This document shows positions 1-64,000 of a stretch of DNA of 64,000 nucleotides, piece by piece. The notes under the pieces are model-generated. The model had not been told where the DNA came from and did not search any database. It worked only from the letters and a program-made list of their open reading frames with translations. Every line of letters begins with the position of its first letter. Position 1 is the stretch's first letter. The DNA lies in contig NZ_CP080519.1 of the NCBI RefSeq assembly GCF_019468465.1, forward strand, positions 6,193,001-6,257,000, read 5' to 3'. The DNA is from Amycolatopsis sp. DSM 110486 (GTDB lineage: Bacteria > Actinomycetota > Actinomycetes > Mycobacteriales > Pseudonocardiaceae). The translations under genes were made by a program, and so were the position numbers.

Positions 1-49
1 GTTGCCGCGGCCGGTCCGGCCCGCCGGCGGACGCGCGGGCTCCGGACAC

Positions 50-87
50 GGCGCTGCCCCCGAGACCGGAGTCCCGAGGGCAGTGCC
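50..87 (-). terminator. Hairpin downstream of galK
   Basis: The arms GGCGCTGCCC (50-59) and GGGCAGTGCC (78-87) pair at 9 of 10 positions around an 18-nt loop. It lies about 50 bp past the galK stop on the minus strand, so it is a likely terminator. There is no T-tract, which is usual in such GC-rich genomes. I see no gene in bases 1-134. Confidence 0.45.
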
Positions 88-134
88 GAAGCCAAAGCAG
101 CCGAAGCCGATACGCAGCAGAAGCCGAGACCGCG

Positions 135-1319
135 TCAGACGGCGTCGCGGCCCGCGCCGCGGGAAGGGACCGCGGTGAACGTGCGGGGGCGGCGGAGCCC
201 GGCGGCCTCGAAGGCCTGCTCGACCGCAGTGCGGACGTGCTCCAGGTCGGCCTCGCGGACCAGCGCGATGGCCGAGCCGCCGAAGCCGCCGCCGGTCATG
301 CGGGCACCCAGGGCGCCGGCTGAGCGGGCGGAGTCCACGGCGAGGTCGAGTTCGGAGGTGGAGATGCGGTAGTCGTCGCGCATGCTGGCGTGGGAGGCGT
401 CCAGGTGCGGGCCGATGTCGGTGAGGCGGCCCTCGCGCAGTAGGGCCACGACGTCGAGCACGCGCTGGTTCTCGGTGACCACGTGGCGCACGAGCGGCGC
501 GAGGTCGTCCGGCAGCTGGGCCAGCGCTGCGTCCAGGCCTTCGAGGGTGACGTCGCGCAGGGCCTTCACGCCCAGCAGCTCGGCGGCGCGCTCGGTGCCG
601 CGGCGGCGTTCGCCGTAGCCGCCTTCGGCGTGGGAGTGCTTGGTGCGCGTGTCCATGATCAGCACGCGGACGCCGGCCTCGGCGAGCGGGAAGGGCACCT
701 GTTCCATCTCGCCGGAGCGGACGTCGAGGAACAGCACGCAGGAGTCCTGGCAGCACAAGGACGCCGTCTGGTCCAGCAGGCCGGTGGGGGCGCCGACGAA
801 GTCGTTTTCGGAACGCTGCACCCAGCGGGCGATCTCCGGGCGGGTCGGGGTGCCGGGCAGCCCGGCGTCGAGTTCGACGCCGGCGAGGCCGAGCAGCGCG
901 AGCGTGACGGCGCACTCGAGGGCATGGGACGAGGACAGGCCGGCGCCGGAGGGGACGTCGCCGGCGATGACCAGGTCCGCGCCCGTGGCGTGGCCGTGGT
1001 CGCGCAGCACCCAGGCGACGCCCGCGGGATAGGCGGCCCACCCCTCGACCGAACCCGGTTCGAGGGAAGCGATGTCGAGGAGATCGGAGTATTGGAACTG
1101 GCCGTCGTCGCCGAGGGTGGCGACGTTGAGCTTGCTGTCGTCACGCGGCGTGGCCGCCACGGCGAGGCGGTGGGGGAGGGCGAAGGGCAGCACGAAGCCG
1201 TCGTTGTAGTCGGTGTGCTCACCGATCAGGTTCACCCGGCCGGGAGCGGACCAGACCCCGGCCGGGGCGCGGCCGTGGATCCGGTGGAACGCGCCTGCGG
1301 CGTCTTCGGCGGCGCTCAC
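135..1319 (-). CDS. galK: Galactokinase GalK
   Basis: Phosphorylates D-galactose to galactose 1-phosphate with ATP (Leloir pathway, cytosol). The 394-aa product has the galactokinase signature [14 protein letters not shown] at residues 27-40, the GHMP phosphate-binding segment [11 protein letters not shown] at 125-135 and the C-terminal GHMP motif MTGGGFGG at 341-348. Length and motif order are normal for the family. The open frame extends further upstream into the regulator gene, but the GTG at 1319 fits the family N-terminus and overlaps the upstream TGA as GTGA. Translation is therefore probably coupled to the IdeR-like gene. The other Leloir genes are not in the window. The sugar specificity is inferred from the signature. 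Confidence 0.93.
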
Positions 1320-2011
1320 CGGGCCTGCGCCAGCACGGCGTGCAGCGCCGAGGTGGACACCTGTGCCGAGGAGTCGCTGCCGGTGACCTCGATGGTCACG
1401 GTGCCGCCGTTGGCCTTGCCGACCGTGACGCGGCCGCCGGGCACGATGCCGACGGACTTGAGCTCGGTGAGCAGCGACTCGTCGAGCTGCACGTGCTCGG
1501 CGATGCGCCGCACCACGACGTCGCCGCCGCCGGTGCGGGCGAACTCGTCGAGGCGCACGAGGTCGGACTCGGCGGGCGGCGCGGGGTCGCCGTCGCCCAG
1601 CTTGTCGAGGCCCGGGATCGGGTTGCCGTAGGGCGAGGTGGTCGGGTGGTCGAGCAGCTTGACCAGCTTGCGCTCGACGGCCTCGCTCATCACGTGTTCC
1701 CAGCGGCACGCCTCGGTGTGCACGTGTTCCCACTCGAGCCCGATGACGTCGACGAGGAGGCGCTCGGCGAGACGGTGCTTGCGCATCACGGCGATGGCCA
1801 GCTCACGACCGTGGTCGGTCAGCTGCAGGTGCCGGTCGTCGGCCACGACCACCAGCCCGTCGCGTTCCATCCTGGCCACGGTCTGGCTCACGGTCGGCCC
1901 GCTCTGCTGCAGGCGTTCGGCGATCCGTGCCCGCAGCGGGACGACACCCTCTTCTTCAAGCTCGTAGATGGTACGCAAGTACATCTCGGTGGTGTCGATG
2001 AGATCGTTCAC
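1316..2011 (-). CDS. ideR: Iron-dependent regulator IdeR/DtxR
   Basis: Metal-activated repressor of iron uptake and storage genes. It is 231 aa from the GTG at 2011, with N-terminal winged HTH (about 1-65), dimerisation and metal domain (65-140) and C-terminal SH3-like domain (150-231). With this start all known IdeR ligand positions coincide: Met10, Cys102, Glu105 and His106 (primary site), and His79, Glu83 and His98 (ancillary site). A GAAGGGGA ribosome site precedes the GTG. A longer frame to 2083 exists but would shift this numbering. The gene overlaps galK by 4 bp. In corynebacteria dtxR is also followed by a galactose gene (galE), so the pairing may be conserved. Iron rather than manganese specificity is inferred from Cys102. 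Confidence 0.93.
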
Positions 2012-2148
2012 GCTGTCCCCTTCGTCCGCGTAGCTCATCGTAGTCGTTGGCCCCGACAGCGACGGCACGCGCCGACATAACAAGCCGGGCGGGCTGAAAA
2101 GTCCGGCCCGGGTGCGTGTGCGGCGCCCGGACCTGCAGGATGGGGCGC

Positions 2149-2988
2149 ATGGGACCGCTGATCACCCCCGCCGAGCTCGCCGCCCTGCCCGAAGCGCGGC
2201 GCCCCGTGGTGCTGGACGTCCGCTGGCGCCTGGCCGGGCCGCCCGCCGCCGAGTCCTACCGCGAGGGCCACGTGCCCGGGGCGGTGTTCGTCGACCTCGA
2301 CACCGCGCTGGCCGCCCCGCCCGGCGACGGCGGCCGCCACCCCCTGCCCGACCCCGCCGATCTGCAGCGTGAGCTGCGCGAAGCCGGCGTGAGCGCCGGG
2401 CGCCCGGTGATCGTGTACGACGACGCCGACGGCTCCGTCGCCGCGCGGGCCTGGTGGTTGCTGCGCTGGGCCGGCCACACCGACGTGGCGGTGCTCGACG
2501 GCGGTTACGCAGCGTGGCTCGCCGAAGGCCGCGAAACGACCACCGACGCCCCGACCCCCGAACCCGGCGACTTCGAGGTGCGCCCGGGCGGCATGCCGGT
2601 GCTCACCGCCGACGAAGCCGCCGCCCGCGCCCGCGCCGGAGTGCTGTTCGACGCCCGTGCGCACGCGCGCTACACGGGCGAGACCGAGCCGGTCGACCCG
2701 CGCGCCGGCCACATCCCCGGGGCGATCAGCGCGCCGTCGGCCGAGCACGTCGGTGAAGACGGCCGCTGGCGCACGCCCGCCGACCTCGCCGCGCGCTTCG
2801 CGGGCCTGGGGCTCGAAGAAGGCACCCCCGTCGGCGCCTACTGCGGCTCCGGCGTCACCGCTTCGTCGGTCGTGCTCGCGCTGGAAGTCGCGGGCCACCC
2901 CGAGCCGGCGGCGCTGTACGCCGGCTCCTGGTCGCACTGGTCGCGCGACCCCGAACGCCCCGCCGCGACCGGCCCCGAGCGCGGCTGA
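2149..2988 (+). CDS. sseA: 3-Mercaptopyruvate/thiosulfate sulfurtransferase
   Basis: Tandem rhodanese protein of 279 aa that transfers sulfane sulfur from 3-mercaptopyruvate or thiosulfate to an acceptor. The first rhodanese domain (about 1-125) lacks the catalytic Cys. The second (about 140-265) carries the active loop CGSGVTA with Cys232. That loop is typical of mercaptopyruvate sulfurtransferases, whereas thiosulfate-preferring enzymes have CRxGVT. The start at 2149 gives the usual N-terminus; an ATG at 2140 is an alternative. It is divergent from the ideR-galK pair and shares the 137-bp promoter gap 2012-2148. Confidence 0.88.
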
Positions 2989-3051
2989 ACCACCGCGCCC
3001 GAACCACCGCAGGCACCGAAGCTGAACCCGGCTCGGGCACGCCGGGGCCAG

Positions 3052-3057
3052 TACAGT
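3052..3057 (+). promoter_or_regulatory. -10 element TACAGT, probable leaderless acuC
   Basis: TACAGT (TAnnnT type) lies 7 nt before the ATG at 3065. There is no Shine-Dalgarno sequence, so transcription probably starts at the start codon. No clear -35 box is seen. Confidence 0.4.
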
Positions 3058-3064
3058 GCGGTAC

Positions 3065-4237
3065 ATGTCCTCGCCTGCTGTCGTCTGGGATGCCGCACTG
3101 CTGGGGTACGACCTGGGCGGGGAGCATCCGTTCAACCCCGTCCGCCTGGAGCTCACGATCCGGCTGGCCACGGAGCTCGGTGTGCTGAACGACGTCGAGC
3201 TGCTCGTGCCCACCGCGGCGGGCGACGAGGAGCTGCTGCGCATCCACGCACCCGAGTACCTCGCGGCCGTGCGGGAGGCGCCGCTCGTCGGGTGGGATGT
3301 CGGGCACGGGCTGGGCACGGCGGACAACCCGGTGTTCAGCGGGATGCACGACGCGTCGGCGCTGGTGGTCGGCTCGACGCTGCTCGCGGCGCGCAAGATC
3401 GCCGAGGGGGAGGTGAAGCGCGCGGTCAACATCGCGGGCGGGCTGCACCACGCGATGCGCGACTACGCGTCGGGCTTCTGCGTCTACAACGACTGCGCCA
3501 TCGCCATTTCCTGGCTGCTCGACCACGGTTTCGACCGCATCGCCTACCTCGACACCGACGTGCACCACGGCGACGGGGTCCAGACCGCCTTCTACGACGA
3601 CCCGCGCGTGCTCACCGTTTCGCTGCACCAGCATCCGTTCACGCTCTGGCCCGGCACCGGCTACGCCGCCGAGATCGGCAATGGCAAGGCCGCCGGCACT
3701 TCGGTCAACATCCCGCTGCCGCCGCACACCAAGGACCCGGGCTGGCTGCGGGCGTTCAACGCGGTCGTCCCCTCGCTGCTGGCCGAGTTCGAACCGCAGA
3801 TCCTCGTGACGCAGTGCGGCGTCGACTCGCACGAGGAAGACCCGCTGGCCGACCTTTCGCTGTCGGTCGACGGGCACCGCACCATCTACTCGACGATGCG
3901 CGACCTCGCCGAGACCTACAGCGGCGGGCGCTGGCTCGCCGTCGGCGGGGGCGGCTACCAGCTGATCCGCGTGGTCCCGCGCTCCTGGACGCACCTGATC
4001 GCCACGGTGCTCGACCGCGACGTCGCGCCCGACACGGGGCTGCCGCCCGGCTGGGTCTCCTCGATCACCAAGGCCGCGCCGACCGCCGAGATCCCGCACG
4101 CGATGACCGATGAAAAGGACACGGCGTTCAAGCCGTGGGGCGACGCCGCCGACGACCCGGTCGACCTCGCGATCCGCGACACCCGCCGCGCGGTGTTCCC
4201 GCTGCACGGCCTCGACCCGGACGATCCCAGGGACTGA
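3065..4237 (+). CDS. acuC: AcuC-type class I histone-deacetylase-like enzyme
   Basis: Zinc hydrolase of the HDAC superfamily (390 aa), expected to remove acetyl groups from protein lysines such as that of acetyl-CoA synthetase. It shows the paired catalytic histidines in GGLHHAM, the Zn ligand segment DTDVHHGDGVQ and the glycine-rich GGGGYQ near the C-terminus. The order and length match B. subtilis AcuC and actinobacterial homologues. The ATG at 3065 is chosen because a -10 element sits 7 nt upstream; an in-frame GTG at 3056 would lie inside that promoter spacer. Two bases separate it from a gene encoding a GNAT acetyltransferase, so writer and eraser of acylation are probably co-transcribed. 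Function is inferred from family and context. Confidence 0.9.
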   Translation: MSSPAVVWDAALLGYDLGGEHPFNPVRLELTIRLATELGVLNDVELLVPTAAGDEELLRIHAPEYLAAVREAPLVGWDVGHGLGTADNPVFSGMHDASALVVGSTLLAARKIAEGEVKRAVNIAGGLHHAMRDYASGFCVYNDCAIAISWLLDHGFDRIAYLDTDVHHGDGVQTAFYDDPRVLTVSLHQHPFTLWPGTGYAAEIGNGKAAGTSVNIPLPPHTKDPGWLRAFNAVVPSLLAEFEPQILVTQCGVDSHEEDPLADLSLSVDGHRTIYSTMRDLAETYSGGRWLAVGGGGYQLIRVVPRSWTHLIATVLDRDVAPDTGLPPGWVSSITKAAPTAEIPHAMTDEKDTAFKPWGDAADDPVDLAIRDTRRAVFPLHGLDPDDPRD

Positions 4238-4239
4238 CC

Positions 4240-6945
4240 ATGTCCGAAGACCCGGCACCCGGAAACGGCCTGCGCGACCCGTACGACTACCCCCGCGACT
4301 GGGAGGCCGACGTCGTCCTGTCCGACGGCGGCACCGTGCACCTGCGGCCCGTGGTGCCCACGGACGCCGACGGCCTCGTCGCCTTCCACAGCAGGCTTTC
4401 CGAGCGCACGCGCTACCTGCGCTACTTCGGCGCCTACCCGCGGATCCCCCCGCGCGACTTGCAGCGGTTCTCCACTGTGGACCACCACGACCGGGTCGCG
4501 TTCGTGGCGCTGCTCGGCGGCGACATCGTGGCCGTCGGGCGCTACGAACGGCTCGACGGCGGTCCCTCGGCCGAGGTCGCGTTCGTCGTCGACGACAAGC
4601 ACCAGGGCCGCGGGCTCGGCTCGATCCTGCTGGAGCACCTGGCCGCCGCCGCGTCGGAGAGCGGGCTGCGCCGGTTCGTCGCCGAGGTCCTCGCCGAGAA
4701 CGCGCCCATGGTTCGCGTGTTCCGCGACGCCGGCTACCAGGTCAGCCGCGCCATCGAGGAAGGTGTGCTGCACCTGGAGTTCAGCATCGACCCGACGGAG
4801 GAGTCGCTCGCAGTCGCGCGCTCGCGCGAGCAGGCGGCCGAGGCGCGCAGCGTGCACAACCTGCTGCACCCGCGCTCGGTCGCGGTGATCGGCGCTTCGG
4901 CCGACCACACGAAGGTCGGCCACGTCGCCTTCCGCAACCTGCTCGCTGCCGACTTCACGGGCACGGTCTTCCCGGTCAACCCCGAGCACCGCTCGGTGCG
5001 CGGCGTGCGCGCATACGCGTCGGTGCTCGACATCCCGGACCCCGTTGACCTCGCACTGGTCGCCGTGCCCGCCGAGCTCGTCGAGTCCGTGCTCGACGCC
5101 TGTCTCGCCAAGGGCGTGAAGACGCTGGTGATCGTCTCCGGCGGGTTTGCCGAGTCCGGCCCGCTCGGCCTGCACGCCGAGCTGCGGCTCGTCGGCGAGG
5201 CCCGCGCGCACGGCATGCGCGTGGTCGGCCCGAACGCGCTCGGCGTGCTCAACACCGCGCCCGGCGTGCGGCTCAACGCCACCCTCGCACCGAAGCTGCC
5301 GCGCCGCGGGCACACCGGCTTCTTCTGCCAGTCCGGTGCGCTGGGCACGGCGATCCTGGCCGACGCCGGTTCGCGCGGCCTGGGCCTGTCCACGTTCGTC
5401 TCCGCCGGCAACCGCGCCGACGTCTCGGGCAACGATCTGTTGCAGTACTGGGAAACCGACCCCGAGACCGACCTCGTGCTGCTCTACCTCGAGTCCTTCG
5501 GCAACCCGCGCAAGTTCGCCCGCCTGGCGCGGCGACTCGCGCGGAACAAGCCGATCGTCGCGGTGAAGTCGGGCCGCCACGCCGTGCGTCCCCAGCTGGC
5601 CGCCACGTCGGCCGAGGTCGACGAGGCGAGCGTGCAGGCGCTGTTCGAACAGGCCGGCGTGGTGCGCGTGGAGTCGCTCGCGCAGCTGTTCGACACCGCG
5701 CTCGTGTTCGCCCACCAGCCGCTGCCGGCCGGGCCGCGGATCGCCATCGTCGGCAACTCGAGCGCGATCGGGCTGCTCGCGGCGGACACCGCGCGGGCGC
5801 AGGGGCTGCACCTCGCGTTCGACCCCGTGGACATCGGCCCGCAGGCCGGGCCCGACGCGTTCGCCGCCGCCGTGCGCGAAGCCCTCGACTCGCCCGAGAC
5901 CGACGCGCTCATCGCCGTGTTCGCTCCGCCGATCACCATTCCCGGCACCGCGTACGCGCGGGCGCTGAAGGAAGCCGTGCTGGAGCACGAGCGCACGAAG
6001 CCGGTCGTCTCCACGTTCCTCGCGGTCGAGGGTGTGCCCGACGAATTGGCCGTGCTGAGCGAAGACGGTGTACCCACGCGGGGTTCGATCCCGTCGTACC
6101 CGAGCCCGGAACGCGCGGTGACCGCGTTGTCCCGCGTGGTGCGGTATTCGGCGTGGCGGCAGCGTCCACAGGGGACGCTGGTGCGCCCGGGTGGGCTGCA
6201 CGTCGAGCAGGCGCAGTCGATCGTGCGCGAGCTGCTCGCCGAAGCCGACGGCCATTCCATGATGCTGTCCGACGACGACGTGGTGCGGCTGCTCGGCTGC
6301 TACGGCGTCGATGTGGTCCCGTTCCGCGTGGTGTCCGATGTGGACGCTGCCGTCGAGGCCGCCGCGGAGCTGAGCTACCCGGTCACGCTCAAGGCCGTGG
6401 ACGAGCGGCTGCGCGGCCGGCCCGACCTCGCGGGCGTGCGCCTGGACCTCACTTCGGAGGACTCCGTGCGCGTGGCCTACCGCGACCTGTGCGAGGTCTC
6501 CGGCGACAACGAGCTCTACGTGCAACGCATGGCGGCCAAAGGAATCTCGTGCGTGATCGGGCTGCAGGACGACCCGTCGTTCGGCACGCTCGTGTCGTTC
6601 GGGCTCTCGGGCCTGGTCAGCACGCTGCTCGGCGATCGTGCCTACCGCGCGGTGCCGGTCACCGACGTCGACGCCGCCACGCTCATCCGCGAGCCCCGCA
6701 CGTCGCCCCTGCTCACCGGCTACCGCGGCGACGAACCCGCCGACCTCGCGGCGCTGCAGGACATGGTGCTGCGCGTCGCCGCGCTGGCGGAGGACAACCC
6801 GGAAGTCCGGTCCCTGGCTCTCGACCCGATCCTCGCCTCGCCCGACGGCGCCTTCGTGGCCAACGCGCGCATGGTGCTGGGCCCGCCGCCGACCCGGCCG
6901 GACACCGGGCCGCGGCGGTTGCGCCACATCACGCCGTCGGACTGA
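4240..6945 (+). CDS. GNAT protein acetyltransferase with acyl-CoA synthetase-like domains (Pat type)
   Basis: A 901-aa multidomain protein. Residues about 24-185 form a GNAT domain with the acetyl-CoA loop HQGRGLGS (121-128). About 205-600 is a CoA-binding and succinyl-CoA-ligase-like region, and 640-880 is an ATP-grasp-like region. This order, with GNAT first, is that of Streptomyces PatA-type lysine acetyltransferases; enterobacterial Pat has GNAT last. The catalytic phosphohistidine motif SHTGxxAG of true ADP-forming acyl-CoA synthetases is replaced by TSAEVDEASV after KSGRH, so the ligase half is probably only regulatory. The likely target is acetyl-CoA synthetase. The ATG at 4240 lies 2 bp after the acuC stop. 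Confidence 0.88.
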   Translation: MSEDPAPGNGLRDPYDYPRDWEADVVLSDGGTVHLRPVVPTDADGLVAFHSRLSERTRYLRYFGAYPRIPPRDLQRFSTVDHHDRVAFVALLGGDIVAVGRYERLDGGPSAEVAFVVDDKHQGRGLGSILLEHLAAAASESGLRRFVAEVLAENAPMVRVFRDAGYQVSRAIEEGVLHLEFSIDPTEESLAVARSREQAAEARSVHNLLHPRSVAVIGASADHTKVGHVAFRNLLAADFTGTVFPVNPEHRSVRGVRAYASVLDIPDPVDLALVAVPAELVESVLDACLAKGVKTLVIVSGGFAESGPLGLHAELRLVGEARAHGMRVVGPNALGVLNTAPGVRLNATLAPKLPRRGHTGFFCQSGALGTAILADAGSRGLGLSTFVSAGNRADVSGNDLLQYWETDPETDLVLLYLESFGNPRKFARLARRLARNKPIVAVKSGRHAVRPQLAATSAEVDEASVQALFEQAGVVRVESLAQLFDTALVFAHQPLPAGPRIAIVGNSSAIGLLAADTARAQGLHLAFDPVDIGPQAGPDAFAAAVREALDSPETDALIAVFAPPITIPGTAYARALKEAVLEHERTKPVVSTFLAVEGVPDELAVLSEDGVPTRGSIPSYPSPERAVTALSRVVRYSAWRQRPQGTLVRPGGLHVEQAQSIVRELLAEADGHSMMLSDDDVVRLLGCYGVDVVPFRVVSDVDAAVEAAAELSYPVTLKAVDERLRGRPDLAGVRLDLTSEDSVRVAYRDLCEVSGDNELYVQRMAAKGISCVIGLQDDPSFGTLVSFGLSGLVSTLLGDRAYRAVPVTDVDAATLIREPRTSPLLTGYRGDEPADLAALQDMVLRVAALAEDNPEVRSLALDPILASPDGAFVANARMVLGPPPTRPDTGPRRLRHITPSD

Positions 6946-6949
6946 CGGC

Positions 6950-7399
6950 TCACCAGGTCTTGCCGGCCTGCTCCCCGTTGATCCGGTTGATGCGGTTGAA
7001 GAAGTTGGTCAGCGCGATCTCCAGCGTGAGCGCCGACAGCTGCTCCTCGGTGAAGTGGGCGGCCACGGCGTCCCGGATCTCGGGGGTGACGCCCGCCGCG
7101 CCGTCCTGCAGGCGGGTGGCCGACTCGGTCAGCGCGAGCGCCGCCGCTTCCGCGTCGGTGAAGAAGGGCGTGTCGCGCCAGGCGGCCACGTTGTGCAGCC
7201 GTTCGTCGGTCTCCCCGTGCTTCTTCGCCGCTTCGACCCCGGCGTACACGCAGGGGCTGCAGCCGTTGATCTGGCTCGCGCGCAGGTGGACCAGCCCCAG
7301 CAGGCCCGGGTCGACGCCGCCGGCGTGGATCGCGCGGGTCAGGTGCTGGATCGCGGTCATCACGTCGGTGTTCGCCGCGCGCTTCGTCGGTGCTGTCAT
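6950..7399 (-). CDS. Carboxymuconolactone decarboxylase / AhpD-like protein
   Basis: A 149-aa all-helical CMD-family protein. Cys47 and Cys50 in NGCSPCVYAGVEAA form the CxxC of AhpD-like alkylhydroperoxidases, so a thiol-peroxidase role is more likely than decarboxylation. The ribosome site GGAGGAGC precedes the ATG at 7399. It is divergent from an ECF sigma factor gene. CMD-family genes are the classic neighbours and targets of ECF41-type sigma factors, so it is probably the main target of that factor. It is convergent with the Pat gene, with 4 bp between stops. Confidence 0.85.
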   Translation of the reverse strand: MTAPTKRAANTDVMTAIQHLTRAIHAGGVDPGLLGLVHLRASQINGCSPCVYAGVEAAKKHGETDERLHNVAAWRDTPFFTDAEAAALALTESATRLQDGAAGVTPEIRDAVAAHFTEEQLSALTLEIALTNFFNRINRINGEQAGKTW

Positions 7400-7440
7400 C
7401 TCTGGTGCTCCTCCATCGGTTACCTGTGCCCCTTCGGGCT

Positions 7441-7457
7441 CGTCATCCCCCATGACG
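7441..7457. promoter_or_regulatory. Inverted repeat CGTCAT-N5-ATGACG in divergent promoter
   Basis: A perfect 6-bp inverted repeat with a CCCCC spacer lies midway between the CMD gene and the ECF gene. On each strand it contains CGTC, which resembles the -10 element of ECF41 promoters. It may hold overlapping divergent promoters or an operator. This assignment is inference. Confidence 0.35.
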
Positions 7458-7483
7458 GAGCAGTGGCGAGGAAGGTAACGACC

Positions 7484-8317
7484 ATGACCGACCCGATCGC
7501 GGAAGCGTTCGAATCCCAGCGCGAACGGCTGCGCGCCGTCGCCTACCGCGTGCTCGGGTCGCACGCCGACGCCGACGACGTCGTGCAGGACGCGTGGCTG
7601 CGTCTGTCCCGCCAGGACCCGGCGGCCATCGACAACCTCGGCGGCTGGCTCACCACGGTCGTCGGCCGCCTCAGCCTCGACGTGCTGCGCGCGCGGCAGA
7701 CCCGGCCGCAGGCACCGGGCGACGACCGGCTGCCCGACGGCGTGGTGCCCCTCGACGGGCCCGAGGACGACGTCGCGCTCGCCGACTCGGTCGGGCTCGC
7801 GCTGCTGGTGGTGCTCGACGCGCTCGGTCCCGGCGAGCGGCTGGCGTTCGTGCTGCACGACCTGTTCGCGGTGCCGTTCGAGGAGATCGGCCAGATCCTC
7901 GGCAAGTCCACCGCCGCGGCGAAGATGCTCGCCAGCCGCGCCCGCCGGAAGGTGCGGGACTCCGAGCGGCCTGCCGCCGTCGGACGGGAGCAGCGGGGCG
8001 TGGTCCGGGCCTTCCTGGCGGCGGCTCGCGACGGTGACTTCGCGGGGCTGCTGCAGGTGCTCGACCCCGACGTGCGGTTGACGGCCGAGACCCCGGACGG
8101 TGTGGTCGTGGTGCTCGGCGCCACCAAGGTCGCGAGCGGCGCGCGGTTGTCCGGTGGCCTGGCCGCCGCGGGCCGGGACGTGCTCGTGTCCGGGCGCCCC
8201 GGCGTCGTGTCCCTCGACGAGGACGGCACGGTGGTGGCGCTGCTCGCGTTCACGATCGTCGCGGGGCGGATCACGGAGCTCACCGTCGTCACCGATCCGG
8301 CGAAGCTCACCGAGTGA
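7484..8317 (+). CDS. ECF sigma factor with SnoaL-like C-terminal domain (SigJ/ECF41 type)
   Basis: A 277-aa RNA polymerase sigma factor. Region 2 is at about 8-75 (helices through ADADDVVQDAWLRL) and region 4 at about 105-160 (EEIGQILGKSTAAAKMLASRARRKV). A SnoaL-like extension at about 175-270 ends in TDPAKL, close to the NPDKL motif of ECF41 members. In that group the extension replaces an anti-sigma factor and regulates the sigma factor in cis. No anti-sigma gene lies nearby, which agrees. The ATG at 7484 has the ribosome site GAGGAAGG. The divergent CMD gene is the likely target. The last 11 bp overlap a convergent acyl-CoA dehydrogenase gene. The exact ECF group is uncertain. Confidence 0.87.
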   Translation: MTDPIAEAFESQRERLRAVAYRVLGSHADADDVVQDAWLRLSRQDPAAIDNLGGWLTTVVGRLSLDVLRARQTRPQAPGDDRLPDGVVPLDGPEDDVALADSVGLALLVVLDALGPGERLAFVLHDLFAVPFEEIGQILGKSTAAAKMLASRARRKVRDSERPAAVGREQRGVVRAFLAAARDGDFAGLLQVLDPDVRLTAETPDGVVVVLGATKVASGARLSGGLAAAGRDVLVSGRPGVVSLDEDGTVVALLAFTIVAGRITELTVVTDPAKLTE

Positions 8318-9332
8318 GCAGACCGCCCAGAGTGAGCAGTTGCGCCGTGGCGCCGCCGCCGGTGAACTCGAGGCGTTTGGCCGCCGCGAAGTAGCGGTGC
8401 AGGGGGTGCTCGACGTCAATGCCGACACCGCCGTGCAGGTGCACCGCGGTATGGGCGACGCGGTGGCCGGCTTCGGCGGCCCAGTACTTCGCCGTGGCGA
8501 TCTCGGCGTCGGCGGGCAGGCCTTCAGACAGGCGCCACGCGGCCTGCCACAGCGTGAGCCGCACGGCTTCGACGTCCAGGTAGGCGTCGGCGAGACGCTG
8601 GCGCACGGCCTGGAATCCGCCGAGCACGTGGCCGAACTGCTCGCGCTCACGCGTGTGGGCGGCCGTCAGCTCCAGGGCGCGCTCGACGACGCCCAGCTGC
8701 TGCGCGCACAACCCCACCGCGCCGCGCTGTCGCAACGCTTGACCGACCTCGCCCAGGGCCGTGCCGGGCGCGTCGACGAGCTGGACCAGGCCCGCGTCGG
8801 CGTGGTCGATCGTCTGCTGCGCCGCGACGGAGACGCCGGGGGCGTCGCGTTCGACCAGGAAAACACCGCGCGGGGTTTCGACCAGCAGCGCGTCGGCGAA
8901 CGCCGCGAACGGCACCGCGGTCTGCGTACCGGTGAGCCGTCCGCCGGTCTCGGTGAAGCCGCCGGACGCGACCGCCAGCACGGCGGAACCGCGCGACACC
9001 GGCACCAGCCAGCGCTCCGCCAGCTCCGGCCGGCCCAGCTCCGCGAGCACCGAGGCCGACTGCACCACGGAAGCGCGGTAGGGCAGCGGCGCCACGGCCC
9101 GGCCGATCTCGATCAGCACCGAGCACTGCTCCAGCAAACCGAACCCGCCGCCGCCGACCGCGGCGGGCAGTGCCGCGTCGAGCACGCCCGACTGCGCGAG
9201 CCGCGTCCACAGCGGAGCATCGAAGCCGCCGGACCCGTGCGGCCCCAGCGTTTCCGGCGTCACATGGTCGGCGAGGATGCGGCGAGTCAGTGCGGCGAGG
9301 TCCTGCTGCGCCTCGGTGGGGGAGAAGTCCAC
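8307..9332 (-). CDS. Acyl-CoA dehydrogenase, FadE27/ChsE5-like non-catalytic subunit
   Basis: A 341-aa acyl-CoA dehydrogenase, shorter than typical (about 380) and without a recognisable catalytic glutamate: the helix that carries it in the partner reads QRGAVGLCAQ here. It resembles the beta subunit of the alpha2beta2 sterol-side-chain dehydrogenases of M. tuberculosis (FadE27/ChsE5), which supplies part of the FAD site. The gene lies 10 bp after the catalytic partner. As in M. tuberculosis, the pair is divergent from the mce4 region. Assignment to FadE27 rests on order and composition; activity needs the partner. Substrate (C26 steroid acyl-CoA) is inferred. Confidence 0.82.
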   Translation of the reverse strand: MDFSPTEAQQDLAALTRRILADHVTPETLGPHGSGGFDAPLWTRLAQSGVLDAALPAAVGGGGFGLLEQCSVLIEIGRAVAPLPYRASVVQSASVLAELGRPELAERWLVPVSRGSAVLAVASGGFTETGGRLTGTQTAVPFAAFADALLVETPRGVFLVERDAPGVSVAAQQTIDHADAGLVQLVDAPGTALGEVGQALRQRGAVGLCAQQLGVVERALELTAAHTREREQFGHVLGGFQAVRQRLADAYLDVEAVRLTLWQAAWRLSEGLPADAEIATAKYWAAEAGHRVAHTAVHLHGGVGIDVEHPLHRYFAAAKRLEFTGGGATAQLLTLGGLLTR

Positions 9333-9342
9333 GGCGATGCTC

Positions 9343-10524
9343 CTAACGCGTCACGGGCTGGCCGAGCGCGGCCGCGGCGACGATGTCGCGCTGCACCTCG
9401 TTCGTGCCGCCGCCGAAGGTGAGGATGAGGGCGGAGCGGTGCAGCCGTTCGATGCGGCCGGCCAGCACCGCGCCCGGCGACCCTTCGCGGACGACGGCCG
9501 CCCCGCCGAGCACTTCCATCAGCAGCCGGTAGGCCTCGATCGCGGACTCCGTGCCGAACACCTTCGTCGCCGACGCTTCGGCCGGCCCGAGCTCGCGTTG
9601 CGCCGCCGCCCACGCGATCTGCCAGTTGCGCAGCTTCAGGTACTCCGCGCGGGTGTGCACGCGGGCGAGGTTCAGCCGCACCCACTCGGCGTCGAGCAGC
9701 GGCGCGCCTTCGGGGGTGACGGCGGTGCGCGCCCACTCGATCACGTCGTGCAGTGCCGTGCGCATCGGCGCGGCCGAGGTCAGCGCGACGCGCTCGTGGT
9801 TGAGCTGGTTGGTGATCAGGGGCCAGCCCGCGTTCTCGTCGGCGACACGCGCGCTCACGGGCACGCGCACGTCGTCGTAGTAGGTGGCGCTGGTGCCGGG
9901 ACCCGCGACGGTGTGGACCTTCGTCCAGGAGAACCCGGGTGCCGACGTCGGCACGACGAGCATCGACAGGCCCTTGTGCTTCGGCGCGTCCGGGTCGGTG
10001 CGCGCGGCGAGCCACACGTAATCGGCGTACTCGATGAGGCTGGTCCACATCTTCTGGCCGGTGATCACGTACTCGTCGCCGTCGCGCACCGCGCGCGTGC
10101 GCAGCGAAGCGAGGTCCGTGCCCGCGCCCGGTTCGGAGTAGCCGATGGAGAAGTGCAGGTCGCCGGCGGCGATGCGCGGCAGGTAGAACGCCTTCTGGTC
10201 TTCGGTGCCGTAGCGCATGATGGTGGGCCCGATCGTGTTCACCGTCAGGAAGGGCACGGGCACACCCGCGGCCGCCGCCTCGTCGGTGAACACGAGCTGG
10301 TCGAGCATCGAGCGCGCCTGCCCGCCGTACTCGCGCGGCCAGCCCAGCGCGAGCCATCCGTCCTTGCCCAGCCGGCGCACGATCTCCTTGTACGCCGCGC
10401 CATCGCCGTACTCGCCGCCACTCGCGGCGAGGCTCTCCCGGCGGGCCGGCGTCATCAGCTCGGCGAAGTACTCTCGGAGCTCCGCCGCCAGCTCACGCTG
10501 GGCGTCCGTGTGGTCGATCCGCAC
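9343..10524 (-). CDS. Acyl-CoA dehydrogenase, FadE26/ChsE4-like catalytic subunit
   Basis: A 393-aa FAD-dependent acyl-CoA dehydrogenase. It shows the nucleotide-binding segment GYSEPGAGTDLASL (128-141) and the C-terminal GGGTNEVQRD. The YEGT position of short-chain enzymes is FGGGT here, so the base at that site is missing. Glu244 in NHERVAL lies where isovaleryl-CoA and ChsE-type enzymes carry their catalytic glutamate. This fits the catalytic subunit of a heterotetrameric sterol side-chain dehydrogenase. The GTG start at 10524 has GCGAGG 6 nt upstream. Transcription probably starts at the KstR-operator region 10548-10628, divergent from the alcohol dehydrogenase operon. Confidence 0.86.
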   Translation of the reverse strand: MRIDHTDAQRELAAELREYFAELMTPARRESLAASGGEYGDGAAYKEIVRRLGKDGWLALGWPREYGGQARSMLDQLVFTDEAAAAGVPVPFLTVNTIGPTIMRYGTEDQKAFYLPRIAAGDLHFSIGYSEPGAGTDLASLRTRAVRDGDEYVITGQKMWTSLIEYADYVWLAARTDPDAPKHKGLSMLVVPTSAPGFSWTKVHTVAGPGTSATYYDDVRVPVSARVADENAGWPLITNQLNHERVALTSAAPMRTALHDVIEWARTAVTPEGAPLLDAEWVRLNLARVHTRAEYLKLRNWQIAWAAAQRELGPAEASATKVFGTESAIEAYRLLMEVLGGAAVVREGSPGAVLAGRIERLHRSALILTFGGGTNEVQRDIVAAAALGQPVTR

Positions 10525-10547
10525 CGCTCACCTCGCCACCGGTTGTA

Positions 10548-10561
10548 TAGAACTTGTTCTA
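10548..10561. promoter_or_regulatory. KstR-type operator TAGAACTTGTTCTA
   Basis: The 14-mer fits the KstR consensus TnnAACnnGTTnnA at every fixed position, and the outer 6 bp on each side are perfectly palindromic. KstR is the TetR-family repressor of sterol catabolism in Mycobacterium and Rhodococcus. The site sits between the divergent FadE pair and the dehydrogenase/mce4 array, 23 bp from the FadE26-like start. Confidence 0.8.
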
Positions 10562-10614
10562 TTTGTAGCAGTCGGACCAGCAATAAGGAAGGCGTCACGA
10601 GCCTTGCCTGAAAC

Positions 10615-10628
10615 GAGAACAGATTCTA
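10615..10628. promoter_or_regulatory. Second, weaker KstR-like site
   Basis: GAGAACAGATTCTA keeps AGAAC and TTCTA but departs from the KstR consensus at the first base and at the G of GTT. It lies 41 bp before the alcohol dehydrogenase start and could give cooperative or separate control of the plus-strand operon. Confidence 0.4.
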
Positions 10629-10669
10629 GTCTGGGCTCATTCTGGCAGGCTTCGACGAGGAGGCTCGCG

Positions 10670-11758
10670 GTGAGAGCAGCCGTATTGAACGCGATCGGCG
10701 ACGACAAGCTGGAGCTGCGGGACGACGTCACCACCGTCGATCCGGGCCCGGACGAGGTCCGGATCCGGGTGCGGGCGTCGGGCATCTGCCACAGCGACCT
10801 CTCCGCGATGGACGGCACGCTGCCCGCCCTCACACCCGGCGTCGTCGGCCACGAGGGTTCGGGCGAAGTCCTCGAAGTCGGCTCCGCGGTCACGCATCTC
10901 GTGCCGGGCGACCACGTCACCGTCTCGTTCGTCCCGCCGTGCGGCGCGTGCGCCAACTGCCTGCGGGGGCAGCCGAACCTGTGCGCCGTGCACGCGATCG
11001 CCGCGTTCACGACGCCGCGGTTCCGCCTCGGCGACACGCCGCTGTTCGGCTACGCGGGGCTCGGCACGTTCGCCGACGAGGTCGTGGTTCCCTCGTCCGG
11101 CGCGATCAAAGTCGACGCCGACGTGCCGTTCGAGACGGCCGCGCTGATCGCGTGCGGTGTGCTCACCGGCGTCGGTTCCGTGCTCAACACCGCGCAGGTG
11201 GAGCCGGGCTCCACGGTCGTGGTCTTCGGCTGTGGCGGCGTCGGGATCTCCGTGATCCAGGGCGCGCGCATCGCCGGCGCGGCCACGATCGTCGCCGTGG
11301 ATCCGGTGGAGGGCAAGCATTCCGTCGCGCAACGCTTCGGGGCCACCCACGCCGTGACGCCGGAGCACCTCGACCAGCTCAAGGGTGAGCTGACCGGTGG
11401 CGAGGGCTTTGACTACGCCTTCGACGTGGTCGGGGCGCCCGCCACGATCCGTGCCGGCTGGGACGCCGCACGCCGCGGTGGTGCGGTCGTGGTCGTCGGC
11501 GCCGGGCGCGGAGACGCGATGGTGTCGTTCAGCGCGCAGGAGCTTTTCTTGCACGACAAGAAGATCCTCGGCTCGTTCTACGGTTCGTCACACGTCCATC
11601 GCGACACCGCGACCATGCTGCGGTTCTGGCGCGCCGGGCTGCTCGACCTCGACGGCATGATCTCGCGCCGCCTCACCTTCGCCGACATCAACGACGGCCT
11701 CGGCCTCCTGCGCGAAGGCAGCACCGACGTGATCCGCCAGGTGGTGACGCTGGCGTGA
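10670..11758 (+). CDS. Zinc-dependent alcohol dehydrogenase
   Basis: A 362-aa medium-chain NAD(P)-dependent dehydrogenase. It has the catalytic zinc ligands Cys40 (GICHSD) and His61-Glu62 (GHEGSG). Four structural-zinc cysteines (91, 94, 97, 105) lie in PPCGACANCLRGQPNLC, and the Rossmann motif GCGGVG is in the second half. The GTG at 10670 follows a strong GAGGAGG site. It heads a same-strand array with two SDRs, an aldehyde dehydrogenase and the mce4 genes behind KstR-like sites. A role in oxidising a sterol-derived alcohol, for example a side-chain or C26 alcohol, is plausible but not shown. The last 4 bp overlap the next gene (GTGA). Confidence 0.88.
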   Translation: MRAAVLNAIGDDKLELRDDVTTVDPGPDEVRIRVRASGICHSDLSAMDGTLPALTPGVVGHEGSGEVLEVGSAVTHLVPGDHVTVSFVPPCGACANCLRGQPNLCAVHAIAAFTTPRFRLGDTPLFGYAGLGTFADEVVVPSSGAIKVDADVPFETAALIACGVLTGVGSVLNTAQVEPGSTVVVFGCGGVGISVIQGARIAGAATIVAVDPVEGKHSVAQRFGATHAVTPEHLDQLKGELTGGEGFDYAFDVVGAPATIRAGWDAARRGGAVVVVGAGRGDAMVSFSAQELFLHDKKILGSFYGSSHVHRDTATMLRFWRAGLLDLDGMISRRLTFADINDGLGLLREGSTDVIRQVVTLA

Positions 11759-12636
11759 GCCTCGACGGCAAGGTCGCGATCGTCACCGGAGCCGCCGCCG
11801 GCCTCGGCCGCGCGGAGGCGCTCGCCCTCGCGCGCGAAGGCGCGGCGGTGGTGGTCAACGACGTCACCGAAGCCGGCGAAGTCGTCGAAGAGATCGAAGC
11901 GGGCGGCGGCAAAGCCCTTGCGGTGGCGGGCGACGTCTCCGAAACCGCCACCGCGCAGGAACTGCTCACCGCCGCCGTCGACCACTTCGGCGGTCTCGAC
12001 ATCGTGGTCAACAACGCCGGTGTCCTGCGCGACCGCATGCTGTTCTCGATGACCGACGCCGAGTGGGACCAGGTCATCGCCGTCCATCTGCGCGGCCACT
12101 TCCTGCTCTCCCGCGCCGCCGCGAGACACTGGCGCGAACGCTCCAAAGTGGACGGAAAACCGGTCTACGGACGGCTGGTGAACACCGCGTCCGAAGCCTT
12201 CCTCGTCGGCTCGCCCGGCCAGCCCAACTACTCCGCCGCCAAGGCCGGCATCGCCGCGCTCACGGTGTCCGCCGCGCATGGGCTCGCGAAGTACGGCGTG
12301 CGCGCCAACACGATCTGCCCCCGCGCCCGCACGGCGATGACGGCGGACGTCTTCGGCGAGGCGCCCGAAAACGGCCTCGATCCGCTGTCGGTCGAGCACG
12401 TCGCCCCGTTCGTGGCCTTCCTCGCCTCGCCCGCGGCCGACCACGTCAACGGCCAGGTTTTCGTCGTCCACGGCGGCATGGTCGCGCTGCTGCGTCCGCC
12501 TTCGGTCGAGCAGCGCTTCGACACCGCGCACGGCACGTGGACCCCCACCGAGCTGGCGGAGACGGTCGGCGCCCATTTCGCCGGCCGCGACCCGGAGCGG
12601 ATGTTCGCCGCCACTGAGCTCCTCACCCTGCCCTGA
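11755..12636 (+). CDS. Short-chain dehydrogenase/reductase
   Basis: A 293-aa classical SDR with TGAAAGLG (11-18), NNAG (86-89), Ser146 and the catalytic Tyr159-x3-Lys163 (YSAAK). It resembles SDRs in mycobacterial sterol-degradation clusters (Rv3548c/Rv3559c and hsd4A-like), which act on hydroxysteroids or hydroxyacyl-CoA side chains. The C-terminus of about 40 residues after GGMVALL is longer than in simple FabG proteins. In M. tuberculosis an SDR gene (hsd4A-like) also precedes yrbE4A. The GTG start overlaps the upstream TGA. The exact substrate cannot be read from the sequence. Confidence 0.86.
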   Translation: MSLDGKVAIVTGAAAGLGRAEALALAREGAAVVVNDVTEAGEVVEEIEAGGGKALAVAGDVSETATAQELLTAAVDHFGGLDIVVNNAGVLRDRMLFSMTDAEWDQVIAVHLRGHFLLSRAAARHWRERSKVDGKPVYGRLVNTASEAFLVGSPGQPNYSAAKAGIAALTVSAAHGLAKYGVRANTICPRARTAMTADVFGEAPENGLDPLSVEHVAPFVAFLASPAADHVNGQVFVVHGGMVALLRPPSVEQRFDTAHGTWTPTELAETVGAHFAGRDPERMFAATELLTLP

Positions 12637-12652
12637 CCTCCCGGGAGACCTC

Positions 12653-14155
12653 ATGACGCTCACCGTGTTACCCCACCGCGACGAAGCCGGGCTCAAGGCC
12701 GGGCAGCTGTTCATCGGCGGCGAGTGGACACCCGCGCGTGACGGCGCGACCTGGACCCACCTGCACCCCGCCACCAGCGAGGAGATCGGCGAGTTCGCCG
12801 TGGCCGGGGCCGCCGACGTCGACGACGCCGTGGCCGCCGCGCGCGCGGCGTTCGCGACCTGGGGAACCTCGCGCGCGAGCACCCGCATCGCCGTTTTGCT
12901 GAAGTACGCCGAGCTGCTGCGCGCCCACGCCGACGAGCTGCGCGCGCTGCAGGCCCTGGACAACAGCGTGCCGCTGTCCTTCGGCGCCATTTACGCGACG
13001 TCGGTGGCCGCCGCGGCCGACGTGTTCACCCACCACGCCGGCTGGGTCGACAAGGCGGGCGGCCAGACGCTCCCGCCCTACCAGGGCGGCGACCACCTGG
13101 CCCTGACCTTCCGTGAGCCGATCGGCGTGGTCGGGGCGATCCTGCCGTGGAACGCCCCGTTCCTGCTCTTCGCGCAGAAGGTCGCGCCGGCGCTCGGCGC
13201 GGGCTGCACGGTGGTGCTGAAGGCTTCGGAGTACGCGTCGTTCGCCGTGATCCGCATGGTCGAGCTGCTCGCCGAGGCGGGGTTGCCCACGGGCGTGCTC
13301 AACCTGATGACCGGCCCCGGCGACCCGACGGGCGAGCGGCTCATCACGCACCCGGACGTGGACAAGGTCAGCTTCACCGGCAGCCGCGCCGTGGGCAAAC
13401 GCATCGTCGAGGCGTCGGCGGGCACGCTCAAGCGCGTGTCGCTGGAGCTCGGTGGCAAGAGCCCCGCCATCGTGTTCCCCGACGCGCCCAACGTCGGCCT
13501 CGCGGCGATGACCACGATGGGCGCGGTCACCATGGGCCTGTCGGGCCAGGCGTGCGTGGCCAACACCCGCGCGCTGGTCCACCGCGACGTCTACGACGAG
13601 TTCCTCGCCGCCGCGCAGGGCATGGCGGCGGCCGTGACGTACGGCGACCCGTTCGACCCGACGGTGATCTCGTGCCCGCTCGTGAACGGCCGCCAGCTCG
13701 AGCGCGTGCTCGGCTACATCGAGAAGGGCAAGGCCGAGGGCCGGCTCGTCACCGGCGGCAAACGGCTCGACGGCGACTACGCCAACGGGAACTTCGTGGC
13801 CCCGACGATCTTCGCCGACGTGGACAACCACGCCACCATCGCGCAGGAAGAGATCTTCGGGCCCGTACTGGCCGTCGTCCCGTTCGGCTCGGAAGAAGAA
13901 GCGATCACGCTTGCCAACGACACCGAGTACGGCCTCGGCGCCGGTCTCTTCACCGCCGACTCCGCCCGCGCGTTCCGCGTGGCCCGGCGGCTGCGCGCGG
14001 GCACGATCGGCGTCAACGGCTTCCAGGTCGAGCCGCACCTGCCCTTCGGCGGCTTCAAGCAGTCGGGCCTCGGCCGTGAGGGCGGGCTCTCGGCATTCGA
14101 GGCCTACACCGAGCTCAAGACCGTGCTCATGCCGCTCGGCGAGGAGCTGATGTAG
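12653..14155 (+). CDS. NAD(P)-dependent aldehyde dehydrogenase
   Basis: A 500-aa ALDH-superfamily enzyme oxidising an aldehyde to an acid. It shows PWN with Asn167, Lys190, the general base Glu265 in LELGGKS and the nucleophile Cys301 in GQACVAN. Length is standard. The ATG at 12653 has a GGGAGA site. It lies 16 bp after the SDR gene, and its stop overlaps the next GTG by one base. Together with the alcohol dehydrogenase it could convert an alcohol through the aldehyde to an acid ready for CoA activation. In this KstR-linked setting a sterol side-chain or a propanol-type intermediate are possible substrates (inference). Confidence 0.88.
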   Translation: MTLTVLPHRDEAGLKAGQLFIGGEWTPARDGATWTHLHPATSEEIGEFAVAGAADVDDAVAAARAAFATWGTSRASTRIAVLLKYAELLRAHADELRALQALDNSVPLSFGAIYATSVAAAADVFTHHAGWVDKAGGQTLPPYQGGDHLALTFREPIGVVGAILPWNAPFLLFAQKVAPALGAGCTVVLKASEYASFAVIRMVELLAEAGLPTGVLNLMTGPGDPTGERLITHPDVDKVSFTGSRAVGKRIVEASAGTLKRVSLELGGKSPAIVFPDAPNVGLAAMTTMGAVTMGLSGQACVANTRALVHRDVYDEFLAAAQGMAAAVTYGDPFDPTVISCPLVNGRQLERVLGYIEKGKAEGRLVTGGKRLDGDYANGNFVAPTIFADVDNHATIAQEEIFGPVLAVVPFGSEEEAITLANDTEYGLGAGLFTADSARAFRVARRLRAGTIGVNGFQVEPHLPFGGFKQSGLGREGGLSAFEAYTELKTVLMPLGEELM

Positions 14156-14913
14156 TGGGCCGGCTCGACGGCCGCGTCGCCCTCGTGACCGGCGCGGCGC
14201 GGGGCCAGGGCGCGGCGGCCGCACGCGCGTTCGTGGCCGAGGGCGCGCGGGTGGTGATCGCCGACGTGCTCGACGCCGAAGGCAAGCAGCTCGCCGCCGA
14301 CCTCGGCGACGCGGCCGTGTTCCAGCACCTCGACGTGGGCGACGAGGACGGCTGGACGGCCGCGGTCGAGCGGACCGTCACCGAGTTCGGGCCGCCGACG
14401 GTGCTCGTGAACAACGCCGGCGTGCTGCATTTCGCCGAACTGCAGAGCACCACGCTGGCCGACTACGAACGCGTGGTGCGCGTGAACCAGATCGGGGCGT
14501 TTCTCGGGATGCGGTCGGTCGTTGAACCGATGACCGGGGCCGGTGGCGGCTCCATCGTCAACGTGTCCTCTGTGGAGGGACTTGCCGGGATGCCGTTCCT
14601 CGTCGCCTACACCGCGAGCAAGTTCGCGATCCGCGGGATGACCAAGGTCGCCGCGCTGGAGCTGGGCAAGCGTGGCATCCGGGTGAACTCGGTCCACCCC
14701 GGCATGATCGACACACAGATGGTTTCCGAGGCCGCCGGCACCGACGTGGACGTGTCGTGGGTCGGCAAGAAGGTGGCGCTCGGCCGGGTCGGGCGGGCCG
14801 ACGAGATCGCGCCGCTGCTGGTGTTCCTGGCGAGTGACGAGAGTTCGTACTGCACCGGGAGCGAGTTCGTAGCGGATGGGGGAGCTACGGCGACTCATGC
14901 GTTAAAAGTCTGA
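14155..14913 (+). CDS. 3-alpha/20-beta-hydroxysteroid dehydrogenase-like SDR
   Basis: A 252-aa SDR with TGAARGQG (12-19), NNAG (86-89), Ser138/139 and Tyr152-x3-Lys156 (YTASK). It closely resembles 3-alpha,20-beta-hydroxysteroid dehydrogenases such as M. tuberculosis FabG3 (Rv2002), including the segments SSVEGLAG and LASDESSYCTGSEFV. A hydroxysteroid substrate fits the sterol context, but 3-oxoacyl reduction cannot be excluded. The GTG start overlaps the ALDH stop by one base. The next gene follows after 143 bp. That gap holds a small hairpin (GGAGC-GAA-GCTCC, 14919-14931) and no recognisable KstR site. Confidence 0.86.
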   Translation: MGRLDGRVALVTGAARGQGAAAARAFVAEGARVVIADVLDAEGKQLAADLGDAAVFQHLDVGDEDGWTAAVERTVTEFGPPTVLVNNAGVLHFAELQSTTLADYERVVRVNQIGAFLGMRSVVEPMTGAGGGSIVNVSSVEGLAGMPFLVAYTASKFAIRGMTKVAALELGKRGIRVNSVHPGMIDTQMVSEAAGTDVDVSWVGKKVALGRVGRADEIAPLLVFLASDESSYCTGSEFVADGGATATHALKV

Positions 14914-15056
14914 CCAGCGGAGCGAAGCTCCTCCGTTGAGGGCGGCGGTGGGGGCATGGATGGAGTGATCCACACGACTGAGAGCGAGTAGTGAACACCG
15001 CTAACGGAACTCGGGCGGGAGGTATGGACAAGACTCGGGGGTGACTACTGGGAGGT

Positions 15057-15851
15057 GTGGTGAGCGACAGCGGCTCGATCACCCTCCCGGGCACCGCGGC
15101 GCTGACCCAGGTCGGCCGGCTCGCCACGCTGTCCTGGGAGGTGCTGCGGGCGGTCTTCCGGCGTCCGTTCCAGTTCCGCGAATGGATCCAGCAGTGCTGG
15201 TTCTTCGCGAGTGTCACGATCCTGCCGACGGCGCTGGTCGCCATCCCGTTCGGGGCCGTGATCGCGCTCCAGCTGGGGTCGCTGACCACGCAGATCGGCG
15301 CGCAGTCGTTCACAGGGGCCGCGAGCGCGCTCGCCATCGTGCAGCAGGCCGCCCCGCTGATCACGGCGCTGCTCGTGGCCGGCGCAGGAGGAAGCGCGGT
15401 CTGTGCCGATATAGGCGCGCGCAAGATCCGTGAAGAGATCGACGCGATGGAAGTGCTCGGCGTCAACCCGATCCAGCGCATCGTCGTGCCGCGCGTGCTG
15501 GCCGCGATCGTGGTGTCGGTGCTGCTCAACGGCCTGGTCAGCGTGGTCGGGGTGCTCGGCGGCTACTTCTTCAACGTCGTGCTGCAGGGCGGCACGCCGG
15601 GCGCGTACCTGGCCAGCTTCAACGCGCTGGCCCAGGTGCCGGATCTGTGGATCAGCGAGATCAAGGCGTTCCTCTACGGCTTCGTCGCCGGCGTGGTCGC
15701 GGCCTTCCGCGGCCTGAACCCCGCGGGCGGGCCGAAGGGCGTGGGCGACGCGGTGAACCAGGCCGTGGTGATCACGTTCCTGCTGCTGTTCCTCATCAAC
15801 GTCGTGCTGACCGCGATCTATCTCAAGATCGTGCCGCCGAAGGCGCTGTGA
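15057..15851 (+). CDS. yrbE4A: YrbE/MlaE-family permease, YrbE4A-like
   Basis: Integral membrane permease (264 aa) of the Mce lipid-import complex, homologous to MlaE. It has about five to six hydrophobic segments and the conserved cytoplasmic coupling region EEIDAMEVLGVNPIQRIVVPR that contacts the MceG ATPase. Two adjacent GTGs (15057, 15060) follow GGGAGG; the second has the better spacing. It is the first gene of a yrbE4A-yrbE4B-mce4A-F-mas array. In M. tuberculosis the Mce4 system imports cholesterol. Assignment to the Mce4 class here rests on the neighbouring sterol genes. No ATPase gene (MceG) is present; in mycobacteria it is also unlinked. Confidence 0.9.
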   Translation: MVSDSGSITLPGTAALTQVGRLATLSWEVLRAVFRRPFQFREWIQQCWFFASVTILPTALVAIPFGAVIALQLGSLTTQIGAQSFTGAASALAIVQQAAPLITALLVAGAGGSAVCADIGARKIREEIDAMEVLGVNPIQRIVVPRVLAAIVVSVLLNGLVSVVGVLGGYFFNVVLQGGTPGAYLASFNALAQVPDLWISEIKAFLYGFVAGVVAAFRGLNPAGGPKGVGDAVNQAVVITFLLLFLINVVLTAIYLKIVPPKAL

Positions 15852-15852
15852 C

Positions 15853-16713
15853 GTGACCGCCGAACCGATCGAGGCCCCCGCGCTGTCCGACCGGACGCTC
15901 GAGATCATCGCGCGCCCGGGCGCGAGCCTGGAAGGCCTCGGGCGCCAGCTGTCGTTCTACGGCCGCGCGCTCGCCTGGTCGCCGCGCACGATCCGCCGCT
16001 ACGGCCACGAGACCCGGCGGCTGCTCACCGAAGTCTGCTTCGGCACGGGCGGGCTCGCGGTGATCGGCGGCACGCTCGGCGTGATGATCGGCATGACGCT
16101 GTTCACCGGGCTCATCGTGGGCCTGCAGGGCTACTCCGCGCTCAACCAGCTCGGCACCGCCGCGCTCACCGGGTTCATCTCCGCGTACTTCAACACCCGC
16201 GAGGTCGCGCCGCTCTCGGCCGGGCTCGCGCTGTCGGCGACCGTCGGCTGCGGCTTCACCGCACAGCTCGGCGCGATGCGGATCTCCGAGGAGATCGACG
16301 CGCTCGAGGTGATGGCCGTGCCGAGCATGCCCTACCTCGTGACCACGCGCGTGCTCGCCGGGGTGACCGCGGTGATCCCGCTGTACGCGATCGGCCTGCT
16401 TTCGTCCTACCTCGCGTCGCGCCAGATCACCATCTGGCTCTACGGCCAGTCGGCCGGCACCTACGACCACTACTTCACGCTGTTCTTGCCCCCTGAAGAC
16501 GTGTTGTGGTCCTTCGCCAAGGTGATCGTGTTCAGCGTGATCGTGATCCTCTCCCATTGCTATTACGGCTATACCGCCGACGGCGGGCCGGCCGGCGTCG
16601 GCGTGGCGGTGGGCCGCGCGGTGCGCACGTCGATCGTGCTGATCTCGGTGCTCGACTTCTTCCTCAGTCTCGCGATCTGGGGCGCCAATACCACCGTGCG
16701 GATCTCCGGATGA
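15853..16713 (+). CDS. yrbE4B: YrbE/MlaE-family permease, YrbE4B-like
   Basis: Second permease subunit (286 aa) of the Mce importer. It has the same fold as YrbE4A, with the coupling segment EEIDALEVMAVPSMPYLVTTR and about five membrane segments. The N-terminal 60 residues are cytoplasmic and longer than in YrbE4A, as is usual for YrbE-B proteins. One base separates it from the yrbE4A stop, and its TGA overlaps the mce4A ATG. A YrbE heterodimer is expected to form the inner-membrane channel beneath the Mce hexamer. Confidence 0.9.
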   Translation: MTAEPIEAPALSDRTLEIIARPGASLEGLGRQLSFYGRALAWSPRTIRRYGHETRRLLTEVCFGTGGLAVIGGTLGVMIGMTLFTGLIVGLQGYSALNQLGTAALTGFISAYFNTREVAPLSAGLALSATVGCGFTAQLGAMRISEEIDALEVMAVPSMPYLVTTRVLAGVTAVIPLYAIGLLSSYLASRQITIWLYGQSAGTYDHYFTLFLPPEDVLWSFAKVIVFSVIVILSHCYYGYTADGGPAGVGVAVGRAVRTSIVLISVLDFFLSLAIWGANTTVRISG

Positions 16714-18095
16714 GCACGCGGCGCGAAACGCTGAAGCGGCTCCGGTACCAGGTGCTGGGGCTGGTCTTCCTCGTCGTCGCGGCGCTGTTCTTCACGACCA
16801 CGATCGCGATCTACAAGAAGGTCTTCACGCCCGTCACGCTGGTGAAGCTGGAGACCGACCACGTCGGCAGCCAGCTGCGCACGGGCGGCGACGTGAAGGT
16901 GCGCGGCCTGCTCGTGGGCGAGATCCGTTCGGTCACCGCGAAAGGCGACCACGCGGAGCTCGAGCTCGCGTTGCAGCCGGACAAGATCGACGAGATCCCG
17001 AGCAACGTCTCGGCGCGGCTGCTGCCCAAGACGCTCTTCGGCGAGCGCTACGTCGCGTTGCAACTGCCCGAAAAGCCCGCCGCGCACATCGAAGCCGGTG
17101 ACCTGATCCCGCAGGACCGCAGCAGCACGGCGATCGAGCTGGAACAAGTACTCGACGACGTGATGCCGCTGCTGCAGGCCGTGCAGCCGGAGAAGCTCTC
17201 GAGCACACTCAGTGCCGTGTCGACCGCGCTCGACGGGCGCGGGAAGCAGCTCGGCCAGACACTCGTGAACCTCTCGGACTACCTCGGGCAGCTGAACCCG
17301 TCGTTGCCCGACCTCAAGGCCGACATCACGGGGCTGGCCGACGTTTCGGCCACCTACGACAAGGCCGCGCCCGATCTGCTCGACGCGTTGGCCGACCTCA
17401 CCACGACGACTCAGACCATTGTGGAGAAACGCCAGGGACTGTCCGATGTGTACGCCTCGGTCTCGGCGGCTTCGGCCGACCTCACGAGCTTCCTGAACGT
17501 CAACAAGGACAACCTGATCCGGCTCACCACGGCTGTGCAGCCGACGCTCGACGTGCTCGCGAAGTACGCGCCCGAGTACCCCTGCCTGCTCAAGCAGCTC
17601 GCCGCGTCCGTACCCGAAGCGGAGCTGGCGTTCGGCAAGGGCACGGCCCACCCCGAGGTGAGCCGCGTGACGATCGAGTTCACCGCGAGCCGCGGCAAGT
17701 ACCTGCCGGGCGTCGACGAGCCCAAGTACGACGACAAGCGCGGCCCCCGCTGTTACCCGCAGGTGCCGAAACCCGGGTACTGGCCGCAGTACCCGCCCGA
17801 CGGCGCGGTCAAGGACGGCTCCACGAAGCCCACGCCGCCGCACAGCCCCGCCGAGTCGCTGCCCGGCGAGATCACCTCAGGCGCGATCACGTCGAACACC
17901 GTCGCCGGCCGTGGCCAGTCCGGCGGTGGTGGTGAATCGGGCGGCGCGCCTTCCGTCATCGGCTCGACCGACGAGGAGCAGCTGATCGACCTGCTGGCGT
18001 CGTCCGCCATGGGGACGACGCCGGACCAGGTGCCCGGCTGGGCCGGCCTGCTCGTCGGGCCGCTCTACCGCGGGGCGGAGGTGGAGCTCAAGTGA
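16710..18095 (+). CDS. mce4A: Mce-family substrate-binding protein Mce4A
   Basis: First of six Mce proteins (461 aa). It has an N-terminal membrane anchor (about 13-34), an MCE domain (about 39-118), a long helical region, the conserved YAPEYPCLL (cysteine) and GPRCYPQVPKPG segments, and a Pro/Gly-rich C-terminal tail. Six different Mce subunits are thought to form a hetero-hexameric tunnel for lipid passage across the envelope. The ATGA overlap with yrbE4B fixes the start at 16710. A 20-residue Ser/Gly-rich stretch near residue 400 is probably disordered. Confidence 0.9.
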   Translation: MSTRRETLKRLRYQVLGLVFLVVAALFFTTTIAIYKKVFTPVTLVKLETDHVGSQLRTGGDVKVRGLLVGEIRSVTAKGDHAELELALQPDKIDEIPSNVSARLLPKTLFGERYVALQLPEKPAAHIEAGDLIPQDRSSTAIELEQVLDDVMPLLQAVQPEKLSSTLSAVSTALDGRGKQLGQTLVNLSDYLGQLNPSLPDLKADITGLADVSATYDKAAPDLLDALADLTTTTQTIVEKRQGLSDVYASVSAASADLTSFLNVNKDNLIRLTTAVQPTLDVLAKYAPEYPCLLKQLAASVPEAELAFGKGTAHPEVSRVTIEFTASRGKYLPGVDEPKYDDKRGPRCYPQVPKPGYWPQYPPDGAVKDGSTKPTPPHSPAESLPGEITSGAITSNTVAGRGQSGGGGESGGAPSVIGSTDEEQLIDLLASSAMGTTPDQVPGWAGLLVGPLYRGAEVELK

Positions 18096-19129
18096 GGTCC
18101 TTCGTCCCCGCACTGGTGAAGATCTTGATCTTCGCCGCCGTCACGGTGTTGCTCACCGGCATCCTCGCGGCCACCATCGCGAACACGAACTTCGGCACCA
18201 CGGCGGGGTTCGCCGCGAAGTTCACCGACGCGTCGGGCCTGCAGCCGGGCGACGACGTCCGCATTTCCGGCGTGAAGGTGGGGCAGGTCGACTCGATCGA
18301 CGTGCAGCAGGGCGAGCAGAACTTCGCTGACGTGCGCTTCGCCGTCGACGCGCAGTACAAGCTGCCCGCGCTCACGACCGCGACGATCAAGTACCGCAAC
18401 CTCGTCGGCCAGCGCTACCTCGCGCTCGGCACCGACGTCACCGGCGGCGGCACCCTCGCCAACGGCGCAACGATCCCGCCGGAGCGCACCAAACCCGCGC
18501 TGAACCTCACCGTGTTGTTCAACGGGTTCAAGCCGCTGTTCCAAGCGCTGGACCCCAAGGAGGTCAACCAGCTCTCGGCCGAGATCATCCAGGTGTTCCA
18601 GGGCGAGGGCGGGACGGTCACGAGCCTGCTGGCGCACACCGCGTCGATCACGACGTCGATCGCCGGCAAGGACCAGGTGATCGGGCAGGTCATCGACAAC
18701 CTCAACCAGGTCCTGACCACCGTGAACTCGCGCGGCCCGCAGCTGGGTGACCTCATCGACCAGACGCAGCGGCTCGTGAGCGGCCTGGCCGAGCAGCGCA
18801 AGCCGATCGGCGACGCCGTGGGCGCGCTGGGCGAGCTGACCGAGACCACGTCGGGCCTGCTCGCCGACGCGCGCCCGGCGGTGAAGGACGACGTCAAGCA
18901 GCTCGGCACGCTGTCGAACAATCTCGCGGACTCCGACCAGTTGCTCGACCACCTGCTGCAGGTGCTGCCGGGCAACCTGGAGAAGTTCACGCGCACGCTT
19001 AGCTACGGCAGCTGGTTCAACTACTACCTCTGCGGGATCGAAGGCACGATCGGGATCTCGTCGCTGGACGTGACGCTGCCGATCGTGCCGCTGCCCGCCA
19101 CCGAGCGCGCGCCGAGGTGTGGCCCGTGA
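18092..19129 (+). CDS. mce4B: Mce-family protein Mce4B
   Basis: Second Mce subunit (345 aa) with N-terminal anchor (about 5-28), MCE domain (about 33-115, including DDVRISGVKVGQVDSI) and a helical Mce4_CUP1-type region with heptad-like repeats. Near the end it has the usual NYYLCGIEG cysteine motif. The GTG start overlaps the mce4A stop (GTGA), and its own stop overlaps the mce4C start. Predicted role is one wall of the lipid-transfer channel. Confidence 0.88.
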   Translation: MRSFVPALVKILIFAAVTVLLTGILAATIANTNFGTTAGFAAKFTDASGLQPGDDVRISGVKVGQVDSIDVQQGEQNFADVRFAVDAQYKLPALTTATIKYRNLVGQRYLALGTDVTGGGTLANGATIPPERTKPALNLTVLFNGFKPLFQALDPKEVNQLSAEIIQVFQGEGGTVTSLLAHTASITTSIAGKDQVIGQVIDNLNQVLTTVNSRGPQLGDLIDQTQRLVSGLAEQRKPIGDAVGALGELTETTSGLLADARPAVKDDVKQLGTLSNNLADSDQLLDHLLQVLPGNLEKFTRTLSYGSWFNYYLCGIEGTIGISSLDVTLPIVPLPATERAPRCGP

Positions 19130-20157
19130 AGCGGCTCAAGGAACGCAACCAAGCGGCGGTCGGCGGGGTGACGCTCGTGCTGATCCTGCTCGTGACCGCC
19201 GTGGCCTACTTCTCCGACAGCATCCCGATGTTCGGCAACGGCTCCACGTACTCCGCCTACTTCGGCGAAGCCGCCGGGCTCGCGCCGGACAACGAGGTGG
19301 AGGTCGCCGGCGTGAAGGTGGGCCAGGTGACGTCGGTCGAGCTGGCGCACAAGCAGGTGCTGGTGAAGTTCCGCGTGAAGGGCGTGCGCGTGGGCGACAC
19401 GTCCACCGCGTCGATCGAGATCAAGACGCTGCTGGGGGAGAAGTACCTCGCGCTCGACCCGAAGGGCGGCGGTACGCAGAGCCCCGGCGACACGATCCCG
19501 CTGCAGCGCACGCGCACGCCGTTCCAGCTGCAGGACGCGTTCGACCAGCTGTCGACGACCGTCGGTGACATCGACACGAAGCAGCTCGCCGACAGCTTCA
19601 CCGCGTTGTCGGACTCGCTGAAGGACAGCCCGCAGTACCTGAAGGACACGCTCTCGGGCTTGTCCGCGCTGTCGAAAACGGTGTCCTCGCGCGACGACGA
19701 TCTGCACACGCTGCTGGCCGGCACGAGCACGATCTCCAAGACGCTCTCGGACCGCAACACCCAGCTGCAGCAGGTGATCAGCGACGGCAACCTGCTGCTG
19801 ACCGAGCTGCAGAACCGCCGCGACCAGATCAGCGCGCTGCTCAAGGGCACGCAGCAGATCTCGCAGCAGCTCTCCGGGCTCGTCGCCGACAACCGGGCGC
19901 AGCTGAAGCCGACGCTCGACGCGCTGGGGAAGGTGACCGATGTGCTGCAGCGCAACCAGGGCAACCTCGATCGCGGCCTGGCACTGATGGCGCCGTTCGC
20001 GCGCGTCGGCGCCAACGCGACGGGTAACGGCCGCTGGTTCGAAGGCTACCTGTGCGGGCTGCTGCCGCCGACGATCACCGCGGGCGGGCTGTCGATCAAC
20101 CCCGAGGGCTGCACCCCGCCCATCGCGGCGCCGAACCAGGGGGTGGGTGGCCGGTGA
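19126..20157 (+). CDS. mce4C: Mce-family protein Mce4C
   Basis: Third Mce subunit (343 aa): anchor at about 12-32, MCE domain at about 37-115 (NEVEVADGVKVGQV-like core reading EVEVAGVKVGQVTSVE), helical region with repeated QQ/SD heptads, and the YLCGLLPP cysteine motif near the C-terminus. I place the start at the GTG at 19126, which overlaps the mce4B TGA like the other junctions. An in-frame GTG at 19117 is possible. Confidence 0.87.
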   Translation: MKRLKERNQAAVGGVTLVLILLVTAVAYFSDSIPMFGNGSTYSAYFGEAAGLAPDNEVEVAGVKVGQVTSVELAHKQVLVKFRVKGVRVGDTSTASIEIKTLLGEKYLALDPKGGGTQSPGDTIPLQRTRTPFQLQDAFDQLSTTVGDIDTKQLADSFTALSDSLKDSPQYLKDTLSGLSALSKTVSSRDDDLHTLLAGTSTISKTLSDRNTQLQQVISDGNLLLTELQNRRDQISALLKGTQQISQQLSGLVADNRAQLKPTLDALGKVTDVLQRNQGNLDRGLALMAPFARVGANATGNGRWFEGYLCGLLPPTITAGGLSINPEGCTPPIAAPNQGVGGR

Positions 20158-20191
20158 CCACCGCCGACGTGCTTTCTCCCGCGGAGGCGGC

Positions 20192-21388
20192 ATGACTATC
20201 GAAACGAAGACGCAGCGCAACTTGGTGACGTGGCTGGGTTTCGCCTGTGTGGCCGCGTTGCTGCTCACGGCGGGACTGTGGCTCGTATTCCGCACTGCCA
20301 ACGGCACCACGCTCTCCGCGTACTTCGGCAAAACCGTCGGGCTCTACGCGGGTTCTTCCGTCCGAGTGCTCGGCGTGCCCGTCGGCGAGGTCACCGCCGT
20401 GACGCCGGACGGGCAGGCCGTGCGCGTGGACATGCGCGTGAACGACGACGTGCCGATCCCCGTGAACGTCGGCGCCGTCGTGGTCGCTCCGAGTCTCGTC
20501 AGCGACCGCTACGTGCAGCTGACGCCGGCCTACGACAGCGGCCCGACGCTCGCGAGCGGCGCCGTCCTCGCGCGCGACAAGACCGCCACGCCCGTGGAGC
20601 TCGACGACCTCTACGCGAGCCTCGACAAACTCTCCACCGCGCTCGGCCCCAACGGTGCCAACAAGAACGGCGCCCTGTCCGACGTCCTCGACACCGCGGC
20701 CGCCAACCTCAAGGGCAACGGCTCCGACCTCAACTCCACCGTCGGCCGCCTCGCCGACCTCGCGGGCACGCTCGACGACTCCAAGGACGACCTGTTCGCC
20801 ACCGTCCAGAACTTGAACTCGTTCACGGACGCCCTCGCCCAAAGCGACGGCCAGCTCAACGAGTTCTACGAACGCGTCGCCGACGTCAGCGGGTTCCTCG
20901 CCGACGACTCGGCCGACGTCGGAGCCGCGCTGAACTCCCTGGCCTCCTCGCTCGGTGACGTGAAACAGTTCGTGGCCGACAACAAGGCCGGCCTGGAGTC
21001 CAATGTGGACAAACTGGCGTCGCTGACGGGTGTGCTCGTGGACCAGCGCGCCGCCCTCGCCGAGGTGCTCGACATCGCGCCCACCGGCGCCACGAACTTC
21101 ATCAACTCCTACGACGCCGCGTCGGGCACCATCGCCGTGCGCGACAACCTCAACGAGATCACCAACCCGCCGATCCTCACCGTCTGCCGCATCCTCGCCG
21201 CGGGCACCCCGAAGGGCGTGCCCACCACGTTGACCGACATCTGCAAGCAGCTCGCGCCGGTGCTCGACGGCGCGCTCAAGCTGCCGACCGTGCCGCAGGT
21301 GCTCAACTCGCTGCAGAACGGCCAGCTGCCCCCGTTGCCGCTCCCGCTCGTCGACGTGATGACGCAGCTTTCCGGCGGTGGCAAGTGA
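20192..21388 (+). CDS. mce4D: Mce-family protein Mce4D
   Basis: Fourth Mce subunit (398 aa): N-terminal anchor (about 14-34), MCE domain (about 38-120, SSVRVLGVPVGEVTAV), helical region, and a conserved Cys-containing C-terminal segment (TVCRILAAG). The ATG at 20192 has GCGGAGGC upstream. This is the only junction in the mce block with a gap (34 bp) instead of an overlap, so an internal ribosome entry supplies Mce4D. The open frame continues upstream to 20147 but without a ribosome site. Confidence 0.88.
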   Translation: MTIETKTQRNLVTWLGFACVAALLLTAGLWLVFRTANGTTLSAYFGKTVGLYAGSSVRVLGVPVGEVTAVTPDGQAVRVDMRVNDDVPIPVNVGAVVVAPSLVSDRYVQLTPAYDSGPTLASGAVLARDKTATPVELDDLYASLDKLSTALGPNGANKNGALSDVLDTAAANLKGNGSDLNSTVGRLADLAGTLDDSKDDLFATVQNLNSFTDALAQSDGQLNEFYERVADVSGFLADDSADVGAALNSLASSLGDVKQFVADNKAGLESNVDKLASLTGVLVDQRAALAEVLDIAPTGATNFINSYDAASGTIAVRDNLNEITNPPILTVCRILAAGTPKGVPTTLTDICKQLAPVLDGALKLPTVPQVLNSLQNGQLPPLPLPLVDVMTQLSGGGK

Positions 21389-22563
21389 AGCGGCGGCGCC
21401 TGGCCGGGGTGTTCGCCGGCGTGCTCGTGCTCGCCGGCTGCAGCGACGGCGGGTTCAACGGCCTGTACTCCACACCGCTGCCAGGCGGGCCCGATCTCGG
21501 CGACCACCCGTACCACGTGACGGCGCTGTTCACCGACGTGCTCGACCTCGTGCCACAGGCGAGCGTAAAGGTGGACGACGTGGCCGTGGGCCGGGTCGAC
21601 AAGATCACCCTCACACCCGACACCCGCTCGGCGCTGGTTGCCATGACTGTCAACGGCGACGTGCAGCTGCCCGCCAACGCGCGCGCCGAGCTGCGGCAGT
21701 CGAGCCTGCTGGGGGAGAAGTTCGTGGAGCTGGGCCAGCCCACCGCGGAAAAACCCGCCGGTCACCTCGCCGACGGCGCGCAGATCCCGCTCGGGCGCAC
21801 CAACCGCAACCCCGAGGTCGAGGAAGTGCTCGGCGCGCTTTCCTTGCTCCTCAACGGCGGCGGCCTCGGCCAGCTGCAGGACATCAGCCACGAGCTCAAC
21901 GACGCGTTGTCCGGCAACGAACCCGAGATGCGCGCGCTGCTGTCGCGAGTGGACGATCTCGCGACGCAGCTCGACTCGCACAAGGGCGAGATCCTGCGCG
22001 CGATCGACGGGCTGGGCAAGCTCTCGCACACGCTCGCCGGACAGCAGCAGAACATCAAGACCGCGCTGGACAACCTGGCGCCGGGCCTGAAGATCGTGGC
22101 CGACCAGCGCGACCAGCTCGTGGGGATGCTGAACGCGCTCAACAAGCTTTCGGGCGTCGCGGTCGACACGGTGAACCGCAGCCGCGACCAGCTCGTCGCG
22201 AACCTCAAGGCGCTGCAGCCGACGTTGCAAAAGCTCGGCGAGGCGGGTCAGGACCTGCCCAACGCGTTGCAGATCCTGCTCACCTACCCGTTCCCGGACT
22301 ACGCGGGCAACACGATCAAGGGCGACTACGCCAACGTCGACGCGACCGTGAACCTCGATCTCGACAAGCTGCTGCAGAACTTCACGAACACCTCGCAGCC
22401 GCCGATCCAGATCGCCGGGCTGACCTCGCAGCAGCCAGGATCGGCCACTCCGGAGCTGCCCCTGCCCTTGCCGACCACGGCGCCGCCGGCGAAGAACCAG
22501 GCCGGACCCGGCGGGCTGCTCGGCGGCCTCCTGGGCGGCCTGCTCGGGGGAGGTGCCGGATGA
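21385..22563 (+). CDS. mce4E: Mce-family lipoprotein Mce4E (LprN-like)
   Basis: Fifth Mce subunit (392 aa) and the lipoprotein of the set: signal peptide MKRRRLAGVFAGVLVLAGC with lipobox LAGC, so Cys19 is the expected lipidation site. The MCE domain (about 45-125) is followed by a helical region and a Pro/Gly-rich tail (GGLLGGLLGG). The E position of every mce operon encodes a lipoprotein (LprN in mce4), so the order supports the naming. The GTG start overlaps the mce4D stop. Confidence 0.9.
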   Translation: MKRRRLAGVFAGVLVLAGCSDGGFNGLYSTPLPGGPDLGDHPYHVTALFTDVLDLVPQASVKVDDVAVGRVDKITLTPDTRSALVAMTVNGDVQLPANARAELRQSSLLGEKFVELGQPTAEKPAGHLADGAQIPLGRTNRNPEVEEVLGALSLLLNGGGLGQLQDISHELNDALSGNEPEMRALLSRVDDLATQLDSHKGEILRAIDGLGKLSHTLAGQQQNIKTALDNLAPGLKIVADQRDQLVGMLNALNKLSGVAVDTVNRSRDQLVANLKALQPTLQKLGEAGQDLPNALQILLTYPFPDYAGNTIKGDYANVDATVNLDLDKLLQNFTNTSQPPIQIAGLTSQQPGSATPELPLPLPTTAPPAKNQAGPGGLLGGLLGGLLGGGAG

Positions 22564-23798
22564 CCTCGCGCAAGACGCGGATCCAGCTCATCGCGTTCGT
22601 GGTGATCGCCGTGGTGTCGGTGGTCTACGCGGGCGGCAAGTACGCGGGCCTCGACCGGCTTTTCGGCTCCCGTGGCTACCAGGTCACCTTGCAGCTGGCC
22701 GATTCCGGCGGCATCTTCGTCAACTCCGAGGTCGCCTACCGCGGCGTGACGGTCGGGCGCGTGTCGGCCATGACGCTCACCGGCCACGGCCTCGACGTGC
22801 ACCTCGACCTCGACTCCGGCGGCCCGGACATCCCCGACGACCTCCACGCGCAGGTGGCGAACCGCTCGGCGGTGGGGGAGCAGTTCGTGGACCTGCTGCC
22901 CGACCGCGAGACGGGTCCGTACCTGCACGACGGCTCGGTGATCACGCAGGACCGCACGTCGCTGCCCGCGTCGCCCGACTCCGTGCTGTCGCATTTGGAC
23001 GATCTCGTGGCGAGCGTGCACCCGGACTCGCTCAAGACCGTGGTCGACGAGACCTACGACGCGTTCGCCGGCACGGGCCCGCAGCTGCAGAAGCTGTTGG
23101 ACAGCACGGGTTCGCTCACCGCCAAGGCCGCGCAGTACATCCCGCAGACGCGCGGGCTGCTGGCCAACTCGCGCACGGTGTTCGCCACGCAGGAGCGCCA
23201 GGCGCAGAACATCACCGACTTCGCGGGCGGGCTGAAGACGATCGCGGCGCAGCTCAAGTCGTCGGATCCCGACCTGCGCACGGTGATCGACCAGGCGCCG
23301 CAGCTGAGCCGCCAGATCAGCGACGTGCTCGCCACCTCGGGCACCGATCTCGGCGTGATCTTCGCGAACTCCCTGACCACCGCTCAGATCACGTCCGCAC
23401 GCACCGACGCGATCGAGGAGCTGCTGGTCGCCTACCCGGTGATCTCGGCGTTCTCGCCGTCGACGTCACCGGACGGCACCGGGCACCTGGGCGTGGTGTT
23501 CAACTTCTTCGACCCGGCGTCGTGCACCAAGGGCTACGAGGGCACGAAACAGCGCCCGGCCAATGACACCACCGAGGCGCCGGTGAACGTGAACGCCTAC
23601 TGCGCCGAGCCGCCGGGCAGCCCGGTCGAGGTCCGCGGTGCGCAGAACGCGCCGTATGCCGGGAAGCCGCCCGCGATCCCGGCCGCGCCGAAGGAATCGG
23701 CGCCGTCGGCCACTCCGGACGCGAACCAGTTGCCGGGTCTGCTCGGCCTGCTCACGCCGCCGGCCGGCGGCCTCGGGGCGCTGCTGGGCGGGTCGTGA
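22560..23798 (+). CDS. mce4F: Mce-family protein Mce4F
   Basis: Sixth Mce subunit (412 aa): anchor (about 7-28), MCE domain (about 38-118, NSEVAYRGVTVGRVSAM), helical region, a conserved region with NFFDPASCTKGYEG and a Cys-containing NAYCAEPPGSP, then a Pro/Ala-rich tail. The ATG at 22560 overlaps the mce4E TGA. It completes the A-F set without loss or frameshift, so the importer looks functional. Confidence 0.88.
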   Translation: MTSRKTRIQLIAFVVIAVVSVVYAGGKYAGLDRLFGSRGYQVTLQLADSGGIFVNSEVAYRGVTVGRVSAMTLTGHGLDVHLDLDSGGPDIPDDLHAQVANRSAVGEQFVDLLPDRETGPYLHDGSVITQDRTSLPASPDSVLSHLDDLVASVHPDSLKTVVDETYDAFAGTGPQLQKLLDSTGSLTAKAAQYIPQTRGLLANSRTVFATQERQAQNITDFAGGLKTIAAQLKSSDPDLRTVIDQAPQLSRQISDVLATSGTDLGVIFANSLTTAQITSARTDAIEELLVAYPVISAFSPSTSPDGTGHLGVVFNFFDPASCTKGYEGTKQRPANDTTEAPVNVNAYCAEPPGSPVEVRGAQNAPYAGKPPAIPAAPKESAPSATPDANQLPGLLGLLTPPAGGLGALLGGS

Positions 23799-24286
23799 TG
23801 AAGGCGCGGCTGCTCGTGGTCGTGCCCGTGCTGGCCGTGCTGGCGGCCGCGTGGTTCGGCTGGTCGTGGTGGCGCGCGGCGCACGACGACGCCCTGGCGC
23901 GTGGCCGCGACCGCGACGCCGTGCTCGCCGCGGCGAGCACGGAACTGGTCGCCCTCAACACGATCGACTACCACACCGGCGGCGCCGACGTGGACCGCTG
24001 GATCGGTGCGACCACCGGGCAGTACGGGGCGAACCTCGCCGGCGACCGGCAGCTGCAGCTCGACCGCGCGACGAGCACCAAGACCGTCTCCACGGCGTCG
24101 CTGCTGCAGGCCGCGGTAACCGACCTCGACCCGGCTGCGGGGACGGCCCGGGTCATCGCCGTGCTCGACGTACGCGTGAGCACCGGTGGCGGCGCGGCCG
24201 TGCCGAAACAGGCGCGGCTGACCGTGGACTTCGCGCGCGACGGCGACACGTGGAAGGTCGGCGGCGTCCAGGCGGTGGGCTCGTGA
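23798..24286 (+). CDS. Mce-associated membrane protein (first)
   Basis: A 162-aa protein with an N-terminal membrane segment (about 5-24, VVVPVLAVLAAAWFGWSWW) and an extracytoplasmic domain resembling the Mas proteins encoded after mce operons (Rv3493c/Rv3492c type). Some Mas proteins stabilise Mce complexes. A GTG three bases upstream (23795) is an equally possible start; both overlap the mce4F stop. The next gene overlaps by 4 bp. Confidence 0.82.
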   Translation: MKARLLVVVPVLAVLAAAWFGWSWWRAAHDDALARGRDRDAVLAAASTELVALNTIDYHTGGADVDRWIGATTGQYGANLAGDRQLQLDRATSTKTVSTASLLQAAVTDLDPAAGTARVIAVLDVRVSTGGGAAVPKQARLTVDFARDGDTWKVGGVQAVGS

Positions 24287-24765
24287 AGCGCTGGTCGATC
24301 GCCGTGACCGTGGTGGCGCTCGCGTGCGCCGTGTGGTTCGCCGTGCAGGCCTCGGCGCTGCAGCCCCGCGATGACGACGCGTTGGTGGACCAGGCCACCA
24401 CCACCCAGGTGCGCGACCAGGTGAGTGCCGGCGTGAAGGCGTTGTTCTCCTACGACTACGCCAACCTCGACCGTACCTCGCGGGCCGCCGCCGAACTGCT
24501 CACCGGCCCGGCCGTCGGCCAGTACCACGCGCAGTTCGCCACCGCGAGCAAACGCGCGACCGACGGCAAGCTGATCCGCACCACCGCCGTCCGCTCGGCG
24601 GGCGTCCGCACCCTCCACGGCGACGACGCGACCCTGCTGCTTTTCCTGGACCAGCAGACGATCCTGCCCGGCGGGGGAGCGCCGCAGTCTTCGGTCGCGC
24701 AGCTGGCCGTGACCGCGCACCGCGTCGACGGGTCGTGGAAGATCACCGGCCTCGACCCGCTGTAA
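24283..24765 (+). CDS. Mce-associated membrane protein (second)
   Basis: A 160-aa protein with one N-terminal membrane segment (about 4-23) and an NTF2/SnoaL-like extracytoplasmic domain ending in the typical WKITGLDPL. It is the second Mas protein of the array, with a GTGA overlap to the first. It is the last gene of the co-directional run that begins at 10670. Confidence 0.82.
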   Translation: MKRWSIAVTVVALACAVWFAVQASALQPRDDDALVDQATTTQVRDQVSAGVKALFSYDYANLDRTSRAAAELLTGPAVGQYHAQFATASKRATDGKLIRTTAVRSAGVRTLHGDDATLLLFLDQQTILPGGGAPQSSVAQLAVTAHRVDGSWKITGLDPL

Positions 24766-24894
24766 GTCCCTTCGTCCGCGGGCGAATTCGGCGCGTTCGC
24801 CGGGAATGTTCCGACCGGCTGACCGTGTATCGCACCAGTCACACGAAAGCCGAGTCGTCTTTGTTCACCGCAGTGACCCGATTCACCCTGGTAT

Positions 24895-24907
24895 GTCCAC
24901 AGTGGAC
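24895..24907. promoter_or_regulatory. Inverted repeat GTCCAC-A-GTGGAC upstream of lipoprotein gene
   Basis: A perfect 6-1-6 inverted repeat, 96 bp before the lipoprotein start, in the 237-bp gap after the mce array. It could be an operator. Similar TCCAC(A/T)GTGGAC words occur at 4471 and 49345, so it may instead be a common genomic word. Confidence 0.3.
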
Positions 24908-25002
24908 GACTTGATGTGATGTGTGCCGCTGCAAGGGGTTCCGGTCGAACCGGGAACCGGGGCGCTACGTGGTTCCGGGTGGGGGAGTCGCGAAGGAGAA
25001 GG

Positions 25003-25551
25003 GTGGAAACCGTGAAAAACCTCAGGATTCTAGCGATCGCGGGCACCGCGGCGGCGGCGATGGCCGGACTGGCCGCGTGCGGGAGCGGCAGCATGGCCGC
25101 CTCGGCGCCCCCGCCGGCCGGCGCTCAAGCGCCAGCCTCCTCGGCGGCCGCGCCCGCGACCGTGGGCGAGGCGAACACCTCACTCGGGACGGTTCTCACG
25201 AACGCCAAGGGGTTCACGCTCTACACGTTCGACGAAGACAAGCCCGGCATGTCCGCGTGCACCGACAGTGGGTGCAAGTCGCTCTGGCCGCCGATCACCG
25301 GCCCGGCGCAGCCCGCGAACGGCGTGAGCCTGCCCGGGCAGCTCGCCACGTTCACCCGCTCCGACGGTATCCAGCAGGAGACCTTCAACGGGAAGCCCGT
25401 CTATACCTACGCCCAGGACAGCGCCCCCGGGCAGACGAAGGGTGACGGCGTGCTGGGCACCTGGCACGCGCTCGTGGTCACCCCGGGCGGGGCCGCGCCG
25501 GCGACCACGTCGAACGGCACGGGCACGGCCGGCGGGGTATCCGGCTACTGA
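25003..25551 (+). CDS. Secreted-repeat lipoprotein (COG4315 type)
   Basis: A 182-aa exported lipoprotein. Signal peptide ends in LAAC with Cys26 as lipid site. An Ala/Pro/Ser-rich linker follows, then two copies of the secreted repeat of unknown function: LGTVLTNAKGFTLYTFDEDK with a CTDSGCKSLWPP cysteine pair, and a second with GKPVYTYAQDSAPG. The start at the GTG 25003 follows AAGGAG with a short spacer; a GTG at 25012 is the alternative. The function of the family is unknown; some homologues bind metal or electron carriers. It is monocistronic, followed by a strong hairpin. Confidence 0.85.
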   Translation: METVKNLRILAIAGTAAAAMAGLAACGSGSMAASAPPPAGAQAPASSAAAPATVGEANTSLGTVLTNAKGFTLYTFDEDKPGMSACTDSGCKSLWPPITGPAQPANGVSLPGQLATFTRSDGIQQETFNGKPVYTYAQDSAPGQTKGDGVLGTWHALVVTPGGAAPATTSNGTGTAGGVSGY

Positions 25552-25564
25552 TCGCTCACCGGGG

Positions 25565-25602
25565 GCCTGGCTCGGCCCGGCGTGCGTCGTGCCGAGCCAG
25601 GC
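25565..25602. terminator. Bidirectional terminator hairpin
   Basis: GCCTGGCTCGGC (25565-25576) pairs perfectly with GCCGAGCCAGGC (25591-25602). It lies between the convergent lipoprotein and SGNH-esterase genes and can end both transcripts. Confidence 0.7.
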
Positions 25603-25623
25603 GGGTCCCCGCTCCGGCCCGCT

Positions 25624-26748
25624 CTAAGCGAACGGGCCGCCTGAGCCGAACACCAGGTGCGCGAAGCGTTCGCCGACGCGCCGGTGGGTCTCGGAGTCCG
25701 GGTGCAGGGCGTCGGGCAGGGGCAGCTCCGCGAAGTCCTGCTCGCCGTACAGGGTCAGGCCGTCGAGCAGGTGCAGGTTCGGGTCGTCGCCGCGCTGCGC
25801 GACGACCCGCGCGAGTTCTTCCCGGATGACCTTCAGCGTCAGCTTGCCCGGGCCGGGTTCGCCGGTCGCGCGGAAGCGGACCACGCCGTCGGCCTCGAAG
25901 ACCGGGGCGCCGGGGCCGGGGGTGTCCTCGTGGATCGGGCACAGCAGCGGTGAGACGACCAGCAGCGGTGTGGTGGGGTGGCCGGCGCGGATCGTGTCGA
26001 GGAACCCGTGCACGGCGGGGCCGAACGCGCGCAGCCGCATGAGGTCGGCGTTGACGACGTTGATGCCGAGCTTCACGCTCACGACGTCGGCCGGGGTGTC
26101 GCGCATGACCTGCGCGGTGAACGGATCCAGCAGCGCGCTGCCGCCGAAGCCCAGGTTGGTCAGCTCCACGCCCGCGTGCCTCGCGGCCACCGCCGGCCAC
26201 GTCGTGGTGGGGCTCGCCGCGCCCGACCCCTGGCTGATGGAGCTGCCGTGGTGCAGCCACCGCAGCCGGCCGTCGGGGTTCGCCGCGCTGGCCGGCGCAT
26301 CGGTCCGCAGCTCGACGAGCGTGGTGAGCTCGTTGTGCGGCAACCAGATCTCGACGTCCTTGGTCCGCGCGGGCAGGCCGGCGAACCACACCGTGCCCGG
26401 CTCGCCGCGCCGCACCTCGGTGCCGCCGGTCGTCATGTCGACGAGGAGCTCGTCCCCGCCGCCCACCGTCCCCGCGCCGGCGGGAGCGCCGTCCACGAAC
26501 AGCTCGTACACCCCGTCGGGCCGCGCTGCCGCGCCGACGTAGGACACCTTGGTGCGCACCGCGTCCAGCTCCAAGACGGTCGCCGCGGTCCGGAACACCA
26601 GCCGCACCCCGGAGGGCTGCGCCTCCACCATGGCCAGCTGCGCGTCGCCGCGTGCCCTGGCCCACGCGGGCAACCGGTGCGGCACGAGGCCACGCTCGGT
26701 GCGCTCGAGTTCCAGGGCGCCGCGGACGACATCGGGCAAGTCGATCAT
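25624..26748 (-). CDS. SGNH/GDSL-family esterase
   Basis: A 374-aa hydrolase. The N-terminal 160 residues form a probable beta-sandwich domain. The catalytic SGNH domain follows, with the nucleophile serine in HGSSISQGSG, the block II glycine in LGFGGSAL, GIN in block III, and the catalytic DxxH in DALHPD. The layout resembles acyl- or carbohydrate-esterases with an accessory jelly-roll. No signal peptide is visible, so it is probably cytosolic. The ATG at 26748 has GAGG 9 nt upstream; the open frame runs on to 27612 but overlaps the neighbour. It lies 50 bp downstream of, and in line with, the AAA+ ATPase cluster, perhaps in the same operon. The substrate is unknown. Confidence 0.8.
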   Translation of the reverse strand: MIDLPDVVRGALELERTERGLVPHRLPAWARARGDAQLAMVEAQPSGVRLVFRTAATVLELDAVRTKVSYVGAAARPDGVYELFVDGAPAGAGTVGGGDELLVDMTTGGTEVRRGEPGTVWFAGLPARTKDVEIWLPHNELTTLVELRTDAPASAANPDGRLRWLHHGSSISQGSGAASPTTTWPAVAARHAGVELTNLGFGGSALLDPFTAQVMRDTPADVVSVKLGINVVNADLMRLRAFGPAVHGFLDTIRAGHPTTPLLVVSPLLCPIHEDTPGPGAPVFEADGVVRFRATGEPGPGKLTLKVIREELARVVAQRGDDPNLHLLDGLTLYGEQDFAELPLPDALHPDSETHRRVGERFAHLVFGSGGPFA

Positions 26749-26798
26749 GTGCACGAGCCTCAGTCTGACCGCCGCGGCCGCGGTGCGCACGGTGTTTT

Positions 26799-27644
26799 TC
26801 AGTGCTGGATCAACCCCAGCTCCCCGAACAGCCCCTTCGCCCAGTCCAGCGCCGTCGGCAGGTCGTCCCACTGGCGGTCCTGCTCGGTGAGGTACGGGAA
26901 CACGTACGGATCCGTCACCTCGGCCGGCAGGTCGTCCGGCCGGCAGTCGCAGGCGATGCCGAAGTTGTGGTCGTTGACGGTCTGCGCGACCGCCGCCGGT
27001 TGCGCGTCCCAGACGCCGAGCCAGAGGCGGCGCAGCATCGCGGGGTGGGCGACGCCGAAGATCAGGCGGCCGACGTCGAGAGGTTCTCCGGCCGAGATCA
27101 CCCGGGCGACCGCGTGCGTGCGCAGCTTCTCGCGGGCAATGGTGAACATTCCGGTGAAACCGGACCAGACCTCGACACTGTGGCCCGCGTCGATGATCGC
27201 CGCGCACAGGGTCACCAGCGCCAGGCCGCGGTTGATGATCACGTCGTGGGCGATGCGGTTGGAGTAGGCGGCCGGGATGAGGAAGGTGACGACCTTGCCG
27301 CGGCGGGAGATCTGGCGGGGGACGGCGTCGACCATGCACTCGGGCACCCCGGAGAGGTAGGCGCCGATGTCGACCTCGCTGCCGGTGACGTCCCACGACG
27401 GTTGCAGCTCGGTCACCTGGTGGCCGAGGCCCGCGCCGGCACGGAGCTCGTCGACGGTGATGCCGGCTTCCTCCAGGGCGACCGGCCAGCCGTCGACGGC
27501 CAGCCGCAGAGCCTCCTCCCACGTCGCGCCCGGCCAGTCGGTGCCGGTCTCCCGGCTGCCCGGCGCGTCGATCGTGGGCGGTGCGGTCGCGCTCTCGACG
27601 AACTCGTGCCACGACAGCATCGGGGGCAGGTGGCTCGGCAGCAC
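26799..27644 (-). CDS. Partner protein of a MoxR-like ATPase, unknown family
   Basis: A 281-aa protein that I do not recognise. The central part alternates hydrophobic strands and helices: KVVTFLIPAAYSN, then a helix INRGLALVTLCAAIIDAGH, then SVEVWSG. This pattern recalls the first half of a von Willebrand A (VWA) fold, but the metal-binding DxSxS motif is absent. The gene starts 4 bp after the ATPase stop, so the two are almost certainly co-translated. MoxR ATPases usually pair with VWA proteins, hence the proposal of a degenerate VWA partner, which is inference. The GTG start at 27644 lacks a Shine-Dalgarno sequence; an ATG at 27620 is possible. Confidence 0.7.
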   Translation of the reverse strand: MLPSHLPPMLSWHEFVESATAPPTIDAPGSRETGTDWPGATWEEALRLAVDGWPVALEEAGITVDELRAGAGLGHQVTELQPSWDVTGSEVDIGAYLSGVPECMVDAVPRQISRRGKVVTFLIPAAYSNRIAHDVIINRGLALVTLCAAIIDAGHSVEVWSGFTGMFTIAREKLRTHAVARVISAGEPLDVGRLIFGVAHPAMLRRLWLGVWDAQPAAVAQTVNDHNFGIACDCRPDDLPAEVTDPYVFPYLTEQDRQWDDLPTALDWAKGLFGELGLIQH

Positions 27645-27648
27645 GGCG

Positions 27649-29151
27649 TCAGTCCAGCCCGAGCGCCGCGCGGTGGGCGTCGGACAGCCCGCGGATCACG
27701 CGCCACTGCATGACCTGTTCCACGGTGGCGCCGGCTTCCAGCAGCTTCGCGCCGTCGATGCTGGCGCGCGGCGAGAGGATCACCGGGAGCTTCTTGGCCA
27801 GCGCGGTCGCGCGCAGCTCGCGGATCGACGCCACCAGCTCCTCCACCTCGTCCGGGTGCGAAGGCGCGTGCCGCAGCGCGATCCGTTCCTCCAGCCCTTC
27901 GTCGATGGGCACGTCGAGGACCACGAACCGGTCCAGCGTGGCCGAATCGAGCGTCTGGCGGCCGACGTACTGGCGGTCGCCGCCGGTGCCGTAGGTGTTG
28001 CCGGTGGCCACGAGCCGGAAGTCGGCGTGCGCGGTGACCATGCGGTCGGCGAAGGCGCACACGCCCAGCGCGAGCGCCTGGTTGAGCTCGGCCAGCAGGC
28101 CGGGGTGGCCGTTGTCGAGCTCGTCGAGCAGCATCACGCCACCGTGCTCGAACGCACGGCGGAACGGTGTGTCGTGGTAGTGGCCGTTGGCGTCGTAATA
28201 GCCGAACACCTTGCTCATCGGGGTGGTCGGGCCCAGCGAAAGCGCCTGCAACTGCAGGCCCAGCGCCTGCGCCGCGTGCTTGGCCAGCATGGACTTGCCG
28301 GTGCCCGCAGGACCGACGAGCAGCACGTGGCAGCGCGCGTGCAGCGCGACCAGCACCTCCGGCAGCACGGAGTGGGTGTCCTCGGCCAGCTCGATCGGCT
28401 TGCCCTGGGGCAGCACCACCGACACCACGGTCGGCGAATACCGGGCGAGCTCCTTCTCGGCCGCCGCCTGCACGGCCGAGCGGACGCGGGCAAGGGCCAC
28501 GGCCGACACGCGCTCGACGAGGTCGGGTTTGGCCTGCCGCGCCACCTCGGCCACGGCCTTCTCGATCGTGCCGGACAGCGCGGCCGTCGCTTCGTGCAGC
28601 AGGTGCTCGCGGGCCTCGCCGAGATCGGGCGTGGCTTTCGCGATGGCCTCGCGGGCGAGGTCCGGCAGCACCGTGCGCCGGAGCTGATCGGCGAGCGTGG
28701 TCCGCAGCTCGGCGGTGGCCTGCGCCACGGCTTCGCCCACGGTGTGGGCGGTCTGCTCGCGCAGGGCTTCGGCTACCTCCGGTGTGGCTGCGGACACCAG
28801 CTTCGCGCGGATGGACTCGACGTCGGGCGTCGCTGCCTGCACCGCGCGCTCGGCCAGCTCCGGGAGCAGCCGCGCCGACGTGGTCTCCACCGCTTCGGCC
28901 GCCGATGCGCGCAGCGTGTCCCGCAGCGCGAGCTCCACCGACGCCTGGGCCTCGGCCAGGTCCGGCGTCGCGTCGGCGACCGCGGCCCGCGCGAGCGGCG
29001 GCAGCAGTCCCTCGGCGTGACGGCGGATCGTCTCGGGCAGACGCGCGTGCACCTCGCGGTCGATGCCCCAGTACATCGCGGCCTGGGTGAACATCGACCG
29101 CGCCACGGCCTCGGAGATCTGGGCGATCTCGGCTTTCTGGCTGTCCCGCAC
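27649..29151 (-). CDS. MoxR-like AAA+ ATPase with repeated N-terminal domain
   Basis: A 500-aa protein. The AAA+ module at about 255-480 has Walker A GPAGTGKS (280-287), Walker B VMLLDELDN (339-347), sensor 1 ATGNTYG (382-388) and a candidate arginine finger in DRF (Arg408). The first 240 residues are all-helical and contain three copies of a 20-residue module LLPxLAxxAvxxATPDLxEA, at 49-68, 95-114 and 161-180, plus partial copies at 121-130 and 206-215. MoxR ATPases remodel or activate partner complexes. The repeat could drive oligomerisation or bind a client. The GTG start has GGAG upstream. Confidence 0.85.
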   Translation of the reverse strand: MRDSQKAEIAQISEAVARSMFTQAAMYWGIDREVHARLPETIRRHAEGLLPPLARAAVADATPDLAEAQASVELALRDTLRASAAEAVETTSARLLPELAERAVQAATPDVESIRAKLVSAATPEVAEALREQTAHTVGEAVAQATAELRTTLADQLRRTVLPDLAREAIAKATPDLGEAREHLLHEATAALSGTIEKAVAEVARQAKPDLVERVSAVALARVRSAVQAAAEKELARYSPTVVSVVLPQGKPIELAEDTHSVLPEVLVALHARCHVLLVGPAGTGKSMLAKHAAQALGLQLQALSLGPTTPMSKVFGYYDANGHYHDTPFRRAFEHGGVMLLDELDNGHPGLLAELNQALALGVCAFADRMVTAHADFRLVATGNTYGTGGDRQYVGRQTLDSATLDRFVVLDVPIDEGLEERIALRHAPSHPDEVEELVASIRELRATALAKKLPVILSPRASIDGAKLLEAGATVEQVMQWRVIRGLSDAHRAALGLD

Positions 29152-29226
29152 TGCCTCTCCCCGCTTTCCGCGTTGCTCTGCGAAGACGGTAAGAGCCCTG
29201 CGGCGGGAGGGGTCCCGGACGGCCGT

Positions 29227-29709
29227 TCAGCCGTCCCAGACCGCGGCGCCCTGGCGCACCACGGTGACCGGCGCCGCGGTGTGAACCGGCCACAGGTCCA
29301 CGACGTAGCGGAAGTGCTCGCCGTACTCGTGCTCGTTCCACGTCACGGCCGGCGGGCCACTCTCCACATAGGACACTCGCACGCGGTAGCGGCCGGGCGC
29401 GAGCTCCAGCACGCGCTCCTGACCCGGGTAGTCGGCCGGACCGGCGAGCGTCACGTTCCCGCCCGCCACGGCGAGGTCGGCCTCGACCACGTGCTCGGCG
29501 TCGGCGAGCACAGCCGGCGGGCCGGGGTGCACGGCGACGTCCACCTCGACCAGGTCGGAGCGCGCGGTCGCGACCGCGAGCGACGACGGCTCCACCGCGA
29601 TCCGGTGCGAGTTCACCGCCTCGTCGGACCACCCACCGTCGCCGGGGACCCAGGCGGTGTTGTCCCGCAACGAGAACTGACGCTGATCGGCATGGACCAC
29701 GAGACGCAC
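29227..29709 (-). CDS. Hypothetical protein, beta-rich, ComJ-like?
   Basis: A 160-aa protein without signal peptide or membrane segment, predicted to be mostly beta-strand. The N-terminus (QFSLRD...PGDGGWSDEAV) and the LELAPGRYRVRVSY segment faintly resemble the ComJ/immunity-type fold, but I cannot confirm this. It starts with GTG at 29709. A TACCGT hexamer lies 8 nt upstream, so it may be leaderless and head the minus-strand cluster with the ATPase 75 bp downstream. Function unknown. Confidence 0.6.
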   Translation of the reverse strand: MRLVVHADQRQFSLRDNTAWVPGDGGWSDEAVNSHRIAVEPSSLAVATARSDLVEVDVAVHPGPPAVLADAEHVVEADLAVAGGNVTLAGPADYPGQERVLELAPGRYRVRVSYVESGPPAVTWNEHEYGEHFRYVVDLWPVHTAAPVTVVRQGAAVWDG

Positions 29710-29767
29710 GAGACCCCACGGTAGACCCTGGACAGGGGGTCACCCGAAATGGTAGCGACGCGCGGTT

Positions 29768-29773
29768 TAGCGT
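29768..29773 (+). promoter_or_regulatory. -10 element TAGCGT, probable leaderless aminotransferase gene
   Basis: TAGCGT ends 7 nt before the ATG at 29781 and no Shine-Dalgarno sequence is present. Confidence 0.4.
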
Positions 29774-29780
29774 TGAGCCC

Positions 29781-31025
29781 ATGACCACTGCTCCCGTCGA
29801 CGTCGACACCGCCCGTCGCGACTACGCGGCGCTCGTCGAGCGCGGCCTCTCCCTGGACATCACCCGCGGCAAGCCGTCCCCCCGGCAGCTCGACCTCTCC
29901 GCGGACCTGCTCACGCTGCCCAACGGCGAGTACAAGGCCGAAGACGGCACCGACACGCGCAACTACGGCGGCCTCAAGGGCCTGACCGAGCTGCGCCGGA
30001 TCTTCGCCGGCGCCCTGCAGGTCCCTGTCGACCAGCTGCTCGCGGCCGGCAACTCGAGCCTCGAGCTCATGCACGACACCGTGGTGCAGGCGCTGCTGAG
30101 CACCCTGCCGGGCGGTGAGCGCCGCTGGGCCGACGAGCCGCGCATCGCGATGCTGTGCCCGGTGCCCGGCTACGACCGCCACTTCGCGCTCGCCGAGCGC
30201 TTCGGCATCGAGCTGATCCAGGTCCCGATGACCGACGACGGCCCGGACATGGACGTGGTCGAGCGCCTCGTGGCCGAGGACGCCGGCATCAAGGGCATCT
30301 GGTGCGTGCCCAAGTACTCGAACCCGACCGGCGTCACCTTCTCCGACGAGGTCGCCCGCCGCCTGGCCGCGATGCCCACGGCCGCGCCGGACTTCCGCAT
30401 CTTCTGGGACAACGCCTACGCCGTGCACCACCTCACGGACAACGAGGTCGAGGTCGCCGACGTCCTGGCGCTGTGCGCCGAGGCCGGCAACGCCGACCGC
30501 GCGTTCGTGTTCGGCTCCACCTCGAAGATCACGCTCGCCGGCGCCGGCGTCGGGTTCTTCGGCTCGTCGCCGGCCAACATCGCATGGTGGTCCGGTGTGC
30601 TCGCCAAGCGCACGATCGGCCCGGACAAGGTCAACCAGCTGCGCCACGCGATGTTCCTCAAGGACGCCGAGGGCGTGCGCGCCCACATGCGCAAGCACGC
30701 GGAGATCATCGCTCCGAAGTTCGCGGCCGTCGACCGCATCCTCACCGAGGAGCTCAGTGACTCGGGGTTGGGCACCTGGACCAAGCCGACCGGCGGGTAC
30801 TTCATCTCGCTGACCGTGCCCGAGGGCACCGCCAAGGAGATCGTGCGCCTGGCCAAGGAGGCCGGCGTCGCGCTGACCCCGGCCGGGGCTACGCACCCGT
30901 ACGGCGACGACCCGAAGGACGCGACGATCCGCATCGCGCCGACCTTCCCGGTGCTCGAAGAGGTCGAAGAGGCCGTGCGCGCGCTCGTCGTGTGCTTGCG
31001 CCTCGCTGTCGCCCAGACCGCGTGA
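29781..31025 (+). CDS. Aspartate aminotransferase (PLP, AspT/Rv3565-type)
   Basis: A 414-aa fold-type I aminotransferase interconverting aspartate/2-oxoglutarate and oxaloacetate/glutamate. It has NPTG (181-184), Asp210 and Tyr213 of WDNAYAVHH, and the PLP lysine Lys249 in STSKITLAGAG. It belongs to the branch found in Corynebacterium AspT and M. tuberculosis, distinct from E. coli AspC. The family keeps GGLKGL near residue 63 and a longer N-terminal arm. It is monocistronic, flanked by a leaderless promoter and a hairpin. Confidence 0.88.
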   Translation: MTTAPVDVDTARRDYAALVERGLSLDITRGKPSPRQLDLSADLLTLPNGEYKAEDGTDTRNYGGLKGLTELRRIFAGALQVPVDQLLAAGNSSLELMHDTVVQALLSTLPGGERRWADEPRIAMLCPVPGYDRHFALAERFGIELIQVPMTDDGPDMDVVERLVAEDAGIKGIWCVPKYSNPTGVTFSDEVARRLAAMPTAAPDFRIFWDNAYAVHHLTDNEVEVADVLALCAEAGNADRAFVFGSTSKITLAGAGVGFFGSSPANIAWWSGVLAKRTIGPDKVNQLRHAMFLKDAEGVRAHMRKHAEIIAPKFAAVDRILTEELSDSGLGTWTKPTGGYFISLTVPEGTAKEIVRLAKEAGVALTPAGATHPYGDDPKDATIRIAPTFPVLEEVEEAVRALVVCLRLAVAQTA

Positions 31026-31032
31026 GCCACCC

Positions 31033-31067
31033 GTGCCACCGCCGGCCGGTACGGTCGGCGGTGGCAC
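31033..31067 (+). terminator. Terminator hairpin after aminotransferase
   Basis: GTGCCACCGCCG (31033-31044) pairs perfectly with CGGCGGTGGCAC (31056-31067) around an 11-nt loop, 7 bp after the stop. Confidence 0.65.
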
Positions 31068-31091
31068 GGACACGGCTCGAGGGGGATTTCG

Positions 31092-32213
31092 ATGCGCGTT
31101 CTCATCGCCGGCGGTGGCGTCGCGGGCACGGTCACGGCGATGGCGCTGCAGCGCGCCGGTCACGAGCCCGTGGTCTTCGAGGCATATCCCTCCGGCGGAG
31201 CCGACGCCGGTGCGTTCCTCACGGTGATGCACAACGGCATGGACGCGCTGAAGGCGATCGACGCCGACGGCCCTGTGAACGAAGCGTCGTTCGCCACGCT
31301 CGGCGTCGAATTGGTCGGGCCGGACGGCACGACGTTGGGCACGCGCGAGTTCGACACCGGTGAGCTCGCCGGGCCGCGCACGCTCACCCGCGCCGCGTTC
31401 TACCGCGCGCTGCAGGAAGAAGCCGGCCGCCGCGGGATCACCGTGGAGCACGGCCGCCGCCTCGTCTCCGCTGAACCAGTCTCCGCCGAAACCGGTGCGT
31501 CCGGCGTGGTCGCCACGTTCGCCGACGGGTCCACCGCGACCGGCGACGTGCTCGTGGGCGCCGACGGCGTGCGCTCCGAGGCCCGCACCCTCATCGACCC
31601 GGACGCCGACCGCCCCCGCTTCACCGGTCTCACCGTGGTCTACGGCTACACCCGCGCCGAGGGCCTGCCTGCCGCACCCGGCATCTACCGCATGATCCGC
31701 GGCAGCCGCGCGGCCTTCGGCTTCACCACCGCGCCCGACGGCGCCACCTTCTGGTTCGCCCGCATCCCCGACACCGAACGCCCGCGCGACGAGATCGTCG
31801 CCGTCGCGCCGGCCGGCTGGCGCGAGTTCGCCCACGCGGCCTTCGACGGCGACCCGCTGCCGTGCGCCGGCATCGTGGCCGCGACCGGCGACGAGGTCTT
31901 CGGCGGCCACTCCTACGACGTGCCCACCACCCGTGTCTGGTCCACCGGCTCCATGGTGCTCGTCGGCGACGCGGCCCACGCGGCTTCGCCGGCCGCCGGG
32001 CAGGGCGCGTCGATGGCGCTCGAGGACAGCGTGGTGCTCGCGCTGTGCCTGCGCGACCTGCCGGACGCGCCTTCCGCGTTCGCCGCCTACGAGAAGCTGC
32101 GGCGCACCCGCGTGGAGAAACTCGTGGCGGCCAGCGCGGGCCAGGACGTCGGCGAGGAACGCGGGTGGCTGTACCACCACCACATCGACTGGAACGAGCG
32201 AATCACAGGCTGA
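31092..32213 (+). CDS. FAD-dependent monooxygenase (PHBH class)
   Basis: A 373-aa class A flavoprotein monooxygenase. It has the N-terminal FAD Rossmann motif IAGGGVAGTVTAMAL, the DG motif GADGVRSEAR and the second FAD motif GDAAHAASPAAGQGASMALED. These enzymes hydroxylate aromatic or unsaturated small molecules with NAD(P)H and oxygen. The substrate cannot be predicted. The ATG at 31092 follows GAGGGGGA. No pathway genes adjoin it, so it may be a stand-alone tailoring or detoxifying enzyme. Confidence 0.83.
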   Translation: MRVLIAGGGVAGTVTAMALQRAGHEPVVFEAYPSGGADAGAFLTVMHNGMDALKAIDADGPVNEASFATLGVELVGPDGTTLGTREFDTGELAGPRTLTRAAFYRALQEEAGRRGITVEHGRRLVSAEPVSAETGASGVVATFADGSTATGDVLVGADGVRSEARTLIDPDADRPRFTGLTVVYGYTRAEGLPAAPGIYRMIRGSRAAFGFTTAPDGATFWFARIPDTERPRDEIVAVAPAGWREFAHAAFDGDPLPCAGIVAATGDEVFGGHSYDVPTTRVWSTGSMVLVGDAAHAASPAAGQGASMALEDSVVLALCLRDLPDAPSAFAAYEKLRRTRVEKLVAASAGQDVGEERGWLYHHHIDWNERITG

Positions 32214-32241
32214 TTCGCGAGTGCGCGGCGCCGCCGGTCGA

Positions 32242-32247
32242 TACGAT
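32242..32247 (+). promoter_or_regulatory. -10 element TACGAT, probable leaderless YbjQ gene
   Basis: TACGAT ends 7 nt before the ATG at 32255 and no Shine-Dalgarno sequence is present. Confidence 0.4.
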
Positions 32248-32254
32248 CCGGCGC

Positions 32255-32707
32255 ATGACCCAACCCGCACCTCCCATGCAGTTCCCGATCATGCTGTCCA
32301 CGATGAACGATCTGCCCGGTTACCGCGTGGTTCGCGTGTTCGGCGAGGTTTTCGGCCTCACTGTGCGCAGCCGCAACATGTTCTCCAACATCGGCGCCGG
32401 CTTCAAATCCATGGCGGGCGGTGAGCTCAAGGGCCTGTCGAAGCTGCTGTCCGACTCCCGCTACGAGGCGCTGGGCCGCCTTTCGCAGGAAGCCATGGCG
32501 CACGGGGCCAACGCCGTGCTCGCGCTGCGCTTCGACTGCAACGAGATCGCCCAGACCGCCAGCGAGATCGCCGCCTACGGCACGGCCGTGTACGTGGTGC
32601 CCGACGGCGCGCCGCAGCAGCCCGGCCAGCAGCAGGCCCAGCACGCTCCGCAGCAGCCGCAGGGCCAGCCCCAGTACCAGCAGCAGCAGGGTTTCCCGCA
32701 GAGCTGA
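32255..32707 (+). CDS. YbjQ/UPF0145-type heavy-metal-binding-domain protein
   Basis: A 150-aa protein. Residues about 10-110 form the YbjQ (UPF0145) domain, a small pentamer-forming fold of unknown role. The conserved core is GEVFGLTVRSRN...GGELKGLSKLL...AHGANAVLALRFD...AYGTAV. The last 38 residues are a Gln/Pro-rich tail, unusual for the family and probably disordered. There is no signal peptide. The start is fixed by the -10 element. Confidence 0.83.
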   Translation: MTQPAPPMQFPIMLSTMNDLPGYRVVRVFGEVFGLTVRSRNMFSNIGAGFKSMAGGELKGLSKLLSDSRYEALGRLSQEAMAHGANAVLALRFDCNEIAQTASEIAAYGTAVYVVPDGAPQQPGQQQAQHAPQQPQGQPQYQQQQGFPQS

Positions 32708-32782
32708 CCCCCGAGCACCCCACTGCGGCGTTGGTTGCTTCAACGCACCGCGACGGTCTCGACCACTGACCAAGCCCCACCA

Positions 32783-32875
32783 GCGAGATCGCGCCGGCTT
32801 CCGGATTGTGCGGTGCGATCGGCCCCCGGCCGATCCGACCGCACAATCCGGAAGCCGGCTCAAAGGCGATCTCGC
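32783..32875. repeat. Very long hairpin / inverted repeat between convergent genes
   Basis: Positions 32793-32824 and 32828-32859 are reverse complements at 30 of 32 positions, with a 3-nt loop. The stem continues outward with a perfect 10-bp pair GCGAGATCGC (32783-32792) and GCGATCTCGC (32866-32875) after a 6-nt bulge. Total stem is 42 bp. It lies between the convergent YbjQ and fadD genes and may terminate both, but it is far longer than a usual terminator. It could be a member of a dispersed palindromic repeat family. Confidence 0.75.
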
Positions 32876-32877
32876 AC

Positions 32878-32896
32878 GCCCCGCCGGAGGCGGGGC
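32878..32896 (-). terminator. Terminator hairpin after fadD15
   Basis: GCCCCGCC (32878-32885) and GGCGGGGC (32889-32896) form a perfect 8-bp stem with a GGA loop, 7 bp past the fadD stop on the minus strand. Confidence 0.6.
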
Positions 32897-32903
32897 CAAA
32901 GAT

Positions 32904-34700
32904 TCAACGCTTGTAAAGCGCCTCGATGTCCGACGCGTAGTTCTTGTTCACCACGTTGCGCTTGAGCTTTAGCGAGGGCGTGATCTCGCCGTTCGCCTCG
33001 GTGAAGTCCTTGGCCAGCACGGTGAACTTCTTGATCGCCTCGGCGTGGGAGACCTGCTTGTTGGCCTCGTCGACCGCCGTCTGGATCTCCTTGAGCAGGT
33101 CCTGGTCGGCGGCCAGGTCGGAGACGGTGGCCTGCGCGGGCTTGCCGTGCTGGGTCTTCCAGGACGGGAAGAACTCCTCGTCGATCGTGACCAGCGCGGC
33201 GATGAACGGCCGCTGGTCGCCGACCACCATGGCCTGGCTGATCAGCGGTGAGGCCTTCATCGTGTCCTCGAGGCCCGACGGCGCGACGTTCTTGCCGCCG
33301 GCCGTCACGATGATCTCCTTCTTGCGGCCGGTGATCTTGAGGAAGCCCTCGTCGTCGAGCTCGCCGAGGTCGCCGGTGTGGAACCAGCCGTCGGTGAGCG
33401 ACTCGGCGGTCGCGGCGGCGTTGTTGTAGTACGCGCCGAACACGACGCTGCCCTTGAGCAAGATCTCGCCGTCTTCGGCGATGCGCACGGACGTGCCCGC
33501 GACGGGCTTGCCGACGGTGCCCACGCGGAACGCCGTCTTGGTGCTGACGGCCGCCGCGGCCGAGGTCTCGGTGAGGCCGTAGCCCTCGAACACCGGCACG
33601 CCGATGCCGCGGAAGAAGTGGGCCAGGCGCACGCCCAGCGGGGCGCCGCCGGACACCGCGGCGACACAGCGGCCGCCCAGCGCCGCGCGCAGCTTGCTGT
33701 ACACGAGCTTGTCGAACACCAGGTGCTTGGCGCGCAGCCCGAACGAGACGCTGCCTTTGTCCGTCGCCTGGCTGTACTCGACCGCGGTGGCCTCGGCGGC
33801 GTCGAAGATCTTGCCCTTGCCCTCGCTGTGGGCCTTCTGCTTGGCCGAGTTGTAGACCTTCTCGAACACGCGCGGCACGGCGACCACGAACGTCGGCCGG
33901 AACGTGCCGAGGTCCGCGACGAGGTTCTTCACGTCCGGCGTGTGGCCCAGCGTCACGCGGGCCGACAGCGCGGTCACGGCGATCGCGCGGGCCAGGATGT
34001 GGGCCAGCGGGAGGAAGCACAGCAGCGAGTTGCCCTGCTCCATGAGCTCGGGGAACGCCTCGATGTCGGCGCGGATCTCGGCCAGCAGGTTGCGGTGCGT
34101 CAGCTCGACGCCCTTCGGCCGGCCCGTGGTGCCCGAGGTGTAGACGATCGTGGCCAGCTCGCCCGCGCTGACCTCGCGGCGGCGCGCGTGCAGGTCCTCG
34201 TCGGTGACCTCGGCGCCGAGCGCGGTGAGCTCGTCGACCGCGGGGGAAGCGCCTTCGATCTGCCAGGTGTGGCGCAGCGTGGTGAGCCGGTCGCGGATCG
34301 CGTCCACGGACCCGTGGTGCGTGTCGGTCTCCACCAGCACGGCCTTGGCGGCCGAGTCGGACAGGATCCAATGCACCTGCTCGGGCGACGACGTCTCGTA
34401 GATCGGCACGGTGACGGCACCCGCGGCCCAGATCGCGAAGTCGATCAGCGTCCACTCGTAGCGGGTCTTCGACATCAACGCGACCCGGTCGCCGTGGCCG
34501 ATGCCGGCGGCGATCAGGCCCTTGGCGACGGCCGCGACCTGGTCGGCGAAGTCCTTGGCCGTCACGTCCAGCCAGGTGCCCTCCACCTGCCGGCGGAAGC
34601 TCACGACGTCGGAGAACCGCTCGGCGTTCGCCCAGACGACGTCGGCCAGGTTCTCGTCGTCGGTCACCGGCTTCCCGGCGGGGGCGCTGTATTCGCGCAC
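32904..34700 (-). CDS. fadD15: Long-chain fatty-acid-CoA ligase FadD15-like
   Basis: AMP-forming acyl-CoA synthetase of 598 aa. It activates long-chain fatty acids via acyl-AMP. It shows the P-loop YTSGTTGRPKG (187-197), the GYGLTETSA adenine-binding motif, the YNN...TGDLGELDDEGFLKITGRKKE linker region and a C-terminal lysine in LKLKRN. It matches M. tuberculosis FadD15 (Rv2187) in size. It is followed on the opposite strand by the same set of neighbours (SRPBCC proteins, ArsA-like ATPase), which supports orthology. The GTG start at 34700 has GGAGG 5 nt upstream. Confidence 0.92.
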   Translation of the reverse strand: MREYSAPAGKPVTDDENLADVVWANAERFSDVVSFRRQVEGTWLDVTAKDFADQVAAVAKGLIAAGIGHGDRVALMSKTRYEWTLIDFAIWAAGAVTVPIYETSSPEQVHWILSDSAAKAVLVETDTHHGSVDAIRDRLTTLRHTWQIEGASPAVDELTALGAEVTDEDLHARRREVSAGELATIVYTSGTTGRPKGVELTHRNLLAEIRADIEAFPELMEQGNSLLCFLPLAHILARAIAVTALSARVTLGHTPDVKNLVADLGTFRPTFVVAVPRVFEKVYNSAKQKAHSEGKGKIFDAAEATAVEYSQATDKGSVSFGLRAKHLVFDKLVYSKLRAALGGRCVAAVSGGAPLGVRLAHFFRGIGVPVFEGYGLTETSAAAAVSTKTAFRVGTVGKPVAGTSVRIAEDGEILLKGSVVFGAYYNNAAATAESLTDGWFHTGDLGELDDEGFLKITGRKKEIIVTAGGKNVAPSGLEDTMKASPLISQAMVVGDQRPFIAALVTIDEEFFPSWKTQHGKPAQATVSDLAADQDLLKEIQTAVDEANKQVSHAEAIKKFTVLAKDFTEANGEITPSLKLKRNVVNKNYASDIEALYKR

Positions 34701-34814
34701 GTGGACCTCCGTGTTCGACGCGTGCGGGGTTACCCGCCGGTCAACTTAGCTTGCCGTAGACCTTAAGACCACGCCGCGCCGACCCGCCGTACGAGGTCGT
34801 GACATTCTGCGCCT

Positions 34815-35243
34815 GTGAACCCCGGATCACCCGCTCTCGATCTCGTGGACGAGACCTTCATCGTGGTGCCGCCGAGCACGATCGCCGCGGCGTTCGCCGA
34901 CCCGGGCGCCTGGCGGCGGTATTGGCCGGACCTTTCCCTTCAGGTGTACACCGACCGTGGCGACAAGGGTTTGCGCTGGACCGTGACGGGTGCGCTCGTC
35001 GGTACGATGGAGGTCTGGCTGGAACCTGTGCTCGACGGCACCGTGCTGCACTACTTCCTGCGCGCGACGCCCGCCGGCCCCGGCGGTGCGCCGCGGACCC
35101 TGACTCCGCGTGAGCTGCGCCGGGAGTTCGACCGGCGGGCCCGCGCGGCGAAGCACCTCGCACTGGAGCTCAAGCACGTCCTCGAGGACGGGCGCGAGCC
35201 CGGGATCCCGCCGCGGGCCGAAGACCTTGAGACCACTGACTAG
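34815..35243 (+). CDS. SRPBCC-superfamily (polyketide cyclase-like) protein
   Basis: A 142-aa START/SRPBCC-fold protein with the typical N-terminal strand (VDETFIVVPPSTIAAAFADP) and an arginine-rich C-terminal helix (RREFDRRARAAKHLALELKHVL). Such folds bind hydrophobic ligands. It sits at the position of M. tuberculosis Rv2186c next to fadD15. The GTG start lacks a Shine-Dalgarno sequence; CATTCT ends 6 nt upstream. The ligand is unknown. Confidence 0.75.
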   Translation: MNPGSPALDLVDETFIVVPPSTIAAAFADPGAWRRYWPDLSLQVYTDRGDKGLRWTVTGALVGTMEVWLEPVLDGTVLHYFLRATPAGPGGAPRTLTPRELRREFDRRARAAKHLALELKHVLEDGREPGIPPRAEDLETTD

Positions 35244-35252
35244 GAGGGTCTT

Positions 35253-36047
35253 GTGCGGGTTCACGTCGTTTCGGACGTGCACGGCAATGCCGACGCGCTG
35301 AAGCGGGCGGGTGAAGGGGCCGACGCGCTGGTCGTGCTCGGCGACCTGCTGGACTTCGTCGACTACCGCGAGCACGACAAGGGCATCATGGGCGCCCTGT
35401 TCGGCGCGGACAAGGTGGCGCAGTTCGCGCGCCTGCGCCGCGAGGGCACGCGCGACGAGACCGTGGCCTACTCGCGCACGCTGTGGGCCACGCTCGACGA
35501 CCCGGCCTCGGCCGTGGACGAGGCCATGCGCGAGCAGTACGCCACGCTCTTCGCCTCGATGACCGCGCCGACCTACGCCACGCCCGGCAACGTCGACTCG
35601 CCCGACCTGTGGCCGGAGTTCGTCGGCGACGGCGTGCAGGTGCTCGACGGCGAGGTCACCACCATCGGCGGTCTGCGCTTCGGGTTCGTCGGGGGAGCGG
35701 TGCTGCCCGAAGGCGTGGTGCCGCGGCCGCGCAAGGGCGCCGCGTGGCGGCCCTACCTGCGGGCCCGCGAGGAGTTCGACGAGGGCGTGGCCAAGCTGTC
35801 GGACGTCGACGTGCTCTGCACGCACATCCCGCCGGCCGTGGCCGAGCTGACCTACGACGTGGTCGCGCGACGCGCCGAGCTGGGCTCGCGGTCGTTGCTG
35901 GAGCTCATCCGCGAGCAGCGGCCGCGCTGGTCGCTGTTCGGCCACGTGCACCAGCCGCTGGCCTCTCGGCGGCGGCTCGGTCACACCGAGTGCCGTAACG
36001 TGGGTCACTTCAAGGAGACCGGGCAGCCGTACGTGCTGCGCTGGTGA
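35253..36047 (+). CDS. Calcineurin-like metallophosphoesterase
   Basis: A 264-aa phosphoesterase with all metal-binding blocks: DVHGN (Asp8, His10), GDLLD, GN(V)D, the histidine of CTHIPP and GHVHQP near the C-terminus. It probably hydrolyses a phosphodiester or phosphomonoester in the cytosol. An insertion of about 60 residues after GDLLD is longer than in YfcE-type enzymes. The GTG at 35253 has GGAGGG. It is not part of the M. tuberculosis Rv2187-Rv2184c set, so it is an addition here. Confidence 0.85.
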   Translation: MRVHVVSDVHGNADALKRAGEGADALVVLGDLLDFVDYREHDKGIMGALFGADKVAQFARLRREGTRDETVAYSRTLWATLDDPASAVDEAMREQYATLFASMTAPTYATPGNVDSPDLWPEFVGDGVQVLDGEVTTIGGLRFGFVGGAVLPEGVVPRPRKGAAWRPYLRAREEFDEGVAKLSDVDVLCTHIPPAVAELTYDVVARRAELGSRSLLELIREQRPRWSLFGHVHQPLASRRRLGHTECRNVGHFKETGQPYVLRW

Positions 36048-36061
36048 CGCGACTCTCCGGC

Positions 36062-36067
36062 TACGCT
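36062..36067 (+). promoter_or_regulatory. -10 element TACGCT, probable leaderless SRPBCC gene
   Basis: TACGCT ends 7 nt before the ATG at 36075 and no Shine-Dalgarno sequence is seen. A promoter here would drive the downstream ArsA-like operon. Confidence 0.4.
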
Positions 36068-36074
36068 TCGTCCC

Positions 36075-36512
36075 ATGGCCGAGCAGTCCACGCAGTCCAT
36101 CGAGGTCGACGCCGAGCCCCAACGGGTGATGACGGTGATCGCCGACTTCCCCGCGTACCCGGAGTGGGCCAAGGCCGTCCAGGAGGTCGAGGTGCTGGGC
36201 ACCGACGACGCCGGGCGGGCCAAACAGGTGAAGCTGACCCTGGACGCCGGGCCGATCAAGGACGTCTACACGCTCGAGTACGACTGGGACGCGACCGGGC
36301 TCGGCGTGAGCTGGCGCCTGGTCAAGGGCCAGATGCAGAAGGCGCAGAACGGCCGCTACGCACTCGAAGCGCTGCGTGACGGGCGCACGAAGGTCACCTA
36401 CACGCTCTCGGTGGAGCTGGCGCTGCCGATGATCGGCCTGCTCCGGCGCAAGGCCGAGAAGATGGTGATGGACACCGCGCTCAAGGAGCTGAAGCGACGG
36501 GCCGAAGGCTAG
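36075..36512 (+). CDS. SRPBCC cyclase/dehydrase-like protein (Rv2185c-like)
   Basis: A 145-aa polyketide-cyclase/dehydrase-family protein, similar in length and motifs (FPAYPEWAKAVQEVEVL, LRRKAEKMVMDTALKELKRR) to M. tuberculosis TB16.3 (Rv2185c). It probably binds a lipid or other hydrophobic ligand. It is 5 bp upstream of the ArsA-like ATPase gene, the same order as in mycobacteria, which suggests a joint function. Confidence 0.82.
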   Translation: MAEQSTQSIEVDAEPQRVMTVIADFPAYPEWAKAVQEVEVLGTDDAGRAKQVKLTLDAGPIKDVYTLEYDWDATGLGVSWRLVKGQMQKAQNGRYALEALRDGRTKVTYTLSVELALPMIGLLRRKAEKMVMDTALKELKRRAEG

Positions 36513-36517
36513 GCGAC

Positions 36518-37678
36518 ATGCGGATCCTGCTGTTCACCGGCAAGGGGGGTGTCGGGAAGACCACGCTCGCCGCGGCCACCGCCACCGCGCTCGCCGGGCG
36601 CGGCAGGAAGACCCTCGTGGTCTCCACCGACCCGGCGCACTCCCTCGGCGACGCGTTCGGCGCGGCGCTGGGCGCGGAACCGTCCGAAGTGGACGTGCGC
36701 CGAGACGGCTCACCGGCCGGCCTCTGGGCTGCGCAGGTGGACTCCCGCGCGCTGGCCGACCGGACGTGGCACGAGCTGCGCGACCAGCTGCGGACGCTGC
36801 TGGTCGGCGCCGGGCTCGAGACGCTCGACGCCGAGGAGCTGACGGTGCTCCCGGGTGTCGACGAGCTGCTCGCCCTCGGCGAGGTGCAGCGGCTGGCCGG
36901 GCACGGGCCGTGGGACACCGTGGTGGTCGACTGCGGTCCGACCGCCGAGACGCTGCGCCTGCTGGCGTTGCCCGAGGCCGTCGCGGGGTACTTGAGCAAG
37001 GCCTACGGCGGCCGCGGCCGGGTCGCCGGTTCAGTGCGGCGTCTGGGCGCGCACCTGGACTCGCTGCGCGAGCTGCTCACCGACCCGTCCGTGACCACCG
37101 TGCGGCTGGTCCTCACACCGGAGCGCGTGGTCGTCGCGGAAGCCCGCCGCACGCTCACGTCGCTGGCCCTGCGCGGCATCGCCGTCGACGGCCTGATCGC
37201 CAACCGCCTCATGCCCGCGCCCGGGTTCTGGCGCGGTTCTGCGGCCACTTGGCTGCGCACGCGGCGCGCCCAGCAGGACACCGTCCTGGCCGAGCTCGCG
37301 GCCGCCGGGTTCGGACCGGCGGACCTCGCGCGCGTCGAGCACCGGGCGAGTGAACCGGTGGGCGCCGAGGCGCTCGCCGAGCTGGCCCGCGAGCTCTACG
37401 GCACGCGGGATCCCTTGTCCGGCACCGGAAAGCCTGTGACGCCGCTGCTGCAGGTGACGCCGGAGGCCGACGGTTTCCGGCTGCGTGTCGCGATCCCGCT
37501 GCAGCGGGAGGCCGACGTGGACCTCGCCCGCGTCGACGACGACCTGGCGATCACCGTGGACGGCTTCCGCAGGCTGATCGCCCTGCCGGAGACGCTGCGG
37601 CCGTGCCGGATCACCGGCGCGGAATCCGATGCGGGCGGCCTGGTCATCAGCCTGGCCGGGAACCGGGGTCGCGCGTGA
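36518..37678 (+). CDS. ArsA/GET3-like anion-pump-type ATPase (Rv2184c-like)
   Basis: A 386-aa SIMIBI-class ATPase with the deviant Walker A GKGGVGKTT (8-16), switch I STDPAHSLGD and switch II VVDCGPTAET. The C-terminal 90 residues resemble the ArsA-HSP20-like domain. There are no metal-binding cysteines like those of arsenite pumps and no arsB nearby, so arsenic transport is unlikely. A chaperone role for membrane or lipid-linked proteins, as in GET3, is possible. The stop overlaps the next GTG. Confidence 0.85.
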   Translation: MRILLFTGKGGVGKTTLAAATATALAGRGRKTLVVSTDPAHSLGDAFGAALGAEPSEVDVRRDGSPAGLWAAQVDSRALADRTWHELRDQLRTLLVGAGLETLDAEELTVLPGVDELLALGEVQRLAGHGPWDTVVVDCGPTAETLRLLALPEAVAGYLSKAYGGRGRVAGSVRRLGAHLDSLRELLTDPSVTTVRLVLTPERVVVAEARRTLTSLALRGIAVDGLIANRLMPAPGFWRGSAATWLRTRRAQQDTVLAELAAAGFGPADLARVEHRASEPVGAEALAELARELYGTRDPLSGTGKPVTPLLQVTPEADGFRLRVAIPLQREADVDLARVDDDLAITVDGFRRLIALPETLRPCRITGAESDAGGLVISLAGNRGRA

Positions 37679-38160
37679 GCGAACAGGACGAGCCCGGGTA
37701 CGCGGCCGAAGGCCTGCGGCTGGCAGAGGAGATCCGCCTGCTCGTGGAGCTGGTGGTCGAGCGCGCCGCGCCGTGGCTGGAAGGGCTGATGACCGCCGGG
37801 CACGGCCGCGACGAGGTCCACGAGCCGTCCCACGACACCGAGCCGGGCGCTGCGGGCACCGCGGGGACTGCGGGGTTTTCGGGGTGCGGCTGGTGCCCGT
37901 TGTGTGCGATCGTCGCCGTCGTGCGAGGTGAACGGCCGGAGTTCGCCGCCCGGCTGCTGGAGCAGGCGGCGCAGCTGGTGGCGTTGCTGCGGGCGGTGCT
38001 CGCGGACCGCTGGGAGCCCGACGAGGGTGTGCACATGCCGGGCTTTCGGCCCGCGCCCAGACCTGCGCCCAGCCCCGCGGACGACCCGGGAGCCGCCGCC
38101 CGGGTGCAGCACATCGCCGTCCGCAAGCGGGAAGACTGGCGGCCGGAGCAGGAGAACTGA
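37675..38160 (+). CDS. Small CxxCxxC protein (Rv2183c-like), unknown function
   Basis: A 161-aa protein with a helical N-terminal half and the compact cysteine cluster GCGWCPLC (Cys71, Cys74, Cys77), then a helix and a Pro-rich segment. The three cysteines spaced CxxCxxC suggest metal binding or a redox role; a fourth ligand is not obvious. It sits directly after the ArsA-like ATPase (GTGA overlap), as Rv2183c follows Rv2184c in M. tuberculosis, so it is a likely partner. Function unknown. Confidence 0.75.
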   Translation: MSEQDEPGYAAEGLRLAEEIRLLVELVVERAAPWLEGLMTAGHGRDEVHEPSHDTEPGAAGTAGTAGFSGCGWCPLCAIVAVVRGERPEFAARLLEQAAQLVALLRAVLADRWEPDEGVHMPGFRPAPRPAPSPADDPGAAARVQHIAVRKREDWRPEQEN

Positions 38161-39129
38161 GTGCTGACGATAGGGGTGGACGTCGGCGGCACGAGCGTGC
38201 GCGCCGGTGTGGTGGACGAGCGGGGATCGCTCCTGGACACCACACGCGTCGGGACACCGAGTGAGGAAAACGCGCTCGAGGACGCCATCGCCGGCGTCGT
38301 CGAGGACCTGCGCAACCGCCACGACGTCGCGGCCGTGGGCCTGGCCGTGGCCGGGTTCGTGGCGCGCGACCGCCGGTCGGTGATGTTCGCGCCGCACCTC
38401 GCGTGGCGCGACGCGCCGGTGGCCGACCGCATCGAGAAGCGCGTGGGCCTGCCGGTGACGCTGGAGCACGACGTGAACTCGGCCGTGGTCGGCGAGCACC
38501 GCTTCGGCGCGGCCCGCGGCGCGCAGGTGGCGGCGCTGGTCGCGCTCGGCACCGGCATCGGCGCCGGGCTGCTGCTCGACGGCGAGATCTACCGCGGCGC
38601 CTACGGCGTGGCCCCCGAGCTGGGCCACCTGACCGTGGTGCCGGGCGGACGCGCGTGCCCGTGCGGCAAGTACGGCTGCTGGGAGCGCTACTGCAGCGGC
38701 ACGGCGCTGGCCGCCACCGCCGTCGAGCTGCTGGCTCGCTACCCGGGCCGCTCCACGGTCCTTTCACGCGAGGTCGCGGGCGACCCGGGTTCGGTCACGG
38801 GCCGCCGCGTCGCCGGCGCCGCCCGCGACGGCGACCCCATCGCGTTGCGCGCGATGGCCGAGCTGGCCAAGTGGCTGGGCGAGGGCCTGGCGCTGGTCGC
38901 GGACGTGTTCGACCCCGAGATCATCGTGATCGGCGGCGGCGTGTCCGAGTCGGCGCCGCTGTTCCTCGACGAGGCGCGCGAGCACTACGCGGGCGCCATC
39001 ACGGGCGCGCGGTACCGGCCGCTGGCCCGCATCCGCACGGCTCACCTCGGCGACGACACGGCGATCGTCGGCGCCGCGGCGCTGGCTCTCGACGCGGCCA
39101 AGGCGCCGGTCGCCGAAGTCGCCGGCTGA
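38161..39129 (+). CDS. ROK-family glucokinase
   Basis: A 322-aa sugar kinase, probably ATP-dependent glucokinase. It has DVGGTSVR (7-14), the ATP-binding GTGIGAG, and the ROK zinc motif CPCGKYGCWE. The GTG at 38161 immediately follows the previous stop, with AGGAG 8 nt upstream, so it is co-transcribed with the ArsA-like genes. In Streptomyces a ROK glucokinase mediates carbon repression; the specificity here is inferred. It ends before a strong terminator. Confidence 0.88.
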   Translation: MLTIGVDVGGTSVRAGVVDERGSLLDTTRVGTPSEENALEDAIAGVVEDLRNRHDVAAVGLAVAGFVARDRRSVMFAPHLAWRDAPVADRIEKRVGLPVTLEHDVNSAVVGEHRFGAARGAQVAALVALGTGIGAGLLLDGEIYRGAYGVAPELGHLTVVPGGRACPCGKYGCWERYCSGTALAATAVELLARYPGRSTVLSREVAGDPGSVTGRRVAGAARDGDPIALRAMAELAKWLGEGLALVADVFDPEIIVIGGGVSESAPLFLDEAREHYAGAITGARYRPLARIRTAHLGDDTAIVGAAALALDAAKAPVAEVAG

Positions 39130-39164
39130 CGCTGTCGCCGGCTGACGCTCCCCGGACGCGGAAT

Positions 39165-39193
39165 TGCCCCAGCATCGTCGGGATGCTGGGGCA
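39165..39193 (+). terminator. Terminator hairpin after glucokinase gene
   Basis: TGCCCCAGCATC (39165-39176) pairs perfectly with GATGCTGGGGCA (39182-39193) around a 5-nt loop. It lies between convergent genes and may serve both. Confidence 0.75.
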
Positions 39194-39208
39194 CTTCCAC
39201 CGCAACGG

Positions 39209-39376
39209 TCAGAGGCGTTCCAGGAACGCCCGCCACGCCTCCCCGGCGATCAGCAGGGAGCCGCCATCGCGGTCCTTGGAGTCGCGCACACCGGCCTCTT
39301 CGGACAGCGTGCGCACCTCGACGCACTCGCCCTGTTGGCCGCTGTACGACGACGTCCGCCAAGCACCTTCGTTCAT
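39209..39376 (-). CDS. DUF397 small protein
   Basis: A 55-aa protein, starting MNEGAWRTSSYSG and containing CVEV, VRDSKD and WRAFL. This is the DUF397 pattern (W.KSSYSG...CVEVA...VRDSK....L......W..F). DUF397 proteins are the small partners encoded after XRE/DUF5753 regulators in actinomycetes. Several such pairs affect development or antibiotic production. The ATG overlaps the regulator TGA (ATGA), so the pair is translationally coupled. Confidence 0.85.
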   Translation of the reverse strand: MNEGAWRTSSYSGQQGECVEVRTLSEEAGVRDSKDRDGGSLLIAGEAWRAFLERL

Positions 39377-40212
39377 CCCGTTCGCTCCAACTCATCCGCG
39401 ATTTTCGCGATAGCGCGCACCGAAGCGACCGCGCCCATCGCGTCACGACGAATCCTGTCCGCCGCTTCCACGTAGTCTTTCACGTCGCGGGTATTGGTCA
39501 GCGTTGTTGACGAGCGGTACTGCTCGACATGGACCACCGTCGCCGAATCCGAGCGGATGACGACGAATCCGCCTTCTCTCGCCGGGTGATAGCCCAGCCG
39601 GAAGGGCAGAAGCTGAATGGAGATGTGGGGCAACTCGGCCACCTCGCAAAGATCGCGGAGCTGCCTCACCGCCACCTCGGGCGGGCATGCCGGGTACCGG
39701 ATCGCCTGCTCACCGATGACCGTTTCGAACCGGGTGCTGCCGTCGAGGTACCTCTTCCGCCGAGCCATCCGAAGTTCGAGCTTGCTGTCGAGTTCGGTTT
39801 CCGGCATGTCGCCGTCGACCATCATCACGCGGGTGTAGTCGCGGATCTGCAATGGCCCGGGGATCAACGAGGGTTGATAGGCGAAGATGTCATTTGCGAC
39901 CGATTCGTACTCGGCGACCACGGCGAGGTCCCGGGCGATGCCGGGGATCAGCCAGTTCGGGTCCGTTCCGTCGCGGAAGAGCCGAAGGGCCTGACTGGTC
40001 TCCTCGCTCGTGGCGCCGGTGACCGTCAGGGTTCGCTCCAGCTCGGACTGTTCCTCGAAGCCGAGTTCTCCGCGCTCACGGCGCGAGATGTGTGAGTGCG
40101 ACCGGTTCACCAGTTCCGCGACTTGCGGCTGAGTGAGACCGGCACGCTTGCGAATCCTGCGCAACAGTACGCCGAGTTCGACCTGCCGGGGTGTCGCACG
40201 TGTGCTGGGCAT
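39373..40212 (-). CDS. XRE-family regulator with DUF5753 (Scr1-type) domain
   Basis: A 279-aa regulator. The N-terminal HTH_XRE (about 10-65) reads LRRIRKRAGLTQPQVAELVNRSHSHISRRERGE. The rest is the DUF5753 domain, with YQPSLIPGPLQIRDYTRV, AIRYPACPP and LPFRLGYHPAREGGFVVI. It forms a pair with the DUF397 gene behind it. The ATG at 40212 is chosen because TAGGGT ends 6 nt upstream (leaderless). The gene is divergent from the zinc-finger gene at 40343, and the shared region carries palindromes containing TGTGCATGC that may be its operators. Targets unknown. Confidence 0.88.
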   Translation of the reverse strand: MPSTRATPRQVELGVLLRRIRKRAGLTQPQVAELVNRSHSHISRRERGELGFEEQSELERTLTVTGATSEETSQALRLFRDGTDPNWLIPGIARDLAVVAEYESVANDIFAYQPSLIPGPLQIRDYTRVMMVDGDMPETELDSKLELRMARRKRYLDGSTRFETVIGEQAIRYPACPPEVAVRQLRDLCEVAELPHISIQLLPFRLGYHPAREGGFVVIRSDSATVVHVEQYRSSTTLTNTRDVKDYVEAADRIRRDAMGAVASVRAIAKIADELERTG

Positions 40213-40218
40213 GCACAA

Positions 40219-40224
40219 ACCCTA
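40219..40224 (-). promoter_or_regulatory. -10 element TAGGGT, probable leaderless XRE regulator gene
   Basis: On the minus strand TAGGGT is followed by 6 nt and then the ATG at 40212; no Shine-Dalgarno sequence is present. Confidence 0.45.
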
Positions 40225-40276
40225 TCAGTAAGTGTGCACCCCAATCGGGTGCATGTACCGGTAAAACCTTGCCAGT

Positions 40277-40288
40277 TGTGCATGCACA
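40277..40288. promoter_or_regulatory. Palindrome TGTGCATGCACA, candidate operator
   Basis: A perfect 12-bp palindrome in the divergent XRE/zinc-finger promoter region. The half sequence GCATGCACAA recurs at 40209-40218 over the regulator start, and GTGTGCACC / GGGTGCATG lie in between (40233-40255). Repeated related half sites suggest autoregulation by the XRE protein. Confidence 0.45.
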
Positions 40289-40342
40289 TAAGAAACTCAT
40301 CACGAGCAAAGAAATAGCGGTTGATCACCCGGGGAGGGCTTC

Positions 40343-40606
40343 ATGTACGTGTGGCAGCAGGCGGAAGGACAGCGTCACGCGAGAGCGGCCGTGCACTTCG
40401 GCTCGCTCGACGCCGGGGCGACGTTCGCCGCCTTGTGCGGTTCGGAGCCGACCGTCGGGGAGAACGACATCCACAGCCCCGGCAAACCCTGGCTCGACCC
40501 GACCTGCCCGAGCTGCGACACGGCGTTCCGCCGCGCGCTGGGCATTCCCTCCCCGCGCCCGGACGCCACGCCGCGCGCGGCCGGACTCTCGAAAGCTCGG
40601 GGCTGA
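40343..40606 (+). CDS. Small zinc-finger-like protein
   Basis: An 87-aa protein with His18, Cys32, Cys55 and Cys58 in the arrangement H-x13-C...CPSC, a pattern seen in small actinobacterial zinc-ribbon-like proteins near XRE/DUF397 pairs. No enzymatic motif. The ATG has GGGGAGGG upstream. It is divergent from the XRE regulator and probably co-transcribed with the next gene (3 bp between). Function unknown. Confidence 0.7.
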   Translation: MYVWQQAEGQRHARAAVHFGSLDAGATFAALCGSEPTVGENDIHSPGKPWLDPTCPSCDTAFRRALGIPSPRPDATPRAAGLSKARG

Positions 40607-40609
40607 CCC

Positions 40610-41023
40610 ATGACCGCACGACTCCGCGTCGCCGGCGAAGACCCGCGGGACGACCCCGGTGCCGCCGCATGTGACGCCACGAGCAGCTCTCCGGACGCAC
40701 CACCGACTGGGGACGCCTCGACCCCTGTCGCCACGTCGGGTGGCGGCAGGGCAACCGTGTCCCGGGGCACTCGTGAACCCCGGCCGAGTGCCCCGGGACT
40801 CACCACCGGTGACCAGCGCATGCTGCAGGAACTCCTGGACACGGCCGACTCCGTGACCTACGGCCTGTCGATGCGCCTCGCGGGAGTCGTTTGGCGGCTC
40901 AGGGAGAACCGGCCGCCGACGAGACTCGAACTGGAAGTCCTCCGCAAGCGCGCGGGCCGGCTGAAGGACAACCTCGACGCCTGCACGGCGTTCGTCGCGG
41001 AGCGGTTCGGCGAACGCGGCTGA
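40610..41023 (+). CDS. Hypothetical protein
   Basis: A 137-aa protein that I do not recognise. The first 60 residues are Asp/Ser/Thr/Pro-rich and probably disordered. The last 75 form helices (MLQELLDTADSVTYGLSMRLAGVVWRLRENRP, RLELEVLRKRAGRLKDNLDACTAFV) that may make a coiled coil. It starts 3 bp after the zinc-finger gene, so the two probably form an operon. Confidence 0.6.
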   Translation: MTARLRVAGEDPRDDPGAAACDATSSSPDAPPTGDASTPVATSGGGRATVSRGTREPRPSAPGLTTGDQRMLQELLDTADSVTYGLSMRLAGVVWRLRENRPPTRLELEVLRKRAGRLKDNLDACTAFVAERFGERG

Positions 41024-41083
41024 CGATCACAGTCGTCCACCAGGAGGCTGCGTCCGGCGGGCTTCCTGTGGAAGGCTGGCCGG

Positions 41084-41950
41084 GTGACGCCGATGACCGC
41101 CAACCGGTTCGTGCGGTGTTCGTGCGGGCGGCTGCACTGGGGTGCGCACGGCGCGGCCGGGCTGCTCCTGTCCGATCCCGCACGCGGGGTGCTGCTGCAG
41201 CGGCGTGCCTGGTGGGTGCACAACGGCAGCACCTGGGCGCTGCCCGGCGGCGCACTGGAGACGGGCGAGACCGTGCGTGAGGCGGCGGCCCGCGAGGCGT
41301 GGGAGGAGGCCGACGTGCCGAAGACCGCGTTCCGCGCGCTTTCTGCGTCTGTGCTCGACCACGGGACCTGGCGCTACACCACTGTGCTCGGCGTCGCCGA
41401 CGGCGCGCTCGACGCGCGCGTGGCCAACCAGGAGAGCTCCGAGCTGCGCTGGGTCGCGCCCGGCGACGTGGCCGAGCTGCCGTTGCACCGCGACTTCGCC
41501 GAGTCGTGGCCGGGGCTGAGGGAACAGCTCGGCCGCGAGCTCGTGCTGGTCGTCGACGGCGCCAACGTCGTCGGCTCGCGTCCCGACGGCTGGTGGCGCG
41601 ACCGTCGCGGCGCCGCCGAGCGCCTGCGGGACCGGCTGGCGCTGCTGGCCGAGCGGGGGATCGCCGACGCCGTCGCGGGGCTCGGCGCCGGGCCGACGTG
41701 GGAGTGGTGGCCGCGCGTGGTCCTCGTCGTCGAAGGCCAGGCGCGCGGGGTCGAACCGGTGCCCGGCGTCGAGATCGCGACGGCTCCGGCCGACGGTGAT
41801 TCCCACATCGTCGAGGTCACCGCCCAGGCCCGCCCGGGCGAGCACGTCGTGGTGGTCACGGCCGACCGCGAGCTGCGGTCCCGGGTCACCGCGCTGGGCG
41901 CGTCGATCATGGGTCCGGGCACGCTGCTGCGCGAGCTGGACGCCGGTTAG
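41084..41950 (+). CDS. NUDIX hydrolase fused to a NYN/PIN-like domain
   Basis: A 288-aa fusion. Residues 1-145 are a NUDIX domain with a CSCG segment near the N-terminus and a Nudix box at 56-78, G-x5-E-x7-REAWEEADV; the box glycine is replaced by Asp77. Residues 150-288 look like a NYN/PIN nuclease domain with VVDGANVV (Asp158, Asn161), GWWRDRRGAAERL and VVTADRELRSRV. The combination suggests a nucleotide hydrolase tied to RNA processing, for example cap or NDP-linked RNA removal (inference). The GTG at 41084 follows GGAAGG at 8 nt; an ATG at 41093 is possible. Confidence 0.8.
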   Translation: MTPMTANRFVRCSCGRLHWGAHGAAGLLLSDPARGVLLQRRAWWVHNGSTWALPGGALETGETVREAAAREAWEEADVPKTAFRALSASVLDHGTWRYTTVLGVADGALDARVANQESSELRWVAPGDVAELPLHRDFAESWPGLREQLGRELVLVVDGANVVGSRPDGWWRDRRGAAERLRDRLALLAERGIADAVAGLGAGPTWEWWPRVVLVVEGQARGVEPVPGVEIATAPADGDSHIVEVTAQARPGEHVVVVTADRELRSRVTALGASIMGPGTLLRELDAG

Positions 41951-43083
41951 CGCGCGATCCCGTCGCGCATCTCCGCGACCAGCGATGCGACGACGGCTTT
42001 CAGGGAACCGTTGTGCTGCTTGGCCACCGCGCGCTGGCGCCGGTAGCTCGGCCCGTACGTCAGGATCGTCTCGACGTCGCGCAGCTCCGCCACGCAGTCA
42101 AGCCGTCGCGCGACGGGTTCGAGCTTCTCCAGCAGGTCGGTGACGTCGTCGGTGACGAGCCGCTCGCGGCCGGCCGCGTCGAGGATGATGATCGCGTCCG
42201 TGCCGTAGCGCGCGGCACGCCATTTGTTCTCCTGTACGTGCCACGGGGGCAACGCCGGGAGCCGCTCGCCGTGTTCGAGGCGCGTGCTGAAGTCCTCGAC
42301 GAGGCACTGTGTCAGCGCGGCGATCGCGCCGACCTCCTCCAGTGTCGGCAGGCCGTCGCACACGCGCATCTCGATCGTGCCGAAGTGCGGCGCGGGCCGG
42401 ATGTCCCAGCGGATCTCGGAGAAGTGGTCGATCACGCCCGTCGTGAACATGTCCGCCACGTAGCGCTCCAGCTCCGCCCACTCGCGGAACTGGAACGGCA
42501 GCCCGGCCGTGGGCAGCTGCTGGAACATCAGCGCGCGGTTCGACGCGTAGCCCGTGTCCTCCGCGCCCCAATACGGCGAAGACGCGGAAAGCGCCTGCAG
42601 GTGCGGCGCGTAGTTGAGCAGCGCGTCGAGCACCGGCAGCACCTTGTCGCGGTGGTCGAGGCCGACGTGCACGTGGACGCCGTAGATCAGCATCTGCCGG
42701 CCCCACCACTGGGTGCGGTCGATGAGCTTGGCGTAGCGCGCCTTGTCGGTCACCTTCTGCCGGTACCAGTTGGAGAACGGGTGCGTGCCCGCCGAGAACA
42801 GCTCCACGCCCAGCGGGTCGGTGACCTTGTGCACGACGTCGAGCGACTCGGCCAGGTCGGCCTTCACCTCGGCGACGGTGGTGCAGACGCCGCTGATCAC
42901 CTCGATGGTGTTGAGCAGCAGCTCCTGCTTGATCTTGGGGTGCTCGTCGGCGCCGTCGGGGCGCACCGCGTCGAGGATCCGTTCCGCGACCGAGGCCAGC
43001 TCGCCGCTGCGCCGGTCCACCAGGGCCAGCTCCCACTCCGCACCGATCGTCGAACGGCGCGAAGGACTGAAGTCGATCCGCAT
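41947..43083 (-). CDS. Carboxylate-amine ligase, YbdK/GCS2 family
   Basis: A 378-aa glutamate-cysteine-ligase type 2 protein (YbdK family). It has the N-terminal GAEWELALVD, the glutamate cluster of IKQELLLNTIEV, GVHVHVGL, and RPAPHFGTIEMRVCDG. Members ligate glutamate to an amine; some have weak glutamate-cysteine ligase activity. Actinomycetes use mycothiol, so a glutathione role is unlikely. The ATG at 43083 matches the family N-terminus (MRIDFSPSRRSTIGAEWEL). The stop overlaps the convergent NUDIX-NYN gene by 4 bp. The upstream gene lies 10 bp away, suggesting an operon. Confidence 0.87.
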   Translation of the reverse strand: MRIDFSPSRRSTIGAEWELALVDRRSGELASVAERILDAVRPDGADEHPKIKQELLLNTIEVISGVCTTVAEVKADLAESLDVVHKVTDPLGVELFSAGTHPFSNWYRQKVTDKARYAKLIDRTQWWGRQMLIYGVHVHVGLDHRDKVLPVLDALLNYAPHLQALSASSPYWGAEDTGYASNRALMFQQLPTAGLPFQFREWAELERYVADMFTTGVIDHFSEIRWDIRPAPHFGTIEMRVCDGLPTLEEVGAIAALTQCLVEDFSTRLEHGERLPALPPWHVQENKWRAARYGTDAIIILDAAGRERLVTDDVTDLLEKLEPVARRLDCVAELRDVETILTYGPSYRRQRAVAKQHNGSLKAVVASLVAEMRDGIAR

Positions 43084-43093
43084 ACCCGCCCGG

Positions 43094-43624
43094 TCAGACC
43101 TGGGCGCCGTTGGTCGGGTCGGCACCCGGCGGCGGGCCCTGGCGCACCCGCAGCAGCAGGAGCGCGATGGCGGTGGCGAGCGCGAGGATCCCCAGCGGCG
43201 TCGCCAGCGCGGGCCCGACGCCGATCAGGTTCGGCACGATCAGCAGGAGCAGCCCCACCACGAAGAACAGCAGCACCACGAACGCGCCCTTGCGCGGACG
43301 CGGCAGCGGCGGGGGCTCCGGCGGCACGAAGTGCTCGTCGTCCTCGGCCGGGTCGTCGCTGAACATCGTGGCGTCCCACGTGGCGCCGCCGGTGCGCCAG
43401 TTGTCGGTCTCGGGCGCCTTCTCGGGCTTGTCGGGCTTCGTATCGGTCTTGGCAGCCGGCGGCGGGGCGGGGTCGCTCGCCTGCTCGCCCGCGGTGTCGT
43501 CGGCGAGCTCGAGAGCGTCCTCTTCGAGGAACAAACCCACACCCTCGGCGCGCAGGTCGGCCACGATCTCGGCGAACGTGGCGTCGACGTCCTCGGGTCC
43601 GTCCGTGCCTTTCCCCCGGGTCAT
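43094..43624 (-). CDS. Hypothetical membrane protein
   Basis: A 176-aa protein with an acidic, Pro/Lys-rich N-terminal half (about 1-110) and two hydrophobic helices near the C-terminus (GAFVVLLFFVVGLLLLIVPNLIG and TPLGILALATAIALLLL). It is probably an inner-membrane protein with a cytosolic disordered arm. The ATG overlaps the stop of the hydrolase gene by one base, and the YbdK gene follows after 10 bp, so the three are co-transcribed. Function unknown. Confidence 0.72.
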   Translation of the reverse strand: MTRGKGTDGPEDVDATFAEIVADLRAEGVGLFLEEDALELADDTAGEQASDPAPPPAAKTDTKPDKPEKAPETDNWRTGGATWDATMFSDDPAEDDEHFVPPEPPPLPRPRKGAFVVLLFFVVGLLLLIVPNLIGVGPALATPLGILALATAIALLLLRVRQGPPPGADPTNGAQV

Positions 43625-44388
43625 CAGGCACCCACCTGTCCCGCCCGCAGCGACCGGGCGAAGTCGACACTGCGGCCGAAGATCAGTTCCGCGTCGTTGT
43701 CCTGCGTCGCGACGTGGAAGCTGTTCTCGAGCACCACCTCGGTCACGTCCGGGCTGGCGACGCCGGCCAGCACGATCCGCGAGTTCTCGGGCTCCACCAC
43801 GTGGTCGACGGCGGAGTGCAGCAGCAGCACCGGCTGCGTGACCTTGCCCAGGTCGGCGCGCACGAGCTTCCACAGCCGCGCCAGGCTCGCGGCGGCGCGC
43901 ACCGGCGTGCGTGGGTAGGCCAGCTCCGTCACCCCGGGTTTGGCGATGTCGTTGGCGATCGCGGGGATCGACGGGATCACGCGCGCGAGCAGCGGCAGCA
44001 GCTTCGCGTCGGCGCTCAGCCGCGTCACCGACGGGTTGACCAGCACGATCCCGGCGATCCGGTCGCCGAACTCCTCGGCGAGGCGCAGCGTGAGCGTGCC
44101 GCCCATCGACAAGCCGCCGACGAACACCGTGTCGTTCTCGGCCAGCAGGGCGAGCAGCTCCTCGCGGACGGCGCCGTACCAGTCCTCCCACGTGGTCCGG
44201 TTCAGGTCCTGCCAGCGCGTGCCGTGTCCGGGCAGCAGTGGGCAGCGCACGCTGAACCCGGCCGCGGCCAGGTGGTCGCCCCAGGCCCGCAGCCCGGCCG
44301 GCGTCCCGGTGAAGCCGTGGCACAGCAGGAACCCGGCCCCGGAGGAACCGGTGTGGGCGAACGGTTCCGCGCCGGCGAGCACGCCCAT
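43624..44388 (-). CDS. Alpha/beta hydrolase, monoacylglycerol-lipase/carboxylesterase type
   Basis: A 254-aa serine hydrolase with the oxyanion motif CHGFTGTP, nucleophile elbow GGLSMGG, acid in SAVDHVVEP and His in NSFHVAT. The pattern matches the thermostable carboxylesterase and monoacylglycerol lipase group (Est30-like). No signal peptide, so cytosolic. It is the first gene of the three-gene minus-strand unit, divergent from plsC. A lipid substrate would suit the acyltransferase neighbour, but this is inference. Confidence 0.85.
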   Translation of the reverse strand: MGVLAGAEPFAHTGSSGAGFLLCHGFTGTPAGLRAWGDHLAAAGFSVRCPLLPGHGTRWQDLNRTTWEDWYGAVREELLALLAENDTVFVGGLSMGGTLTLRLAEEFGDRIAGIVLVNPSVTRLSADAKLLPLLARVIPSIPAIANDIAKPGVTELAYPRTPVRAAASLARLWKLVRADLGKVTQPVLLLHSAVDHVVEPENSRIVLAGVASPDVTEVVLENSFHVATQDNDAELIFGRSVDFARSLRAGQVGA

Positions 44389-44555
44389 GACGAACGCCCT
44401 TCCGATCGAAGCGGTCTAGGTCTTCCATGCTCTCACGGTCGAGTGGTCTTGTGGGGCCCCGGCCGGTGCCCGGAACTGCCTGGTACCGCTGTGAGATCGA
44501 TCGCTGCCACCCAGTAGCGGCTCGTCCCGCATTGTGCGCACACCGTCGGGTTTCG

Positions 44556-44561
44556 TAGGCT
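44556..44561 (+). promoter_or_regulatory. -10 element TAGGCT upstream of plsC
   Basis: TAGGCT predicts a start near 44568-44570, giving a leader of about 40 nt that contains the GGGAAGG ribosome site for the GTG at 44608. This favours 44608 over an upstream TTG at 44581. Confidence 0.35.
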
Positions 44562-44607
44562 TGACCATTGGGAACGATCGTTGAGCCTCGGGAAGGACTG
44601 GCGCGCG

Positions 44608-45369
44608 GTGCTGTACTGGCTCATGAAGTTCGTCTTCATCGGACCACTGCTCAAGTTGCTGTGGCCGACGAAAGTAGTCGGCGCCGAGAACATCCCGGAG
44701 GACGGCGGCGCGATCCTCGCCGGCAACCACCTGGCGGTCGCCGACTCGTTCTTCATGCCGATCCGCGTGAAGCGCAAGGTCACGTTCCCGGCGAAGTCGG
44801 AGTATTTCACCGAGCCGGGCCTCAAGGGCCTGCTCAAGAAGTGGTTCTTCACCGGCGTCGGGCAGTTCCCCATCGACCGCTCCAGCGGCAACGCGGCGCA
44901 GGCTGCGCTCGACACCGCCATCCGGCTCGTGAAGCAGGGCCACCTGCTCGGCATCTACCCCGAGGGCACGCGCTCGCCCGACGGCCGCCTCTACAAGGGC
45001 AAGACCGGCGTCGCCCGCATCGCCCTGGAGTCGAAGGGCGTGGTCGTGCCCGTCGCCATGATCGGCACGGAGAAGGTCAACCCCATCGGCTCCAAGATGT
45101 GGTGGCCGCGCCGCCTCGAGATCCGCTTCGGCGCCCCGCTCGACTTCTCCCGCTACGACGGCCTGGCCGGTGACCGCTTCATCGAGCGCTCGATCACCGA
45201 CGAGATCATGTACGCCCTGATGGAGCTCTCGGGCCAGGAGTACGTGGACATCTACGCGGCGAAGGCCAAGGAGCTGCTCGCCGCCGAGGCGTCCGGCGCC
45301 AAGCCGAAGGTCCCTGCACAGCCTTCGGGCCGCGACGCCGCCCGGGTGCCCGACAGCAAAGTCGGCTAG
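44608..45369 (+). CDS. plsC: 1-Acyl-sn-glycerol-3-phosphate acyltransferase (PlsC family)
   Basis: A 253-aa membrane-associated acyltransferase that acylates lysophosphatidic acid or a related acceptor. It has the HxxxxD motif NHLAVADSF (His41, Asp46), the glycine motif GQFPIDRS and the third motif YPEGTRSPDG. The start GTG 44608 gives VLYWLMKFVF, like M. tuberculosis Rv2182c, and has GGGAAGG 11 nt upstream. A TTG at 44581 would add 9 residues. An Ala/Lys-rich tail follows the domain. The locus corresponds to Rv2182c. Confidence 0.87.
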   Translation: MLYWLMKFVFIGPLLKLLWPTKVVGAENIPEDGGAILAGNHLAVADSFFMPIRVKRKVTFPAKSEYFTEPGLKGLLKKWFFTGVGQFPIDRSSGNAAQAALDTAIRLVKQGHLLGIYPEGTRSPDGRLYKGKTGVARIALESKGVVVPVAMIGTEKVNPIGSKMWWPRRLEIRFGAPLDFSRYDGLAGDRFIERSITDEIMYALMELSGQEYVDIYAAKAKELLAAEASGAKPKVPAQPSGRDAARVPDSKVG

Positions 45370-45374
45370 CCCAC

Positions 45375-45380
45375 TAGGGT
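45375..45380 (+). promoter_or_regulatory. -10 element TAGGGT, probable leaderless exoribonuclease gene
   Basis: TAGGGT lies 6 nt before the GTG at 45387 and within 5 bp of the plsC stop, so the exoribonuclease gene has its own possible leaderless transcript. Confidence 0.4.
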
Positions 45381-45386
45381 TCACCG

Positions 45387-45875
45387 GTGCGTTTCTTCTA
45401 CGACACCGAGTTCATCGAGGACGGCGTGACGATCGACCTGGTTTCGATCGGTGTCGTCGACGAGCGCGGCCGCGAGTTCTACGCCGTGTCGACCGACTTC
45501 GACCCCGCCAAGGCGGGTCCGTGGGTGCGCGACAACGTGCTGCCGAAGCTGCCCTCGCCCGCGGACCGGGCCTGGCGCAGCCGCGAGAAGATCCGCGCCG
45601 ACCTACTCGAGTTCTTCGGCAAGCCCCCGGGCGGCATCGAGCTGTGGGCCTGGTTCGCCGCCTACGACCACGTCGCCCTCGCCCAGCTGTGGGGCCCGAT
45701 GCCCGCCCTGCCGCGCCAGCTGCCCCGCTTCACGCGAGACCTGCGCCAACGCTGGGAAGACGCGGGCAAACCCAAGCTGCCGTTGGCGCCCACGGATCAG
45801 CACGATGCGCTTGCCGACGCGAAACACAACCTGCAACGCTGGGAAGTGATCGAACCGGCGTTCCGGCGCCGCTGA
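45387..45875 (+). CDS. 3'-5' exoribonuclease, DEDDh family (Rv2179c-like)
   Basis: A 162-aa RNase T-like exonuclease. It keeps the catalytic acids in YDTEF (Asp6, Glu8), Asp in AAYDHVAL and the His-Asp pair in DQHDALADAKHN. Length and motifs match M. tuberculosis Rv2179c, a demonstrated 3'-5' exoribonuclease, and the locus is syntenic. It probably trims small RNAs. Confidence 0.87.
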   Translation: MRFFYDTEFIEDGVTIDLVSIGVVDERGREFYAVSTDFDPAKAGPWVRDNVLPKLPSPADRAWRSREKIRADLLEFFGKPPGGIELWAWFAAYDHVALAQLWGPMPALPRQLPRFTRDLRQRWEDAGKPKLPLAPTDQHDALADAKHNLQRWEVIEPAFRRR

Positions 45876-45900
45876 GTTTTTCGCGACTGGGGGGTCGGAA

Positions 45901-46872
45901 ATGCGCCGGATGCTTGCGGGTTTTGTGGTCTTGGTTCTCGTACTCGGCCTGGCCACCGCCGCGACGGTCCCTCGCCCCGATCCGGTGCGCGACTACCTGC
46001 TCACCGCGCTCGCGCTGCTTCGTGCTCACTCGATCGACCGGGACTCCGTCGACTGGCCTGCTGCCGAAGCCGATGCTCTGCGCCGGACGACCGGGGTGAC
46101 GGCACCAGCTGGCACATACTCGGCGATCCGTAACGTGATCGCCGAGCTGGGCAACCCGCACACGATCCTGCTCGGCCCGACGCAGGCCCGCCCGCCCGCC
46201 GCGCACACCATCGAGGTGCCGAGCAGCTCGACCACCGGCGACCTGGCAGTGCTGACTGTTCCCCGGTTCGTTTTGGACCCGGTCGCCGAGCACCGGTACA
46301 TCGCCGCAGGGGAAGCCGCAGTCCGCTCTGCCGACGCGAGCCGTCCGTGCGGCTGGATCGTGGACCTCCGCCGCAATGACGGTGGGGACATGTTCCCCAT
46401 GCTCACGGTCCTCGCACCGCTGCTGGACGAAGGCAAGCTGTTCTCGTTCGAATGGCCTGGTGGCTCGCAGAGCGTGACCTTGCGGGCCGGCGAGGTCCTG
46501 GCCGGCGGCACACCCGTTGCGGCTGAAGCCAACCCGATGCGGCTGGCCCGCCAGCGGCCGCCGGTCGCCGTCCTCACCTCTGCCCAGACCGCCAGCTCAG
46601 GCGAGGCGACCCTCATCGCGTTCCGAGGGCTCGCTCGCGCCCGAACCTTCGGCCAGCCCACCGCGGGCTTCGCGACCGGCAACGAGGTCTTCCACCTGAG
46701 CGACGGCGCCGAACTGTTGATCACGACCGCGCGTGATGTCGACCGGACCGGCCGCGTCTACGGCAACACCCCGATCCAGCCCGACCACCCGCTGCCCGCG
46801 ACCGCGACCACCGACGAGGTGATCGCGGCCGCGTCAGCGTGGCTGCACACCCAACCCGGCTGTACCCGCTGA
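45901..46872 (+). CDS. Exported S41-family (tail-specific) peptidase-like protein
   Basis: A 323-aa protein with an N-terminal signal peptide or anchor (about 4-24). A helical segment follows and then an S41/IRBP-type domain: ...CGWIVDLRRNDGGDMFPML..., with the nucleophile serine in TSAQTASSGEATL and GQPTAGFATGN downstream. No PDZ domain is evident. It probably cleaves peptides outside the membrane. It is 25 bp after the exonuclease and convergent with the DAHP synthase gene, 9 bp apart. Confidence 0.8.
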   Translation: MRRMLAGFVVLVLVLGLATAATVPRPDPVRDYLLTALALLRAHSIDRDSVDWPAAEADALRRTTGVTAPAGTYSAIRNVIAELGNPHTILLGPTQARPPAAHTIEVPSSSTTGDLAVLTVPRFVLDPVAEHRYIAAGEAAVRSADASRPCGWIVDLRRNDGGDMFPMLTVLAPLLDEGKLFSFEWPGGSQSVTLRAGEVLAGGTPVAAEANPMRLARQRPPVAVLTSAQTASSGEATLIAFRGLARARTFGQPTAGFATGNEVFHLSDGAELLITTARDVDRTGRVYGNTPIQPDHPLPATATTDEVIAAASAWLHTQPGCTR

Positions 46873-46881
46873 CCGAACCGC

Positions 46882-47973
46882 TCAGCGACGCGCTCGCACC
46901 GCACCCGCCATTGTGTCCAGCAGATCCGCCGTCGTGTCCCAATCCAGGCACGCGTCGGTGATCGACTGCCCGTACGTGAGCTCCGAAGCTTGCCCCAGCA
47001 CCAGCTTCTGGGCGCCCGCCGTCAGGAAGCTCTCCATCATCAGCCCGACGATCCCGCGCTCACCCGCAGCAATCCGCGAGGCCAGCTCCAGCACGACCTC
47101 GCGGGAGCGGACGTGGTCCTTGTTGCTGTTGCCGTGGCTCGCGTCGATGATCACGCGCTCCGGCAGGCCGGACTTGGCGAGCCGGCCGAGCGTCTCGGTC
47201 ACCGAGGCGGCGTCGTAGTTCGGGCCCTGCGAGCTGCCGCGCAGGATCACGTGGCAGTCGGGGTTGCCGGAGGTGGTCAGCAGCGCCGCGAGGCCGTCGA
47301 CGTTGATGCCCGGGAACACGTGCGACGCGGCGGCCGCGCGCGTGGCGTCCACCGCCACCTGGATGTCGCCCTCCACCGAGTTCTTGATGCCCACCGGCAT
47401 CGACAGCGCGCTGCACATCTGGCGGTGCACCTGGCTCGCGGCCGTGCGCGCGCCGATCGAGCCCCACGTGACGATGTCGGCGATGAACTGCGGCGTGATC
47501 GGGTCCAGGAACTCACAGCCCACCGGCAGGCCGAGCGCCGACACGTCGAGCAGCAGCTTGCGGGCCAGGCGCAGGCCCTTGTTCACGGCGAAGGTGCCGT
47601 CGAGGTCGGGGTCGTTGATCAGGCCCTTCCAGCCCAGCGTGGTGCGCGGCTTCTCGAAGTACACGCGCATCACGATGTGCAGGTCGCCGCGCAGCTCGTC
47701 GGCCTTGGCGGCCAGCTTGCGGGCGTACTCGATCGCGGCTTCGGGGTCGTGGACCGAGCACGGGCCCACGACCACGGCGAGGCGGTCGTCGCGGCCGTCG
47801 AGGATGTCGACGGTCTCGGTGCGCCCGGCGTGCACGACCTTCGCCACGGCGGCGTCCACGGGATGGTCTTCGCGCAGTAAGGCGGGGGAGATCAGCGGGC
47901 TGATCGACGTGGTGCGCTGGTTGTCGAGGGTGCTCGCGTCGGCGGGCCCGGCGGTCAGCTGCGGGGTGGTCAC
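46882..47973 (-). CDS. 3-Deoxy-7-phosphoheptulonate synthase, class I (AroF/G/H type)
   Basis: A 363-aa class I DAHP synthase joining phosphoenolpyruvate and erythrose 4-phosphate at the start of the shikimate pathway. It has VVVGPCSVHDPEAA, MRVYFEKPRTTLGWKG, GCEFLDPITPQ, GARTAASQVHRQ, GIKNSVEGD, ASHGNSNKDH and MMESFL. The M. tuberculosis enzyme at the matching locus (AroG, Rv2178c) is class II, so this is a different family. The GTG at 47973 is chosen because AGGAAGGA lies 11 nt upstream, inside the longer frame to 48078. An upstream Tyr-Phe-Trp-Phe peptide suggests attenuation by aromatic amino acids. Confidence 0.9.
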   Translation of the reverse strand: MTTPQLTAGPADASTLDNQRTTSISPLISPALLREDHPVDAAVAKVVHAGRTETVDILDGRDDRLAVVVGPCSVHDPEAAIEYARKLAAKADELRGDLHIVMRVYFEKPRTTLGWKGLINDPDLDGTFAVNKGLRLARKLLLDVSALGLPVGCEFLDPITPQFIADIVTWGSIGARTAASQVHRQMCSALSMPVGIKNSVEGDIQVAVDATRAAAASHVFPGINVDGLAALLTTSGNPDCHVILRGSSQGPNYDAASVTETLGRLAKSGLPERVIIDASHGNSNKDHVRSREVVLELASRIAAGERGIVGLMMESFLTAGAQKLVLGQASELTYGQSITDACLDWDTTADLLDTMAGAVRARR

Positions 47974-48017
47974 GGCGGGTGGTTCCTTCCTGGTGGACAC
48001 CGACCCGCGGGAACTCG

Positions 48018-48043
48018 CCGAGCCGGTTTCGAATCCGGCTCGG
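48018..48043 (-). promoter_or_regulatory. Candidate attenuator hairpin in DAHP synthase leader
   Basis: On the minus strand CCGAGCCGG and CCGGCTCGG form a perfect 9-bp stem with an 8-nt loop, between the leader-peptide stop and the DAHP synthase start. Its first arm lies within 48035-48050, which can pair instead with 48078-48092 inside the leader-peptide coding region, so two exclusive structures exist. There is no T-tract. Confidence 0.55.
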
Positions 48044-48053
48044 GGGTGGGAAG

Positions 48054-48119
48054 TCAGCGCAGGTTCACGCGGCCGCACCCACCCGGGGCCGGCTTCGTAA
48101 ACCAGAAATAGCGCTGCAC
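48054..48119 (-). CDS. Candidate aromatic leader peptide upstream of DAHP synthase
   Basis: A 21-codon frame starting GTG CAG and reading QRYFWFTKPAPGG..., with four consecutive aromatic codons Tyr-Phe-Trp-Phe. It lies about 80 nt upstream of the DAHP synthase start in the same direction. TAGCTT ends 7 nt before the GTG, which suits a leaderless transcript. An ATG at 48149 would give a 31-aa version. Ribosome stalling on the aromatic codons could sense charged tRNA. Evidence is sequence pattern only. Confidence 0.6.
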   Translation of the reverse strand: MQRYFWFTKPAPGGCGRVNLR

Positions 48120-48126
48120 GCCGATC

Positions 48127-48132
48127 AAGCTA
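48127..48132 (-). promoter_or_regulatory. -10 element TAGCTT for leader peptide/DAHP synthase
   Basis: TAGCTT on the minus strand is followed by 7 nt and the GTG of the leader peptide at 48119. No convincing -35 box. Confidence 0.4.
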
Positions 48133-48266
48133 GCACACGCGGCCACCATGTGGGCACGAGGACCGATTGGCCAGGTGGTACGCCCTGCACCGATCCAGAC
48201 GATTGCCGCTACTCTGGCGTCGAAATGTGACTGCGATCTCCAACGTGACGAAGACGGAGGAAAGAG

Positions 48267-49292
48267 ATGCGTGTCGGTGTGCTGACGGGTGGCGGTGACT
48301 GCCCGGGCCTGAACGCGGTGATCCGCGCGGTGGTCCGCAAGGGCATCGAGGTGCACGGCTGGGAGTTCACCGGCTTCCGCAACGGGTGGCAGGGGCCGCT
48401 CACGGGCGAGAGCAAGCCGCTCGGCCTGCGCGACGTCGAGGACATCCTCACGCGCGGCGGCACGATCCTGCGCTCGTCGCGGACCAACCCGTACAAGGTC
48501 GAGGGCGGCGTCGAGAAGATCAAGGCCGTGCTCGCCGAGCAGGAGATCGACGCGCTGATCGCGATCGGCGGCGAGGACACCCTCGGCGTCGCGAAGCGCC
48601 TGACCGACGACGGCATCGGCGTCGTCGGCGTGCCCAAGACGATCGACAACGACCTGGGCGCCACCGACTACACGTTCGGCTTCGACACCGCCGTCTCCAT
48701 CGCGACCGAGGCGATCGACCGGCTGCACACCACGGCCGAGTCGCACCACCGCGCGCTGGTCGTGGAGGTCATGGGCCGCCACGCCGGCTGGATCGCCCTG
48801 CACTCCGGCCTGGCCGGCGGCGCGAGCGTGATCCTGGTGCCGGAGCGCCACTTCTCCGTCGACCAGGTCGTGGAGTGGGTCGAGCGCCGCTTCGAGAACG
48901 AATACGCGCCGATCATCGTCGTCGCCGAGGGCGCGCTGCCCGAGGGCGGCGAGGAGAAGCTGGTCGCGGGCGAGAAGGACGCCTTCGGGCACGTCCGCCT
49001 CGGCGGCATCGGCACCTGGCTGGCCGACGAGATCGCGCACCGAACCGGCAAGGAGTCGCGCGCGGTCGTGCTCGGCCACGTGCAGCGCGGCGGCACCCCG
49101 ACCGCCTACGACCGCGTGCTCGCCACCCGCTTCGGCCTGCACGCCGTGGACGCGGTGGCCGACGGCGACTTCGGTGTAATGGTGGCGCTGAAGGGCACCG
49201 ACATCGTGCGCGTGAAGCTGTCGGAGGCGACCGCCGAGCTGAAGACGGTGCCGCTGGAGCGTTACGAAGAGGCCGAAGTCTTCTTCGGCTGA
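48267..49292 (+). CDS. pfkA: 6-Phosphofructokinase, probably pyrophosphate-dependent
   Basis: A 341-aa PFK. The glycine loop is GGGDCPGLNA and the catalytic loop PKTIDND. At E. coli numbering it has Asp104 (GGEDT) and Lys124 (VPKTIDND). ATP-dependent enzymes have Gly104, and Asp104 with Lys124 marks pyrophosphate-dependent enzymes such as that of Amycolatopsis methanolica. The reaction would be reversible fructose-6-phosphate/fructose-1,6-bisphosphate conversion with PPi. GGAGGAAAGAG precedes the ATG. It is divergent from the DAHP synthase unit, with 147 bp between the two start codons (leader peptide included). Confidence 0.88.
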   Translation: MRVGVLTGGGDCPGLNAVIRAVVRKGIEVHGWEFTGFRNGWQGPLTGESKPLGLRDVEDILTRGGTILRSSRTNPYKVEGGVEKIKAVLAEQEIDALIAIGGEDTLGVAKRLTDDGIGVVGVPKTIDNDLGATDYTFGFDTAVSIATEAIDRLHTTAESHHRALVVEVMGRHAGWIALHSGLAGGASVILVPERHFSVDQVVEWVERRFENEYAPIIVVAEGALPEGGEEKLVAGEKDAFGHVRLGGIGTWLADEIAHRTGKESRAVVLGHVQRGGTPTAYDRVLATRFGLHAVDAVADGDFGVMVALKGTDIVRVKLSEATAELKTVPLERYEEAEVFFG

Positions 49293-49300
49293 GTTTCTTC

Positions 49301-49332
49301 CGCGCCGGGTGGGGCCGGCCCCACCCGGCGCG
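49301..49332 (+). terminator. Perfect palindromic terminator after pfkA
   Basis: CGCGCCGGGTGGGGCC (49301-49316) is followed at once by its exact reverse complement (49317-49332), giving a 14-bp stem with a 4-nt loop, 8 bp after the stop. Confidence 0.75.
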
Positions 49333-49396
49333 CGGGGAACCGGTTCCACTGTGGACAGTGTGGCGGACCGGCGGCTAACGGGCGCACGTGCGGCGT

Positions 49397-50167
49397 CTAG
49401 GAGGCGGGCGCCTGCCACGGCGGCATCGTCCAGTCCCAGTGCGGCACCGGTTCGTCCGTGGCCGGTTCGGCTCCGGGCGCCGAGAACAGCACGGCCAACC
49501 GGCTGCCCCATTCCAGGTACCCGGCGAACGCGGCGCGGAACTCCGGGTCGGCGGGCAGGCCGGTCTCGTCGGCGGCGTCGAGCAGCAGCGACACCCACCG
49601 GCGGCGCTGCTCCTCGGTGATCCCGCGGCCGAGGTGCCGGCCGATCATGTGCGGGTGCCCGCCGTGGTGGGCGGTGTAGTCCGCCGGGCCGCCGAGCACC
49701 TCGCCGAGCCAGACCGCGACGTGCTCGGCGTGGTGGGCGTCCATGCCGCGGAACACGGGTTCCAGCAGCGGGTCTTCGGGCACGTGGCGGTAGAAGACCT
49801 CGGTCAGGCGCCGGAGCGCGGGGCCGCCGCCGGCCCAGTCGTACAGCGTCGGCGGCCGGGCGCCGCCCTCGCCGGTGACGGCTGTCGGCTCGTAGTGGCG
49901 CATCTCGTCGAGGTCGCCGACGTAGTCGCGGATCGCCGCGAAGAACGGCGGGAAATGCGGGCTGCGGCGGAAGCCCTCGAGGTGTGCCTCGGCCGAGGTC
50001 CAACGGATCGCGAGCACATAGCGCGTAGGGTCTTCGACGCAGCGGCTGAGGTCGTAGCCGGCGCACTCGGGTGCCTTCGCGAGCGCGCCGGCCGCCTCGG
50101 CGTACGCGGCCTCGAACGCCGCCGCGCGGTCGGCCGGGATGGTGTAGCGCAGGTATTCCACAATCAT
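49397..50167 (-). CDS. Antibiotic-monooxygenase domain fused to group II truncated hemoglobin
   Basis: A 256-aa two-domain protein. Residues 1-100 form an ABM (antibiotic biosynthesis monooxygenase-like) domain: MIVEYLRYTIPADRAAAFEAAY...GYDLSRC. Residues 108-245 form a truncated hemoglobin with Tyr126 (B10, in FYRHVPEDPLLEPVF), proximal His178 in GHPHMIGRH and the Trp of RRRWVSLLLDA. Such chimeras are known from Streptomyces avermitilis. The role may be quinone or oxidised-substrate chemistry with heme oxygen or NO. The start ATG 50167 gives the ABM N-terminus. It is divergent from an HxlR gene, its likely regulator. Confidence 0.86.
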   Translation of the reverse strand: MIVEYLRYTIPADRAAAFEAAYAEAAGALAKAPECAGYDLSRCVEDPTRYVLAIRWTSAEAHLEGFRRSPHFPPFFAAIRDYVGDLDEMRHYEPTAVTGEGGARPPTLYDWAGGGPALRRLTEVFYRHVPEDPLLEPVFRGMDAHHAEHVAVWLGEVLGGPADYTAHHGGHPHMIGRHLGRGITEEQRRRWVSLLLDAADETGLPADPEFRAAFAGYLEWGSRLAVLFSAPGAEPATDEPVPHWDWTMPPWQAPAS

Positions 50168-50237
50168 CAGGCCAGCAGAGCGCACCTGGCTCGGCCGGGC
50201 AACCACTTACTTTCCGGTGCGTAGCGAGGAGGCCGTG

Positions 50238-50579
50238 ATGGCGGGCAGGCGGTACTGGTGCCCGGTGGAGCTCACCGTCGACGTCATCGGCGGCCGGTGG
50301 AAGCCGGTGATCCTCGCGCACCTCAAGGAGGGTGTGCACCGCTACGGCGAGCTGCGCCGCCTGATGCCGGGCATCAGCGAAAAGATGCTCACCCAGCAGC
50401 TGCGCGAGCTGACCACCGACGGCCTCGTCCACCGCCAAGCCCTCGACGGCCGCGTCCCCCACGTCGAATACCGCCTCACCCCGGACGGCGAAGCCCTCGG
50501 CCCGGCGCTGACCGCCCTGTACGCCTGGGGCGAACGCCGCGCGGCGGCCACGGGGATCACGTTCGAGACACCTGCCTGA
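50238..50579 (+). CDS. HxlR-family transcriptional regulator
   Basis: A 113-aa winged-helix regulator. Cys8 in RYWCPVE is the N-terminal cysteine conserved in redox- and quinone-sensing members (HypR, YodB type). The HTH is at about 20-75 (GGRWKPVILAHLKEG...GISEKMLTQQLRELTTDGLV). The ATG at 50238 has GAGGAGG 5 nt upstream. It is divergent from the hemoglobin-ABM gene with a 70-bp shared region, so control of that gene is likely (inference). Confidence 0.86.
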   Translation: MAGRRYWCPVELTVDVIGGRWKPVILAHLKEGVHRYGELRRLMPGISEKMLTQQLRELTTDGLVHRQALDGRVPHVEYRLTPDGEALGPALTALYAWGERRAAATGITFETPA

Positions 50580-50751
50580 CGCCTCCGGCCCGGTGCGCCG
50601 CACGGCCGCGCCGAGCCTCGGCACAAGCGGCGAGCGCCGCGCGGCCCCGAGCGCCTTGGGCCATCCGGGACCGCTCCGGCGCACCGTGACCAGGCCGACC
50701 TCGCCCCGCGGGTGATCGACATCAAGCGACCGAATTGTCCGGTTGATTCCC

Positions 50752-50784
50752 TGGACTGGACCATTGACCAAATGGTCTAGTCCA
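50752..50784. promoter_or_regulatory. Inverted pair of DasR-like (dre) sites upstream of chitinase
   Basis: TGGACTGGACCATT (50752-50765) and AATGGTCTAGTCCA (50771-50784) are reverse complements at 13 of 14 positions, spaced by 5 nt. The right arm with flank (50771-50786) matches the Streptomyces DasR consensus ACTGGTCTAGACCACT at 14 of 16 positions; the left, on the minus strand, at 11 of 16. They sit 70-100 bp before the chitinase start, where DasR would mediate N-acetylglucosamine control. Bases 50580-50751 hold no recognisable gene. Confidence 0.65.
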
Positions 50785-50851
50785 CTTACGGTGTGAGAGT
50801 CCCCACTGTCCCCGTTCGGTCACCTGGTGTGACTCCCCGAAGGGAGCCGGC

Positions 50852-52093
50852 ATGCCCCGTCCGCGCAGGAAGAGCTTCTTGGCGCTCGTCAGCCTGGCCA
50901 GCGCCGCACTCGCCGCAGCGGCTGTGGCCGCGCCCGTGTCCACGGCGGCCACGACGGCCACAGAGTCGGCCGCCGCCCCGCAGGCCTCTGTCGGGAAGGT
51001 GGTCGGCTACTTCACCGACTGGGGTGTGTACGACCGCAACTACCACGTGAAGAACATCGAGACCTCCGGCTCCGCCGCGAAGCTCACCCACATCAACTAC
51101 GCGTTCGGCAACGTCACCAACGGCGGCTGCGCCATAGGCGACGCCTACGCGGACTACCAGAAGACCTACGACGCGGCGGGCAGCGTCGACGGCGTCGCCG
51201 ACACCTGGGACCAGCCGCTGGCGGGCAGCTTCAACCAGCTGAAGAAGCTGAAGGCCAAGCACCCCGGCCTCAAGGTGATCTGGTCGTTCGGCGGCTGGAG
51301 CTGGTCGGGCGGCTTCGGCCAGGCCGCGCAGAACCCCGCCGCGTTCGCGAACTCCTGCTACAACCTCGTGAACGACCCGCGCTGGGCCGGCCTGTTCGAC
51401 GGCATCGACCTCGACTGGGAGTACCCCAACGCCTGTGGCCTGAGCTGCGACACCAGCGGCGCGGCGGCGTTCAAGAACCTGATGGCGGCCGTGCGCGCCA
51501 AGTTCGGCTCGTCGAAGCTCGTCACGGCGGCGATCACCGCCGACGGGACCAACGGCGGCAAGATCGACGCCGCCGACTACGCGGGCGCCGCGCAGTACGT
51601 GAACTGGTACAACGTGATGACCTACGACTACTTCGGCGCGTTCGCGGCGCAGGGCCCGACGGCTCCGCACTCGCCGCTGACCTCGTACGCCGGCATCCCC
51701 ACCGCCGGCTTCTACTCCGACGCGGCCATCCAGAAGCTCAAGAGCAAGGGCGTGCCCGCGTCGAAGCTGTTGCTGGGCATCGGGTTCTACGGCCGCGGCT
51801 GGACCGGCGTCACGCAGAGCGCGCCCGGCGGTTCCGCCACGGGTCCGGCGCCCGGCAAGTACGAGCAGGGCATCGAGGACTACAAGATCCTGAAGTCGAG
51901 CTGCCCGTCGACCGGCACCGTCGCCGGCACGGCGTACGCGAAGTGCGGTTCGAACTGGTGGAGCTACGACACCCCGAGCACCATCGGCGGCAAGATCAGC
52001 TACGCCAAGCAGCAGGGCCTCGGCGGCGCCATGGTGTGGGAGCTGTCCGGCGACACGTCCAACGGCGAGCTGATGACGGCCGTCGCGAAGTGA
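50852..52093 (+). CDS. Secreted GH18 chitinase
   Basis: A 413-aa glycoside hydrolase family 18 endochitinase. It has an exported N-terminus (signal peptide about 1-33), the SFGGWSWSGGF substrate-binding strand and the catalytic DxxDxDxE motif in DGIDLDWE with Glu190 as acid. MTYDYFGAF and GAMVWELSGD come near the end. No separate chitin-binding domain. The N-terminal 45 residues after the signal are Ala/Thr-rich. The ATG has AAGGGAGCC upstream. A pair of DasR-like sites precedes it. Confidence 0.92.
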   Translation: MPRPRRKSFLALVSLASAALAAAAVAAPVSTAATTATESAAAPQASVGKVVGYFTDWGVYDRNYHVKNIETSGSAAKLTHINYAFGNVTNGGCAIGDAYADYQKTYDAAGSVDGVADTWDQPLAGSFNQLKKLKAKHPGLKVIWSFGGWSWSGGFGQAAQNPAAFANSCYNLVNDPRWAGLFDGIDLDWEYPNACGLSCDTSGAAAFKNLMAAVRAKFGSSKLVTAAITADGTNGGKIDAADYAGAAQYVNWYNVMTYDYFGAFAAQGPTAPHSPLTSYAGIPTAGFYSDAAIQKLKSKGVPASKLLLGIGFYGRGWTGVTQSAPGGSATGPAPGKYEQGIEDYKILKSSCPSTGTVAGTAYAKCGSNWWSYDTPSTIGGKISYAKQQGLGGAMVWELSGDTSNGELMTAVAK

Positions 52094-52100
52094 CCGCTTC

Positions 52101-52139
52101 CGGTGCGGCCGGCGGCGCAGGGGCGCGCCGGCCGCACCG
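52101..52139 (+). terminator. Terminator hairpin 1 after chitinase gene
   Basis: CGGTGCGGCCGGCG (52101-52114) and CGCCGGCCGCACCG (52126-52139) form a perfect 14-bp stem with an 11-nt loop, 7 bp after the stop. Confidence 0.7.
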
Positions 52140-52155
52140 GGTCCCCAGGCACACC

Positions 52156-52184
52156 GACCCCGCCGGAGCCGCTCCGGCGGGGTC
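52156..52184 (+). terminator. Terminator hairpin 2 after chitinase gene
   Basis: GACCCCGCCGGAG (52156-52168) and CTCCGGCGGGGTC (52172-52184) form a perfect 13-bp stem with a 3-nt loop. With the previous hairpin it makes a tandem terminator. Confidence 0.7.
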
Positions 52185-52236
52185 TCCCGCGTTCGGCGAA
52201 GAAGCGTCCGGCGGAGAAACTGTCGGTGGCGCGGAT

Positions 52237-52242
52237 TATCGT
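52237..52242 (+). promoter_or_regulatory. -10 element TATCGT, probable leaderless DUF2461 gene
   Basis: TATCGT ends 7 nt before the GTG at 52250 and no Shine-Dalgarno sequence is seen. It supports 52250 over upstream GTGs at 52226 and 52241. Confidence 0.4.
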
Positions 52243-52249
52243 GCTCGGC

Positions 52250-52915
52250 GTGAAGTTCACGGGATTCGGTGAGTACGCCGTCGATTTCTACGACGGGCTC
52301 GAGGCCGACAACTCCAAGTCCTACTGGGACGAACACGTCGCGACCTACAAGTCCGACGTACGCGAGCCGATGGAGGCGCTGCTCAAGGAGCTGGAGCCGG
52401 AGTTCGGCGAGGGCTTCGGCGAGGGCAAGGTGTTCCGGCCTTACCGCGACGTGCGCTTCGCGAAGGACAAGACCCCGTACAAGACGCACTGCGGCGGCGT
52501 CATCGAGGCGGGCCGCGGCGGCGGCGCCTACTACGTCGAGCTGAGCCCTGGGGGCCTGCGCGTGGGCGGCGGCTGCTTCCACTTCGCGTCCGACCAGATC
52601 GCGCGCTTCCGCACGGCCGTCGACACCGAGCTGCACGGCCCCGTGCTGGAACAGATCCTGGCCAAGCTGAAGCGCGCCGGCTTCGACATCCACGGTGACC
52701 GCCTCAAGTCCCGTCCCCGCGGCTTCGCCGAGGACCACCCGCGCCTCGACCTGCTGCGCTACCGATCCGTCTACGCCGCCCGCTCGTGGGAACCCGCCGA
52801 CTTCCTTCACGAGCGCGAGGCCTTCGACCGCGTCCGCAAGTCCTGGCGCCAGCTGCGCGCCTTCAACGAGTGGGCACGCGACCACGTCGGGCCGAGCGAA
52901 CAGCCGCGCCGCTAG
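52250..52915 (+). CDS. DUF2461 family protein
   Basis: A 221-aa protein of the DUF2461 (TIGR02453) family. Key segments are DFYDGLEADNSKSYWDEHVATY, FRPYRDVRFAKDKTPYKTH, GGAYYVELSPGGLRVGGG and RLKSRPRGFAEDHPRLDLLRY. The family function is unknown; the fold has been compared to stress proteins. No signal peptide. It is convergent with the lipoprotein gene, 5 bp apart. Confidence 0.85.
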   Translation: MKFTGFGEYAVDFYDGLEADNSKSYWDEHVATYKSDVREPMEALLKELEPEFGEGFGEGKVFRPYRDVRFAKDKTPYKTHCGGVIEAGRGGGAYYVELSPGGLRVGGGCFHFASDQIARFRTAVDTELHGPVLEQILAKLKRAGFDIHGDRLKSRPRGFAEDHPRLDLLRYRSVYAARSWEPADFLHEREAFDRVRKSWRQLRAFNEWARDHVGPSEQPRR

Positions 52916-52920
52916 GGCCG

Positions 52921-54045
52921 TCAGCGGGGGAGCGGGTATCGCCAGACCCTGCTCCCCGAATCCGTGGTCGTGGCCAGGAGCAGGTCGGGGCCGTCCGCGA
53001 TCAACGCCAGCGACTGGGCCGCCTCGGGCAGCGGCAGTTCCGCGAAGTCCTCGCACCGCTGCCCGACGCGCCAGAGCCGCGGCCGGCCGTCGACCTTCAC
53101 CGCCACGTCGAGCCGGCCGGACGAGTCGAGCGTCAGGCCGGTCACCTCCAGCAGCTGCGACGCGGGGATCACCGGGCCGCCGGCGGACGCCGTCCACGAA
53201 GGACTCGAAGGACTCGACTGCCAGCAGGCCAGGCGCTGTTCACTGGTCGCGCCGACGGCCGCGCAGTCCAAGGCCGAGCACGTCACGCGCCACACCGTGG
53301 CCGAGCCGGCCGGGGACGGCAGCGAAACCCGCGTCCACGCCGAACCGTCGGCCGACGTCCACGCCACCGGCCGTACAGAGAGCCCCGACCGCGCGTCGCC
53401 GACCGCCACATAACCCGGCCCGCCGCCCGCCGCGGCCAGCACGCGGGTCTGGTCGTCGGCGGTGCTGAGCAGTGCCGGGTCCTCGCGCAACGCCCACGAA
53501 GCGCCGTCCGCTGAGGTCCAGACCGCCGCGCCGACGCCGCCGGCCCGGTGGTCCCACTGACCCGTCAGCACGTACCCCGCCGGACCGGCCGCGGCCCCGG
53601 AGGTGGTCACCGCCCGCTCGCCACCGAGAAGCTCCACAGGCTGTTCGTGCTCGGTCAGCCCGCCGGCCACCGATCCCGTCCAGATCGTCGGGCGCGGGTT
53701 GGTGTGCGCGCCGCCGTACGCGGAGCCCAGCGCGAGCAGCCGGGAACCCGACGCGGCCGGCAGTGTCAGCTCCGCCTGCCGCCCGTAGCCCGTCGCCGGG
53801 TGGACCGGCACCGGCGTCCACGGCGCCCCGGACGGACCGCCGAACCACGCCGCGGGGGCCCGTCCGGCGGGTCCCGGCACCGAGCCGGTCATGACGATTC
53901 CCGATGAAGCCGGGACGAATCCCAGTACGCGCGTACCGGAAACGGGCAGGTCAACGAGCCGCCACGGTGGCTGCGGCGGCGTGGAACACGCCCCGACCAG
54001 GGCGAACGCCGCGATCGCGAGCGCGAGCCGCCGAACCGCCGTCAT
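52921..54045 (-). CDS. Lipoprotein with beta-propeller-like repeats
   Basis: A 374-aa lipoprotein. The signal peptide ends in LVGAC with Cys20 as lipid site. The body has repeating WTSADG-type blades (AAVWTSADGASWALREDP, VAWTSADGSAWTRVSLP, PTIWTGSVAGG), characteristic of beta-propeller or Asp-box surface proteins. A cysteine pair lies in TCSALDCAAVG. Function unknown; such proteins often bind envelope components. Its own promoter lies in the 100-bp gap before pyk. Confidence 0.78.
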   Translation of the reverse strand: MTAVRRLALAIAAFALVGACSTPPQPPWRLVDLPVSGTRVLGFVPASSGIVMTGSVPGPAGRAPAAWFGGPSGAPWTPVPVHPATGYGRQAELTLPAASGSRLLALGSAYGGAHTNPRPTIWTGSVAGGLTEHEQPVELLGGERAVTTSGAAAGPAGYVLTGQWDHRAGGVGAAVWTSADGASWALREDPALLSTADDQTRVLAAAGGGPGYVAVGDARSGLSVRPVAWTSADGSAWTRVSLPSPAGSATVWRVTCSALDCAAVGATSEQRLACWQSSPSSPSWTASAGGPVIPASQLLEVTGLTLDSSGRLDVAVKVDGRPRLWRVGQRCEDFAELPLPEAAQSLALIADGPDLLLATTTDSGSRVWRYPLPR

Positions 54046-54131
54046 ACTTACGGAGGTTAGTCATCTGAATGGTTTCTGAACACTTCCTCCGAACTTTCGG
54101 TATCGGTACAGACGTGAAGGGGATGAGCGAC

Positions 54132-54137
54132 TACTGT
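54132..54137 (+). promoter_or_regulatory. -10 element TACTGT, possible leaderless pyk
   Basis: TACTGT lies 8 nt before the GTG at 54146. No Shine-Dalgarno sequence is seen. Confidence 0.35.
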
Positions 54138-54145
54138 CATCGAAC

Positions 54146-55570
54146 GTGAGCCGACGCGCGAAGATCGTTTGTACGCTGGGTCCCGCGACCTCCACTCCGG
54201 AGAAGATGCGGGCACTCGTCGACGCCGGAATGGACGTCGCGAGGATGAACTTCAGCCACGGAAGCCACAGCGACCACAAGCAGGTCTACGACCTGGTCCG
54301 GGCCGCTGCGGCCGAGAGTGGCCGGGCGGTGGGCATTCTCGGCGACCTCCAGGGTCCGAAGATCCGCTTGGGCACCTTCGCCAGCGGCTCGGCCGAGTGG
54401 CACACGGGCGACGTCGTCCGCATCACCGTCGAGGACGTGGTGGGCACGCACGACCGTGTCTCGACCACCTACAAGGGCCTCGCGAAGGACGCCAAGCCGG
54501 GCGACCGCCTCCTGGTGGACGACGGCAAGGTCGGCCTCGTGGTCACGGGCGTCGAGGGCCAGGACGTGGTCTGCGAGGTCACCGAAGGCGGCCCCGTCAG
54601 CAACAACAAGGGCGTCTCGCTCCCGGGCATGGACGTCTCCGTCCCGGCGCTGAGCGAAAAGGACATCGAGGACCTCGAGTTCGCGCTGCACCTGGGCGTC
54701 GACTTCATCGCGCTGTCCTTCGTGCGTTCGCCGGCCGACATCGACCTGGTGCACCAGGTCATGGACCGCGTCGGCAAGGGCCGGCTGCCGGTCGTCGCGA
54801 AGATCGAGAAGCCCGAGGCCGTCTACAACCTCGAGGCGATCGTGCTGGCCTTCGACGCGGTGATGGTCGCCCGCGGCGACCTCGGCGTCGAGCTGCCGCT
54901 GGAGCAGGTGCCGCTGGTCCAGAAGCGCGCCATCCAGATCTGCCGCGAGAACGCGAAGCCGGTCATCGTCGCGACGCAGATGCTCGAGTCGATGATCAAC
55001 AACTCCCGGCCGACTCGCGCCGAGGCCTCCGACGTGGCCAACGCGGTGCTCGACGGCACCGACGCCGTGATGCTCTCGGGCGAGACCAGCGTCGGGCGCT
55101 ACCCGATCGAGACGGTGCAGACGATGGGCCGCATCGTCGAGGCGGTCGAGACCGACTCGCCGGTCGTCCCGCCGCTCACGCACGTCCCGCGCACCAAGCG
55201 CGGCGTGATCTCCTACGCCGCCCGCGACATCGGCGAGCGGCTCAACGCCAAGGCGCTCGTCGCGTTCACCCAGTCCGGTGACACCGTGCGCCGCCTGGCC
55301 CGCTTGCACACGCGGCTGCCGCTGATGGCGTTCACGCCGGAGGACTGCGTGCGCAGCCAGCTGTCGATGACGTGGGGCACGGTGACCACGATCGTGCCGC
55401 GGGTCGACTCCACCGACCAGATGATCCAGCAGGTCGACCTCGCGATGCTGCAGATGGGCAAGTACCAGCGCGGCGACCTCGTGGTGATCGTGGCCGGCTC
55501 CCCGCCCGGGACCGTCGGCTCCACGAACCTGATCCACGTGCACCGCCTCGGTGAAGACGACCACGCATAA
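54146..55570 (+). CDS. pyk: Pyruvate kinase
   Basis: A 474-aa enzyme converting phosphoenolpyruvate and ADP to pyruvate and ATP. Present are the N-terminal TLGPA, the NFSHGSHSDH substrate region, GDLQGPKIR, the PK signature around VVAKIEKPEAV with the catalytic lysine, MVARGDLGVE and ATQMLESM. The C-terminal domain includes TQSGDTVRRLA. Length and order are standard. The GTG start gives SRRAKIVCTLGPAT at the N-terminus. It is followed after 36 bp by tesB. Confidence 0.95.
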   Translation: MSRRAKIVCTLGPATSTPEKMRALVDAGMDVARMNFSHGSHSDHKQVYDLVRAAAAESGRAVGILGDLQGPKIRLGTFASGSAEWHTGDVVRITVEDVVGTHDRVSTTYKGLAKDAKPGDRLLVDDGKVGLVVTGVEGQDVVCEVTEGGPVSNNKGVSLPGMDVSVPALSEKDIEDLEFALHLGVDFIALSFVRSPADIDLVHQVMDRVGKGRLPVVAKIEKPEAVYNLEAIVLAFDAVMVARGDLGVELPLEQVPLVQKRAIQICRENAKPVIVATQMLESMINNSRPTRAEASDVANAVLDGTDAVMLSGETSVGRYPIETVQTMGRIVEAVETDSPVVPPLTHVPRTKRGVISYAARDIGERLNAKALVAFTQSGDTVRRLARLHTRLPLMAFTPEDCVRSQLSMTWGTVTTIVPRVDSTDQMIQQVDLAMLQMGKYQRGDLVVIVAGSPPGTVGSTNLIHVHRLGEDDHA

Positions 55571-55594
55571 GGGACGAGGTTCATGCCGACCGAA

Positions 55595-55600
55595 TAGGGT
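55595..55600 (+). promoter_or_regulatory. -10 element TAGGGT, probable leaderless tesB
   Basis: TAGGGT ends 6 nt before the ATG at 55607; no Shine-Dalgarno sequence is present. Almost the same spacing and sequence occur before the exoribonuclease gene. Confidence 0.45.
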
Positions 55601-55606
55601 TCGGGC

Positions 55607-56503
55607 ATGACCGATATCGCCAGGACCGCCGCCGCCGGGCTCGACGAGGCCGCCGGCGGCGGGCAGGCGGTGCTCGACCGGCTCGTCGATCTCCTCGACC
55701 TGGAGAAGGTGGAGGAGGACTTCTACCGCGGGGTTTCGCCCGCGCACTCCCCGGTCCGCGTGTTCGGCGGCCAGGTCGCCGGGCAGGCCCTGGTGGCGGC
55801 CGGGCGTACCGTGCCCGAGGACCGGCGCGTGCACTCGCTGCACGCCTACTTCATCCGCGGCGGCGACCCGAGCGTGCCGATCCTCTACGAGGTGGACCGC
55901 ATCCGCGACGGCCGCTCGTTCACCACGCGCCGCGTCACGGCCATCCAGCACGGCAAGGCGATCTTCGCGCTGTCCGCCTCGTTCCAGAAGGACGAGCAGG
56001 GCCTCGAGCACGGCGAGCCGATGCCCGACGTGCCCGACCCCGAGACGCTGCCGACGTTCCAGGAGCGCACGGCCGGCTTCGGCCTGCGCTTCACCGAGCG
56101 CCCGCGTCCCATCGACGTGCGCTACGTCGGCGAACCGCCGTGGATCACGCGCGCCACCGGCGAGCGACCGGCGAGCAACCGCGTGTGGATGCGTGCCGAC
56201 GGCACGCTGCCCGCCGACCAGCTGCTGCACGTCTGCGTGCTCACCTACGCCTCCGACATGACCTTGCTCGACTCGATCCTCGCGCGCCACGGCGTGTACT
56301 GGGACGTCGACAAGGTCCTCGGCGCGAGCCTGGACCACGCGCTGTGGTTCCACCGGCCCTTCCGTGCCGACGAGTGGTTCCTCTACGACAGCACCTCGCC
56401 GAGCGCGTCGGGCGCGCGCGGACTGGCCACGGGCCGCTTCTTCGCGCAGGACGGCACGCACATCGCCACGGTCGTCCAGGAAGGACTGCTGCGCGTCCTG
56501 TGA
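55607..56503 (+). CDS. tesB: Acyl-CoA thioesterase II (TesB)
   Basis: A 298-aa double-hotdog thioesterase hydrolysing medium to long acyl-CoA. It has VFGGQVAGQALVAAGRTV, SLHAYFIRGG, TRRVTAIQHGK, the catalytic aspartate in YASDMTLLDS, and VVQEGLLR at the C-terminus. Family length is about 290. In this lipid-rich chromosome it may help balance CoA pools. The gene is downstream of pyk but has its own -10 element. Confidence 0.92.
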   Translation: MTDIARTAAAGLDEAAGGGQAVLDRLVDLLDLEKVEEDFYRGVSPAHSPVRVFGGQVAGQALVAAGRTVPEDRRVHSLHAYFIRGGDPSVPILYEVDRIRDGRSFTTRRVTAIQHGKAIFALSASFQKDEQGLEHGEPMPDVPDPETLPTFQERTAGFGLRFTERPRPIDVRYVGEPPWITRATGERPASNRVWMRADGTLPADQLLHVCVLTYASDMTLLDSILARHGVYWDVDKVLGASLDHALWFHRPFRADEWFLYDSTSPSASGARGLATGRFFAQDGTHIATVVQEGLLRVL

Positions 56504-56659
56504 GGACGGTCGCGGCCCGGTTCTACTGAGAGTGTGTCGCTGAGTGGGGTGTGCGGAATCAACCACACTTCCGGGTGGCGGTAAATGCGAAATGCGTAGC
56601 CGGGTAATCGCCGGAGTGTGCCTCGGATGGTCTGCCGACAACTGACAACCGAAGGTGAA

Positions 56660-56695
56660 GGTGCCCGGGACCGGTCGGGGGCGGCCCCGGGCACC
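56660..56695 (+). terminator. Hairpin downstream of tesB
   Basis: GGTGCCCGGG (56660-56669) pairs with CCCGGGCACC (56686-56695) around a 16-nt loop, about 155 bp after the tesB stop. Confidence 0.45.
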
Positions 56696-56944
56696 TGCCG
56701 CCGGAAACGCCCGCACACTCGGTGTCAGTTTCCGGCTGGTCGTCGTCTACGCTGCTCAGGAACCCGAACCGATCATGACGGCCGGCTCGACCGGCACGGC
56801 GTGACCGGTTCCGGCTCACACGGGTGTCAGAGTACAAGCGCAATCTGCAAATTGCAGGCCGGAGCCCCGCCGCGAAGGCGGGAATTCCGAAGTGTTAATA
56901 CCCCACTGACTAGTCGGACGGCTGGTTAGATATGCGGTGCGGGC

Positions 56945-56964
56945 AGCGTTGGTCAGCGTTGGTC
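56945..56964. repeat. Tandem 10-bp direct repeat AGCGTTGGTC
   Basis: Two exact adjacent copies of AGCGTTGGTC with a 10-bp period, one helical turn, 42 bp before the XRE start. Candidate operator, possibly for the XRE protein itself. Confidence 0.5.
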
Positions 56965-56967
56965 TAC

Positions 56968-56979
56968 GGTGCGCGCACC
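56968..56979. promoter_or_regulatory. Palindrome GGTGCGCGCACC before XRE regulator
   Basis: A perfect 12-bp palindrome 3 bp after the tandem repeat and 15 bp before the ribosome site. Together they suggest an autoregulatory operator. Confidence 0.4.
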
Positions 56980-57005
56980 GCGTAACACGATCCGGAGGTG
57001 CTGTC

Positions 57006-57908
57006 GTGGCGAGAGGCCAAGGACCCACCGTTCGCCGCCGGAGGCTCGCGAGCGAGCTGAGGCGGCTCCGGGAAGCCGCCGACTTCACCATCGACGAGGT
57101 GGGCGAGAAGCTCGAGTGCTCCGCCTCGAAGGTGAGCCGCATCGAGACCGGGCACGTCGGCGTCACCCCGCGCGACGCCCGGGACATGCTCGCGCTCTAC
57201 GGGATCACCGGTGACGAGCAGGAGGCGCTCGTCCAGCTGGCCCGCGAGGCGCGCAAGCGCGGCTGGTGGCACGCGTACAACGAGGTGTTCACCGGCACTT
57301 TCGTAGGCCTGGAGGCCGACGCGACCTCGCTGCGCGCATTCCAAGCGCTGCTCGTGCCGGGCCTGCTGCAGACCGAGCGCTACGCCCACGCAGTGATAAG
57401 AGCGCTGCGGCCCGACGCCGAGGACGCCGCGATCCGGCGTCGCGTGGCCGCGCGCATGGCGCGCCAGGAGCTGCTGAGCGACACGCCGCCGCCGGAGTAC
57501 TGGGCGGTGGTCGACGAGGCCGTGCTGCACCGCGTGGTCGACAGCCCCGAGGTGATGGCCGAGCAGCTCTACCGCATGGCCGCGGTCGCCGAGAAGCCCA
57601 ACGTGACCGTCCAGGTGGTCCCCTTCGGAGCCGGTGCGCACCCCGGCATGGAAGGCCCGTTCCTCATCATGGGGTTCCCCGAGCAGGCCGACCCCGATGT
57701 CGTCTACGTCGACGACAGCACGTCCAGCGGCCTGTACCTCGAACAACCCGAAGACGTCCGGCGCTACGCGCTGATGTTCGACCACCTGCGCGCTGCCGCA
57801 CTGAAACCGGACGACTCGGTCGACTTGATCACCGAGGCGGCCGGCCGGTTCGCCGAACGGTCAACCGCGCCGGCTGCAGTGCACCACCTGGAACCGAGGA
57901 CACAGTGA
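57006..57908 (+). CDS. XRE-family regulator with DUF5753 (Scr1-type) domain, second copy
   Basis: A 300-aa regulator. The HTH_XRE at about 12-70 reads ASELRRLREAADFTIDEVGEKLECSASKVSRIETGH. The DUF5753 domain has FQALLVPGLLQTERYAHAVI, VLHRVVDSPEVM, VQVVPFGAGAHPGMEGPFLIMGF and DVVYVDD. The GTG at 57006 has GGAGG 7 nt upstream; the open frame runs on to 56937 without a ribosome site. It is followed by a DUF397 gene after 13 bp. It differs clearly from the regulator at 39373, so the two are not a recent duplication. Confidence 0.9.
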   Translation: MARGQGPTVRRRRLASELRRLREAADFTIDEVGEKLECSASKVSRIETGHVGVTPRDARDMLALYGITGDEQEALVQLAREARKRGWWHAYNEVFTGTFVGLEADATSLRAFQALLVPGLLQTERYAHAVIRALRPDAEDAAIRRRVAARMARQELLSDTPPPEYWAVVDEAVLHRVVDSPEVMAEQLYRMAAVAEKPNVTVQVVPFGAGAHPGMEGPFLIMGFPEQADPDVVYVDDSTSSGLYLEQPEDVRRYALMFDHLRAAALKPDDSVDLITEAAGRFAERSTAPAAVHHLEPRTQ

Positions 57909-57921
57909 GGAAGTGGGGAAC

Positions 57922-58131
57922 ATGATGCCGGACGCGGATCTTTCCCGGGCCACCTGGCGCAAGAGCAGCCACAGCGGCGGCGGCAACGACTGCGTCGAGA
58001 TCGCGTTCGTCGGCGGCGACGCCGCGGTGCGCGACTCGAAGGACCCCGAAGGGGGTGCTTTCCGCCTCCCCGCTTCGGGTTGGCGGGGGCTCCTGGCGGC
58101 GGTGCGCGCCGGCGGCCAGGCCCGCGACTGA
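57922..58131 (+). CDS. DUF397 small protein, second copy
   Basis: A 69-aa protein with the DUF397 pattern ATWRKSSHSGGGNDCVEIAF...AAVRDSKDPEGGAF...W. It is the partner of the upstream XRE/DUF5753 regulator. GAGGAAG lies 8-9 nt before the ATG at 57922, which I prefer to the GTG at 57913. Confidence 0.87.
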   Translation: MMPDADLSRATWRKSSHSGGGNDCVEIAFVGGDAAVRDSKDPEGGAFRLPASGWRGLLAAVRAGGQARD

Positions 58132-58143
58132 CGTTCCACCCGG

Positions 58144-58200
58144 CGACCCCTTACCCCGCCGACCTGCTCTTCGCCGGTCGGTGCCTCGGGTAAGGGGTCG
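58144..58200 (+). terminator. Two-stage terminator hairpin after DUF397 gene
   Basis: CGACCCCTTACCC (58144-58156) pairs perfectly with GGGTAAGGGGTCG (58188-58200). An inner stem CCGACC (58159-58164) and GGTCGG (58176-58181) continues it. Confidence 0.75.
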
Positions 58201-58303
58201 TTTGGCGTCCAGGACGGGGTGATCGCCCGATGCCGGCGGCCCCGCCTCAGGACGACTGTGAGTGTCACGTAAGAAGGCACTCGCAGAGGATGGGGAAGAA
58301 GCG

Positions 58304-58513
58304 ATGAGTTACCAGCTCCTGGACGCGATGAGCGCCGAGGTGGCCTACCGCGAGGAGCAGCTGCGGAAGGCCGGGCGCGACGCGCGGATGACCAAGCAGA
58401 GCCGCGTCGTGCGGTGGCTGCGGGCCCACCGGGTGACCAGCGTGACCGTGCCGGCGCAGGAACGCCGCACGGCCGCGCAGGTGGCCTCCCGCGCCGATCA
58501 CCTGGCGCGGTGA
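58304..58513 (+). CDS. Small hypothetical protein
   Basis: A 69-aa basic, mostly helical protein (SYQLLDAMSAEVAYREEQLRK...KQSRVVRWLRAHRV). No signal peptide or known domain. The ATG at 58304 has GGGGAAGAAG upstream; an upstream frame to 58262 lacks a ribosome site. It lies after the DUF397 terminator, so it is probably transcribed alone. Function unknown. Confidence 0.6.
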   Translation: MSYQLLDAMSAEVAYREEQLRKAGRDARMTKQSRVVRWLRAHRVTSVTVPAQERRTAAQVASRADHLAR

Positions 58514-58584
58514 ACAACCGGTTCGCCGAGGGTGTCACGCCCTCGGCGAAAAGCATGGCGGAACTGTCGGTGGGGTAGGACAGA

Positions 58585-61500
58585 ATGCTCCTCGTGCCCC
58601 GCTTAGGCTCCGGAATCCCGCTGGTCGCCCGCACTCACGAGATGCGGCGGCTTCGCGCCGCCTTCGCTCGCGCGGAGCGGCGCGAGGCCGGCGCCGTGCT
58701 GATCGCGGGCGACGCGGGCGTCGGCAAGACCCGGCTGCTCACCGCGCTCGGTGAGCACGTCGCGGCGAACGGTGCGCTGGTGCTCACCGGCCGCTGCATC
58801 GACGTGCGCGACGGCGGTCTGCCGTACCTGCCGTTCGCGGAGGCGCTGGCGCCGCTGGGCTCGTCGGGGGATCCGGTGGTCGCCGCCGCGGTGCGGTCGC
58901 GGCCGGCGCTCGCGCGGCTGCTGCCGCAGAGCGGGGAGCCCCAGCCGATGGGACCGGGGGAACACGGCCAGGTGTCGGCCAGCGAGCGCGAGGTCATGCG
59001 CCGGCCGCGACCGGAACAGGACCTGGGTCAGCTCCAGCTGTTCGACGCGGTACTGGGGGTGCTGACCGAGGTCGCCGAGTCGCGGCCGGTGGTGATCCTG
59101 CTCGAGGACCTGCACTGGGCCGACTCTTCGACGCGCAACCTGCTGTCCTTCCTGGCCAGCAGGTTGCGCGCGCAGCGGCTGCTGGTCGTGGGCAGCTACC
59201 GCGAAGAAGACGTGCACCGGCGCCACCCGCTGCGAGGGCTGCTGTCGGAGCTGGTGCGCCTGGCCACGGTGGAGCAGGTCGCGCTGGCGCCGTTCGGGCC
59301 CGCCGACGCGCGGGCGTTCGTGGAGGCGCTGGCCGACGAGCCGCTGCCGGCCGACGTGGTGGCCGACATCGTCGCGCGGTCGGAAGGCAACCCGTTCTTC
59401 GTGGAAGAGCTGCTGGCCACGGATGCCGACTGCCGGGACCTGCCCGCAGGGCTCGCCGAGGTGCTGCTCGCCCGGCTCGAACGGTTCCCCGCGGAGACGC
59501 GGCGCGTGCTGCGGGTGATCTCCGTGGCCAACGAACCGGTGTCGCACGCCGCGCTGGCGGAGATCGCGGCCATCGGCGAGCTGGAGCTCGACGAGGCGCT
59601 GCGCGAGGCCGTGCAGCACCACGTGCTCGTGATCGAGGACGGCTCGTATGTGTTCCGCCACGCGTTGCTGCAGGAAGCGGTGTACGCGGATCTGCTGCCG
59701 GGGGAGCGCAACCGCACGCACGCGGCGTACGCGGCCCGCATCCGCGCGATCCCGCAGGGGCGCGGGCACGACGCCAAGCTGGCGTTCCACAGTCTCGAAA
59801 GCCGCGACTTCGTCACGGCGCTGCCAGCGCTGCTGAGCGCGATGGCGGAGGCGGAGAAGCTGGGCGCACCAGGGGCGGCCCTGCGGCACGCCGAACAGGC
59901 ACTGTCCATCTGGGACGCGGTGGCCGTCGCGGACCGGCCCGAGGGCGTCGACGAGCTGAAGCTGCTTCACGAGGCTTCGTACTTCGCGGGCACGTCGGGG
60001 GAACCGGAGCGGGCGGCGGCCTACGCGCGCTCGGCCACGGAGCTGCTCGGACCCGACGCCCCGACGCTGCGGTCGGCCAAGGTGTGGCGCCGGCTGGCCG
60101 AAGCGTTGCTGGCGCTGGAAGGCACGCTCGACGAGGCGACGCTGGCCGTCGACCGGGCGTGGGAGCTGGTGAAGGACAGCGAGCCGAGCGCCACGCGGGC
60201 GTGGGTGCTCGCCACGCGAGCGGGGTTCCTGCGGCTGCTCGACCAGCCGGGCGAGGCGCTGGACAACGCGCTTACGTCGGTGTCCGACGCGCGAGCCGTC
60301 GGCGCGGTCGGAGCCGAGGCGTCGGGGCTCATCACGCTGGGCACGCTGGCCGACTCGGCGGGCGACGCGGCGCTCGCGCGGGAACGGCTGCGCCAGGGCA
60401 TCCGCAAGGCGCGCGACTCCGAGGCCCTCAACGTCGAGCTGCGCGGCCTGTACTTCCTCGCCCTGAGCTACGACGACCAGGCCGAGATGGCCGAAGCCCT
60501 CACCCACGTGGCCAATGGGGTGGAGCGCGCGGAGGAGTCGGGGCTCACGTGGAGCTCGTTCGGGCTCGAGCTGCGCGCGCGGCAGCTCTACCTGCGCTAC
60601 CTCAGCGGCGACTGGCCCGCGGAGGACGCGGCCGGGCGCGCGGCGCGCGGGGTGTCGAGCGCGGTCGCCGCCCGGATCCTCGCCAACTGGGTGCTGTTCC
60701 TCGTCGCGCGCGGCCGGTTCGACGACGCCGCGCGCCTCCTGCCCGGGCTGCGCCAGCAGTGGGCGGCCGACATCCAGATCGCCCTCTCGGCGGGCGACGC
60801 GGCCATCGAGCTCGCGACCTGGCGCGGCGATCACACCGAAGCCGTGCGCGTCACCGAGGAACTGTTGGCGTGGCTGGAGAAGATCGAGCCCTGGCTGCTC
60901 GGCGGCATCCGGATCGTCGCGCTCGGCATGACCTCGGTCGCCGCCCTCGCCGCCGACGCCCGCCTGCACGGCGACCAGCGCACCGCCGAGAACCTGGTGT
61001 CCGTCGGCCGCCGCCTGCTGGAACACGGCCGGCGCACCGCCGTCGAGGGCAGCCCGCGCTCCGGCACCCTCGGGCCCGAAGGCCACGCCTGGCTCGCCCG
61101 CCTGGAAGCCGCCGCCTCCGGCCTCGAAGGCCCCGCCGACCCGGTGCTGTGGTCCGCCGCCGCCACCGCCTTCGACTACGGCGCGGTCTACGAGCAAGCC
61201 ATGTGCCGCCACTTCGAGGCCCAGGCCCTGCTCGCCCACGGCCGGCCCGCCGAAGAGGCCCTGACCTCCGCTCACACCGTCGCGTCCGCCCTCGGCGCGC
61301 TGCCCCTGCGCGACGCCGTGCGCGACCTGGCCCACCGCGCCCGCACCGACCTGCCCGGCGTCACCCCGGCCGCCGCGCCCACCCGCCCCAACCCCCTGAC
61401 CGACCGCGAACGCGACGTCCTCGAACGCGTTGCCCTCGGCCGCACCAACCGCCAGGTCGGGGAGGAGCTCTACATCAGCGAGAAGACGGTCTCCGTCCAC

Positions 61501-61602
61501 CTCTCCCGCGTCATGGCCAAACTGGGGGCCAGCCGCCGCGCCGAAGCCGTCGCCATCGCCTACGACCGCGGCCTGCTCACGACCCCGGCCACGAAAGACT
61601 GA
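58585..61602 (+). CDS. LuxR-family regulator, large ATP-binding (LAL) type
   Basis: A 1005-aa LAL regulator. The N-terminal AAA_16 ATPase has Walker A GDAGVGKT (42-49) and Walker B VVILLEDLHWAD (about 169-180). A long helical TPR-like middle follows, then a C-terminal LuxR HTH (about 935-995) with LTDRERDVLERVALGRTNRQV and EKTVSVHLSRVMAKL. LAL proteins activate secondary-metabolite or catabolic genes in response to unknown signals. No obvious target cluster adjoins it. The next gene, an amidohydrolase, lies 156 bp downstream in line and could be a target. Confidence 0.92.
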   Translation: MLLVPRLGSGIPLVARTHEMRRLRAAFARAERREAGAVLIAGDAGVGKTRLLTALGEHVAANGALVLTGRCIDVRDGGLPYLPFAEALAPLGSSGDPVVAAAVRSRPALARLLPQSGEPQPMGPGEHGQVSASEREVMRRPRPEQDLGQLQLFDAVLGVLTEVAESRPVVILLEDLHWADSSTRNLLSFLASRLRAQRLLVVGSYREEDVHRRHPLRGLLSELVRLATVEQVALAPFGPADARAFVEALADEPLPADVVADIVARSEGNPFFVEELLATDADCRDLPAGLAEVLLARLERFPAETRRVLRVISVANEPVSHAALAEIAAIGELELDEALREAVQHHVLVIEDGSYVFRHALLQEAVYADLLPGERNRTHAAYAARIRAIPQGRGHDAKLAFHSLESRDFVTALPALLSAMAEAEKLGAPGAALRHAEQALSIWDAVAVADRPEGVDELKLLHEASYFAGTSGEPERAAAYARSATELLGPDAPTLRSAKVWRRLAEALLALEGTLDEATLAVDRAWELVKDSEPSATRAWVLATRAGFLRLLDQPGEALDNALTSVSDARAVGAVGAEASGLITLGTLADSAGDAALARERLRQGIRKARDSEALNVELRGLYFLALSYDDQAEMAEALTHVANGVERAEESGLTWSSFGLELRARQLYLRYLSGDWPAEDAAGRAARGVSSAVAARILANWVLFLVARGRFDDAARLLPGLRQQWAADIQIALSAGDAAIELATWRGDHTEAVRVTEELLAWLEKIEPWLLGGIRIVALGMTSVAALAADARLHGDQRTAENLVSVGRRLLEHGRRTAVEGSPRSGTLGPEGHAWLARLEAAASGLEGPADPVLWSAAATAFDYGAVYEQAMCRHFEAQALLAHGRPAEEALTSAHTVASALGALPLRDAVRDLAHRARTDLPGVTPAAAPTRPNPLTDRERDVLERVALGRTNRQVGEELYISEKTVSVHLSRVMAKLGASRRAEAVAIAYDRGLLTTPATKD

Positions 61603-61726
61603 GCCGCGGCGCCCGGACGGTTTTGCCGGTTCGCGGTGGTTGTCTGCTGCGAGCTTCGGTCGCCGACTCCTCGCCGGGACCCGCCGCGTGCCGAACCCGT
61701 CCGGCAGTGGTTGACTGGTGATCAAA

Positions 61727-61736
61727 TAGCATGCTA
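61727..61736. promoter_or_regulatory. Palindrome TAGCATGCTA upstream of amidohydrolase gene
   Basis: A perfect 10-bp palindrome, 22 bp before the amidohydrolase ATG and 10 bp after TTGACT (61711-61716), a possible -35 box. Candidate operator. Confidence 0.35.
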
Positions 61737-61758
61737 ACCACGTCGGGAGGAGCCAGGG

Positions 61759-62700
61759 ATGCGCGTCGACGTGCACGCTCACCTGTGGAGCGAGGCGTAC
61801 CTGGACCTGTTGTCCCGCTCGGGCAACGAGAAGGCGACCGCGCAGGGCCGGCTCGGTGCGGGGGCGACCGCGGCGGAGCTCGATTCGCGGTTCGAGCAGA
61901 TGGCGACGGCGGGCATCGACCTTCAGGTGCTTTCGACCACGCCCGCGCCGCCGCACTTCGAAGACGAGAAGGCCGCCGTGGCGGCCGCGCGGTTCGTCAA
62001 CGATGACTATGCCGAACTCGTCCGGCAGCACCCCGATCGGTTCAAAGCGTTCGCCTCCCTGCCGCTTCCGCACACCGGCGCGGCGCTCGGCGAGCTCACC
62101 CGCGCGCTCGACGAGCTGGGTTTCCTGGGCGCCGCCGTCACCACGTCGGTGCTGGGCCGCACGCTCGGCGACCCGGCGTTCCTGCCCGTCTACGAAGAGC
62201 TCGACCGGCGCGGCAGCGTCCTGTTCGTGCACCCCGCCGGCGTCGGCGCCGAGTCGCCGCTGATCGGGCCGGAACTCACGTGGCAGATCGGCGCGCCGAT
62301 CGAGGACACCGTCGCCGTGCTGCACCTGATCGTCGCCGGGATCCCGAGCCGTTTCCCGCGTATGAAGATCATCCTGCCCCACCTCGGCGGCGCGCTGCCG
62401 ATGCTGCTGCCCCGCATCGACCGCCAGAACCCTTGGGAGGCGCCGGAAACCCCGGAAAAGCCGAGCCTCGCCGCGCGCCGGATCTTCTACGACACCGTCG
62501 GGCACAACCACGTGCCGGCGCTGCGCCTCGCGGCCGAAACGCTCGGCGCCGACCGCCTGGTGCTCGGCACCGACTTCCCGTACCAGAAGGGCGACGGGTT
62601 CACCGAGGCCGTCACCTACGTCGAACGCTCCGGCCTGCCCTCAGCTGACATCGCCGCGATCCTCGACCGCACGGCCGTGGAGCTCCTCGGCCTCGGCTGA
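61759..62700 (+). CDS. Amidohydrolase family 2 (ACMSD-like) protein
   Basis: A 313-aa TIM-barrel metal-dependent hydrolase/decarboxylase. Metal ligands are His6 and His8 (DVHAHLW), His in LFVHPAG, His in LPHLGGALP and Asp in GTDFPY. Homologues decarboxylate aromatic or unsaturated acids such as ACMSD or 6-methylsalicylate. The substrate cannot be inferred. The ATG has GGGAGGAGCC upstream. It is convergent with, and immediately adjacent to, the aldehyde dehydrogenase gene. Confidence 0.86.
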   Translation: MRVDVHAHLWSEAYLDLLSRSGNEKATAQGRLGAGATAAELDSRFEQMATAGIDLQVLSTTPAPPHFEDEKAAVAAARFVNDDYAELVRQHPDRFKAFASLPLPHTGAALGELTRALDELGFLGAAVTTSVLGRTLGDPAFLPVYEELDRRGSVLFVHPAGVGAESPLIGPELTWQIGAPIEDTVAVLHLIVAGIPSRFPRMKIILPHLGGALPMLLPRIDRQNPWEAPETPEKPSLAARRIFYDTVGHNHVPALRLAAETLGADRLVLGTDFPYQKGDGFTEAVTYVERSGLPSADIAAILDRTAVELLGLG

Positions 62701-64000
62701 TCACCGCCAGGGCAGGTGCCGCAGCAGCTTCATGCTCGACGTCATCAGCCGCGCCCACACCGCGCCCGGCACCCGGCGCGGCGGCCGCAATGCCAGCCCG
62801 CGCTGCACGGCGATCGACTGCGCCTCGGTGTACTTCAGTAGCCCGTCGGCGCCGTTGCGGCGGCCGACGCCGGAGTCCTTCATCCCGCCCATCGGCACGC
62901 CGACGCTGCCGAACGTCGCCGCGTAGCCCTCGTTGACGTTCACCGTCCCGGCCTTCAGCCGGGCCGCGACCTCCCAGCCGGCGCGGCCGTTGCGCGACCA
63001 GACGCTGGCGTTGAGGCCGAAGGCGGTGTCGTTGGCGCGCTCGATGGCGTCGGTGACGTCGGTGTAGCCGTAGATCGACACCACGGGCCCGAAGGTTTCC
63101 TGGGCAAACGGCACCATGTCCGGCGTGACGTCGGTGAGCACGGTCGGCTCGTAGAACAGCGGACCGAGGTCCGGCCGCGCCCGCCCGCCGGTGAGCACGC
63201 GCGCGCCCTTGGCCCGCGCGTCCTCGACGTGTGCCGACACGGTTTCGAGCTGGCTCGGCGACGTCAACGACCCCATCTGCGGGCCGAAGCCCAGCTCACC
63301 GCCCAGCTTCAGCGCGGCCGTGCGCGCCACGAAGGCGCGGGTGAACTCGTCGCGGACGCTTTCGTGCACGTAGATCCGCTCCACAGAGACGCACAGCTGC
63401 CCGGCGGAGGAGAAGCACGCGGTGACCGCGCCCGTCGCGGCCTTGGCGACGTCGGCGTCCGGCAGCACGATCATCGGGTTCTTGCCGCCGAGCTCGAGCG
63501 AGTAGCTGGTGAGCCGGGCCGCGATCTGCGTCGCCAGGTCCTTGCCGGTCGGCGTGGAACCGGTGAAACAGAGGTAGTCGCACTCTTCGAGCAGCGCCAG
63601 GCCGACCTGCGAGCCGCGGCCGAGCACCACCTGCCACAGCCCGTCCGGCAGCCCCGCTTCGGACGCGAGCTCCTGCAGCCACAACGCGGAAAGCGCCGTC
63701 TGGTTGTCCGGCTTCTGCACCACGGCGTTGCCCGCCGCGAGCGCCGGGAACACGTCCATCGCGGTGAGCGCCACCGGGTAGTTCCAGGGCGAGATGATGG
63801 CGACGACACCCTTGGGGTGGCGCAGCTCGCCCGCCTTCGTCAGCACGGGGATCACCCCGGCCGCGCGCTTCGGCGCCAGGATCTTCGCGCTGTGCTTGCC
63901 GTAGTAGGCCGCCACCAGCGCGGCCGCGCTCACCTCGTCGAACGCGTCGAGCCGCGCCTTGCCGGCCTCCACCTGGACGAGGTCGAGCGCTTCGGCCTGG
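62701..64000 (-). CDS. gabD2: Succinate-semialdehyde dehydrogenase-like (GabD2 type), 5' end outside window
   Basis: The last 433 residues of an aldehyde dehydrogenase. The window cuts it upstream of residue QAEALDLVQVEAGKARLDAF, so the start is missing. Visible are PWNYPVALTAMD, FTGSTPTGKD, the base Glu in LELGGKNPM, the nucleophile Cys in GQLCVSVERIYV and GVGRRNGADGLLKYTE. The sequence resembles mycobacterial GabD2 (about 518 aa). The enzyme would oxidise succinic semialdehyde to succinate with NADP. The C-terminal tail RPPRRVPGAVWARLM is longer than in many ALDHs. Confidence 0.87.
   Translation of the reverse strand, partial: QAEALDLVQVEAGKARLDAFDEVSAAALVAAYYGKHSAKILAPKRAAGVIPVLTKAGELRHPKGVVAIISPWNYPVALTAMDVFPALAAGNAVVQKPDNQTALSALWLQELASEAGLPDGLWQVVLGRGSQVGLALLEECDYLCFTGSTPTGKDLATQIAARLTSYSLELGGKNPMIVLPDADVAKAATGAVTACFSSAGQLCVSVERIYVHESVRDEFTRAFVARTAALKLGGELGFGPQMGSLTSPSQLETVSAHVEDARAKGARVLTGGRARPDLGPLFYEPTVLTDVTPDMVPFAQETFGPVVSIYGYTDVTDAIERANDTAFGLNASVWSRNGRAGWEVAARLKAGTVNVNEGYAATFGSVGVPMGGMKDSGVGRRNGADGLLKYTEAQSIAVQRGLALRPPRRVPGAVWARLMTSSMKLLRHLPWR

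Follow-up and report, generated by a model that had tools for sequence, protein, structure and literature searches.

A leader peptide with tyrosine, phenylalanine and tryptophan codons and four competing RNA helices before a class I DAHP synthase gene of Amycolatopsis: a probable translational attenuator

The rate at which carbon enters the pathways to the aromatic amino acids and to many antibiotics is set by DAHP synthase; antibiotic producers are found in the genus Amycolatopsis. How the synthesis of such an enzyme might be adjusted to the supply of its end products is the question raised by a locus of Amycolatopsis sp. DSM 110486, located in a stretch of 64,000 nucleotides (the window, to which all coordinates refer) of a genome of about 11 Mb. 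The minus strand carries at 46882..47973 a gene with a GTG start encoding a protein of 363 amino acids, which matches TIGR00034 aroFGH with 474.4 bits and PRK12755 with 477 bits and is thus a class I DAHP synthase (3-deoxy-7-phosphoheptulonate synthase), as the preliminary description of the locus had assumed. A type II DAHP synthase is encoded elsewhere in the same genome (PF01474, 640 bits), and the divergent neighbour of the class I gene encodes a phosphofructokinase (48267-49292). Between the phosphofructokinase gene and the leader described below, positions 48159-48198 hold a block CTGGATCGGTGCAGG..ACCACCTG..AATCGGT, which by eye recurs in many loci of the same genus and is possibly a shared promoter or regulator site.

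Upstream of the synthase gene, a minus-strand frame of 21 codons (VQRYFWFTKPAPGGCGRVNLR, 48054..48119) runs from a GTG (48119-48117) to a TGA (48056-48054), and its codons TAT TTC TGG TTT (48099..48110) specify Tyr4, Phe5, Trp6 and Phe7. A short reading frame rich in end-product codons is therefore placed before a biosynthetic gene, with an untranslated gap of 80 nt between the leader stop and the synthase start. A predicted -10 promoter hexamer, TAGCTT (48127..48132, minus strand), is located 7 nt 5′ of the leader GTG. This frame, its hexamer and two competing pairings downstream had been reported before, and all were confirmed in the sequence. Segment 2 (CCGGCCCCGGGTGGG, 48092-48078) can pair with CCCACCCCCGAGCCGG (48050-48035) of segment 3 (48035..48053), which lies directly past the leader stop; the part CCGAGCCGG (48043-48035) of segment 3 can instead form a strong, GC-rich and perfect 9-bp hairpin with CCGGCTCGG (48026-48018). 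The count of two pairings had to be extended to four, as segments 5 and 6 had escaped description. Segment 4 (ACCGGCTCGG, 48018..48027) pairs either with segment 3 (9 bp) or with segment 5 (9 bp including two G-U pairs). Segment 5 (GCGGGTCGGTG, 47998..48008), which is similar to the motif of segment 3, has two possible partners, segment 4 and segment 6 (ACCACCCGC, 47975..47983). The latter closes a hairpin that encloses the synthase Shine-Dalgarno sequence (AGGAAGGA, 47984..47991), part of which lies in the loop and part in the stem. The competing pairings, all formed by minus-strand RNA, are thus 2:3, 3:4, 4:5 and 5:6.

To what extent this arrangement is shared was judged from related genomes. 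A protein search with the synthase gave a match in 40 of 60 genomes, including all 36 of the genus (its own among them), and the leader was present in all 30 Amycolatopsis loci compared, the window included: 29 encode Y-F-W-F and one (L016) Y-Y-W-F, with the sensor starting 125-176 nt before the synthase match start in the 29 loci measured. A strict DNA pattern, CGNTAYTWYTGGTTY..CCGGCCCNGGGTGGG, matched once each in 104 of 390 genomes of the family, representing 9 of 46 genera, and the same pattern read backwards gave no match in these 390 genomes. Fifty loci, taken from 49 of the 104 matching genomes, were inspected, and in every one a match to class I DAHP synthase begins 126-205 nt after the first sensor codon. 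Judged by its presence in 30 of 30 loci of the genus and in 104 of 390 family genomes, against none for the backward pattern, the leader is far above chance. A covariance model built from 33 leaders matched 231 of the 390 family genomes and 28 of the 46 genera at E 0.05 (genomes of the model included), and 217 of 390 genomes at E 1e-4. In a sample of 397 genomes from the order it matched 124, including 42 of the own family. Weak matches of this model are partly chance, for example L164-L166, which lack a synthase. Other families with the leader look like Rhodococcus/Nocardia and Micromonospora when their peptides are compared with those of named loci. A search of Rfam, including T-box, returned no family in the leader region of the window up to E 5; for six loci searched up to E 1 none was found in the leader, and one weak match lay upstream of the L147 leader.

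The comparison of leaders was based on 186 loci, from which 124 distinct leaders were kept and 45 dropped as duplicates. Left out were the three loci without a synthase (L164-L166), three without a clear start (L119, L155, L185) and eleven which failed the leader pattern (L137, L138, L140, L144, L146, L156, L159, L161, L163, L184, L186). Several of these eleven show a related leader, such as QYWF or SFWF. Two of them, L161 and L163 of genus g57, possess a synthase and hairpin-like remnants without an aromatic leader ORF; there, the leader has apparently decayed. The leaders were selected by an aromatic pattern, and their start codons partly by an upstream TAnnnT.

All 124 leaders have TAnnnT 5-8 nt before the chosen start, a count which is partly built in because the choice of start favoured this motif. 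An AGGA- or GGAGG-like Shine-Dalgarno sequence was found before none of the 124 leaders, and 119 of the 124 synthase genes have a Shine-Dalgarno sequence, their starts having been chosen for it. The peptides of L022, L069 and L136 are extended N-terminally, and here too the hexamer lies 5-8 nt before the selected start. As the spacing of the hexamer is kept and the leader has no Shine-Dalgarno sequence, these observations fit a predicted leaderless transcript beginning at the leader GTG. Of the 124 leaders, 122 end with TGA and 2 with TAG. In an alignment of the 33 leaders, insertions between sensor and stop measure 3 or 9 nt, and the region past the stop varies freely. That the frame is a chance ORF over a conserved promoter and a structured 5′ UTR, serving no regulation, seems scarcely credible in view of these insertion lengths, the family-wide conservation of the sensor and the covariation described below.

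The sensor residues read YFWF in 94 of the 124 leaders, the others being YYWF, YRWF, WYRF, RYWF, YPWF and singletons. Two features of the leader had previously been called unusual, and both judgements have to be revised. The combination of all three aromatic amino acids in one peptide is the rule for this leader and no peculiarity of the present genome, as F, W and Y occur together within five codons in 123 of 124 leaders, a number partly built in by the preselection for an aromatic pattern. Leaderless starts have precedents, since several leader peptides of S. lividans (PMC8079986) and the ilvB leader of C. diphtheriae (PMC5784534) are transcribed leaderless. Among the 78 leaders of 21 codons, which are those picked for an aromatic-x-Trp-Phe sensor, Tyr4 is found in all, and the fourth sensor codon is TTT in 78 of 78 and never TTC. 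The distance from the first sensor codon to the CCGG of segment 2 is 18 nt in 121 of 124 leaders. Codon 10 is CCG in 78 of 78 and codon 11 GCC in 77 of 78 of the 21-codon leaders, and the near-invariance of their wobble bases suggests a constraint on the RNA at these two codons.

The corresponding residues, Pro10 (78/78) and Ala11 (77/78), could also be taken as the mark of an arrest peptide, in which nascent RYFWF..PA.GG would stall the ribosome in response to a free metabolite. TnaC is an arrest peptide of this kind. For the present leader we regard such a mechanism as most improbable, because RNA pairing accounts better for the near-invariant wobbles of codons 10 and 11, residues 12, 13 and 15-20 vary, the sensor of the 21-codon leaders stands just 3 residues from the N-terminus, and the N-terminal length varies in L022, L069 and L136.

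The helices themselves were examined by segment swapping, in which RNAduplex scores of partner segments taken from the same leader were compared with those of partners taken from different leaders (122 leaders, L147 and L154 left out). Segments 2 and 3 reached -24.9 kcal/mol within leaders versus -22.9 kcal/mol when swapped (z -11.2), and the corresponding z values were -5.8 for 3:4, -8.6 for 4:5 and -10.3 for 5:6. The 3:4 value is the least clean of the four because its two segment windows share a few bases in leaders with a short loop. Non-neighbouring segments (4:6, 3:5, 2:5, 3:6), which served as the sole control for the relatedness of the leaders, showed no excess among the same 122 (z -0.2 to +1.0). 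With one leader per genus, from 27 genera sorted by hand, z was -7.5 for 2:3, -2.4 for 3:4, -4.4 for 4:5 and -3.7 for 5:6 (controls -0.1 to +1.0); outside the own genus it was -9.8, -3.0, -6.7 and -8.3, respectively (controls +0.4 to +1.4). Among leaders of the own genus alone, 3:4 (z -3.1), 4:5 (-3.4) and 5:6 (-3.2) were still significant and 2:3 showed no excess (z -0.6); in this subset the control 2:5 was unexpectedly significant (z -4.2) and 3:5 weakly so (z -2.1).

Compensatory changes are found, for example, in 2:3 (GGGTGG:CCACCC in L001, GGATGG:CCATCC in L145, TTGCGG:CCGCAA in L160, GAGGAG:CTCTTC in L177), in 4:5 (CAAGCCG:CGGCTTG in L066, ACAGACCG:CGGTCTGT in L022, ACGAGCCG:CGGCTCGT in L071) and in 5:6 (GGCTT:AAGCC in L069, GCGGGT:ACCCGC in L001). 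In the tail of 4:5, where A-U and G-C pairs are both common, the register of pairing was scored in 69 distinct short-loop leaders. Anchored on the CGG nearest the Shine-Dalgarno sequence, a choice that made no use of pairing and, like the restriction to short-loop leaders, followed a first result with an anchor on the CGG right after segment 4 (101 of 249 cells paired, shuffle mean 99), the tail paired in register in 189 of 276 cells; slid out of register it paired in 65-100 (of 207-276 cells), and 5000 shuffles gave at most 175. The flanks of the phosphofructokinase Shine-Dalgarno sequence in 86 of the same loci showed no such pairing (z +1.9), with a duplex of -8.7 compared with -18.4 kcal/mol for 5:6, and one of three coding controls reached z -3.0. 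Comparison among relatives thus points to selection for complementarity in all four helices. It also supports the earlier proposal that stalling at aromatic codons would be the input, by the conserved sensor, its fixed 18-nt spacing from segment 2 and the compensatory changes in 2:3 and 4:5; the search for conservation in relatives that had been suggested with that proposal did not refute it.

Taken as a regulatory element, the locus is probably a ribosome-mediated attenuator of translation with tyrosine, phenylalanine and tryptophan as its inputs. The transcript would begin at the leader GTG, and the first ribosome would trail RNA polymerase. If Tyr-, Phe- or Trp-tRNA were short, this ribosome would stall at codons 4-6, just before segment 2, whereupon 2 would capture 3 and segment 4, being free, would capture 5; with 4:5 formed, segment 6 would stay single and the synthase Shine-Dalgarno sequence open (on). 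On read-through, the ribosome would cover segment 2 and then the start of segment 3, which would let 3:4 fold, so that 5 would pair with 6 and the Shine-Dalgarno sequence would be hidden (off). We infer this relay because selection for 4:5 requires segment 4 to be sometimes free of 3, because the conserved 2:3 would free it, and because 5:6 encloses the Shine-Dalgarno sequence. We incline to the view that a relay of four helices carries the stall signal over about 110 nt to the Shine-Dalgarno sequence, is conserved over much of the family and in related families, answers at the level of translation to scarcity of any of the three amino acids, and corresponds to no Rfam match.

Translational rather than transcriptional attenuation is suggested by the lack of a T-tract after 3:4 and by the two further helices, 4:5 and 5:6, downstream of it. 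In the window, the T-tract that marks a trp-type terminator is absent after 3:4, and across relatives only 1 of 111 short-loop leaders has a TTTT in the 18 nt that follow 3:4. As an intrinsic terminator in this clade, 3:4 was rejected on this count. Classical transcription attenuation, with 3:4 as a terminator lacking a T-tract, 2:3 as the antiterminator and 4:5 and 5:6 merely modulating translation, is in our estimation unlikely. It would agree with the strong GC hairpin formed by 3:4, with the description of C. glutamicum aroF/AroR as transcription attenuation (PMC11802643), and with eleven long-loop leaders, none of them of the own genus, which have extra sequence between 3 and 4 and in seven cases TTTT, TTTCG or TTTG; clear hairpins with a short T-run are seen in L160, L177 and in L147, the last being outside these eleven. 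Besides the rarity of TTTT, however, it leaves unexplained the covariation of 4:5 and 5:6 and the position of 5:6 around the Shine-Dalgarno sequence. In L147, L152, L160, L162 and L177-L180, all outside the own genus, an inserted, terminator-like hairpin is nested inside 3:4; most of these hairpins have a short T-run, as in GGGCAGGG..CCCTGCCC with TTTCGCATGC after it. The T-runs in 7 of the 11 long-loop leaders suggest that lineages with such an inserted hairpin may add or use transcription termination.

A third possibility is Rho-dependent attenuation, in which translation of the leader or its end would set the access of Rho and the helices would be secondary. The 80 nt left untranslated after the leader stop would suit this mechanism, and Rho was proposed, on a weak prediction, for mycobacterial cys leaders (PMC1262725). 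Given the structure of the leader RNA (fold z -2.2) and the conservation of its helices, we consider it very improbable for this locus.

Folding calculations with and without a ribosome were used to examine the single steps of the proposed translational attenuator. Without a ribosome, the minimum-energy fold of the whole window leader RNA, for which the above z of -2.2 was obtained, contains 2:3 and 5:6 together, with segment 4 partly on the sensor codons, and the centroid contains the lower part of 2:3, 3:4 and 5:6. A shorter RNA, which begins with segment 3 and ends at the synthase start, adopts 3:4 together with the 5:6 hairpin around the Shine-Dalgarno sequence (z -1.9), the latter thus being sequestered in one of the alternative folds. 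For the stalled state, the ribosome footprint was taken to end 12 nt downstream of the first A-site base. In nascent RNA ending after segment 3 and with the A site on sensor codon 1, 2 or 3, 108 of 111 leaders formed upper 2:3 and 108 formed lower 2:3; with the fourth sensor codon in the A site, upper 2:3 is masked (0 of 111). A ribosome ten codons beyond the start of the sensor left 2:3 in 0 of 111 leaders, a ribosome at the leader stop left upper and lower 2:3 in 7 and 4, and in the RNA free of ribosomes they formed in 45 and 47 of 111. Folding hence supports the first step, from stall to 2:3, for the first three sensor codons. The position of the ribosome places mutually exclusive helices, with the qualification that 3:4 and lower 2:3 coexist at equilibrium: once segment 4 is transcribed, equilibrium prefers 3:4 beside the lower part of 2:3.

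The covariation of 4:5 speaks for the last step, the opening of the Shine-Dalgarno sequence; equilibrium folding does not support it. In nascent RNA from segment 4 to the Shine-Dalgarno sequence, segment 4 pairs downstream by at least 5 bp in 111 of 111 leaders. At equilibrium, the opening of the region between Shine-Dalgarno sequence and start codon costs on average 9.5 kcal/mol with segment 4 available versus 9.9 kcal/mol without it (122 leaders), and 9.8-10.4 kcal/mol with a mismatched, foreign segment 4. Availability of segment 4 made opening easier by >0.2 in 58 and harder in 53 of the 122 leaders, and for the leader of the window 5:6 is the favoured helix. Considered by themselves, the Shine-Dalgarno bases are unpaired to about one half in both situations (0.50 and 0.49). 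A scan of ribosome positions along the leader gave a mean gain of 0.9 kcal/mol with the right sign in 85 of 124 leaders. As equilibrium does not support this step, a folding order has to be assumed, and the on state, if it exists, would be kinetic.

Control of this type has relatives among known systems. In erm-type translation attenuators, a stalled leader ribosome frees the Shine-Dalgarno sequence via competing helices, as would be the case here; their cue is a drug, whereas the DAHP synthase leader would respond to charged tRNA for three amino acids and would relay the signal through two further helices, 4:5 and 5:6. The leaderless poly-cysteine attenuators of mycobacteria, reportedly described by Canestrari in 2020, share the leaderless short ORF and the sensing of an amino acid and differ in amino acid and gene. 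Of the known cases, the one nearest to the present leader is AroR, the leader peptide of aroF in C. glutamicum, reportedly described by Neshat et al. in 2014. AroR contains Phe-Tyr-Phe and precedes aroF (PMC4046766, PMC11802643), and it shares with the present leader the consecutive aromatic codons before a DAHP synthase gene and an expression raised by the stalled ribosome. As described there, its sensor has no Trp, unlike the Tyr-Phe-Trp-Phe found here, and its mode of action is given as transcription attenuation (PMC11802643).

The trp-type and actinobacterial leaders described in two papers (PMC1262725, PMC8079986) likewise combine sensor codons with competing segments 2, 3 and 4, and differ from the present case, in which 3:4 has no T-tract. 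Seliverstov 2005 notes the absence of conserved RNA structures upstream of phenylalanine/tyrosine operons in Actinobacteria (PMC1262725), and the words DAHP, heptulosonate and phenylalanine are absent from the text of the S. lividans paper (PMC8079986). Cysteine genes of M. tuberculosis are placed under translation attenuation in a 2026 paper (PMC13236596), and a 2005 TyrA paper mentions predicted attenuators before Vibrio aroA-tyrA operons. Searches of the open-licence literature in PMC returned no report of the leader described here.

The leader does not accompany every class I gene. In the genus, 19 genomes have 2-4 class I copies, yet one model match each under strict filters, and ten extra copies from five same-genus genomes (L268-L277) all lack the segment-2 motif, which suggests that some class I copies escape control by the leader. 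Three of these ten have some other short aromatic ORF upstream. A wider survey covered those 80 loci of named genomes in the collection that matched best, 33 of them classed by title as actinobacterial and 47 as others. Among these best 80, a short ORF with 3 or more aromatics in 5 residues precedes the gene in 26 of the 33 actinobacterial loci (shuffled mean 0.95, maximum 3) and only 1 of 33 reaches 5 aromatics in 7; at least 5 in 7 are found in 18 of the 47 others (shuffled mean 0.25). Aromatic-rich upstream ORFs of this kind (L211, L216, L219-L221, L236, L240, L245, L246, L248, L249, L256, L258, L260-L264) belong to Proteobacteria and to some further phyla, one case being SFYFWYYGFPMPLAEEG in Xanthomonas. 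To place a leader peptide rich in aromatic residues before a class I DAHP synthase gene may be a general habit of bacteria.

If the proposed mechanism is true, the leader would be a compact three-input sensor and would provide an actinobacterial example of a biosynthetic gene controlled by translational attenuation. It would also constitute a defined and removable brake on the shikimate pathway.
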